Assembly: GCA_028688955.1 (NCBI GenBank)
Contig: JAQTXD010000014.1
Location: 17,991-55,487 of the forward strand
From: Desulfuromonadaceae bacterium
GTDB taxonomy: Bacteria > Desulfobacterota > Desulfuromonadia > Geobacterales > Pseudopelobacteraceae
Reading direction: 5' to 3'
DNA length: 37,497 bases
Both the position numbers and the translations under genes were made by a program. Positions within the stretch are counted from its first letter, which is position 1. Every line of letters begins with the position of its first letter. The notes below the pieces were generated by a model that was not told the origin of the DNA, did no database searches, and worked only from the letters and a program-made list of their open reading frames with translations. Shown piece by piece: positions 1 to 37,497 of the stretch.

Positions 1-495
1 ACTGAATCGTGTGTCCAACATACCCCTTCAATGACAGATGCCCCAACGGCTCTGCATCATGATCCACTCTCGACCGGAACTTTGGCTGAGTTGTATGTTC
101 GCCAGGGTTTTGTTCAGAAGGCGCTCGAAATATATCGTGCCATTCTTTTGGAAAATCCCTTGGATCGGGCAACTGAAGCACGAGTCATTGAGCTTGAGGC
201 TTTGGACTCACGCCCGGTAGAATCTGATTTGCCGATTGAAGATTCAAGTGACCTTGCAGCTGATAATAAGTCTGCTGTCAGTACACTGCCTGACTTATTT
301 TCTCCGACGGCCGATTTAGTTGAGTTTCCTGAATATGCGTCTGACCCCAAGGTTGAAGAACTACATACGCTCAAAGCTTCAACAGAATACACGAGTGACA
401 CATCTCAGCTGCCTTCTCAAGGAGTTGCTGATAATGCACTCGCTACACTTGACGGGTGGCTTGAAAATATCAGGAGGATAAAGTCATGTCGCTGA
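1..495 (+). CDS. TPR-like protein, probably 5'-partial
   Basis: The reading frame is open from the first base of the window. The first ATG (position 31) has no Shine-Dalgarno sequence in front of it, so the gene probably starts outside the window. Just after that ATG is a short helical segment with the pattern LAELYVRQGFVQKALEIYR, which fits one tetratricopeptide-type helix pair. The rest is acidic, low in complexity and probably disordered. The last codons overlap the next gene (roadblock protein) by 10 bases, so the two are probably translated together. A role as an adaptor or partner of the roadblock protein is inference from this coupling; no enzymatic motif is visible. Confidence 0.7.
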   Translation, partial: TESCVQHTPSMTDAPTALHHDPLSTGTLAELYVRQGFVQKALEIYRAILLENPLDRATEARVIELEALDSRPVESDLPIEDSSDLAADNKSAVSTLPDLFSPTADLVEFPEYASDPKVEELHTLKASTEYTSDTSQLPSQGVADNALATLDGWLENIRRIKSCR

Positions 496-848
496 GAGAT
501 TCGCTGAACACGATTGTCCAGACCGTAGATGGTTCTCTTGCCGCAGTTATAATGGCGTATGACGGAATTCCGATTGATGAGGTGACTGTTGACCAGTCAG
601 AGTTCGATATGCAGCTGTTGTCAGTTGAGTATGCAACGGTGCTTAAAGAAATCAAACGTGCTGTTACCGTTATCAAGATGGGTGAACTTGAAGAGGTCTC
701 CATTTCAACCGCTCGCACAAGTGTCATTGTCAGAGTTTTAAATGATGATTTGTTTGCCGCACTAATTTTAAAGCGGGATGGCAATAGCGGTAAAGGACGC
801 TATTTGCTTAAGCTCAGAGCCTTTGAAATGCTACAGGAGCTTTCATGA
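486..848 (+). CDS. roadblock/LC7 domain protein
   Basis: This 120-residue protein has the length and pattern of a single Roadblock/LC7 (MglB-like) domain: an N-terminal amphipathic helix, a strand with the motif [18 protein letters not shown], a central helix, and a final strand-turn-strand segment ([20 protein letters not shown]). Members of this family dimerise and act as regulators or GTPase-activating partners of small Ras-like GTPases such as MglA. No MglA-like gene is visible in this window. It overlaps the TPR-like gene upstream and, by 4 bases, aroQ downstream, so all three are likely one transcript. The family assignment is fairly firm; the partner and process are unknown. Confidence 0.8.
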
Positions 849-1288
849 CAATGAACATTCTGGTGCTGCACGGCCCGAACCTTAACCTTCTTGGAAAACG
901 TGAGCCAGGGATATACGGCAACCGGACTCTTGCGGACATTAACGATTCCCTTGACATGCTGTCCCGGGAGTTGGGGTGTGAGCTTTCTTTTTTTCAATCA
1001 AACACTGAAGGTGAGCTTATAACTGCCATCCAGGAAGCCATGGGCACCTGTCACGGCATTTTGATTAACCCGGCCGCGTATACTCATACCAGTATTGCTC
1101 TTCGCGATGCCCTGTCGGCTGTTGCTCTTCCGGCAGTTGAGGTTCATCTCTCCAATGTTCACAGCAGGGAAGCGTTTCGCCATACGAGTTTAATTGCCCC
1201 AATTGCGATTGGCCAGATATGCGGTTTCGGTTGTGACAGTTACCTGCTCGGCTTGCGGGCATTATTTGATTATATTAAAAATAAATAG
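845..1288 (+). CDS. aroQ: 3-dehydroquinate dehydratase, type II
   Basis: Type II dehydroquinase (147 aa, the usual length) converts 3-dehydroquinate to 3-dehydroshikimate in the shikimate pathway in the cytoplasm. The N-terminal signature [20 protein letters not shown] is present and contains the catalytic arginine and Tyr24. Also visible are the [10 protein letters not shown] segment and the [17 protein letters not shown] substrate-binding region. The ATG at 845 overlaps the stop of the roadblock gene; a second ATG two codons later is an equally possible start. aroF, another shikimate-pathway gene, lies 16 kb away in the same window. Confidence 0.96.
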
Positions 1289-1354
1289 TGATATCCCATG
1301 CATCTTATTGGTATTACTGCCGAATAAAAACTGATTGTAGTTAGGGTTTCATCT

Positions 1355-2425
1355 ATGCTAAAAAACAGGCGCTCTCGTCTGAAGCCGTTCTTTGAAGAAT
1401 ACGCGTTGAAAGCTGTTCTTGTTACCGACCTTAAAAATATCCGCTATCTGTGCGGCTTCAGCGGTTCTGAAGGAGCGCTGCTGATATCGCCGGAGACTTC
1501 ATGGTTTTTGTGTGATTCCCGCTATACCGCTCAAGCTGCTGAAGAGGTGCACGGTGCTGAGGTCAGAGAATGCGGTGCCGTCAGAATTGACACAATTGCT
1601 GCTCTGGCTGATGAATTTGGCCTTGATCGGATAGGATTCGAAGCATCTCATACGACTGTCAGTTCATTCCGAAGGTTATCAGAGAAGCTTGACCGAATTG
1701 AACTCGTTGAGATTGGGCCCATACTTGATGAAATCCGTATTTGCAAAGATGCTTCAGAAATTGAATTGTTGCGATCTGTTGCCACCCTCTCTTCACATGC
1801 TCTAACCGCCGTTTTACATTTGATTAAACCTGGTGTTCAGGAGGTTGAGATTGCGCTGGCGCTTGAGTTTGAGATGCGGCGGCGTGGAGCAGACGGCAAG
1901 GCGTTTGATTTTATTGTTGCATCCGGAGAGCGGGGCGCAATGCCCCATGGGAGAGCCAGCAACAAAATCATTGCATCTGGTGATCTGGTAACAATCGATT
2001 TTGGTGCGTTACAAAATGGGTACCATTCTGATGAAACTGTCACCGTTGCGTGCGGCCAGCCGAATCTCCGTGAGCAGGAGATTCATTCGATAGTAAAGGA
2101 TGCTCATGACCGCGCAATTGAAGCTGTGAGAGCGGGCATCAGCTGCAAGGACCTTGATGAAGTTGCCCGGTCATTTATTTGTGAAAAAGGGTACGGTGAT
2201 TTTTTCGGGCATGGATTAGGGCATGGAGTCGGCCTGGAAATTCACGAACCGCCGACACTTTCTCCGCGAAGTGCTGCCGTACTGGAAACGGGAATGGTTA
2301 TCACGATAGAGCCCGGCATCTATATTCCCGGTTTTGGAGGTGTCAGAATTGAGGATACCGTTGTAGTGACTGACAACGGCTGTGATGTTCTTACGTGTGC
2401 CGATAAACAATTGCTTGTTTTGTAG
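1355..2425 (+). CDS. Xaa-Pro aminopeptidase/dipeptidase (M24 family)
   Basis: A 356-residue M24B metallopeptidase that cleaves the bond before proline in peptides. Residues about 5-125 form the creatinase-type N-terminal domain and about 135-356 the pita-bread catalytic domain. All five dinuclear-metal ligands are visible: Asp215 and Asp226 (in TIDFGALQNGYHSDET), His290 (GHGLGHGVG), Glu319 (TIEPGIY) and Glu333 (GGVRIEDT). The ATG at 1355 is preceded by TTAGGGTT as a modest ribosome-binding site. Gene position between aroQ and accB suggests a common housekeeping transcript. Whether it is an aminopeptidase (PepP) or a dipeptidase (PepQ) cannot be told from sequence alone. Confidence 0.92.
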   Translation: MLKNRRSRLKPFFEEYALKAVLVTDLKNIRYLCGFSGSEGALLISPETSWFLCDSRYTAQAAEEVHGAEVRECGAVRIDTIAALADEFGLDRIGFEASHTTVSSFRRLSEKLDRIELVEIGPILDEIRICKDASEIELLRSVATLSSHALTAVLHLIKPGVQEVEIALALEFEMRRRGADGKAFDFIVASGERGAMPHGRASNKIIASGDLVTIDFGALQNGYHSDETVTVACGQPNLREQEIHSIVKDAHDRAIEAVRAGISCKDLDEVARSFICEKGYGDFFGHGLGHGVGLEIHEPPTLSPRSAAVLETGMVITIEPGIYIPGFGGVRIEDTVVVTDNGCDVLTCADKQLLVL

Positions 2426-2474
2426 AATTCAAATAGACCACTTTCAAGAGTGACAGAAAAAGGAGACATTTTGC

Positions 2475-2948
2475 ATGGATATCAAGGACTTGAGATTGCT
2501 GATAAAGCTTGTGACTGAAACTGACATAACTGAGTTTGAAATGGATAATTCCGACGAAAAAATTATCATTAAGCGTGGTCAGAAGACTGAGTATGTTACG
2601 GTAGGTGCTCCGGCTGTTCAGCAGTATGCCCCGCAAAACTATCAACCGGCTCCGGTTTCCGCGCCCGCAGCATCTTCCCCGCCTGTTGCTGCACCTGCAG
2701 CAGAGGCTGGCGATACCTTGAATTCTCCGATCGTAGGGACATTTTACGCAGCACCCGGTCCGGAATCAGATCCTTATGTTACGGTCGGCCAGGTGGTAGA
2801 GAAGGGGCAGGTCCTCTGTATTGTTGAAGCAATGAAACTGATGAACGAGATTGAAGCAGAGTGTAAATGCAAGATTATAAAAATTTGCAAAGACAATGCT
2901 CAGGCGGTAGAGTTCGGTGATCCGCTGTTTGTAATCCAGAAACTTTAA
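2475..2948 (+). CDS. accB: biotin carboxyl carrier protein of acetyl-CoA carboxylase
   Basis: The biotin-carrying subunit of acetyl-CoA carboxylase (157 aa), which shuttles carboxyl groups during malonyl-CoA formation for fatty-acid synthesis. The N-terminal third is an assembly domain, followed by a Pro/Ala-rich mobile linker (about residues 45-78) and the biotinyl domain (about 80-157). Biotin is attached at Lys121 in the motif VEAMKLMNE. The domain also has the typical thumb loop (YAAPGPESDPYV). A good AAGGAG site lies ahead of ATG 2475. accC follows after 101 bp, the standard accBC pair. Confidence 0.97.
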   Translation: MDIKDLRLLIKLVTETDITEFEMDNSDEKIIIKRGQKTEYVTVGAPAVQQYAPQNYQPAPVSAPAASSPPVAAPAAEAGDTLNSPIVGTFYAAPGPESDPYVTVGQVVEKGQVLCIVEAMKLMNEIEAECKCKIIKICKDNAQAVEFGDPLFVIQKL

Positions 2949-3049
2949 TTTTCCTACTCCTGATTATCAGGGACAGGTTTGTTACCGAAGTTGTCTTCTG
3001 CGTAACATCTGATATCAGCTTTTAACTAACTCAAGCGGGGTTCGCCTTC

Positions 3050-4390
3050 ATGTTTCATAAAGTACTTATTGCTAATCGCGGTGAAATTGCCGTCAGGATT
3101 ATCAGGGCTTGCAAGGAATTGGGTATTAAAACGGTGGCGGTCTATTCTCAGGCCGACATTCACTCACTCCATGTCAAGTTGGCTGATGAGAGTGTCTGTA
3201 TCGGGCCTCCACCAAGTGCCCTGAGTTATCTCAATATTAATGCCATTATCAGCGCCGCTGAATTGACTGATGCCGAAGCGATTCACCCCGGGTACGGGTT
3301 TCTCTCTGAAAATGCTGATTTTGCCGAGGTTTGTGAAAAGTGCGGTATTACTTTCATTGGTCCGACAGCTGAAAGTATGCGTATTATGGGCGATAAAATA
3401 AGTGCTCGTCAGGCAGTCATCAAACAGGGTGTGCCGATTCTGCCGGGAACAAAAGAGGGCGTCAAGTCGGTAGAAGATGCTGTCAAGGTCGCAAAGGAAA
3501 TAGGTTTTCCGGTTATCATCAAGGCCACAGCAGGCGGTGGTGGCCGTGGTATGAAAATCGTTCATTCACAGGCAGCTCTGCCGAATGCATTTGCTACCGC
3601 TCGTGCTGAAGCACAGTCAGGTTTTGGTAACCCGGAAGTCTATATTGAGCGATACTGTGAAAAACCCCGTCACGTTGAAATCCAGGTTCTGGGAGATAAA
3701 CATGGCAATGTTATTCACCTGGGTGAGCGAGACTGTTCAATCCAGCGTCGTCACCAGAAATTGATAGAGGAGGCACCTTCGACCGTTGTCACTCCCGAAA
3801 TCCGCAAGGCTATGGGTGAAGCTGCAGTGAGGGCTGCTGCCGCTGTTGGGTATAACAGCGCAGGTACAGTAGAGTTTCTGGTAGACAAACAGAATAATTT
3901 TTATTTTATGGAGATGAATACCCGCATACAGGTCGAGCATCCAGTGACGGAAATGATTACCGGAGTAGACCTGGTCCGTGAACAGATTCGTTCTGCCGCA
4001 GGTATACCACTGCGTTACAAACAGGATGATATACAGATCAGAGGGCACGCAATCGAGTGCCGCATCAATGCAGAAGATCCCTTTAAGTTTACACCGTGTC
4101 CCGGCAAAATTACTGCGTATCACCCTCCGGGAGGCCTTGGTGTCCGTGTTGATTCATTTGTCTATGATCAGTATTCAGTCGTCCCGAATTATGACTCACT
4201 GATTGGGAAGCTTATTGTTCACGCTGATACCCGTGAAGAAGCAATCAAGCGGATGGCTCGTGCGCTTGACGAATTTAGAATCGAAGGAATTAAAACGACA
4301 ATCTTTTTCCACAAGCGTATTATGGCCCATAAGGATTTTATTGAGGGCGATATTGACACCTCTTTTCTTGAAAGAATTGTGCTGGAGTAA
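3050..4390 (+). CDS. accC: acetyl-CoA carboxylase, biotin carboxylase subunit
   Basis: Biotin carboxylase (446 aa, normal length) carboxylates the biotin on AccB using ATP and bicarbonate. The N-terminal domain begins with [17 protein letters not shown]. The ATP-grasp domain carries the glycine-rich loop GGGGRGMK, the [12 protein letters not shown] segment and the metal and substrate signature [15 protein letters not shown]. The C-terminal domain includes [14 protein letters not shown]. The ATG at 3050 has a weak GCGGGG upstream. A tight palindrome (CCTGATTATCAGG) lies soon after accB, but there is no T-run, so accB and accC should be co-transcribed. Confidence 0.97.
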
Positions 4391-4395
4391 CTGCC

Positions 4396-4782
4396 ATGGA
4401 CTTTCCAGATGAACTGAAATATTCGAAGGAACATATCTGGGTCAGAATCGAGAATGGTTCTGCTGTTATTGGCATTACCGATTTTGCCCAGGAGGAGTTG
4501 GGTACAATTAGTGGTGTTGAATTGCCTGACGAGGGAGATGAGATAGAGCAGGATGATTCAATTGGCTCTATTGAAGCTCAGAAGACGGTTTCATCGATTT
4601 ATGCACCGTTCAGCGGAACGGTGCAGAGTGTAAATCACGAAGCGATCGAAAACCCGGAACTGCTAAATGATGATCCATACGATGGTGCCTGGTTGGTTGA
4701 AGTTTCACTTGATGATCCAGAAGAGTTGAAAAATCTCCTTTCAGCTGATGATTACGCGGACTATATAGAAAACAGAGATTAA
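4396..4782 (+). CDS. gcvH: glycine cleavage H-like lipoyl protein
   Basis: A 128-residue GcvH family protein; these carry a lipoyl group as a swinging arm in the glycine cleavage system and in some bacteria serve as a lipoate relay. It has the H-protein opening (KYSKEHIWVR), the ITDFAQEELG segment and the lipoylation hairpin with Lys63 in SIEAQKTVSS, followed by APFSGTV. The usual ESVKA around the lysine is replaced by EAQKT, a mild departure. It starts 5 bases after accC, with its ribosome site (GGAG) inside the end of accC, so it is part of the acc operon. No gcvT or gcvP is nearby. Confidence 0.9.
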   Translation: MDFPDELKYSKEHIWVRIENGSAVIGITDFAQEELGTISGVELPDEGDEIEQDDSIGSIEAQKTVSSIYAPFSGTVQSVNHEAIENPELLNDDPYDGAWLVEVSLDDPEELKNLLSADDYADYIENRD

Positions 4783-4806
4783 TATTTGACATAAACTATG
4801 TTATAA

Positions 4807-4840
4807 AGGCGAGGTCTTGATTGATCTCGCCTGTTTTTTT
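4807..4840 (+). terminator. intrinsic terminator after gcvH
   Basis: A 10-bp stem (4807-4816 with 4823-4832, one G-T wobble) with a six-base loop is followed by seven T residues (4834-4840). It closes the accB-accC-gcvH transcript. Its position rules out the TTG at 4817 as the start of the following gene, because that codon lies in the loop. Confidence 0.9.
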
Positions 4841-4855
4841 GAAAGGAATCGTAAC

Positions 4856-6328
4856 GTGCGCTTGCCGATTTTACTGTCATTATTTCTGTCGCTCCCAGCT
4901 ACAGTCTATTGTTTAGAGGTTCCTCTTTCATTGACGTTGAATGCTGCCATTCGTATGGCTGTAGAAAAAAATCTTGATGTGCGTGCTGAGCTCTATAATC
5001 CTGCCCAGTTCGAAGCTGATATAAACCGCTACCGCTCAATATATGATCCTGTTCTTGCGCTTGAGACCAATTATACTGAATCTTCTACTGAAACTTTCAG
5101 TTCAGCGGGCAAAGCTGTTAACTCAAAAGCTCTTACTCTTAATTCGTCAATCAGCCAACTCCTTTGGACAGGAGGTACCGCTTCAATTATATTCAACAAC
5201 GGATATACAAACAGTAATGTTGTCACCGGTTGGCAGACCGGGGTGGGAGTCAGCATTAGTCAGCCACTTCTGAATAATATGGGACGTGAAGCAACCGAGA
5301 TTGCAATCAACGTCTCCCGATCATCAAAATTCGCATCACTTGAGCGCTACAACTCCCGCTTATTGTCAACTGTCGCGCAGGTTCGCACGGAATACTACAA
5401 ACTTCATAGTCTACGCGAAGAGCGAGATGTAAAAAAAGTTTCCCTGGAATTGTCGCGAAAAATACTTTCCGAAACCCGGGCGCGGGTAACGGCCGGAGTC
5501 CTGCCGGCAATGGAAATTCTTAACGCAGAGTTCGGTGCAGTCACCCGAGAAAAAGAGCTTATCGACGCAGAGCGGGCGGTGAGTGATCAGGTCGATGTGC
5601 TCCGACTGCTGTTGCAGATAGATGCCGAGGTTAGTGATCTTCAAACGGTTGACCTCCCTCCGCGAGAGCGCATTGACGTAATCGAGAGTGACGCGATTCA
5701 AAAGGCATTAAACCGCCCTGATATTCGTGAACAGAAACGTAATCTGGAACTGAATGAATTTCAAACCAGAAACCTGAGCCAGAAAACCCGCCCAGATCTT
5801 GCTCTCACCGCTTCAACCCAGTTGACAGGGCTTGATAGGGAATATCAAAAAAATATGGATAAAGTTCTGACGTTTGATTATCCGGTTTGGAGTGTCGGCC
5901 TCAACTTCAGTTACCCACTAGGGAATGGTGCGGCTGAAAATGAATATCGCAAAAGCAAATTGAAATCAGAACAGCTTACTGTTCAGTTACGTGCTCTTGA
6001 AGAAAATTCTTCTAAAGAAGTTAAAGCGGCAATCCGCGGGATTGCCGCTGGATATAAGCAAATAGAAGTTGCAGACCGGGGAACAGCGTTTGCGGAAGAG
6101 CGATTGAAGGCGTTTATACGAAAAAATGAAGTTGGTCTGGCAACAACCAAAGATGTACTGGATGTTGAAAACGATCTTGCCGTTTCCAAAAGTAATCAGA
6201 TAAAAGCGGTTGTTGGCTATGCCAACGCCCTGACCACCTATTGGCAGGTAACGGGTGAATTGCTGGAACGGGAAGGGATACGCGTAGTAGAAGGCGATGC
6301 AGACAAACTCTACTCCGCAACACGTTGA
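4856..6328 (+). CDS. TolC-family outer-membrane efflux protein
   Basis: A 490-residue outer-membrane protein of the TolC/OEP family, which forms the trimeric exit duct of efflux pumps or type I secretion. The start is GTG 4856: GAAAGGA lies just upstream and the encoded N-terminus (RLPILLSLFLSLPATVYC) is a signal peptide. The two repeated halves of the family are visible, each with long amphipathic helices (for example the QVRTEYYKLHSLREERDV and KSKLKSEQLTVQLRALEE regions) and beta segments such as SISQPLLNNMG and NFSYPLGNGAAENE. No RND, ABC or membrane-fusion partner is adjacent. Its stop codon overlaps the start of mqnA, an unusual pairing. Confidence 0.88.
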   Translation: MRLPILLSLFLSLPATVYCLEVPLSLTLNAAIRMAVEKNLDVRAELYNPAQFEADINRYRSIYDPVLALETNYTESSTETFSSAGKAVNSKALTLNSSISQLLWTGGTASIIFNNGYTNSNVVTGWQTGVGVSISQPLLNNMGREATEIAINVSRSSKFASLERYNSRLLSTVAQVRTEYYKLHSLREERDVKKVSLELSRKILSETRARVTAGVLPAMEILNAEFGAVTREKELIDAERAVSDQVDVLRLLLQIDAEVSDLQTVDLPPRERIDVIESDAIQKALNRPDIREQKRNLELNEFQTRNLSQKTRPDLALTASTQLTGLDREYQKNMDKVLTFDYPVWSVGLNFSYPLGNGAAENEYRKSKLKSEQLTVQLRALEENSSKEVKAAIRGIAAGYKQIEVADRGTAFAEERLKAFIRKNEVGLATTKDVLDVENDLAVSKSNQIKAVVGYANALTTYWQVTGELLEREGIRVVEGDADKLYSATR

Positions 6329-7152
6329 TGCTGACGATTGGCCAGATAGAGTATGCAAACTGTACTCCGCTCTTCCACGTCTTGCGAAAACTATTCCCGT
6401 GCTCAGATTATGAATTTGTTTCAGGTGTCCCGGCTGAGCTGAACAGGAAATTACTGGCTGGTGACATTGATGTGTGTCCGTCATCATCAATTGAATATGC
6501 ATATCATCCGGAGCGATACACAATTCTGCCTCAGTTGTCCATCTCAAGTGTTGGTGCGGTGGCGAGTGTATTGCTCTTTTCAAAAGTACCGGTAGAAAAG
6601 CTGGACGGCGTGAAAATACTTCTCAGTGCAGAATCTGCCACCTCAGTTAACCTGCTTAAAATCCTGCTTCGAAATCGTTTTGGTTGTTCCTGTACATATG
6701 AAGTTGCTCCTTCAGGAACAACTGCTCTCGGGACAGAATCCCCTGCGCTCCTGCTTATTGGTGATTCTGCCTTACGGGCTTCCTTGGAAGAGTCGGGTCT
6801 GTATACATACGATCTTGGAGACCTGTGGTATTCATGGACCGGTCTTCCCTTTGTATTTGCGCTCTGGCTGTGTCGAAATGAGGTTGCTGATACGGAAGAG
6901 TTGCGGTCTCTCGCCTGTCAGTTGATTCAGGCTAAGAATAAGGCACCCGAGCAGTTGGAGCAAATTGCGGCTCAGACTGCCGAGTGCCGTTGGATGGGAA
7001 GCGACAGGTTGCTTGCCTACTGGCGGGATAATATCTCATACCAGTTGGATGAGCAAGCTCAGGCCGGGCTGATGCTCTATTACACATACTGTTATGAAAA
7101 CGGGCTGATAGACGCAGTACCCCGGTTACACTTTTTATCACTAGAGATTTAA
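6328..7152 (+). CDS. mqnA: chorismate dehydratase (menaquinone, futalosine pathway)
   Basis: MqnA (274 aa) dehydrates chorismate to 3-[(1-carboxyvinyl)oxy]benzoate, the first step of the futalosine route to menaquinone. The family opening IGQIEYANCTPLFH is present, followed by the periplasmic-binding-protein-like fold with VSGVPAELNRKLLAGDIDV and the substrate-site segment SSSIEYA. The C-terminal half has LGDLWYSWTGLPFVFALW, typical of MqnA. The start is the ATG in TGATG, sharing bases with the TolC stop, with no separate ribosome site, so translation is coupled. The substrate chorismate links it to the aro and trp genes elsewhere in the window. Confidence 0.92.
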   Translation: MLTIGQIEYANCTPLFHVLRKLFPCSDYEFVSGVPAELNRKLLAGDIDVCPSSSIEYAYHPERYTILPQLSISSVGAVASVLLFSKVPVEKLDGVKILLSAESATSVNLLKILLRNRFGCSCTYEVAPSGTTALGTESPALLLIGDSALRASLEESGLYTYDLGDLWYSWTGLPFVFALWLCRNEVADTEELRSLACQLIQAKNKAPEQLEQIAAQTAECRWMGSDRLLAYWRDNISYQLDEQAQAGLMLYYTYCYENGLIDAVPRLHFLSLEI

Positions 7153-7199
7153 CGTGCTCGATACGAGAGGCGTTCCGGCAGCAATGCCGTACATCCTGG

Positions 7200-7652
7200 T
7201 TATTTGTCAACTGGCGGGGATGACGCGACATAATCGGCAAGTATTCGTGCATGGTCAAAGCAGAGCTGCCCAGGTAATGAATCCAATTTGAATATGGCAA
7301 GATTCATTGCATCGTCGGCTGCACAGGGAACTCCAGACCCCTTTGCAATATACACTGCAGAAATGGTATGCATCCGCTCATCACGCGCCGGATCTGAATA
7401 ACATCCCAACAATCGAAGATCTGATATTTTCAGAGTAGTCTCTTCCAGAGCTTCCCGAATGGCGGCCGATTCAAGCGATTCTCCGTAGTCGACAAAACCT
7501 CCCGGCAGAGCCCACCCCAGGGGAGCATTCTTCCGCTCAATCAGAACGATTCCGCCTTCAACCTCAATAATTATGTCGACGGTCGGAAATGGATTACGGA
7601 ATTGTTTTACGCTGGAACCGCACGATGGACAGGTAAGTGTGGTGAATGACAT
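7200..7652 (-). CDS. NUDIX hydrolase with zinc-ribbon-like N-terminus
   Basis: A 150-residue NUDIX hydrolase; the family cleaves nucleoside diphosphates linked to another group. The NUDIX box is visible from GGFVDYGES to REALEETTL, with the metal-binding REALEE helix; the usual Gly near the end of the box is a Thr. The N-terminus has a CPSCG half zinc ribbon, and the following FPTVDIIIEV and RKNAPLGWALPGG segments resemble NUDIX proteins related to ADP-ribose and NADH pyrophosphatases. The exact substrate is not readable. GAGG lies 8 bases before the ATG. It sits directly downstream of the PxxKW gene and its terminator. Confidence 0.88.
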   Translation of the reverse strand: MSFTTLTCPSCGSSVKQFRNPFPTVDIIIEVEGGIVLIERKNAPLGWALPGGFVDYGESLESAAIREALEETTLKISDLRLLGCYSDPARDERMHTISAVYIAKGSGVPCAADDAMNLAIFKLDSLPGQLCFDHARILADYVASSPPVDK

Positions 7653-7664
7653 AGAATCCTCAAT

Positions 7665-7693
7665 AAAAAAGGGGGAACAAAAATTCCCCCTTT
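7665..7693 (-). terminator. intrinsic terminator after the PxxKW gene
   Basis: Read on the minus strand, a perfect 10-bp stem (7684-7693 with 7668-7677; AAAGGGGGAA and its complement) with a six-base loop runs into six T residues (7665-7670). The NUDIX start lies only 13 bases beyond, so that gene needs read-through or its own promoter. Confidence 0.88.
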
Positions 7694-7720
7694 GGTCAAG
7701 ACTATATTGAAACTTGGAAA

Positions 7721-8014
7721 CTATTTTTTCTTCTTGGCTCCTGCAGCCTTTTTGGAAGCCTTGAGAGGGTTGATCTTCAGTTCAGCAATTGAAAGGTCAA
7801 CTTTAACGTGGGAAGCAAAGTTACAGATTCCGCCGATCCATTTTTTAGCTGGTGCGGGATATGCGCTGCAAACCTGACCGATACTGCCGGTCACCACACG
7901 CTCACACCCTTCACAGTTTTCTGCAATAGTCTGGCAGGAACCATCAGGAAATATACACCCCTGTTTTCCCCAAAAGGTACACTCGGTACCTGCAAGTACG
8001 GTCTGACACTTCAT
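7721..8014 (-). CDS. PxxKW family cysteine-rich protein
   Basis: A small protein (97 aa) with eight cysteines (3, 12, 20, 27, 34, 37, 49, 64), the family motif P55-A-K-K-W59 and a lysine-rich tail. The ATG at 8014 is chosen because AGGAGGA lies just upstream; longer in-frame starts would add residues unlike the family. The cysteine spacing suggests a metal or iron-sulfur site, but this is inference and no function is known to me. It has its own promoter-like sequence and its own terminator, so it looks like a single-gene transcript. I recognise the family from Geobacter-type genomes. Confidence 0.85.
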   Translation of the reverse strand: MKCQTVLAGTECTFWGKQGCIFPDGSCQTIAENCEGCERVVTGSIGQVCSAYPAPAKKWIGGICNFASHVKVDLSIAELKINPLKASKKAAGAKKKK

Positions 8015-8051
8015 ACTTCTTCCTCCTGAATTTGTTCTTGAATGAATTGCC

Positions 8052-8081
8052 ACTCTAACAATTCTTGCCAAGAAAAGTCAA
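8052..8081 (-). promoter_or_regulatory. predicted promoter of the PxxKW gene
   Basis: On the minus strand a TTGACT (-35, plus positions 8076-8081) and a TAGAGT (-10, 8052-8057) are 18 bp apart, and TGT precedes the -10 as an extended element. It lies 38 bases upstream of the ATG at 8014. Confidence 0.55.
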
Positions 8082-8122
8082 CGGAAAAATTGACGGTAAA
8101 TCGGACTGTTTGAGAGACTTTG

Positions 8123-8695
8123 TCAGGTGCTGCTGATATGCAGAAAATTTTTGAGGAGATCCATTCCGCTCTCAGTAAGTATGGATTCCGGATGAAACTG
8201 CACGCCCCATATCGGAAGATTTTTATGCCGCAATCCCATGATTTCACCGTTATCGATCCACGCCGTAGTTTCCAGGCAATCGGGAAGAGAAGGGCGATCA
8301 ACAATCAGCGAATGGTAACGAGTTGCCATAAACGGATTTGGAAGCCCGGCAAAAAGCTCCTTGCCAGTGTGAAGAATTGGCGAAGTCTTGCCGTGCATGA
8401 GAGTTTCGCTCCTTCGGATTGTTCCGCCAAAGGCATATCCGATTGACTGGTGCCCAAGACACACTCCCAGAATAGGAATCTTCCCCGCGAAATGTTTGAT
8501 TACTGAAACGGAAATTCCGGCTTCTTCCGGTGAGCAGGGCCCGGGTGAAATAACAATCCGTTCAGGTCGCAACGTTTCAATTTCAGCAAGTGATATTTTA
8601 TCGTTGCGATGTACCTGTACATCCTCACCTAACTGACCGAAATACTGGACAATGTTAAAAGTAAAGGAGTCGTAATTATCTATCATCAGCAGCAT
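8123..8695 (-). CDS. trpG: anthranilate/aminodeoxychorismate synthase glutaminase subunit
   Basis: A 190-residue class I glutamine amidotransferase that supplies ammonia to TrpE (anthranilate) or PabB (aminodeoxychorismate). The opening [11 protein letters not shown], the nucleophile loop GVCLGHQ and the FHPES triad segment with downstream Glu are all present. The start MLLMIDNYD matches the family; AGAGG lies 10 bases upstream. In most relatives it directly follows trpE; here trpE lies 5.3 kb upstream with two signalling genes and IS debris in between. A single amphibolic TrpG/PabA cannot be excluded. Confidence 0.93.
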
Positions 8696-8719
8696 AATTA
8701 ACGTAACCTCTTAAATAAT

Positions 8720-8733
8720 AAAGTATATACTTT
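8720..8733. promoter_or_regulatory. AT-rich palindrome upstream of trpG
   Basis: A perfect 14-bp palindrome (AAAGTATATACTTT) lies 25 bases upstream of the trpG start in a very AT-rich stretch (8701-8750). It contains a TATACT that could act as a -10 element for trpG on the minus strand, but no convincing -35 lies at the right distance. It could be an operator or only part of an AT-rich promoter. Confidence 0.35.
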
Positions 8734-8809
8734 TTTATATAATAGAGTGATACCGCTTAGGCACCCGCTTTATTCTCTGGTACCCGCTCAGACGGAGTAG
8801 TTTTATACA

Positions 8810-9067
8810 TGTCATAGCGTCAAATAACAAGCCAATCTGCCCACTACGTTTCAAGTTGTCAATCGGCGTTGAAAAATGCCCAACCATCGGCATTACAGGT
8901 TAATCCACCCCAAGTAGTTGTTTTCAGCTGTTAATCCTTGTTCTGATCCTTCAGCTTTCATATCCGGTTTCGATTATTTCACCGTGATGAATCACCCTGT
9001 CCAGAAGTGCTGCTGTCATCTTGCTGCCACCGAATACCTGTTGGTAACGGGCACTCAGACGCCAGAG
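8810..9067 (-). mobile_element. remnant of an IS21-family insertion sequence
   Basis: The segment holds the 3' end of an istB-like gene (minus strand) followed by non-coding sequence with two TGTCA-starting repeats at 8810 and 8857, 47 bp apart, the second reading TGTCAATCGGCGTTG. This resembles the multiple terminal repeats at IS21 ends, which finish in TGACA on the element's top strand. istA and most of istB are missing, so the element is dead. The outer end at 8810 is my estimate from the repeat. Confidence 0.6.
8951..9067 (-). pseudogene. istB C-terminal fragment (IS21 ATPase helper)
   Basis: About 38 codons on the minus strand read as the end of an IstB-type transposition ATPase: VFGGSKMTAALLDR followed by VIHHGEIIETGYES and a stop at 8951. 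The pattern of a Gly-Gly turn, a conserved ALLDR helix and HH followed by ETG is the IstB C-terminal signature as I know it. The frame is blocked by a stop just upstream (9068-9070), and nothing like the Walker motifs remains. Confidence 0.6.
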
Positions 9068-9312
9068 TCAAAAATACGCTCATACATGGCCACGTATTGC
9101 GCGCTTGATTTCGAATGAGTTCCTCACCCTACGTATGCCATATTATTGAACGAGCGGACGATTTTCTGTCAAATACCCGAGGTGGGCGATGCGTGAGTTG
9201 CGCCTGCCGGGACCTGAACGGAGGAACCTCGTAAGTGGCATTCTTACCTCGATACTTGCATCCTTGTCTTATGTAACGGGTTATTTTATTCTGCAAATGA
9301 GTAGAATTGTCC
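9068..9312. other. non-coding stretch between IS remnant and kinase gene
   Basis: With 8696-9067 this makes a 617-bp gap without an intact gene. A 63-codon frame on the minus strand (9129-9320) overlaps the end of the kinase gene and resembles nothing I recognise. The stretch may be further degraded insertion-sequence DNA, but I see no repeat or motif that proves it. Confidence 0.5.
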
Positions 9313-11166
9313 TCACGCACGTGCTAGTTCTGTTCCCTCTACAACCCTCCTCAGAACATCACGAAACTGGTCAAAACGGTACGGTTTGCTGATTAGCCCG
9401 GCTATATCCCGACGAAATAAATTTGACGAAATATCTTCATCACCAAAACCGCTGGATATAATAATTGGCAGCTCGGGTTTTAGTTTTTTCAGTTCAATGA
9501 ACAGTTCATAACCGTTCATTGTTGGCATACCCACGTCAGTAACGACCAGGGAGATGTCGCTGGAATTTTTATGATACAACTCTAGTGCTTCCTTGCCATT
9601 TGATGCTTCAATAACCGTAAAGCCAAGATTTAGTAAAAAGGCTTTTGCAATCAGCATTAGCCGGTCTTCGTCTTCTATCAGCAGGACTGTCCCGTGACCG
9701 GTCCATGGAGTTGGTAAAGCCTCCTGAACGGCATTATTTCCAGCAGACTCAACGTCTGGGATAGGCAAATATATTTTAAAGGTTGTACCCTGTCCCGACT
9801 GACTAAAAAGCTGTAATGCTCCTCCATGGGAAGTTATAATACCGAGCACTGCCGACATGCCCAATCCACGCCCGGTAAATTTTGTTGTATAAAAAGGCTC
9901 GAAAATTCTCTGTCGCGTTTCATTACTCATGCCGCACCCATTATCGGTCACTTCCAGGCACGTATACCAACCGGGGGAAATGGCTTTACCCTGATGATCT
10001 AAAGCTGGCTTACTCTGTTGTGTGATTGCAATCTTTGAAATTGATACCAGAATTTCGCCTTGAGAGTCACCAATAGCCTCTGATGCGTTAACGATCAGGT
10101 TCAAGACTATTTGCCGGATTTGACTGGCATCACCTGACATTTGAGGTATGTTTGGCGGACTTTCAAGTTTTATTACCGAATTATGAGGTAAGGAGGCTTT
10201 CAACATTTTAACCATTTCAAACACCAGATCTACAAAATCAAAGCTGGAACTGACTATTTGTGCCTTCCCTGCATACGTCAGCATCTGACGGCACAGTCCT
10301 GCCGCGCGATCAACAGCTTTTTCCATCTCTGGGATGTAATTCTTAGCGGTTTCAAAATCCATTCTTATCAGAGAGCAATATCCCATTATTATCGCCAGAA
10401 TATTGTTAAAATCATGGGCGATACCACCTGTCAAGACACCGAGGCTCTCAAGCTTTTGTGCAAAGACAAGCTGCTGCTCAAGATTCTTCTGATGCTCTTC
10501 AGCATCCAGCCGCTCGATTTCACCGGCAGCACTTATTCCTACTATTTTCATAATTGATTCAGCCATCGCGCGGTTCGTTACTGGCCGGCGACTGATAACA
10601 GCAATGAGTCCGATCGGCTGGTGGGCCTGGCTCCAGAGTGTCACTCCGATATAACTTTCTGCCCGCAGATCCTGAAGTACCTGGTCGTTCGGAAACAAAT
10701 GGCATACCCTGGAGGGGAAACAGCAGACCGTTTTACCAACAACATTGCCGCACGGGGTATCTTTGAGGGCATAGGTTACGTTGTCCTCAAATGAGCCATC
10801 ACACCATACTGCAACCGTCCGGGCTGTTAATCCGTCACCTTCAAGGCGGTCGATGCAGACAAAGTCCATATCAAGGCTTTTTGCCAAGTAGTGTGCCAGT
10901 CTATTAAAGTATGGCTCGTCAAGAGGTCTTGAGCTGGTCTGCTCCAAAAAGTTGAGAAATTCATCATTCAGGGTTTTCTCTGCAAGCATTTCTTCTTTAA
11001 CTTTACGGAGTTCCGCGTTTTGTAATTCCAGCTCTACCTGATGAACCTGCAACTCGTGCAGTAACCGTCTAACGTCCTGTTCGCCGTATTCAACTCCTGC
11101 AGATGGTGACAGCGTATCGACAGCTTTCGTCCGTAATTTAGTGTCGTTGTTAATTATGTCACTCAT
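9313..11166 (-). CDS. GAF-domain hybrid histidine kinase with C-terminal receiver
   Basis: A soluble 617-residue hybrid kinase. Residues about 30-70 form a coiled coil (HELQVHQVELELQNAEL), about 70-220 a GAF-type sensor domain, and about 230-300 the dimerisation domain with phospho-His251 in GGIAHDFNN. The ATPase domain has the N box around Asn360, the DNGCGM loop (408-413) and GRGLGMS. A receiver follows with the acidic pocket in IEDED, phospho-Asp544 in VVTDVGMP and Lys594. No transmembrane segment is seen. It begins 21 bp after the CheB-CheR fusion with a strong GGAGG site, so both are one operon. The output is unknown; no DNA-binding domain is present. Confidence 0.92.
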   Translation of the reverse strand: MSDIINNDTKLRTKAVDTLSPSAGVEYGEQDVRRLLHELQVHQVELELQNAELRKVKEEMLAEKTLNDEFLNFLEQTSSRPLDEPYFNRLAHYLAKSLDMDFVCIDRLEGDGLTARTVAVWCDGSFEDNVTYALKDTPCGNVVGKTVCCFPSRVCHLFPNDQVLQDLRAESYIGVTLWSQAHQPIGLIAVISRRPVTNRAMAESIMKIVGISAAGEIERLDAEEHQKNLEQQLVFAQKLESLGVLTGGIAHDFNNILAIIMGYCSLIRMDFETAKNYIPEMEKAVDRAAGLCRQMLTYAGKAQIVSSSFDFVDLVFEMVKMLKASLPHNSVIKLESPPNIPQMSGDASQIRQIVLNLIVNASEAIGDSQGEILVSISKIAITQQSKPALDHQGKAISPGWYTCLEVTDNGCGMSNETRQRIFEPFYTTKFTGRGLGMSAVLGIITSHGGALQLFSQSGQGTTFKIYLPIPDVESAGNNAVQEALPTPWTGHGTVLLIEDEDRLMLIAKAFLLNLGFTVIEASNGKEALELYHKNSSDISLVVTDVGMPTMNGYELFIELKKLKPELPIIISSGFGDEDISSNLFRRDIAGLISKPYRFDQFRDVLRRVVEGTELARA

Positions 11167-11187
11167 CCCCAGGCCTCCTTGCCCGTC

Positions 11188-13827
11188 TTAAATGTGCCTT
11201 TCGAGCTTTGCAATTTTCTCCAGCAATTCTTCTTCCACTTTCCGTGAGGCGGTAATATCGTTACAGGTAATCACTACGCCATCGATCATTTTGTCAAGGG
11301 TGCGATACGGCATTATGCGTACCAGGAACCAGCGACCATCCAAAGTTGCCACTTGGTTTTCGACTGAAATCAGTTTTCGGAGCACATCCTGCACATGATC
11401 ATACAAGTCCGGATAATTCAGGTTTGAAACAATATCAGTCAGCGGTCTTCCAACATCTCCGGGGATAAGTTTAAAAAGCCGGTTGGCTCCGGTGGTGAAC
11501 CTTCTTACCTGAAGATGGTTATCCAGGAAGATTGTCGCTATCTCGGTGCTGTTAAGCAGGTTTTCCATGTCATTATGCACCCGCATGAAATCACTCAGCC
11601 GGAGAGATTGTTCTGCGTTTACACTTTGAAGCTCTTCGTTCATAGATTGCATTTCTTCTTTCGAAGTCGTCAGTTCTTCGTTGGTGGATTGCAATTCCTC
11701 ATTGGTGGACTGAAGTTCTTCATTCGTAGATTTAAGTTCTTCATGGGCAGTCTGCATCTCTTCGCGGGTGGTACGTGTTTCTTCTTTTGCTTTCTGCAGT
11801 TCCTGCTCAAGCTCTTCAACATATTTGCTGTCGGAAGCTGCTCCTGATCGTCTGCGGCGTGTCTTTGCTGACAGAATTACATCTCTGAAGGCAATCATAA
11901 CCAAGCCACGTAACGCTCCAGGTGTTTCAATTTTCATGAACGTCATATCCACCGTCAGCATTTTATCGTTGCTACCATTTACAACTCCTCGTGCAGTGAC
12001 CGGCTCCATTTGTTGCAAGGCCTGGTTAAAGCCTTTGTTCAGCTCATAGCGTAACCCGTCTCTCACCATAGCAAAAATATTCACGTTGTTTTTACCTGCT
12101 GCCGGCTCAAGATACATGCCGGTTCGCCCGCTTATATAGACAACGTCCCCCTGGCCATTTACAAAAACCGTTGGTGCCGAAAAGTGTTGCAGTACGAGCT
12201 TGTCGGCCAACTGCTGAAAATTATCGGCAGTTCTTTGCATATGGGACTCCTGTGGTAAAGACAGTGAAGAGATTGAGGTCAACGAGGTTGGGAACGATAC
12301 GAAATCATTTCTGTATTGTGTATTTTTACGCAAATAAAGCTTTGAACGGATATTTATTGGTGAGAACAAATCTGTATGAGAACCAATAGTCTCGGCATTG
12401 CCAAGAAACAGTAGTCCACCGGGATTAATACTGTAATGGAACAGCGGCAGCAATTTCTTCTGAAGGTCAGCGGTCAGATATATCAGCACATTTCGACAGA
12501 TCAGGATATCGAGCTTCGTGAAGGGTGGATCTATTATAACGTCCTGCAGGGCATAGATGATCATTTCCCGGATGTCTGCGCATACCTGATACTGAGCACC
12601 GTTTTTAACAAAGAAACGTTTCAGCCGTGCGGGCGAAACATTGGCTTCTATTGAAGCGGGATAGATTCCCCTTCTGGCTTTTCCAATGGCATCGGCATCA
12701 AGGTCAGTGGCAAAAATCTGCAAAGAAAAATGGCTCGGGATCTGAATATTATCAAGCGCCTCTTTAAATAGTATTGCCAACGAAAAGGCTTCTTCTCCTG
12801 TCGAGCACCCGCATGACCACGCTCGCAGTGTAGCACCTTCGGGATATCGCGCCATGACCTTTGGCAGTGCTTCGGTGCTCAGATCCTCCCACGAGTTTGG
12901 GTCACGAAAAAAATTGGTTACCCCGATAAGCAGTTCCTTAAAAAGCAGTTCCACTTCATGGGGGTTCTTTTGAAGAAACCTGGTATAATCCGCAATTGAT
13001 TCCATCTTGTGAATTTGCATTCGTCTTTCAACTCGGCGGTAAACGGAAGCAGGTTTGTAGAGAGAAAAGTCATGTTTAGTTTTGGTTCTAAGGAGATTCG
13101 TAATTTGATCAAAGTTGCTTTGTCCCCTGTCGAACAGACTTTGCTCAGTCCTGCACTGAGAAGCAATAGTCCCAATAAAGTTACAGATTCGTGCCGGGAG
13201 CTCCTCTGCCGGCGCAACTATGTCGGCGAGTCCGGCATCAATAACACTCGTGGGCATACTGTTATATTTTGCGGATGTAGGTTCCTGCGCAAGCGTTAAC
13301 CCACCCTGCTCCTTGATAGCAGCAAAACCCGAAGTCCCGTCTGATCCCATGCCTGAAAGGATTACGCCAATACTCTGTACACCGCGTTCTTCAGCTAAAG
13401 AGCGTAGGAATGCGTTTATCGGCAGTCTCACTCCATGGTCGGTTGTAGAATCCAGCAGGTGAAGAGTCCGATCCCTGATTATCATATCCCTGTTGGGTGG
13501 TATGACATAGACGTGATCTGGGTACACCTTCGTCAAGCCGTTAACCTGTTGGACTTTCATGATGGTAGAGCGTTGGAGAATTTCGGGAAGATTACCGGTG
13601 TGATTGGGTAAAAGATGTTGAATAACAACAAAAGCCATTCTGCAATCTCTGGGTACATGGCTCAGGAATAGTTCCAATGCCTCAAGTCCGCCTGCAGATG
13701 TGCCTATACCAACTATGGGAAAATCAGTTCCAACCTTTTGAGGTTTGGCAACGGTACCAGAATCCTGAGTTACTTTCTGTTTGAGTGATTCTGACTTTTC
13801 GACAGGCTTCTTTTCACTGGTAGTCAT
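11188..13827 (-). CDS. CheB-CheR-PAS fusion protein
   Basis: An 879-residue fusion of chemoreceptor methylesterase and methyltransferase. CheB (about 35-225) has the catalytic triad Ser44 (GTSAGG), His71 (QHLLPNH) and Asp163 (GMGSDGT). CheR (about 235-500) has the all-alpha domain (YKPASVYRRVERRMQ) and the SAM site (SCGCSTGEEAFS, 338-349). A PAS-like domain (about 545-650), a long coiled coil (about 667-745) with repeated STNEELQ units and a second PAS domain (about 750-865) follow. There is no N-terminal receiver, so CheB is not controlled in the classical way. GGGGA lies 8 bases before the ATG. Such fusions often pair with a hybrid kinase, as here, and may serve a signalling path other than flagellar chemotaxis. 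Confidence 0.93.
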   Translation of the reverse strand: MTTSEKKPVEKSESLKQKVTQDSGTVAKPQKVGTDFPIVGIGTSAGGLEALELFLSHVPRDCRMAFVVIQHLLPNHTGNLPEILQRSTIMKVQQVNGLTKVYPDHVYVIPPNRDMIIRDRTLHLLDSTTDHGVRLPINAFLRSLAEERGVQSIGVILSGMGSDGTSGFAAIKEQGGLTLAQEPTSAKYNSMPTSVIDAGLADIVAPAEELPARICNFIGTIASQCRTEQSLFDRGQSNFDQITNLLRTKTKHDFSLYKPASVYRRVERRMQIHKMESIADYTRFLQKNPHEVELLFKELLIGVTNFFRDPNSWEDLSTEALPKVMARYPEGATLRAWSCGCSTGEEAFSLAILFKEALDNIQIPSHFSLQIFATDLDADAIGKARRGIYPASIEANVSPARLKRFFVKNGAQYQVCADIREMIIYALQDVIIDPPFTKLDILICRNVLIYLTADLQKKLLPLFHYSINPGGLLFLGNAETIGSHTDLFSPINIRSKLYLRKNTQYRNDFVSFPTSLTSISSLSLPQESHMQRTADNFQQLADKLVLQHFSAPTVFVNGQGDVVYISGRTGMYLEPAAGKNNVNIFAMVRDGLRYELNKGFNQALQQMEPVTARGVVNGSNDKMLTVDMTFMKIETPGALRGLVMIAFRDVILSAKTRRRRSGAASDSKYVEELEQELQKAKEETRTTREEMQTAHEELKSTNEELQSTNEELQSTNEELTTSKEEMQSMNEELQSVNAEQSLRLSDFMRVHNDMENLLNSTEIATIFLDNHLQVRRFTTGANRLFKLIPGDVGRPLTDIVSNLNYPDLYDHVQDVLRKLISVENQVATLDGRWFLVRIMPYRTLDKMIDGVVITCNDITASRKVEEELLEKIAKLERHI

Positions 13828-13848
13828 AAGATTTTCCCCGTCAAAACG

Positions 13849-13887
13849 AAAAAAACCGACGATCGTGAAAATCCGCCCAGCCGGTTT
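13849..13887 (-). terminator. intrinsic terminator after trpE
   Basis: On the minus strand an 8-bp stem (13880-13887 with 13853-13860, one G-T pair) with a 19-base loop runs into seven T residues (13849-13855, partly in the stem). It would end the trpE transcript before the CheB-CheR gene at 13827. Confidence 0.65.
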
Positions 13888-13895
13888 GAAGTGAA

Positions 13896-13920
13896 CCTGT
13901 CAATAAAATGATCTGACAGG
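13896..13920. other. stem-loop between trpE and the cheB-cheR fusion
   Basis: A perfect 7-bp inverted repeat (CCTGTCA at 13896-13902 and TGACAGG at 13914-13920) with an 11-base loop. There is no T-run, so it is not a terminator alone. It may be an operator or the end of a former insertion; nothing decides this. Confidence 0.4.
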
Positions 13921-13990
13921 GATGGTGAGCTGAAAGCACCTGACTGACTGCGCAAACATGTTGCCACTTGGGACTGCCATCAGGAGCATT

Positions 13991-15466
13991 TCAGACCAGG
14001 CCTTTCTCTGCAATTTCAACTGCCCTCATGACGGCCATCCCCTTATTGACAGTTTCCTGCCACTCTGCAGCCGGGTCGGAGTCGGCAACAATTCCTGCAC
14101 CGGCCTGCAGATGAACTCTTCCGTCCTTAATTACTAATGTTCTAATGGTGATACAAAGGTCCATGTTTCCGGAAAACGAAAAGTAACCAACTGCGCCGCC
14201 ATAGATCTCTCGCCGTGCCGGTTCGAGTTCGTCAATGATCTGCATGGCCCGGACTTTTGGAGCACCAGACAATGTGCCCGCGGGAAATGTGGCGCGAACA
14301 AGATCAAAAGCATCCTTCTCGGCGGACAATTGCCCCTGAACATTAGAAACAATATGCATGACATGGGAATAACGCTCGATGAGCATGAGTTCGGATACCG
14401 TGACAGAGCCGGTCGTACAGACGCGCCCAAGGTCATTTCTGCCTAGATCCACCAGCATAACATGTTCGGCCCGCTCTTTTGGATCTGCAAGCAATTCATC
14501 CGCCAGCCGTATGTCAGTTTCCGGGGATTCTCCACGGGGACGCGTACCGGCAATAGGGCGCAATTCTACACGATCACCCTCCTTACGTACCATCACTTCC
14601 GGAGATGCACCGGCGATCACCGTATCTTCAAGCCGCAGGAAAAACATATACGGTGAAGGATTGAGTGTTCTCAGTACCCGGTAGATGTCAAGCGGGTCAG
14701 CGGTGAGGTCGCCGCTGAACCGCTGGGAAAGTACTACCTGGATGATATCTCCTGAGCGCACGTATTCCTTTGCTTTCTCGACGGAATCTTCAAATGCGTC
14801 ACGGCTGATATTGGACAGAAACCGGATCGGTGCTCCCGGAGTTGCAGGTACGTGGGCCGGTAACGGAGCATGCAGACGCTCTATGATTTCGCTGATTTTT
14901 TTTGTAGCACGGTCATACGCTTCCGAGGGCGAAATGTTCCCGGTAATATGCGCATTGGAAACAACTTTAATCTTTTGACGCATGGTGTCAAAAATCACGA
15001 TGGTGTCCGTGATAAGGAAATAAGAATCATACGTATCAAGCAGAGCGGGTTTTTCCGTTGTCAAACATTCAAAATGGCGAACCATGTCATAGCCGAGATA
15101 ACCTACTGCACCGCCGAAAAAACGGGGAAGCCCGTCTACCTCAACCGGGGTAAAGGTGGCAAGCAGATCTTTTACACATGCAAGAGGATCGGATGATTGC
15201 TGTTGAACAACCGTTCCGTCTGTAATGGTTTCAACAACGTTACCCTTTGATCGAATGATAACCGAGGGTGCCGAACCAAGGAAACTGAAACGCCCCCACT
15301 TTTCACCACCTTCAATACTTTCAAGGAGATATGAAAACTGCCCGTCATCGAGTTTTCTGAACGCTGAAACCGGAGTATCCATATCAGCCATGATTTCCTG
15401 ATAGACCGGAATCAGGTTGCCTTTCTCAGCGAGTGAGCAAAATGTGTCACGTGGTGGAAAAAACAT
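13991..15466 (-). CDS. trpE: anthranilate synthase component I
   Basis: TrpE (491 aa) makes anthranilate from chorismate with ammonia from TrpG, the first committed step of tryptophan synthesis. Start ATG 15466 gives MFFPPRDTFCSLAEKGNLIP, the usual family N-terminus, with TGGGGT upstream; starts at 15478 or 15499 are possible. The N-terminal domain has the feedback-inhibition region (YLLESIEGGEKWGRFSF). The C-terminal chorismate-binding domain has VVLSQRF, GASPEVMVR, RPIAGTRPRG, LVDLGRNDLGRV and GTLSGAPKVRAM. The gene is followed by its own terminator, and trpG is not adjacent. No Trp-rich leader frame is visible upstream. Confidence 0.95.
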   Translation of the reverse strand: MFFPPRDTFCSLAEKGNLIPVYQEIMADMDTPVSAFRKLDDGQFSYLLESIEGGEKWGRFSFLGSAPSVIIRSKGNVVETITDGTVVQQQSSDPLACVKDLLATFTPVEVDGLPRFFGGAVGYLGYDMVRHFECLTTEKPALLDTYDSYFLITDTIVIFDTMRQKIKVVSNAHITGNISPSEAYDRATKKISEIIERLHAPLPAHVPATPGAPIRFLSNISRDAFEDSVEKAKEYVRSGDIIQVVLSQRFSGDLTADPLDIYRVLRTLNPSPYMFFLRLEDTVIAGASPEVMVRKEGDRVELRPIAGTRPRGESPETDIRLADELLADPKERAEHVMLVDLGRNDLGRVCTTGSVTVSELMLIERYSHVMHIVSNVQGQLSAEKDAFDLVRATFPAGTLSGAPKVRAMQIIDELEPARREIYGGAVGYFSFSGNMDLCITIRTLVIKDGRVHLQAGAGIVADSDPAAEWQETVNKGMAVMRAVEIAEKGLV

Positions 15467-15591
15467 TACGTACCCCATGTAATCAGATATAAAAAACAAC
15501 TAACACAGGCTCCGGAGAGAGTCAAGTTCAGCCAGACCCGGATGAAATGCCCATTTATTTTTTGCACGCGGCTATGCGTAGCGAAAAAGCA

Positions 15592-15600
15592 TGTTATACT
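15592..15600 (+). promoter_or_regulatory. extended -10 promoter element for cheV
   Basis: TGTTATACT (extended -10 with TATACT at 15595-15600) lies 34 bases before the cheV ATG, in the region between divergent trpE and cheV. A -35 at 17 bp is poor (CTATGC), which is acceptable for an extended -10 promoter. Confidence 0.45.
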
Positions 15601-15634
15601 GACCCATCATTTTGTTATGAAAGGTGCCAATTCC

Positions 15635-16576
15635 ATGCAACAAAGTAAAATACTTCTCGAGAGCGATACAAACGAGCTGGAAATTGTTGAATTCAGAATA
15701 GACGAGATGGATTGGCATGGCAATGTACTACCCTGCTATTATGGCGTCAATGTTGCTAAAGTGCGCGAGATTATCCGCCTGCCGCAAATGTCGAGAGTGG
15801 TAAACGCCAAACCGGGTGTCGAGGGCATGATCAAGCTGCGGGATAAGGTTATCACAATCATAAATCTTGCAACCGTACTCAATAAGTCGGTCGGTGATCT
15901 GGTGGCGGACCGGGTTGTTGTCCTTGAATTCAATAACCTGATGGTGGGGGTACTTGTTCATTCCGTTTCCCGAATTTACAGAATTTCATGGAAAAATGTT
16001 GAACCTCCCGCGTCATCTGTCCACAGTGACGAGGTTACTGGTCTCGTCAAGATGGATGACAGGATAATTCTTGTTCTTGATTTTGAAAAAATTGTTGCCG
16101 AACTTTGTTCTGAAAGCGCCCTCAAACCGCTTGACTCCATTACAATGCAACGTGCCGAGCTGAACCCGGAGCGTGCCCAGAAAACCGTGATTGTTGCCGA
16201 TGATTCGGTTTTTATTCGCAAGACTCTCTGCAGTAGTCTCAGGTCGGCAGGGTATACGGTTGTGGAGGCGGAAAACGGTGCCGAAGCGTGGACAATAATA
16301 CAGCAAACCATGCAGCAGGCCGCCGCACAGGGAGATAAGTTCAGTGACCATATCAGCATGTTGATTACTGATGTGGAAATGCCCCAGATGGACGGCCTGC
16401 ATCTTACCTCTCTGGTGCGTAAGGAAGATACATTGAAGGATCTTCCCGTTGCGATTTTTTCATCTCTTGCATCAGAGGACAACAAGCGTAAATGGATTGG
16501 GCTGGGTGCCAACTGCATTCTGACCAAACCGGACTTGCCGAAACTTGTCGATGTCGTCGATGAACTGACGATGTAA
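15635..16576 (+). CDS. cheV: chemotaxis coupling protein CheV (CheW-REC)
   Basis: A 313-residue CheV-type protein that couples chemoreceptors to the kinase CheA and is itself tuned by phosphorylation. Residues about 15-165 form a CheW domain (YYGVNVAKVREIIRLP, GVEGMIKLRDKVI). Residues about 183-310 form a receiver with acidic Asp189/Asp190, phospho-Asp246 in LITDVEMP and Lys298. The start ATG 15635 has AAAGGTG 8 bases upstream; a longer frame from 15542 would add residues with no family resemblance and include the promoter. It stands alone on the plus strand beside the CheB-CheR locus, but no cheA or receptor is in the window. Confidence 0.93.
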   Translation: MQQSKILLESDTNELEIVEFRIDEMDWHGNVLPCYYGVNVAKVREIIRLPQMSRVVNAKPGVEGMIKLRDKVITIINLATVLNKSVGDLVADRVVVLEFNNLMVGVLVHSVSRIYRISWKNVEPPASSVHSDEVTGLVKMDDRIILVLDFEKIVAELCSESALKPLDSITMQRAELNPERAQKTVIVADDSVFIRKTLCSSLRSAGYTVVEAENGAEAWTIIQQTMQQAAAQGDKFSDHISMLITDVEMPQMDGLHLTSLVRKEDTLKDLPVAIFSSLASEDNKRKWIGLGANCILTKPDLPKLVDVVDELTM

Positions 16577-16583
16577 TTCGCAC

Positions 16584-16608
16584 TTGACAACGGGGATGTC
16601 TCTATGAT
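16584..16608 (+). promoter_or_regulatory. candidate promoter of the aroF leader
   Basis: A perfect TTGACA (16584-16589) just after the cheV stop is followed by TATGAT (16603-16608), but the spacer is only 13 bp. At 16-17 bp the hexamers are poor (GATTTA, ATTTAG). If this promoter is used, transcription would begin close to the leader ATG at 16621, which could explain why that ATG has no clear ribosome-binding site. Confidence 0.4.
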
Positions 16609-16620
16609 TTAGTGCGTCAC

Positions 16621-16707
16621 ATGAACTCAAATCGCTTCTATACAGCGTTTAACTTTTATTCCTGGTTCGGCTTTTTTTTCAGGCCGTCTGCCCGGGTAAT
16701 CGTGTAA
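16621..16707 (+). CDS. aromatic-rich leader peptide of aroF (attenuator)
   Basis: A short frame of 28 codons plus TAA, too short for normal gene calling. Ten codons are aromatic: Phe at 6, 10, 12, 16, 18, 19 and 20, Tyr at 7 and 13, Trp at 15, all within residues 6-20. It lies upstream of a terminator hairpin in front of aroF, whose enzyme begins the synthesis of exactly these amino acids. Stalling of the ribosome at these codons would leave the segment at 16685-16693 free for the antiterminator helix. There is no good ribosome-binding site; an in-frame GTG at 16612 or a near-leaderless mRNA are possible explanations. The function is inferred from layout and composition. Confidence 0.75.
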
Positions 16708-16767
16708 GCGCGGAAGCAATCACACGCAACCACAAACCGGGGCAGACGAAAGTCTCCCCGGTTTTTT
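16685..16767 (+). promoter_or_regulatory. transcription attenuator of aroF (antiterminator/terminator switch)
   Basis: Two exclusive pairings are visible. In the antiterminator, 16685-16693 (CGTCTGCCC) pairs perfectly with 16740-16748 (GGGCAGACG), enclosing a small 5-bp hairpin (16701-16705 with 16722-16726). In the terminator, 16735-16747 pairs with 16752-16763. The two share 16740-16747. The upstream strand overlaps codons 22-25 of the leader peptide, so a ribosome that reaches the stop codon would cover it and let the terminator form. Confidence 0.75.
16735..16767 (+). terminator. intrinsic terminator in the aroF leader
   Basis: A 12-bp stem (16735-16747 with 16752-16763, one bulged C at 16743), a GAAA tetraloop and a run of six T (16762-16767). 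It can also end the cheV transcript. It lies 77 bases before the aroF start. Confidence 0.9.
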
Positions 16768-16792
16768 GCTGTCTGACATGATCAGTTCAGCC

Positions 16793-16817
16793 AGGGCCGG
16801 GGGAAACTTCCGGCCTT
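16793..16817 (+). other. strong hairpin in the aroF 5' untranslated region
   Basis: An 11-bp stem (16793-16803 with 16807-16817, three wobble pairs) with an AAA loop lies between the attenuator and the ribosome site of aroF (GGAAAGGA near 16830). It may stabilise the mRNA or tune translation. No T-run follows, so it is not a terminator. Confidence 0.55.
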
Positions 16818-16843
16818 GTCTGTTTGTGGGAAAGGATCAGGGA

Positions 16844-17863
16844 ATGATTATTGTAATGAAAGCGGGAGCTGCACAGAAAGACAAGGATGAGGTGTTGAGG
16901 CGTATCAAGGAACTGGGTTACACATCGCATGTGATTCATGGCACCACACGTGATGTAATTGGTGCCATTGGTGACGAACGGGGCAAAGCGGCCCTGCAGG
17001 CGCTCGACTCTCTGCATGGTGTGGAGAATGTTGTTCCGATCCTGCAGCCCTATAAACTGGCTTCATTTGAAGTAAAGAGGGAGCCAAGTGTGGTGCGAAT
17101 CAGTGACAATGTTGCCATTGGCGGTTCCCAGGTTGTCATTATGGCCGGTCCGTGCTCGGTGGAAAGTGAAGAGCAGATTCTTGAATCCGCTCTGGCGGTT
17201 AAAAAATCAGGTGCTCATATACTCCGTGGTGGCGCATTTAAGCCGCGCACATCTCCCTATTCATTTCAGGGACTTGAAGAGGAAGGGCTTAAGCTGCTTG
17301 CCAAGGCTCGCGACTTGACCGGACTCCCGTTTGTTACAGAAGTTATCAATCCGGAAACAGCTGATATGGTTGCAGCCTACGCCGATGTTCTCCAGATTGG
17401 TGCCCGCAACTCACAGAACTTTGCGCTGCTCAAAAAAGTCGGCCAGCTTGGTAAGCCGGTGCTGCTGAAGCGGGGTATGGCGATGACTATCCAGGAGCTT
17501 TTGATGAGCGCTGAATACATCATGAGCGAAGGAAACCAGTCTGTTATACTCTGTGAACGCGGCATCCGTACTTTTGAAACGGCGACCCGTAACACCCTTG
17601 ACTTGTCGGCAATTCCCGTGTTGAAAGGGAAAACACATCTTCCCGTTGTTATTGATCCATCCCACGGAACCGGCAATCACCATTATGTTGCGCCAATGTG
17701 CTATGCCGCCGTTGCGGCAGGAGCTGACGGATTGATTGTGGAGGTACATCCTGATCCGGAACATGCCTCATCGGACGGTGCCCAGTCATTGAAACCTATC
17801 AAATTTGATGAAATGATGAAAAAATTACGACTGTTTGCCGACGCGGGAGGAAGAACTCTTTAG
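16844..17863 (+). CDS. aroF: 3-deoxy-7-phosphoheptulonate synthase (DAHP synthase, class I beta)
   Basis: DAHP synthase (339 aa) condenses phosphoenolpyruvate and erythrose 4-phosphate, the entry step of the shikimate pathway. It is of the TM0343 type: residues 1 to about 70 form a ferredoxin-like/ACT-like regulatory domain ([13 protein letters not shown]), and about 75-339 the barrel. Catalytic and metal-site segments are visible: [42 protein letters not shown] and IDPSHGTG. The start ATG 16844 has GGAAAGGA upstream; the longer frame from 16766 would run through the attenuator T-run. The N-terminal domain suggests allosteric inhibition by an aromatic amino acid, adding to the attenuator. Confidence 0.96.
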
Positions 17864-17883
17864 CCGGTACAATGTAGAGTAAC

Positions 17884-17945
17884 GGCAGTGGAATGAGGAT
17901 AGGGTGATCGAGTCGGGACACTCTCTTTAGCCTCATTCTACTGCC
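17884..17945. other. long stem-loop between aroF and glnD
   Basis: A 15-bp inverted repeat (17884-17898 with 17931-17945, one G-T pair) encloses a 32-base loop that can form a further 6-bp stem. There is no immediate T-run; ATTTTTG follows 16 bases later. It may be a factor-aided terminator or a 3' stabiliser of the aroF mRNA. Confidence 0.6.
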
Positions 17946-17972
17946 CTGTTGTTAACTACCATTTTTGACTCT

Positions 17973-18001
17973 TTGACTCACTGCTCCACGTGACGTATAA
18001 T
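17973..18001 (+). promoter_or_regulatory. sigma70-type promoter of glnD
   Basis: TTGACT (17973-17978) and a perfect TATAAT (17996-18001) are separated by 17 bp. Transcription would begin near 18008, about 60 bases before the glnD start. It is one of the two best promoters in the window. Confidence 0.8.
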
Positions 18002-18070
18002 CCGCCGCACGCAGCGGCCACAGCTGCCCGCCTTGCCACACCCAATGTTCTGCGACAATGAAGGAGTCCC

Positions 18071-20782
18071 ATGCAATTTTTTATTGATCCCTATTTCCCC
18101 GATGGTTTGGATGCTGTTGGTGATGCCGGTATGGCTGGTTTTGATGAGAAACGGTCACTGTACCTTTCCGGGTGCAAAAAATTTCTGGCCAAATACCGCG
18201 ATGACATTAGACAGCTGCATAGCAGCGGTGCCAGCGGGAGCGAAGTAACCCACCTGCTCAGCGACATGATGGACGAGCTGCACAACAAGCTGTTCCTATC
18301 CATAATTTATGATCTGGGTGGCGGTGACGCCATGCTGGAGCATATCTCATTGGTGGCAGTTGGCGGTTACGGTCGCGGGGAACTGAACCCATTTTCCGAC
18401 ATTGACATCATGTTCCTGCACGATGGCGTCCTGCCGACTGCAACGGTTGAGGATATTGCCCAGAAATTGCTCTATTTTCTCTGGGACATGCGCCTGGATG
18501 TTGGCTACTCGGTACGTAAGACTCAGGACTGTGTGGAAATGGCGGCGGCTGATGGTACCGTGAAGACGGCGTTGATGGATGCCCGTTTTCTGTCCGGCAG
18601 CCGTCCGCTTTTTACCACTCTCAGCAAGGTTATTTTCAGTCAGATTCTGCCTAAATCGAGCGACTCATTCATAAAGGAAAAGATAGCTGATATGAAAGTC
18701 CGCCTTGAGAAGTACGGTGCAACCGTCTATCTGCTGGAGCCAAATATCAAAGAGGGGGAGGGGGGCCTTCGTGACCTGCAGACCGCTATCTGGATTGCCA
18801 GGGTCAAGTACAAATTTACCGACCTGCGTGAACTGATCATCAAGGGGATTATGAACGACGAGGAGTTGGAAAACTACCTTTCGGCGCTCGATTATCTCTG
18901 GCGTATCCGCAATGAACTTCACTATTTTAACGGCCGCAAAAACGATCAGCTTACCTTTGATGCCCAAGTGCACCTGGCCGGATTTCTGGGGTATGAGGAT
19001 CGTGGCAGGGTGCTGGCTGTTGAAGATTTCATGCGGGATTATTACCGCCAGGGGAACAAGGTCGAACATTTCACCTCGAGCATCATATCCCGCTGTATCT
19101 GGCGCGATGAAGGGGCCCTGAGGATTTTAGGCTATTTTATCCGGAGGCCCGTTGGGGATGGCTGTTTCGTTCTCAAGGGGGAATTGATTGTCCCGGACGA
19201 GTCGGTTGTAGAGGGGAACCCGGGTGTTATGATGAAAATGTTCGAACTGGCCCAGAAACATGGTGTCACCTTCAACGTTCGAGTCAAGGGGATTATCAGG
19301 AGGCATCTTGCTCTCATCAACGACAAATTCCGCCGAAATCGCGAGGTCAATCAATCTTTCCTGAATATCCTCCGCTCCTCCAAGGGTGTCGCCAATACGC
19401 TGCGCCTGATGCATCATCTGGAATTCCTGAACCACTATATTCCTGAACTTGAACATATTTACTGCAAGGTGCAGCACGATTTGTACCACATATACACGGT
19501 TGATATTCACACCCTGTTCGCAGTTGAGCAGGCTGAGAAGATGCTGAGCGGTGAATTCAAGACGATTATGCCGCTTCCCTGCTCTATCGCTGCAGAGATC
19601 GGCAAACCGGAGCTGTTGATTCTGTCAGTGCTCTTTCATGATATAGGCAAGGGATCGGGCGGTGGGCACGCCGAAAAAGGTGCCGCCATGATTCCGACGA
19701 TCGCCCGCCGCATGGGTCTCTCCAAGGAAGACAGCGAGCGGCTGGAATTTCTCGTCCGGCATCATCTGCTGTTTGCTCACATAGCCCAGCGCCGTGATCT
19801 GAATGACGAGAAAATGATAGTCCAGTTTGCCCGCCAGATAGAAACAAGCGAGAATCTGAAAATGCTCTTTCTGTTGACGGTTGCTGATGTCCGTGCCGTT
19901 GGAACGGATGTGTGGACCGCGTGGAAAGCCTCACTGTTCCAGGAATTATTTGAAAAGGCCTTCGGAGTTCTTGACCGTGGCGGCTTTCAACAGGAGGCCA
20001 GCAGCGAGCGGGTTACCTCCATGATCAAAAAAGTCACCGCTATGCTGGAAAACGATTTCCCCACTGTGGAGATACGGCATGAACTGAAGGCCATGCCGGT
20101 ACGGCTGCTGCTTTCAAATCCTCCACAACTGATTGCGGAACAGGTACGCCTGTTGCTGGGCCTTGAACAGTCTGATATTCTGCTGCGGCTTACCCACCAG
20201 CATGAAACCGGCTATTCTGAGTACACTATCTGCGCTCATGACATGCCGGGACTGTTCTCCCGGATAACCGGTGTCATGGCGGCAAACGGTATCAACATTC
20301 TTGGGGCTCAGATCAACACCAGTAAGAATGGTAAAGTGTTGGACATACTGCAGGTAAATTCTCCTCAGGGAAATCTTATTACCGATCCGTCCCGCTGGGA
20401 CAAGATTGAACAGGATATGCGCCAGACCCTGCATGGTGAAGTACTGGTGTCAACACTGGTTGCCAAGCGCAAACGTCCGACATTGCTGACAACACGCCCT
20501 GCGCCACGCTTTCCGACGAAAGTCGATATTGATAATGAAGTCTCCGACGATTACACCGTTATCGATATCCTGACCCATGATAAGGTTGGGTTGCTCTACC
20601 TGATTACCAGTACGCTGGCTGAAATGGGCCTCTATATCGGAGTCTCGAAGATTTCTACGAAGGTTGATCAGGTTGCCGACGTGTTCTATGTGCGCGATAT
20701 ATTCGGACAAAAAATATTCGCGTCTGAAAAATTGAGCGAAATCTGCAGTAAGCTCATGACCGCAATCGATGAGTGGGTGTAA
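18071..20782 (+). CDS. glnD: PII uridylyltransferase/uridylyl-removing enzyme
   Basis: GlnD (903 aa) adds and removes UMP on PII proteins in response to glutamine and so reports nitrogen status. The nucleotidyltransferase site GGYGRGELNPFSDIDI is at about 98-113, with the GlnD-specific EGEGGLRDLQTAIW segment near 225-240. The HD domain with LFHDIGKGSGGGH is near 520-535. Two ACT domains follow at about 715-790 (AHDMPGLFSRITGVMAANGI) and 825-903 (THDKVGLLYLITSTL), which sense glutamine. AAGGAG lies 4 bases before the ATG. Its length and all domains are normal. It has its own strong promoter; no glnB or glnA is adjacent. Confidence 0.96.
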   Translation: MQFFIDPYFPDGLDAVGDAGMAGFDEKRSLYLSGCKKFLAKYRDDIRQLHSSGASGSEVTHLLSDMMDELHNKLFLSIIYDLGGGDAMLEHISLVAVGGYGRGELNPFSDIDIMFLHDGVLPTATVEDIAQKLLYFLWDMRLDVGYSVRKTQDCVEMAAADGTVKTALMDARFLSGSRPLFTTLSKVIFSQILPKSSDSFIKEKIADMKVRLEKYGATVYLLEPNIKEGEGGLRDLQTAIWIARVKYKFTDLRELIIKGIMNDEELENYLSALDYLWRIRNELHYFNGRKNDQLTFDAQVHLAGFLGYEDRGRVLAVEDFMRDYYRQGNKVEHFTSSIISRCIWRDEGALRILGYFIRRPVGDGCFVLKGELIVPDESVVEGNPGVMMKMFELAQKHGVTFNVRVKGIIRRHLALINDKFRRNREVNQSFLNILRSSKGVANTLRLMHHLEFLNHYIPELEHIYCKVQHDLYHIYTVDIHTLFAVEQAEKMLSGEFKTIMPLPCSIAAEIGKPELLILSVLFHDIGKGSGGGHAEKGAAMIPTIARRMGLSKEDSERLEFLVRHHLLFAHIAQRRDLNDEKMIVQFARQIETSENLKMLFLLTVADVRAVGTDVWTAWKASLFQELFEKAFGVLDRGGFQQEASSERVTSMIKKVTAMLENDFPTVEIRHELKAMPVRLLLSNPPQLIAEQVRLLLGLEQSDILLRLTHQHETGYSEYTICAHDMPGLFSRITGVMAANGINILGAQINTSKNGKVLDILQVNSPQGNLITDPSRWDKIEQDMRQTLHGEVLVSTLVAKRKRPTLLTTRPAPRFPTKVDIDNEVSDDYTVIDILTHDKVGLLYLITSTLAEMGLYIGVSKISTKVDQVADVFYVRDIFGQKIFASEKLSEICSKLMTAIDEWV

Positions 20783-20844
20783 TACCTGATTTTGAAAGTA
20801 GAACGATTTGAAGAGCGAAGGGCAGGCACTGGCGGAGTCAATGG

Positions 20845-21783
20845 GTGGATGAATTTATTAAGGTAGTGTTACTGTCCGGCCGTACCGCGCTCGAGTTGGC
20901 GCTGTATGTGCTGCTGCCGGTACTGGTAATTATGATGGCCATAATGAAAGTGGTTGAAGCACGTGGCCTGCTCGCACTGGTAGCCAGAATTGTGCGTCCG
21001 CTGCTGCGGCTATTCGGTGTTCCCGGAGCCGGTGCATTTGCCATCATGCAACTGCTGTTCGTCAGTTTTGCCGCACCGCTGGCCACCCTTGCAATCATGG
21101 AAAAAGACGGTACGTCACGGCGGCGGATTGCTGCCACACTCGCCATGGTATTCACCATGTCCCAGGCTAATGTGGTCTTTCCCATGGTGGCTGCAGGCCT
21201 GAACCTTGGGATCATCATGCTGACGTCACTGGTCGGCGGGTTTGTTGCTGCTGCGGTTACGTATTACCTGTTTGCCCGTTCAGCCGGAGATGACGGCACT
21301 GCTGTTGAGGAATTTGTTGCTGTCGCGGGAACACCGCGAAAAAGTACAACACTCAACCTGATGATTGTCGGCGGCCAGGAAGCGGTTCAGGTTATCCTCG
21401 GTGCAATTCCGATCTTGATTCTGGCTATTTTTCTGGTGAACGTACTTAAGGCTGTCGGTGCCATTACCCTCCTGGAAACAGCATTGTCACCGCTGTTTGC
21501 ACTGATTGGATTCCCGGCCGTTGCAGTGCTGCCGCTGGCTACCAAATATCTGGCGGGAGGTACCGCCATGATGGGAGTAACGCTTAATCTGCTGAAAGAG
21601 GGTGCCATAACGACGTTGGAGCTTAACCGCATGGCCGGCTTTCTTACCAATCCCTGCGACATTGTCGGAGTCGCGGTATTAATTTCTGCAGGTACCCGCT
21701 CTGCATCTGTTGTCAGACCGGCCATAGCGGGTGCGGTCATCGGCATCCTGTTGCGCGGGGTGCTGCACCTGGTGATTTTCTAA
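20845..21783 (+). CDS. Gate-domain (nucleoside recognition) membrane protein
   Basis: A 312-residue integral membrane protein with about eight hydrophobic segments arranged as two halves, each starting with a Gate-domain pattern: the first with SGRTALELALYVLLPVLVIM and MSQANVVFPM, the second with GGQEAVQVILGAIPILILAI and the motif LTNPCDIVGVA. This matches the family of spore maturation protein and nucleoside-recognition proteins. The start is GTG 20845 with GGAG 8 bases upstream. It follows glnD by 62 bp and may be on the same transcript. The transported or recognised substrate is unknown; the organism is not expected to form spores. Confidence 0.8.
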   Translation: MDEFIKVVLLSGRTALELALYVLLPVLVIMMAIMKVVEARGLLALVARIVRPLLRLFGVPGAGAFAIMQLLFVSFAAPLATLAIMEKDGTSRRRIAATLAMVFTMSQANVVFPMVAAGLNLGIIMLTSLVGGFVAAAVTYYLFARSAGDDGTAVEEFVAVAGTPRKSTTLNLMIVGGQEAVQVILGAIPILILAIFLVNVLKAVGAITLLETALSPLFALIGFPAVAVLPLATKYLAGGTAMMGVTLNLLKEGAITTLELNRMAGFLTNPCDIVGVAVLISAGTRSASVVRPAIAGAVIGILLRGVLHLVIF

Positions 21784-21826
21784 TGGCTCACCGTATTGAA
21801 CAATGTGCCGCACAGGGTACCACTGC

Positions 21827-22714
21827 GTGAACGACTACCTCGACCTATTCCTTTCCTACCTTATTGTTGAAAAAGGCCTCTCGGAAAATACCCGCACGGC
21901 GTACAGTTCAGATCTTGTCCGCTATCTGGATTTTCTGGAGAAGTCAGGACGGCAGAAGCCATCTGACGTTACAACAGCTGATATTGCGACGTTCCTGGGA
22001 ACGTTACAAAAACTGGCCGTCGGCCCACGGAGTCGAGCCCGCTGCCTGTCGGCCATCCGTATGTTTCACAAGTTTCTGATGATTGAAAATTACGCTGAAA
22101 GTAATCCGGCAATGATAATCGAAGCGCCACGCATGTTGCATACGTTGCCGCATTTTCTGGATGGCCGTGAAGTAGACGCCCTCTTTGCTGCATGCAGCGG
22201 AGAGCGGGGTGAGGATCTGCGCGATCGCGCCATGCTGGAATTATTGTATGCCACCGGGTTGCGAGTATCAGAATTGGTTCACCTTAAACTGCGCGAAGTC
22301 AATCTTGATTCCGGGTATCTGATGACGGTGGGGAAGGGGAACAAGGAGCGGCTTGTGCCGATTGGCGAATCAGCCCGCCTGCATGCCGCTGTCTACCTGA
22401 ACTCGGTTCGAAAAAATAGTGACCCTCAACAGCAGAATCCCTATTTTTTTCTGTCCCGTCTCGGGACGGTCATGAGTCGTCAGGCGTTCTGGAACATCAT
22501 AAAAAAACGTACGGAGATGGCTGCTATTCGCAAAAATATCTCACCCCACACCCTGCGGCATTCATTTGCCACCCATCTGCTGGAGAACGGGGCTGACCTG
22601 CGCAGCGTGCAGATCATGCTCGGACATGCCGATCTGTCCAGCACACAAATCTATACCCACGTTACCCGGGAACGCCTGAAACGTCTGCATCAACACATTC
22701 ATCCGCGAGGGTGA
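21827..22714 (+). CDS. xerD: tyrosine recombinase XerD-like
   Basis: A 295-residue tyrosine recombinase of the XerC/XerD group, which resolves chromosome dimers at dif sites with FtsK. Residues 1-90 form the core-binding (SAM-like) domain and about 105-290 the catalytic domain. The catalytic residues are all visible: Arg146 (ATGLRVSEL), Lys170 (VGKGNKER), His241 and Arg244 (HTLRHSFATH), His267 (LGHADLSST) and Tyr276 (TQIYTHV). The GTG at 21827 gives the usual N-terminus; an in-frame ATG at 21803 is possible. No integrated element or att site is near, so it is a housekeeping recombinase. XerC and XerD cannot be firmly separated here. Confidence 0.9.
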   Translation: MNDYLDLFLSYLIVEKGLSENTRTAYSSDLVRYLDFLEKSGRQKPSDVTTADIATFLGTLQKLAVGPRSRARCLSAIRMFHKFLMIENYAESNPAMIIEAPRMLHTLPHFLDGREVDALFAACSGERGEDLRDRAMLELLYATGLRVSELVHLKLREVNLDSGYLMTVGKGNKERLVPIGESARLHAAVYLNSVRKNSDPQQQNPYFFLSRLGTVMSRQAFWNIIKKRTEMAAIRKNISPHTLRHSFATHLLENGADLRSVQIMLGHADLSSTQIYTHVTRERLKRLHQHIHPRG

Positions 22715-22748
22715 CGGTTTCCACAATTTGCGCATTGACGTAGTTTTA

Positions 22749-22777
22749 TTGACACGTTTCCCCAATCAGATTAGTAT
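22749..22777 (+). promoter_or_regulatory. sigma70-type promoter of pgpH-ybeY-dgkA
   Basis: A perfect TTGACA (22749-22754) and TAGTAT (22772-22777) are 17 bp apart, about 55 bases before the start of the HD phosphohydrolase gene. Confidence 0.75.
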
Positions 22778-22831
22778 TCAACTCTTGTTTTAAATGCCGT
22801 AAATCCACCTATTATCTGGCGTAGACATACT

Positions 22832-25273
22832 ATGGCTGAACAATCAGGCAGCAAACAGGATCAACATACTCTGACGTACTTGAGCCAGTTCGGATCGAAC
22901 CTGCTTGATTCGCTCATCAAGACATTTTCAAATCCTGAGACTGCCCGCCGCAACCGGTTTATCCTGCTCGTTACGACCGCTCTGATTTTGACCTTTGTCA
23001 TACTCCCCAAACAGCACACATCCAATCTGTCGTATAAAATCGGTGATATAGCTACATCTGATATTCGAGTGACCAATGATCTGCTTGTTGAAGACAAGGC
23101 GTTGACTGAGCAGCGTCGCAAAGATGCCGGTAACAATGCTCCGGTTGTTTACAATCTGAGTGATCAGATGGCTGGGGCCCTGTATGACAAACTTCAACAC
23201 ACCGTTACGATTATTCGTGAGGGGCGTGATGCGAAACCGCAGAAATCTGTGTCCCAATGGCGAGAACAGTTGACTCCGTTGCTGGATACAGACCTGAGTG
23301 CTGCCGAGATAACGGCACTAACCCGGATTTCGTCAGAAAAGCTTTTTTTGGCGCACGTGTCGGCGTTGCTGAATGAACTGTATCAACGGAAAATTGTTCT
23401 GGATGGCAAAGTTTTTCAGACAGACATCCGCAGAGGTCTCGAAATCTCTGATAACAACGGTCACCCCATAGGCGGCGGTGACTATACAACCGGGTTTACG
23501 GAAATTGGTGAAGCACGTCGAATCGTCAAAAACTGGAACTTTAAAGGGGTGGGCGCCTATGCTGACAATGCTCGCATATCCGATATAATTGCCAGAATCC
23601 TGCTCCCAAATATGTTTTTTAATCGTGAAGCTTCCGAGGTACGTTCCCGTACTGCCATGGAGGCTGTGCGCCCGGTTCTTTTTAAACTGCAGAAGGGGGA
23701 AATGGTTATTCGGGTTGGTGAGCGGATAACCCCGGAGCAATTTCACAAACTCGCGGCTATTAATAATAACCAGCTGGGTGGCGGTGGTATTTTTACTGCG
23801 TTGGGAACCTTTGTCTTGATTAGTGTGCTTTTTTATTTTCCCTACCGCTTCGCATGCAAGAATATTCGGAAATTCAACCCGACCAATAAAGATGTGCTGA
23901 TACTTTCGCTTTTAGTTACGATAAGTTTCATCTGCTTCAAGACCGCCATCCAGATTACACACAACATCGGACCTGTATTCCCCTCTGTTGATGCCTCAAA
24001 CTACTTTTACCTTTTTCCGTTCGCTGCCGGAGCGATGGTTGTGCGGATTTTTATCAACTCCGAAGTGGCACTGGTGTATTGCGCCATACTGGCGCCATTG
24101 CTTGGAATCATGTTTGATAACAACATGCTTGTGTCCATTTACTCCTTACTGGGTGGCATTATGGGTGCGCATGGTGTTCGCCACTGCACCAGTCGCGGTA
24201 CAATTTACACCGCCGGTATGAAAGTTTCGGTTGTCAATCTGGCGTTGGCGTTGTCATTTCAAACATTAAACAATGCCATTTTCACTCTTCAAACCCTCTA
24301 CATAACCATATTTGCATTATGCAGCGGCATCATTTGCGCAGGGTTTGTCTCAAGTTTCATTCCACTTGTTGAGACGCTCTTTCAGTATACGACAGATATC
24401 AAACTGCTGGAGCTTGCGAACCTTAATTCACCGGTACTTCGTGAGCTGATGGTCAAGGCACCGGGTACCTATCACCATAGTATAGTCGTCGGGAATCTTG
24501 TAGAAGCCGCCGCTGAATCAATAGGTGCGAACCCTCTTTTGGCACGGGTATCTGCGTACTATCATGATATTGGTAAAGCTTCGAAGCCGCTTTATTTTAT
24601 TGAAAATCAGGGAGGTGAAGAGAACCGTCATGACAAACTCACTCCCAGCATGAGTGCGCTGATTCTGATTTCTCATATCAAGGACGGTGCAGAACTTGCC
24701 CGGGAAAACCGCCTGGGGCAGCCGATTATTGATATTATCAGGCAGCATCACGGTACGGCGCTGATCAAGTTCTTTTATGAGCGGGCCAAAAGTCAGGCCG
24801 CCGTAAGCGGGCAGATTGTCGAGGAAAAGGAGTTTCGTTATCCCGGTCCCAAGCCGCAGACGAGGGAGGCGGGCATTGTCATGTTGGCTGATTGTGTTGA
24901 AGCCGCGTCCCGCACCCTCGTAAATCCCACGTCAGACCGCATTCAGGGGTTGGTTCAGAAGCTGATCAATAATGTATTTATTGATGGTCAACTGGATGAA
25001 TGCGAACTGACACTGAAGAATCTGCACGAAATCGCCCGGAGTTTTACCGTCATTTTGAACGGCATCTTTCATCACCGGATTGATTATCCTGAACCTGCGT
25101 ACAAGGGGGGAAATCGCTCTAAAAAGATGGAAATCCGTGAGCAGGCAAAAAATGCCAATGGAGTGGATCCGCATGCTGATACTGTTGAACAACCGCCAGA
25201 GACGCCATCGGTTCGAAAACCGGCAATTCAAGAACGTGGCTGCGAGAATCTTAAGCGACTTGGGATGTCCTGA
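22832..25273 (+). CDS. pgpH: 7TM-HD (PgpH-like) HD-domain phosphohydrolase
   Basis: An 813-residue membrane phosphohydrolase. A first membrane segment (about 45-60) leads to an extracytoplasmic 7TMR-HDED domain (about 70-290), seven hydrophobic segments (about 310-520) and a cytoplasmic HD domain with the metal site YHDIGKASKP (near 576) and RQHHGT. In Listeria and relatives PgpH degrades cyclic di-AMP; activity here is inferred from the family. The C-terminal 34 codons overlap the start of ybeY by 101 bases and encode a charged, probably disordered tail. There is little of a ribosome site before ATG 22832. Its place ahead of ybeY and dgkA is the common order. Confidence 0.92.
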   Translation: MAEQSGSKQDQHTLTYLSQFGSNLLDSLIKTFSNPETARRNRFILLVTTALILTFVILPKQHTSNLSYKIGDIATSDIRVTNDLLVEDKALTEQRRKDAGNNAPVVYNLSDQMAGALYDKLQHTVTIIREGRDAKPQKSVSQWREQLTPLLDTDLSAAEITALTRISSEKLFLAHVSALLNELYQRKIVLDGKVFQTDIRRGLEISDNNGHPIGGGDYTTGFTEIGEARRIVKNWNFKGVGAYADNARISDIIARILLPNMFFNREASEVRSRTAMEAVRPVLFKLQKGEMVIRVGERITPEQFHKLAAINNNQLGGGGIFTALGTFVLISVLFYFPYRFACKNIRKFNPTNKDVLILSLLVTISFICFKTAIQITHNIGPVFPSVDASNYFYLFPFAAGAMVVRIFINSEVALVYCAILAPLLGIMFDNNMLVSIYSLLGGIMGAHGVRHCTSRGTIYTAGMKVSVVNLALALSFQTLNNAIFTLQTLYITIFALCSGIICAGFVSSFIPLVETLFQYTTDIKLLELANLNSPVLRELMVKAPGTYHHSIVVGNLVEAAAESIGANPLLARVSAYYHDIGKASKPLYFIENQGGEENRHDKLTPSMSALILISHIKDGAELARENRLGQPIIDIIRQHHGTALIKFFYERAKSQAAVSGQIVEEKEFRYPGPKPQTREAGIVMLADCVEAASRTLVNPTSDRIQGLVQKLINNVFIDGQLDECELTLKNLHEIARSFTVILNGIFHHRIDYPEPAYKGGNRSKKMEIREQAKNANGVDPHADTVEQPPETPSVRKPAIQERGCENLKRLGMS

Positions 25274-25643
25274 AACGACGGAACTTTCCATATCGGTTGT
25301 GGGAGACCGCTCGATCCGGATCATAAACCGTGAATATCTTGCAAAGGATCGTCCGACAAACGTAATTTCATTTTCTTTGCAGGAAGGGGACTGCGGTGGG
25401 ATAAATCCGCATGCTCTGGGAGATGTCCTGATTTCTGCAGATACCGCTGCCCGTGAAGCAGTTGATGGGGGAATACCGTTCTTCGAGCGTTTGTCGTTTC
25501 TGCTGATGCACGGGATTTTACATCTGTGCGGATATGATCATGAACGGAGTGGTGAAGCCGAGGCAGTCAGAATGCAGCAGAAGGAGCAACAGTTATTCAA
25601 AATCCTGAAGAAGGAAGGGTTGTTAAGCCCGACCGGTTTATAG
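25173..25643 (+). CDS. ybeY: endoribonuclease/rRNA maturation factor YbeY
   Basis: YbeY (156 aa) is a zinc-dependent endoribonuclease for 16S rRNA 3' maturation and ribosome quality control. The zinc motif HGILHLCGYDHE (His113, His117, His123) is intact, and the upstream DRPTNVISF and ALGDVLIS segments are family hallmarks. The start ATG 25173 gives the normal N-terminus (MLILLNNRQ) with GGAG about 10 bases upstream; the longer frame from 25080 is a shadow of pgpH. The overlap of 101 bases with pgpH implies coupled expression. Confidence 0.94.
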   Translation: MLILLNNRQRRHRFENRQFKNVAARILSDLGCPETTELSISVVGDRSIRIINREYLAKDRPTNVISFSLQEGDCGGINPHALGDVLISADTAAREAVDGGIPFFERLSFLLMHGILHLCGYDHERSGEAEAVRMQQKEQQLFKILKKEGLLSPTGL

Positions 25644-25672
25644 ATTCAGCCAATTGCGCCGTTGAGGGCATT

Positions 25673-26329
25673 TTGCATGCAGTCCGTACGGAAAAGCATA
25701 TGCGCATTCATTTCGGTGCAGCAATCCTTGTTCTGCTGGCTGTTTTGTTTCTCAAGGTAACGCCGACAGAATTTGCACTGCTGGCGCTTTCAATTTTGGC
25801 AGTTCTCTGTGCCGAAATGTTTAACACGGCGATAGAAGCAGTTGTTGATCTCGTATCGCCCGGCTATCACCCGCTTGCCAAAATTGCAAAAGACACGGCC
25901 GCAGGAGCTGTGCTGATCACCGCATGTGGTGCCGCCATCATGGGGTACCTGATTCTGGCAAAGTACGTTATGCCACGCTACGGGGAGGTTCTTGCGATGT
26001 ATGGCACGGTGTCTGACATGGGTACGGTCGTATCGATACTGATCGTTGTTTTGGTAGTGATTATTGTCAAAAGTCTGACCGGTACCGGCACCCCGCTCCA
26101 TGGCGGTGTTCCGAGCGGTCACGCCGCTGTCGCATTCTCGATAGCCACGGCGGTGTCACTTACGACCCGTGACCCACTCATCTCGTTGTTGTCTCTCTTA
26201 CTGGCTGTAATGGTCAGCCACTCGCGATTGTTAATGAAAATTCACTCTCTGCGTGAGGTCGTCATCGGCGCCTGTTTTGGTTCCGGTATTACGCTACTCG
26301 TTCTGCAGCTCTTTAAATGGTACGGGTAA
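25673..26329 (+). CDS. dgkA: diacylglycerol/undecaprenol kinase fused to PAP2 phosphatase domain
   Basis: A two-domain membrane protein (218 aa from the first usual start). Residues 1 to about 105 are a DgkA-type lipid kinase with AEMFNTAIEAVVD and HPLAKIAKDTAAGAVL. Residues about 120-218 are a PAP2-type phosphatase with the PSGHAA motif and SRLLMKIHSLREV. In the latter the usual final Asp is Glu, and the first motif (K-x6-RP) reads K-x6-TP. The TTG at 25673 has GAGGG 5 bases upstream. However, family-like sequence (RFIDSANCAVEGIL) continues upstream in frame without any ATG, GTG or TTG, so the true start is uncertain. It probably handles undecaprenyl phosphate recycling. Confidence 0.85.
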   Translation: MHAVRTEKHMRIHFGAAILVLLAVLFLKVTPTEFALLALSILAVLCAEMFNTAIEAVVDLVSPGYHPLAKIAKDTAAGAVLITACGAAIMGYLILAKYVMPRYGEVLAMYGTVSDMGTVVSILIVVLVVIIVKSLTGTGTPLHGGVPSGHAAVAFSIATAVSLTTRDPLISLLSLLLAVMVSHSRLLMKIHSLREVVIGACFGSGITLLVLQLFKWYG

Positions 26330-26351
26330 CTGTATGTAACTCAGTGCTCCC

Positions 26352-26726
26352 CTATTTTGTGTGGGCTTTCTGCAGATTTTTCTGAAACAGTTCCGGAGTA
26401 AATCCCTTCATTACGATTTCATTTTTACCTTTACCAAACACAATCACCGGTACTCCGTTGCTGTTATATTTACCGGTCAACTCCTCCATTGCCCCGGCGT
26501 CCACCTCAACATCCCGATTCATGAACGGGATGTTGTTTTTAGTCAGGTACTCCTTTGTTGCGCGGCAGTGGGGGCACCAGGCTGTTGAATAGAGTACGAT
26601 GTGAGGGTATTTTTTTGCCGCTTCAGCTTTTGCAGGGGTCAAGGCGCTTTGATGTGTGTCTTGTGCTCCGGCAGATACGCAGGTGATGACTATTAATGCC
26701 AGGGTTGCACAGCCGGTTCGTATCAT
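26352..26726 (-). CDS. periplasmic glutaredoxin-like protein
   Basis: A 124-residue protein with an N-terminal signal peptide (RTGCATLALIVITCVSAGAQ) and a glutaredoxin fold: the redox motif CPHC (Cys51, Cys54) in STAWCPHC, the cis-proline segment NGVPVIVFG and a C-terminal helix. The start ATG 26726 has GAGGAG 7 bases upstream; a longer frame to 26756 is less likely. It would exchange disulfides in the periplasm; the substrate is unknown. It is transcribed divergently from asnS and convergently with dgkA. Confidence 0.87.
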   Translation of the reverse strand: MIRTGCATLALIVITCVSAGAQDTHQSALTPAKAEAAKKYPHIVLYSTAWCPHCRATKEYLTKNNIPFMNRDVEVDAGAMEELTGKYNSNGVPVIVFGKGKNEIVMKGFTPELFQKNLQKAHTK

Positions 26727-26851
26727 GGTAAATCTCCTCGTACTGAATGGTTGCATGTCAGCAGGTCAGTTATTCAGATATTCTCTGCCGGGGAACGTAC
26801 CACAGTTACCTTGGCAGGGTCAAACAATCAAGCTTGGCTGGAGATCCGCGA

Positions 26852-28231
26852 ATGAGAACTCGAATCAAAGAAATAATCGAACGGGGTGCGGAGACGGATA
26901 ACTGCTCATTCTCAGGGTGGGTCAGGTCTGTGCGGGCATCAAAAGGTGTCTGTTTTATTGTGCTCAACGATGGCTCAACTGTTGATGGCATCCAAGTTGT
27001 TGTAGAACCCGGATTGGCAAATTTCAGCGAGATCTGCCGGGTTGGAACAGGAACGGCTCTGACGGTGGAGGGAAAGCTTGTCCCATCACCGGCATCCGGG
27101 CAGCAATTCGAGCTAACAGCTTGTTCAGTTGTTATTATCGGTAATTCAGATGCAACATATCCATTACAAAAAAAACGACATTCATTTGAATATTTACGTA
27201 CTATAGGACATCTCCGGCCCCGTACGAATACCTTCGGTGCGGTATTTCGTCTGAGATCGCGGCTTGCTCAGGCGGTCCACCGTTTTTTTGCTGAAAACAA
27301 CTTCCTGTATGTCCATACTCCCATCATTACCGCAAGTGATTGTGAAGGTGCCGGTGAACTGTTTCGCGTCAGTACGCTGGATGTGGCAGATCCACCGACA
27401 CTTGATGGATATCCTGATTTCAGCCAGGATTTCTTTGGTCAGAAAACCGGTTTGACTGTCAGTGGCCAACTTGAAGGTGAGCTGTTTGCCCTTGCTTTTG
27501 GAGACATATATACCTTTGGACCAACCTTCCGTGCTGAAAACTCAAATACGGCCCGCCACGCCTCTGAGTTCTGGATGATTGAGCCGGAAATGGCATTCTC
27601 CACGTTGGCGGACGATGCCGAACTGGCGGAAAAATTTGTCAAATATCTTTGCAGGTTTGCTCTCGACGAATGCGCAGACGACATGAAGTTTTTCGATACG
27701 CATATTGAGAACGGACTGATTGAACGGGTTGCTACAGTGGCGTCGGCAGACTTTGTCCGCATGGACTATTCGGAGGCAATTGAGCGACTGCAGCGATCCG
27801 ATGCCGCGTTTGCGTATCCGGTGGAGTGGGGTTTGGACCTGCAGACGGAACATGAACGCTACATTACCGAACAGATCATTGGGGGGCCGGCCTTCATTAT
27901 CAACTATCCAAAGGATATCAAGGCGTTTTATATGAGGCAGAATGATGATGGTCGTACTGTTGCCGCTATGGATCTGCTGGTGCCGAAGGTCGGTGAGATC
28001 ATCGGCGGCAGCCAGCGCGAAGAGCGGCTGGATCGATTGGAGCTGCGTATGGCAGAGCTTGGGATTGCCCGGGAACCGCTCTGGTGGTATCTGGACAGCC
28101 GTCGCTGGGGAAGCTGCCCTCATGCAGGATTCGGGCTCGGATTTGAGCGATTGGTCATGTACCTCTCCGGAATGGACAATATACGCGACGTAATTCCCTT
28201 TCCACGCACGCCACGGCATTGCGAGTTCTGA
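26852..28231 (+). CDS. asnS: asparaginyl-tRNA synthetase
   Basis: AsnRS (459 aa), a class IIb synthetase that charges tRNA-Asn. An OB-fold anticodon-binding domain (about 15-115) is followed by the catalytic core: motif 1 region (FFAENNFLYVHTPIITASDCEG), the asparagine-type GQLEGELFALAFGDIYTFGP, motif 2 (FRAENSNTARHASEFWMIE) and motif 3 (GFGLGFERLVMYLSGMDNIRD, residues near 428-448). The start ATG 26852 has GGAG 8 bases upstream; the frame open from 26747 has no family resemblance. AsnRS rather than AspRS is supported by the active-site pattern. Confidence 0.95.
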   Translation: MRTRIKEIIERGAETDNCSFSGWVRSVRASKGVCFIVLNDGSTVDGIQVVVEPGLANFSEICRVGTGTALTVEGKLVPSPASGQQFELTACSVVIIGNSDATYPLQKKRHSFEYLRTIGHLRPRTNTFGAVFRLRSRLAQAVHRFFAENNFLYVHTPIITASDCEGAGELFRVSTLDVADPPTLDGYPDFSQDFFGQKTGLTVSGQLEGELFALAFGDIYTFGPTFRAENSNTARHASEFWMIEPEMAFSTLADDAELAEKFVKYLCRFALDECADDMKFFDTHIENGLIERVATVASADFVRMDYSEAIERLQRSDAAFAYPVEWGLDLQTEHERYITEQIIGGPAFIINYPKDIKAFYMRQNDDGRTVAAMDLLVPKVGEIIGGSQREERLDRLELRMAELGIAREPLWWYLDSRRWGSCPHAGFGLGFERLVMYLSGMDNIRDVIPFPRTPRHCEF

Positions 28232-28329
28232 CTCGTAGTTCTTGAAGCTGCTTCGGTGGAGTCGCGCTTTACTTATGCGACATTGTTATAAACAACAGCT
28301 TTATCTACTTCAATGGGTATACAGGCACC

Positions 28330-28986
28330 ATGTCCAGATCAGTTTCCTTCATAATCAGTTCTCTACTGTCGCTGTCACTCGTTCTGAGTGGATGTTCCGC
28401 AGCTTATGTGCCGGTAAGTTGGGATTATTACAACGAAGTGCAGAAACTGTCACGCTCCGATGTGTTGCTGGCGATGCTGTACGATCGCTTCGACCCGGAC
28501 CGGCAAACCCTGCGGGGAAACGGCACTTCGTTTCAGGAGGTGTTGATGCCTGCCGAAGTCAAGCATCATCTCGGCGCCTACCGCAAAGACACGAAACTGA
28601 TCTACCGCAACCTCTATAACGAGTACACAACCGCTGGCCTGCGCGAATTGCTCGTTCACGAATTTGCCCACCACATCTGGTTCTCTTCTCTGACGCAGGC
28701 CCAGCGTGAGCAATGGAAAGAGCATCTGGTGCTCAACCCGAGCCCGGTACAGGTCATGGTGCGCCGTGTTTACGGCCGCTTTGATGATTACGTCGCCGAG
28801 GAATTTGCATTTACAGTCGGGGCTGCCCGTCCGGTCGATATCAAGGAATTTGCTATACTTGGCCTGATCACGAATAAGGAACGCGACACTCTGCTTGCCG
28901 TACAAAACCAGAGCCGGTCGTCTTCTCTTCCATCCGGCTGTACATATGCCGCCTCGGGTTCCGGGCCGGCCCCCGTTGCTCCATAA
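28330..28986 (+). CDS. putative lipoprotein zinc metallopeptidase (HExxH)
   Basis: A 218-residue predicted lipoprotein: the signal sequence ends in a lipobox LSGC (Cys22). The middle carries the zinc motif HEFAHH (His110, Glu111, His114), and acidic residues at 157-158 (VAEEFAF) could supply the third ligand. The tail (about 195-218) is a low-complexity Ser/Gly/Pro stretch. I do not recognise a characterised relative. The motif and a surface location suggest a peptidase, but this is inference and a non-catalytic role is possible. It lies between asnS and a DUF503 gene, with no clear functional partner. Confidence 0.75.
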   Translation: MSRSVSFIISSLLSLSLVLSGCSAAYVPVSWDYYNEVQKLSRSDVLLAMLYDRFDPDRQTLRGNGTSFQEVLMPAEVKHHLGAYRKDTKLIYRNLYNEYTTAGLRELLVHEFAHHIWFSSLTQAQREQWKEHLVLNPSPVQVMVRRVYGRFDDYVAEEFAFTVGAARPVDIKEFAILGLITNKERDTLLAVQNQSRSSSLPSGCTYAASGSGPAPVAP

Positions 28987-29032
28987 CCGGTGATGCCTGT
29001 ACACTTTAAATTTCATCTGTCCGGATATAGTA

Positions 29033-29314
29033 ATGCATATCTTCTGTCTTGAAATTCACCTTTCACTTCCCTCTCATTCTCTCAAAGAGAAGCGCGGTAT
29101 AGTTAAAAGTATACTGGCACGTTCGCGTAACCGTTTTAACGTAGCCTGCTCTGAAGTTGATCGACAGGATAATGATTCAGTGGGAGTGCTTGCATTTGTT
29201 ACCGTCAGTCCAGATAAAAACATCCCCCGCCGGGTTCTGGAACAGGTAGAAAACTGGATTTATGAAGGATGGCCAGATGTTGAAATAGTGGCATCGGATA
29301 TCTCCGAAATATGA
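29033..29314 (+). CDS. DUF503 (YlxP-like) protein
   Basis: A 93-residue single-domain protein of the DUF503/YlxP family, with the opening pattern of a hydrophobic strand, SHSLKEKRGIVKSILARSRNRFNV and a central EVDRQDN segment. Family members are often next to translation or ribosome-maturation genes such as rbfA; here it follows a putative lipoprotein. The function is unknown. The ATG at 29033 has a weak CCGGA upstream. Confidence 0.85.
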   Translation: MHIFCLEIHLSLPSHSLKEKRGIVKSILARSRNRFNVACSEVDRQDNDSVGVLAFVTVSPDKNIPRRVLEQVENWIYEGWPDVEIVASDISEI

Positions 29315-29386
29315 TGCAAATGCTCTTCGCTCTTCGACGATAAACCTTGAAACTATTACCCGCTTCAGTGTATAAATATCGCTTGC

Positions 29387-29475
29387 CTGACTGCCACCGG
29401 TATCATTCCGGTACGAGGTAATAACCTGTTGTAATTCCTCTGTAATAGCCGATATATGCTGATCGGCGCATCATA
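29387..29475. other. cluster of small hairpins before the MBL-fold gene
   Basis: The 184-bp gap holds three short inverted repeats in a row: ACCGG/CCGGT around 29398-29413, AGGT/ACCT near 29417-29428 and GCCGAT/ATCGGC near 29449-29468. No T-run follows and no known riboswitch core is visible. They may be transcript ends of the DUF503 gene or nothing. Confidence 0.3.
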
Positions 29476-29498
29476 AACCTGCAATTCCTGGAGCCTGT

Positions 29499-30272
29499 GT
29501 GAAAATCTGTTCGCTGGCGAGCGGCAGCAAAGGTAACTGTCTCTATCTTGAAACCGGGGACACCCGTGTGCTGATTGATGTCGGTCTGTCCCTGCGTGAA
29601 ACACTGCTGCGTATGGCAATGGTCGGTATTGATGCGTCCGGTATCCATGCTGTGCTTGTAACCCATGAACATATCGACCATATCCGGAGTGCCGGTTCCT
29701 TTGCGCGTAAATTCAATGTACCGGTCTTTGCCAGTCATCTACTGCTACAGACAAAATCTGATACCTATTTCAAAAAGACCCGGATAAGCGAGTTTGAATC
29801 AGGTGCTTCGCTCTCTTTCCGGGATGTCCGGATAGACCCGGTGCCAATTACCCACGACAGTTGTGATCCGGTCGGCTTTGTGATTGAATCGCGTGAAGGA
29901 CGCGCTGCTTCAGTGACAGATTTCGGCATTGTTACACGTCTGATAACGGAGAAACTACGCGGCTGCCGCTTTCTTAACCTGGAGTCAAATCACGATGTCG
30001 ATATGCTGATGAACGGGCCCTATCCATGGGAGTTGAAACAGCGCATCAAGTCCCGCCATGGCCACATTTCCAACGAAGAATCCCTTGACCTGCTGCATGA
30101 ACTCGCACACGAACGTTTGGAAGCGCTGATAATGGCGCACCTGTCCGAGGTAAACAACCACCCGGAGCACGTTGTACGCACAACCCGGGCTTTTTTGAGT
30201 AACCAGAACGTCTGCTCGCCGCGAATCGTCATTGGTGACCAGTACCATGCCAGTGCGGTTATGGAAATATAA
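29499..30272 (+). CDS. MBL-fold metallo-hydrolase (YycJ/WalJ-like)
   Basis: A 257-residue metallo-beta-lactamase-fold hydrolase. The opening SLASGSKGNCLYLE is typical of the YycJ/WalJ group, and the metal motif THEHIDH (residues 55-61) is intact, followed by the TDFG segment and the C-terminal MAHLSEVNN region. Related enzymes act on nucleic acids or nucleotides; the substrate here is not readable. The start is GTG 29499 with GGAG 8 bases upstream. purB begins 36 bp downstream, so the two may be co-transcribed. Confidence 0.9.
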   Translation: MKICSLASGSKGNCLYLETGDTRVLIDVGLSLRETLLRMAMVGIDASGIHAVLVTHEHIDHIRSAGSFARKFNVPVFASHLLLQTKSDTYFKKTRISEFESGASLSFRDVRIDPVPITHDSCDPVGFVIESREGRAASVTDFGIVTRLITEKLRGCRFLNLESNHDVDMLMNGPYPWELKQRIKSRHGHISNEESLDLLHELAHERLEALIMAHLSEVNNHPEHVVRTTRAFLSNQNVCSPRIVIGDQYHASAVMEI

Positions 30273-30308
30273 GAACACGACTACTACGTAATGCTGAGGA
30301 GCTTTTAA

Positions 30309-31604
30309 ATGATTGAACGTTATTCCCGCCCTGAAATGACCCATATCTGGACTGCCGAAAACCGTTTCCGTATCTGGCTTGAGATTGAGACCCTCGCCTG
30401 TGAAGCACAGGCTGAACTCGGAGTAATTCCTAAAGAGGTCGTACCGGTCATTCGTGCCAAGGGTAATTTTGATATTGCCCGGATTGACGCCATCGAGGCT
30501 GAAGTCAAACATGATGTTATCGCCTTTCTGACGTCGGTTGCAGAATACGTTGGCCCGGAAGCACGTTTTATCCATCAGGGTATGACCTCGTCCGATGTTC
30601 TTGATACCTGTCTGTCGGTTCAGCTTGTCCAAGCTGCCGATGAGTTACTGGCTGACCTGGATATGGTGCTGGAATCCCTGAAAGTGCGTGCATTGGAGCA
30701 CAAGGATACGGTCTGCATCGGTCGCTCCCACGGAATTCATGCCGAGCCGGTGACATTCGGACTTAAACTGGCTTCTTTTTATGCCGAGATGGGGCGAAAT
30801 CGGGTCAGGTTACTGGCGGCACGGGAAAATATTGCCACCGGAGCCATCTCTGGTGCAGTAGGCACCTTTGCCAATATCAACCCGTTTGTAGAAGAATATG
30901 TCTGTAGCAACATGGGGCTCAAACCGGAACCGGTTTCGACCCAGGTTATTCCCCGTGATCGCCACGCCGAATTCTTTTGCACCCTGGCTCTTATCGCCTC
31001 TTCAATGGAACGCGTCGCCGTAGAAATCAGACACTTGCAGCGTACGGAAGTTCTTGAAGCGGAGGAGTTTTTCAGCAAGGGGCAAAAGGGTTCATCGGCC
31101 ATGCCGCACAAGCGCAATCCGATCCTCTCGGAAAATCTGACCGGACAGGCTCGTTATATCCGCTCCCTCTGCATCCCCGCCCTGGAAAATGTGGCGTTGT
31201 GGCATGAACGTGATATTTCCCACTCATCGGTTGAACGGTATATAGCTCCTGACGCCACCGTGGCACTCGACTTTTCTCTGCGCCGACTTAATGGTCTGAT
31301 AAAAAATCTTGTAGTCTACCCGGAAAATATGCTGAGAAACCTGAACCAGATGAAAGGTCTCGTTTTCTCGCAAAAAATCCTTCTTGATCTGACACAGGCC
31401 GGCGTTTCCCGGGAAAACTCATACAGCATGGTGCAGCGCAATGCCATGAAGGTCTGGGAGCAGGGGGCTGATTTTCAAACGGAACTGCTGGCAGATCAGG
31501 ATGTTGTCGGGGCGCTGGGAGAGGCTAAAATCCGGGAATCTTTTGATCTCAGCTACCATTTGAAGCATGTCGACACAATATTTAAACGGGTATTCGGTGA
31601 ATAG
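30309..31604 (+). CDS. purB: adenylosuccinate lyase
   Basis: PurB (431 aa) removes fumarate from SAICAR and from adenylosuccinate, two steps of purine synthesis. The family signature SSAMPHKRNP is present, together with FIHQGMTSSDVLDT, GRSHGIHAEP and SSVERYIAPDATV. GAGGAG lies 8 bases before the ATG. The end overlaps the start of the following mscS gene by 8 bases (GTG start) or more, so it heads a purB-mscS-purL-recQ cluster. Confidence 0.96.
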   Translation: MIERYSRPEMTHIWTAENRFRIWLEIETLACEAQAELGVIPKEVVPVIRAKGNFDIARIDAIEAEVKHDVIAFLTSVAEYVGPEARFIHQGMTSSDVLDTCLSVQLVQAADELLADLDMVLESLKVRALEHKDTVCIGRSHGIHAEPVTFGLKLASFYAEMGRNRVRLLAARENIATGAISGAVGTFANINPFVEEYVCSNMGLKPEPVSTQVIPRDRHAEFFCTLALIASSMERVAVEIRHLQRTEVLEAEEFFSKGQKGSSAMPHKRNPILSENLTGQARYIRSLCIPALENVALWHERDISHSSVERYIAPDATVALDFSLRRLNGLIKNLVVYPENMLRNLNQMKGLVFSQKILLDLTQAGVSRENSYSMVQRNAMKVWEQGADFQTELLADQDVVGALGEAKIRESFDLSYHLKHVDTIFKRVFGE

Positions 31605-32694
31605 AGTCTTCGAATTTATACTGGAGTTCTTCCAGTCTCAGGAGAGTGACGGTTTTCTGCTTTTCTGGGCGAGAGAAATTCTTGGCGCATTGCTTATTCT
31701 GGCGTTCTTCTGGATGCTGTCAAATCTGATTGTCTGGGTACTCAACAAGTGGGGTACTCGTCTGACGTCCTTCACTGCAACCGACCTTGATGATCGAGTC
31801 CTGCAGCGGGTTACGCCCCATGTGTACCGATTTCTTGTGGTGCTCGGCGTATATCTCGCCATCCGTTCGCTGCCGCTGCATGAAAAGCTGATTCTGGTCG
31901 TTTCCGGTATCATTTTCATCAGCCTGGTAGTAATCGTATGCAACCTGATTTACCACGCCATCGACGAACTTCTGAAATGGTATGCCGCCGGTCAGGAGGA
32001 TACCTCCGGTGCGGTCCTGTCGCGGCAGATGTTACCGGTGGCGGAAAAGATAATTTCCCTGTTTCTCATGGGCGCCGCGCTGATAGTTGTTCTGAAACAC
32101 TTCAATTACGACATTTTTTCGCTGGTAACCGCTCTGGGAATCGGCTCACTGGCAATCGGCATGGCGGCAAAAGACACGCTGGCTCATATGATATCAGGCT
32201 TTACCATCATGATTGACCGGCCGTTTCGCATCGGTGACCGTATCCAGCTGGTCGGCGGGCAAATCGGCGATGTCGCTGATATCGGACTGCGCAGTACCAA
32301 AATCAAGACCCTGGACAATCAGCTGTTGATTATTCCCAACTCCGACCTGTGCAATACCATGCTGACCAACCAGGCCTTTCCCAACAGTCGCGCCAAGGGG
32401 CGCATCAATGTCGGTGTTGCCTATGGCAGTGATGTGGATCAGGTAAAGGCACTGCTGGTGGCTACCGCCCTTGAAGCTGAGGGGGTGCTGCCGGACCCGC
32501 TGCCGGAGGCATTTTTTGTATCTTTTGGAGACAGTGCCCTCAATATGTCTCTCTTCTTCTGGGTAGAAGAGTATTCCGCACTGTTTGCCACAACCGATCG
32601 GGTGAACTCACTCATAATCAAACGATTCAGAGAATATACTATTGATATTCCGTTCCCTATCAGGACGGTACTCATTGATAAAGGACAGGTCTGA
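31597..32694 (+). CDS. mechanosensitive channel (MscS family)
   Basis: A membrane channel of the MscS family (365 aa from GTG 31597; an ATG at 31567 is the alternative). About five hydrophobic segments are visible, ending in the pore helix region IFSLVTALGIGSLAIGMAAK and the conserved beta domain with DRPFRIGDRI, RSTKIKTLDNQLLIIPNS. The C-terminal alpha/beta domain follows. Such channels release osmolytes under hypo-osmotic shock. Its place between purB and purL, overlapping purB and ending 1 base before the purL start, means it is expressed with purine genes; the reason is not evident. Confidence 0.9.
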   Translation: MNRVFEFILEFFQSQESDGFLLFWAREILGALLILAFFWMLSNLIVWVLNKWGTRLTSFTATDLDDRVLQRVTPHVYRFLVVLGVYLAIRSLPLHEKLILVVSGIIFISLVVIVCNLIYHAIDELLKWYAAGQEDTSGAVLSRQMLPVAEKIISLFLMGAALIVVLKHFNYDIFSLVTALGIGSLAIGMAAKDTLAHMISGFTIMIDRPFRIGDRIQLVGGQIGDVADIGLRSTKIKTLDNQLLIIPNSDLCNTMLTNQAFPNSRAKGRINVGVAYGSDVDQVKALLVATALEAEGVLPDPLPEAFFVSFGDSALNMSLFFWVEEYSALFATTDRVNSLIIKRFREYTIDIPFPIRTVLIDKGQV

Positions 32695-32695
32695 T

Positions 32696-35686
32696 ATGCC
32701 GCAGAGAATTGAAACAGCTTTGAATGATGGTGTGCGTGATGCCCGTGGTGAGCGGATCAAGCGTGAAATCGAGCATTTTCTGCACCTTGACGTTTCGGAG
32801 GTTCGGACACTTGACGTCTATACCGTCGATGCCAATCTGACCCGTGCCGAACTGGAACTGGCTGCCGCCGGACCATTCAGCGACCCGGTCATCCAGACCT
32901 GGAGCATTGACAGCCCCCTTGCCGATGGATTTGACTTTGCCGTGGAAGTCGGATTTCGCCCCGGCGTTACTGACAACGTGGGGCGTACTGCACGGGAAGC
33001 TGTCGCATACCTGACCGGACGTTCCTTTGCCGACGGGGATGGCGTGTACTATTCGGTACAGTATCTTCTCAAAGGCAACCTGTCCGGTAATGAGGTTGAG
33101 AACATTGCTACAGGTCTCCTCTGCAACACACTTATTCAGCGCTACAGTATTCTTTCGTCCGCTGAATTTACCGCCAACGGCGGCTTTCCGGCCTATGTGC
33201 CGAAAGTAAACGGAGAAACAAAGGCCGAGGTACGGCAGATCAACCTGGAAGTTTCTGATGAAGAGTTGATGCGGATCAGTAAGGAAGGCGTTCTTGCCCT
33301 TACTCTCGATGAGATGAAGATCATTCAGGGTCACTATCGTGATGCGGCGGTACGTGCCGAGCGCCAGAAATTCGGTCTTGGTGCTGAGCCGACTGACGTT
33401 GAGCTTGAATGTCTGGCACAGACCTGGTCGGAACACTGCAAACACAAAATTTTTGCCGGCACCGTGCAGTATGAAGATGAAAACGGCTCCAGTCAGGAGA
33501 TTAAATCCCTGTTCAAGTCGTTTATCCAGCGTACGACGAAAGATGTTCGCGAACGGATGGGCGATAAAGATTTCTGTCTCTCCGTATTCAAGGACAACGC
33601 CGGTGTCATTACATTTAACGAGAAATATTCGCTTGTATTCAAGGTGGAAACCCACAATTCTCCGTCTGCACTGGATCCCTACGGCGGTGCGTTGACCGGT
33701 ATTGTCGGGGTTAACCGCGATCCATTCGGCACCGGAATCGGTTCAAAACTGATTTTTAACACCGATGTGTTCTGCTTTGCCGATCCGTTCTACGACAAAC
33801 CGCTGCCATCGCGCCTTCTGCACCCGCGCCGGATTTTTGAAGGTGTTGTCGAAGGGGTCGAGCATGGCGGCAACAAAAGCGGTATCCCGACCGTCAACGG
33901 CTCACTGGTATTTGATGACCGTTTTGCTGGCAAGCCGCTTGTCTTCTGCGGTACAGCCGGACTGATGCCTACCATGGTTAATGGGTTACCTGCCCACGAA
34001 AAGTCTATCAAGCCGGGCGATCTGATCGTTATGACCGGTGGCCGTATCGGCAAAGACGGCATTCACGGTGCAACATTTTCTTCCGAAGAACTTAACGAAA
34101 ACTCCCCGGTTACGGCTGTTCAGATCGGCGATCCGATTACCCAGAAGCGCATGTTCGACTTTCTGATCAGAGCCCGTGACAGAGGTCTCTACCGTTTCAT
34201 CACCGACAATGGTGCCGGCGGTCTGTCGTCCTCCATCGGCGAGATGGCGGGTGAGTGTGGCGGCTGCCGGATGGATCTTGCCAGGGCGCCGCTTAAGTAT
34301 CCCGGTCTCAACCCGTGGGAAATTCTCATTTCAGAGGCCCAGGAACGTATGTCTCTGGCAGTCCCTCCGGAACGGATTGATGAGTTTCTTGCCATGGCTC
34401 TGCGTTTCGGCGTTGAGGCCACTGTCCTCGGAGAATTCACTGATAACGGCGTGTTCCACATGATGTACGGTACGCAGACGGTTGCCCTGCTGCCGATGGA
34501 TTTCATGCACGAAGGGCTGCCGCCGATGCAGCTGCCGGCCAAATGGACACCTCCGGTACATCCGGAGCCGGTTCTCGAAGAAAAGGCCGATTATACGACT
34601 GACCTGAAAAAATTGTTGTCGGCACTGAATATCTGTTCCAAGGAATCGGTCGTGCGCCGATATGACCATGAAGTGCAGGGTGGTTCGGTGGTGAAGCCGT
34701 TTACCGGTGTTGCCAATGACGGTCCTTCTGATGCGGCGGTTGTCAGGCCGCTCCTTGACTCGTTCGAGGGGGTTGTCACCGCTCACGGCATCTGCCCCCG
34801 CTTCTCTGACATTGACACGTACCACATGACTGCCAATGCCGTTGACGAGGCGCTGCGCAACTACGTTGCCGTCGGTGGCTCGCTGGATCTGGCTGCCGGT
34901 CTGGACAACTTCTGCTGGTGCGATCCGGTCGAGTCGGAAAAAACACCGGATGGTGCGTACAAGATGGCCCAGCTGGTGCGCTCCAATCAGGCGTTGTATG
35001 ATGTCTGTATGGATTACAACCTGCCGCTCATATCCGGCAAGGATTCCATGAAGAATGATTTTTATGATGGTACGACAAAGATTTCCATACCGCCTACGCT
35101 GCTGTTCTCGGTCATTGGTAAGATAGATGATGCCAGAAAAGCGGTCACCATGGATGTAAAGCGTCCGGGCGATATCGTCTACCTGCTTGGCAAAACGGCC
35201 GATGAGCTGGGGGGCTCTGAATTTCTGGCGCTCTCCGGAGCAATCGGAAATAAGGTGCCGCGTGTTGATACAGTTAAAGCATACACGCGCTATCAGGCTT
35301 ATCACAAGGCGGTTGGTCAGCAGACAGTAGCCTCATGTCACGATCTTTCGGACGGCGGCCTTGCCGTGGCAGCGGCTGAAAGTTCCTTTGCCGGCGGATT
35401 CGGCATGGCACTGGATCTTTCCCGAGTGCTCTGGAAAGGGGATATGACAGGCAAAAACGATTGTACGCTGCTCTTCTCAGAATCTGCATCCCGTCATCTG
35501 GTGACGGTACACCCGGAACAGCGTGACGCGTTTGAGGCAATCATGAGCGGAAACTGTTTTGCCTCAATTGGTGTTGTGACAGAGGAAGTCACTCTTTCGA
35601 TCACCGGCCTGAATGGTACCGTGGTAATCAAAGCTGATCTGGCAGAGTTGAAAGAGGCGTGGCAGCACACGTTGAGGGAGCTGTAA
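32696..35686 (+). CDS. purL: phosphoribosylformylglycinamidine synthase, PurS-PurL-like form
   Basis: FGAM synthase (996 aa) converts FGAR to FGAM in purine synthesis. Residues 1 to about 170 look like two PurS-type units (VRTLDVYTVDANLTRAEL, VEVGFRPGVTDNVGRTA) fused in front of the two AIR-synthase halves. The active-site segments QTWSEHCKHK, VETHNSPSALDPYGGA and SEAQERMSLAVPPERID are present. There is no C-terminal glutaminase domain, so a separate PurQ is expected outside the window. The ATG at 32696 has AAGGACAGG upstream; the frame open from 32642 is in mscS. The length lies between small PurL (about 740) and large PurL (about 1300). Confidence 0.95.
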   Translation: MPQRIETALNDGVRDARGERIKREIEHFLHLDVSEVRTLDVYTVDANLTRAELELAAAGPFSDPVIQTWSIDSPLADGFDFAVEVGFRPGVTDNVGRTAREAVAYLTGRSFADGDGVYYSVQYLLKGNLSGNEVENIATGLLCNTLIQRYSILSSAEFTANGGFPAYVPKVNGETKAEVRQINLEVSDEELMRISKEGVLALTLDEMKIIQGHYRDAAVRAERQKFGLGAEPTDVELECLAQTWSEHCKHKIFAGTVQYEDENGSSQEIKSLFKSFIQRTTKDVRERMGDKDFCLSVFKDNAGVITFNEKYSLVFKVETHNSPSALDPYGGALTGIVGVNRDPFGTGIGSKLIFNTDVFCFADPFYDKPLPSRLLHPRRIFEGVVEGVEHGGNKSGIPTVNGSLVFDDRFAGKPLVFCGTAGLMPTMVNGLPAHEKSIKPGDLIVMTGGRIGKDGIHGATFSSEELNENSPVTAVQIGDPITQKRMFDFLIRARDRGLYRFITDNGAGGLSSSIGEMAGECGGCRMDLARAPLKYPGLNPWEILISEAQERMSLAVPPERIDEFLAMALRFGVEATVLGEFTDNGVFHMMYGTQTVALLPMDFMHEGLPPMQLPAKWTPPVHPEPVLEEKADYTTDLKKLLSALNICSKESVVRRYDHEVQGGSVVKPFTGVANDGPSDAAVVRPLLDSFEGVVTAHGICPRFSDIDTYHMTANAVDEALRNYVAVGGSLDLAAGLDNFCWCDPVESEKTPDGAYKMAQLVRSNQALYDVCMDYNLPLISGKDSMKNDFYDGTTKISIPPTLLFSVIGKIDDARKAVTMDVKRPGDIVYLLGKTADELGGSEFLALSGAIGNKVPRVDTVKAYTRYQAYHKAVGQQTVASCHDLSDGGLAVAAAESSFAGGFGMALDLSRVLWKGDMTGKNDCTLLFSESASRHLVTVHPEQRDAFEAIMSGNCFASIGVVTEEVTLSITGLNGTVVIKADLAELKEAWQHTLREL

Positions 35687-35695
35687 CTCTCACCC

Positions 35696-37497
35696 GTGCC
35701 TGCAGACATCCATCATACACTGAAGACAATATTCGGTTTTCACCAATTCCGCGCGCCTCAGCAGGATGTCATCGAACGGGTGATTGCCGGTGAGGACGTC
35801 TTTCTGGTAATGCCGACCGGTGGCGGCAAGTCACTCTGTTACCAGATACCGGCGTTGCATCGGCAGGGGGTGGCGATTGTTGTCTCACCGTTGATCGCCC
35901 TGATGAAAGACCAGGTAGATGCCCTGCAGGACAACGGTGTACGTGCCGCCTGCCTTAATTCATCATTGACGTCTGATGAGGCCCGTCAGGTATTGCGGCA
36001 GATGCATCGTAACGAACTGGATCTGCTCTATGTGGCGCCGGAACGTCTGTTACTGCCTGATTTTATGGAAACCGTGTCAACCCTTAACGTTGCACTGTTT
36101 GCTATTGATGAGGCACACTGCATATCCCAATGGGGTCATGATTTTCGACCTGATTACGTGAAGCTTGGCCAATTGCGGAGTACGTTCCCGAATGTGCCGA
36201 TAGTGGCTATGACCGCTACGGCTGATCCAGAGACACGCAAGGACATTGTCAGCCAGTTGGGTATCGGACAAGCCGCCGTTTTTGTTGCCGGGTTTGACCG
36301 TCCGAACATTACCTACACTGTTGTCCCCAAACAGAAACCCCTTGTGCAGCTCACCAGGTTCCTCAATGGTCGTTCTGATGAATCGGGTATTATATACGCG
36401 TTAAGCAGGAAACGGGTCGAACAGATTGCCGGGCAGTTGTCCCAGGCGGGATTTTCAGCAGCCGCCTATCATGCCGGATTGTCCGATAAAGAACGGAGCC
36501 GGGTGCAGAATGCTTTCCGCTGTGATGACCTGCGGATTGTCGTGGCAACCGTTGCATTCGGTATGGGGATTGATAAGCCGAATGTCCGCTATGTCGTTCA
36601 TTATGACATGCCGAAGAGTATCGAAAGTTATTATCAGGAAACCGGTCGAGCCGGACGTGACGGACTGCCGTCCGAAGCACTGATGCTGTTTGGTATGGGT
36701 GACGTAATGACCGCCCGTGCGCTGATCGAGAATAGCGATAATGCCGAACGGGTGCGGATCGAGCTCCAGAAGTTGAATGCCATGGTTGCATACGGAGAGG
36801 CACTGACCTGCCGCAGGCGGGCGCTGCTTTCCTATTTTGGTGATCAGCGCGACAGTGATTGCGGTAACTGTGATATCTGTACCGATCCGCCCCGGCGTTT
36901 TGATGCGTCTGAACAGGCACAGAAGGCGCTTTCCTGTGTATACCGGGTTGGCGAGCGTTTTGGTGTCCGTCATGTCATCGAAGTTCTGCGGGGTGCGAAG
37001 AGTCAGCGGATACATGAGCTGCGCCACCATGAACTCTCCACCTACGGTATCGGTGCTGATCAGTCGGCTGTTGAATGGGAAAACATCTTTCGCCAGCTGA
37101 TTCATCTCGGCTATCTGGCACAGGATTTCACCCGTTACGGGGTGTTGGGACTGACAGCGGCCGCCCGCCCGGTTCTCAAGGGAGAGACCGGGGTCATACT
37201 TGGGCTCCCCCGTGCTGCTGTCAAGCCGGAAGCGAAAGTAAAACGGCGGGGGGGAATAGCCGACGAACGGAGCCAGCGGCTGTTCGACCGCCTGAAGGCT
37301 CTGCGCAAGCAGATTGCCGATGCCGGAAATGTACCGCCATTTGTCGTGTTTTCTGATGCGACATTGGTGGAAATGGCGTCGAGTGGGCCGGGTGATGTGC
37401 GGGAACTGCTTTCCATTACCGGAGTGGGGGATCATAAACTGCGCAAGTACGGCAGTGCTTTTCTCGCGGTCATAAACGATCTGGACACTGGGCTCGG
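35696..37497 (+). CDS. recQ: ATP-dependent DNA helicase RecQ (3'-partial)
   Basis: A RecQ helicase that unwinds DNA 3' to 5' in recombination and repair. 600 codons lie in the window and the end is cut off. The start is GTG 35696, the only usual start between the purL stop and the first motif; the ribosome site is weak. Visible are GFHQFRAPQQDVI (motif 0), MPTGGGKSLCYQ (Walker A), DEAHCISQWGHDFRP (Walker B and RecQ loop), TATAD, the QETGRAGRDG arginine finger region, the zinc-binding cysteines (CRRRALLSYFG, CGNCDIC), a winged-helix domain, and an HRDC domain near the end (LLSITGVGDHKLRKYG). Confidence 0.95.
   Translation, partial: MPADIHHTLKTIFGFHQFRAPQQDVIERVIAGEDVFLVMPTGGGKSLCYQIPALHRQGVAIVVSPLIALMKDQVDALQDNGVRAACLNSSLTSDEARQVLRQMHRNELDLLYVAPERLLLPDFMETVSTLNVALFAIDEAHCISQWGHDFRPDYVKLGQLRSTFPNVPIVAMTATADPETRKDIVSQLGIGQAAVFVAGFDRPNITYTVVPKQKPLVQLTRFLNGRSDESGIIYALSRKRVEQIAGQLSQAGFSAAAYHAGLSDKERSRVQNAFRCDDLRIVVATVAFGMGIDKPNVRYVVHYDMPKSIESYYQETGRAGRDGLPSEALMLFGMGDVMTARALIENSDNAERVRIELQKLNAMVAYGEALTCRRRALLSYFGDQRDSDCGNCDICTDPPRRFDASEQAQKALSCVYRVGERFGVRHVIEVLRGAKSQRIHELRHHELSTYGIGADQSAVEWENIFRQLIHLGYLAQDFTRYGVLGLTAAARPVLKGETGVILGLPRAAVKPEAKVKRRGGIADERSQRLFDRLKALRKQIADAGNVPPFVVFSDATLVEMASSGPGDVRELLSITGVGDHKLRKYGSAFLAVINDLDTGL

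Follow-up and report, generated by a model that had tools for sequence, protein, structure and literature searches.

The trp and pheA attenuators of enterobacteria each sense one amino acid, have a leader peptide led by a Shine-Dalgarno (SD) sequence, control a terminal-branch gene and contain a clear 1:2 protector. They share with the locus described here a leader rich in codons for the pathway product, an antiterminator and a terminator that exclude each other, and a strand 2 placed right after the key codons. The aroR-aroF attenuator of Corynebacterium glutamicum was reportedly described by Neshat in 2014. A leader-peptide attenuator of C. glutamicum aroF is reported in two sources (PMC11802643; PMC4046766, both in their accessible parts), the former of which names the trp and pheA attenuators and states that the aroR leader, with Phe-Tyr-Phe, raises aroF transcription on Phe limitation, Tyr being without effect. 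Likened by description alone, this system resembles ours in placing an aromatic leader peptide before a DAHP synthase gene and in a read-through that rises on stalling, as we propose here; it differs in having Phe-Tyr-Phe only, with no Trp named, and in belonging to an actinobacterium.

The enterobacterial his attenuator, described for the E. coli leader as AB, CD and EF against BC and DE (PMC10989985, accessible part), resembles the two-hairpin layout described below, most of all in its Rokubacteria-phylum form; unlike it, the Desulfuromonadia element has a first hairpin that is itself a terminator. Predicted elements before aroF are also on record, namely the uORFC-13-1 motif of Acholeplasma, a Phe-sensing upstream open reading frame (uORF) with a terminator, in a paper that also cites an earlier E. 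coli proposal (PMC8632094, available section), and an RNA motif before Shewanella aroF (PMC2659441, available section). Compared by description, the Acholeplasma motif differs from our element in its phylum, its Phe codon content (one or more), its ribosome binding site and its structure.

Closest to the present locus, a short RNA element was predicted in 2009 in Geobacteraceae, 5′ of one of the two Thermotoga maritima-type DAHP synthase genes of Geobacter; the accessible text lists it among possible promoters or riboswitches that ‘may participate in regulation’, and is silent on any leader peptide, terminator or mechanism (PMC2700814). It is probably the aroF attenuator described here. Identity to the T. 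maritima enzyme, tried as a guide to which paralog was meant, was not decisive (50.9%, against 51.2% for the paralog). A sequence-only reading of our locus had known of no described case in this group of bacteria, which, within the literature searched, stands for the mechanism, of which we found no description, and fails for the element, printed as a prediction in 2009 (PMC2700814, accessible text). In the literature searched, most subscription journals lying outside the search, we found no description of this attenuator in Desulfuromonadia, nor of its three-amino-acid peptide, leaderless start or multi-phylum spread. Relevant predictions may be contained in the comparative studies of Vitreschak, Lyubetsky and colleagues.

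The locus lies in a window of 37,497 nucleotides from a Desulfuromonadaceae bacterium, the window being the whole stretch of DNA analysed, by whose positions all features are given. For the sampled genomes we use group names of our own assignment (Geobacterales for the order, Desulfuromonadia for the class, and Methylomirabilota, with Geobacteraceae, Desulfuromonadales and Candidatus Rokuibacteriota taken from record titles), and Rokubacteria phylum denotes the phylum to which a Candidatus Rokuibacteriota genome belongs. The parts of the locus are as follows.

15542-16576: CheV-like gene with CheW and receiver domains, 5′ neighbour of the aroF leader region
16584-16589, plus strand: −35 hexamer TTGACA, 31 nt 5′ of the leader ATG; TTGAC[A/T] shared by all 71 distinct loci of the Geobacterales
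16605-16613, plus strand: extended −10, TG-a-TTTAGT, spacer 18, from base counts in 71 loci aligned on TTGACA
16621-16623, plus strand: leader start codon and, from promoter geometry, predicted transcription start, 7 nt past the −10 hexamer
16621-16707, plus strand: gene of the leader peptide, with 10 aromatic codons among its 28; ATG at 16621, TAA at 16705-16707
16668-16671, plus strand: segment 1, CGGC in codons 16-17, tentatively a protector strand, on the weak basis of pairing with 16683-16686
16685-16693, plus strand: segment 2, antiterminator 5′ strand with the GUCUGCCC core, within codons 22-25
16740-16748, plus strand: segment 3, antiterminator 3′ strand, overlapping the terminator 5′ arm
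16735-16767, plus strand: intrinsic terminator T1, U-tract at 16762-16767, ΔG −21.7
16752-16763, plus strand: segment 4, T1 3′ arm, by inspection
16792-16818, plus strand: second hairpin T2, arms 16792-16803 and 16807-16818, with a weak T-rich tail
16831-16836, plus strand: AAAGGA, likely ribosome binding site of aroF
16844-17863, plus strand: aroF, type I-beta 3-deoxy-7-phosphoheptulonate (DAHP) synthase, ATG at 16844

We consider it about 90% probable that this element is a ribosome-mediated transcription attenuator of aroF. The sequence-only reading had proposed such a leader-peptide attenuator, and its anatomy was borne out on inspection of the sequence: a 28-codon frame at 16621-16707 with 7 Phe, 2 Tyr and 1 Trp codons in residues 6-20, an intrinsic terminator at 16735-16767, and a perfect 9-bp antiterminator in which CGTCTGCCC (16685-16693) is complementary to GGGCAGACG (16740-16748). 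The 5′ strand of this helix overlaps the end of the leader frame, in codons 22-25, and the 3′ strand is also part of the terminator stem, which pairs AACCGGGG (16735-16742) with CCCCGGTT (16756-16763), continues in an inner AGAC/GTCT and is followed by T6 at 16762-16767. The leader RNA folds with a z-score of −4.2, equalled by none of 200 shuffles. The downstream gene was confirmed as a DAHP synthase by matches above the cut-off of both NCBIfam NF006421 and TIGR01361, by the Pfam domains FXD (ferredoxin-like N-terminal domain) and DAHP_synth_1, and by 51% identity to PDB 1rzm; at the aroF start, an anti-SD duplex of −6 kcal/mol or below is formed in 58 of 77 loci. Elsewhere in the window, as judged by eye, a CheB/CheR fusion adjoins a hybrid histidine kinase (11188-13827 and 9313-11166, minus strand), both genes lying between trpE and a trpG/pabA-like gene.

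Relatives keep the arrangement. In the first 25 Desulfuromonadia loci (the window's own, L004-L026 and L060), at least eight aromatic codons in 15 precede aroF without exception, and a covariance model built from these 25 sequences on the antiterminator pairs only (R1) matched 133 of 141 genomes of the order, including 101 of the 103 good ones. Nearly all matches (130 of 134) lie 68-188 nt (median 80) 5′ of a listed aroF on the same strand; the other four are those in G112 and G139, where the contig ends before a complete aroF, that in G133 and a second copy in G127. Loss of the frame beside a kept aroF, which the sequence-only reading had named as a refutation, was seen at one of the 131 listed aroF places compared (G069), truncated orthologs and a second, ~53% identical paralog being excluded from this comparison. 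In that genome, a close relative (locus L087), the whole leader has been lost, and aroF begins 38 nt past the stop codon of the CheV-like gene. Outside the order, the model matched all 40 class genomes tried, chosen from 136 for having aroF; the position before aroF fits, by eye, in 8 of 8 with a listed aroF place, and a second, weak match (E 0.01-0.02) was returned in 3 of the 40 and likewise in G152.

The window's genome also encodes a paralogous DAHP synthase, which has no aromatic leader. This second type I-beta gene (L002:788-2514) lies, by eye, directly 3′ of a Crp/Fnr-type-looking regulator gene, and for these two reasons the isoenzymes seem to be differently controlled.

The aromatic run of the leader frame is more than chance: none of 1,000 dinucleotide shuffles of the 400 nt 5′ of aroF gave ten or more aromatics in 15 codons, and the six frames of the window hold one other place with as many as eight. 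Among 71 distinct Geobacterales leaders, drawn from 77 loci with the leader-less locus excluded, the median is 28 codons and 11 aromatics (range 7-13). Every one contains Trp, 68 of them exactly once; aligned on this residue, 66 have a preceding Phe and 67 a Gly two residues after. Between near-relative leaders, 550 of 1,315 single codon differences are synonymous, against ~15% expected (the pairs being interdependent), and 278 of the 765 non-synonymous ones remain within Phe, Tyr and Trp, a pattern indicating that the frame is under codon-level selection.

We examined the antiterminator in two alignments. In a MAFFT alignment of 25 sequences, 91.1% of the antiterminator cells were paired, compared to 35-45% with the partners slid, and double changes occurred at four of the nine pairs; an excess of pair types over shuffles was absent in this set (324 of 500). 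RNAalifold selected the helix unprompted. Among 99 distinct sequences aligned to the model, pairing rose to 93.8%, with double changes at seven of nine pairs and none of 500 shuffles matching any of five pairing measures, in an alignment that, being fitted to the covariance model, leans toward structure. Compensatory examples include GUCCACCC with GGGUGGAC and CAUCGACCC with GGGUUGAUG. Taken from these alignments, the antiterminator covaries. For the terminator, covariation was not counted, since some rows had its 3′ arm out of register, and each sequence was folded separately instead: all 100, every one of them model-matched, form a hairpin of −10 kcal/mol or below, with a stem sequence that differs between relatives. 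The antiterminator search of this per-sequence folding gave several U-rich chance helices and was not used as a count. Aligning relatives, as had been suggested alongside the original proposal, thus shows both kept aromatic codons and compensatory changes in the antiterminator helix, and conservation, antiterminator covariation and codon-level selection together support a leader-peptide attenuator before aroF.

These data also bear on whether the leader might be a small hydrophobic functional peptide, its transcript ended by the hairpins and aroF read from its own promoter downstream. The F-W-Y-G-F-Y-F run is strongly conserved, as such a peptide would require, and a Sinorhizobium leader peptide is described as acting in trans (PMC7298713, accessible part). 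Against this, the RNA rather than the peptide persists 3′ of the aromatic run, the GUCUGCCC core being read as R-P-S-A-R in the window and, in another frame, as V-C-P in many other lineages; together with the covarying antiterminator and the 130 of 134 matches that precede aroF, this makes a functional peptide very improbable.

The two alternative structures would equally be expected of a terminator that senses a protein or ligand (a riboswitch, a T-box or an antiterminator protein), the reading frame being incidental. This we judge even less credible, given the codon-level selection on the aromatic codons and the Rfam searches. No Rfam family, amino acid leaders and T-box included, matched at gathering score in the whole window; in 16560-16870, searched to E = 10, there were five weak matches, all scoring far under gathering level, the best to an unrelated microRNA model (E 0.67), and over the loci of ten relatives two tRNAs only. 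Phage records gave no match to 16560-16870.

Upstream of the leader, promoter geometry is uniform in Geobacterales. The distance from TTGAC[A/T] to the ATG is 29, 30, 31 or 32 nt in 2, 18, 38 and 13 of the 71 loci, respectively, and base counts in these loci, aligned on TTGACA, show TG at positions 22-23 and a T-rich/A-rich hexamer at 25-30, that is, an extended −10 with a spacer of 18 that ends 5-8 nt before the ATG. A consensus promoter scan returned no promoter before the leader, having missed TTTAGT, which is without the A demanded at position 2. A pyrimidine immediately precedes the ATG in 70 of 71 loci, an SD-like match lies upstream of it in one, and the start codon is always ATG; the loci cover all 29 genus codes of the order and, being related, are not independent events. 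In sister orders, the geometry was found in none of 48 distinct loci, 23 of which have a strict SD-like match, with starts chosen in favour of SD and including GTG and TTG; a separate SD comparison (30 of the 48 sister-order loci) is biased by starts picked by eye.

With TTGAC[A/T] placed 29-32 nt before the ATG in every locus, the Geobacterales leader mRNA should start at the AUG; it would be leaderless, with +1 at or within ~2 nt of the A. One survey predicts leaderless genes for 8 of the 33 delta-proteobacterial genomes that it covers (PMC3160421, accessible part), and a leader peptide without a ribosome binding site is recorded for ilvBNC of C. glutamicum in a reference title (PMC4046766, accessible part), so that a leaderless leader would be unusual and not unparalleled. 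Because the leaderless start is predicted from promoter geometry, one might instead suppose an upstream start or a short untranslated stretch, with translation by another route. A short untranslated stretch is what leaders of the Rokubacteria phylum suggest, TTGAC, where found (12 of 16), lying 33-40 nt before the ATG. For Geobacterales we regard this as unlikely, as the same geometry recurs in 71 of 71 loci and 29 genus codes despite a spacer whose sequence is unconserved, alongside the −1 pyrimidine, the exclusive use of ATG and the near lack of SD-like matches.

Folding both structures, as the sequence-only reading had advised, gave a different outcome for each ribosome position. RNA free from 16678 before segment 4 is made, the stalled-ribosome case, folds 2:3 (−30.7), and RNA behind a ribosome at the stop codon folds T1 (−21.7). 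Once segment 4 is made with segment 2 free, T1 (−34.1) is favoured over the antiterminator (−32.2) by ~2 kcal/mol, so that the switch must be kinetic and the order of synthesis matters. With no ribosome, the leader likewise folds into 2:3 before segment 4, and the pairing of segment 1 with 16683-16686, present in equilibrium folds, loses to 2:3 at that stage; a trp-type 1:2 protector is therefore poorly supported.

In the attenuator that we propose, RNA polymerase would begin at the leader AUG or no more than about two bases from it, and ribosomes would consequently load on a 5′-terminal AUG without an SD sequence. When charged tRNA for Phe, Tyr or Trp is scarce, the ribosome would stall in the run F-Y-S-W-F-G-F-F-F; a stall that brings about Tyr13 to Phe16 into the A site would leave segment 2 (16685-16693) free to pair with segment 3 (16740-16748), so that no terminator forms and transcription continues into aroF. 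With ample supply of all three, the ribosome would reach the stop codon at 16705 and cover segment 2, segment 3 would pair with segment 4, and transcription would end at 16762-16767. We infer the stalling, the direction of the response and the contribution of each of the three amino acids; the C. glutamicum leader, with a Tyr codon and no Tyr effect, cautions that codons alone do not prove that all three are sensed.

The second hairpin, if a true terminator, would require a release of its own. Of 76 Geobacterales loci, 66 have two terminator-like hairpins, as do 16 of 27 other loci of the class, and on inspection an alternative partner for CCCCGG (16756-16761) would be CCGGGG (16797-16802). 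A his-type six-segment relay would fit, with 1:2, 3:4 and 5:6 and two terminators when OFF, and 2:3 plus 4:5 when ON, the antiterminator releasing segment 4, which would then disrupt the second hairpin too, much as in the E. coli his leader. The case is best made in the Rokubacteria phylum, where, among the 23 of 30 loci in which both hairpins could be placed, a U-tract follows the first hairpin in none and the second in 20, and 4:5 helices of at least 7 bp occur in 20; there, the switch would have to act through 4:5, the U-tract standing only on the second hairpin. Of 70 loci from other classes, 25 could be placed likewise, with a first-hairpin U-tract in 23, a second in 17 and 4:5 pairing over 7 bp or more in 22 (these counts started from the core box, and a few odd rows remain).

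Within-locus 4:5 pairing in 22 other-class loci was stronger than that between loci (−14.6 vs −13.2; 0 of 2,000 permutations). The same signal was absent in Geobacterales (p 0.23), the Rokubacteria phylum (p 0.31) and the sister orders (p 0.62), and a pooled three-group test was significant but mixes lineages. The test took the last two hairpins of each locus and so mis-assigned some rows, the window's own included; arms with palindromic cores (CCATGG, CCGCGG) make 4:5 pairing partly automatic; and the second-hairpin U-tract is weak in Geobacterales. We therefore regard the relay as a tentative proposal, less likely than not, and any role of the second hairpin as tentative too.

Beyond the class, aromatic leaders carrying the GUCUGCCC core extend to other classes of its phylum and to the Rokubacteria phylum. 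When a phylum sample was searched with a Syntrophus AroF, 29 of the best 30 matches belonged to other classes and one (G232) to Desulfuromonadia; 26 of the 30 have at least seven aromatics in 15 codons (shuffles 2.8%), and 40 loci hand-picked over more families include 12 (shuffles 1.1%), so that many aroF genes of the wider phylum are without an aromatic leader. Three leaders from the same phylum as the window (L224, L243 and L247) are aromatic, end in G-G-P-P-V-G and have no GUCUGCCC core, and are perhaps a second or diverged attenuator type. Thirty loci of the Rokubacteria phylum gave at least six aromatics in 17 (shuffles 0.2%) and at least seven in 9 (0%). There, 12 of 16 leaders (among L264-L288) begin with ATGGGC, complementary to the core box, and the start codon itself could serve as segment 1; the distance from TTGAC, where found (12 of 16), to the ATG leaves little room for an SD sequence. 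Two adjacent tandem aroF copies occur in at least 11 of 60 genomes of this phylum, for example G671:C198, G668:C124 and G686:C15.

On an AroF tree of 81 loci, 40 have the aromatic leader, which requires at least nine changes, whereas 200 shuffles needed 27 on average and never fewer than 18. The leader is confined to one clade of 59 rows; the remaining 22 rows, mostly Bacillota and with the paralog among them, are without it. We read the few changes and the single clade as the leader and aroF travelling together. A wider reading, to which we give a little less than even odds, is that type I-beta DAHP synthase is controlled, in two phyla or more, by a single family of homologous attenuators. 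Its RNA core (GUCUGCCC with GGGC[AG]GAC) would hardly change, since segment 3 has to stay complementary to the segments on either side, and the leader peptide would pass into another reading frame beyond the core; the family would have moved between a his-type relay in the Rokubacteria phylum, where the second hairpin alone terminates, and a double terminator in Desulfuromonadia, its leader gene would have gained a leaderless start in Geobacterales, and it would sense Phe, Tyr and Trp by one peptide at the first step of the pathway.

The novelty of the element is limited by the 2009 Geobacter prediction and by the C. glutamicum aroF attenuator. What is new is the leaderless geometry in Geobacterales, the occurrence of GUCUGCCC-core leaders in other classes and the Rokubacteria phylum and, tentatively, a second hairpin suggesting a his-type relay. 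The attenuator would give a biotechnologically weighty, metal-reducing group of bacteria a defined control of the aromatic pathway, and would probably explain a conserved element printed in 2009 without a mechanism. It would also supply a natural set of variants of one attenuator, with and without an SD sequence and in trp-like and his-like layouts. With these, one could test how initiation on a leaderless mRNA stays in step with RNA polymerase during attenuation, and how attenuator architectures convert into one another.
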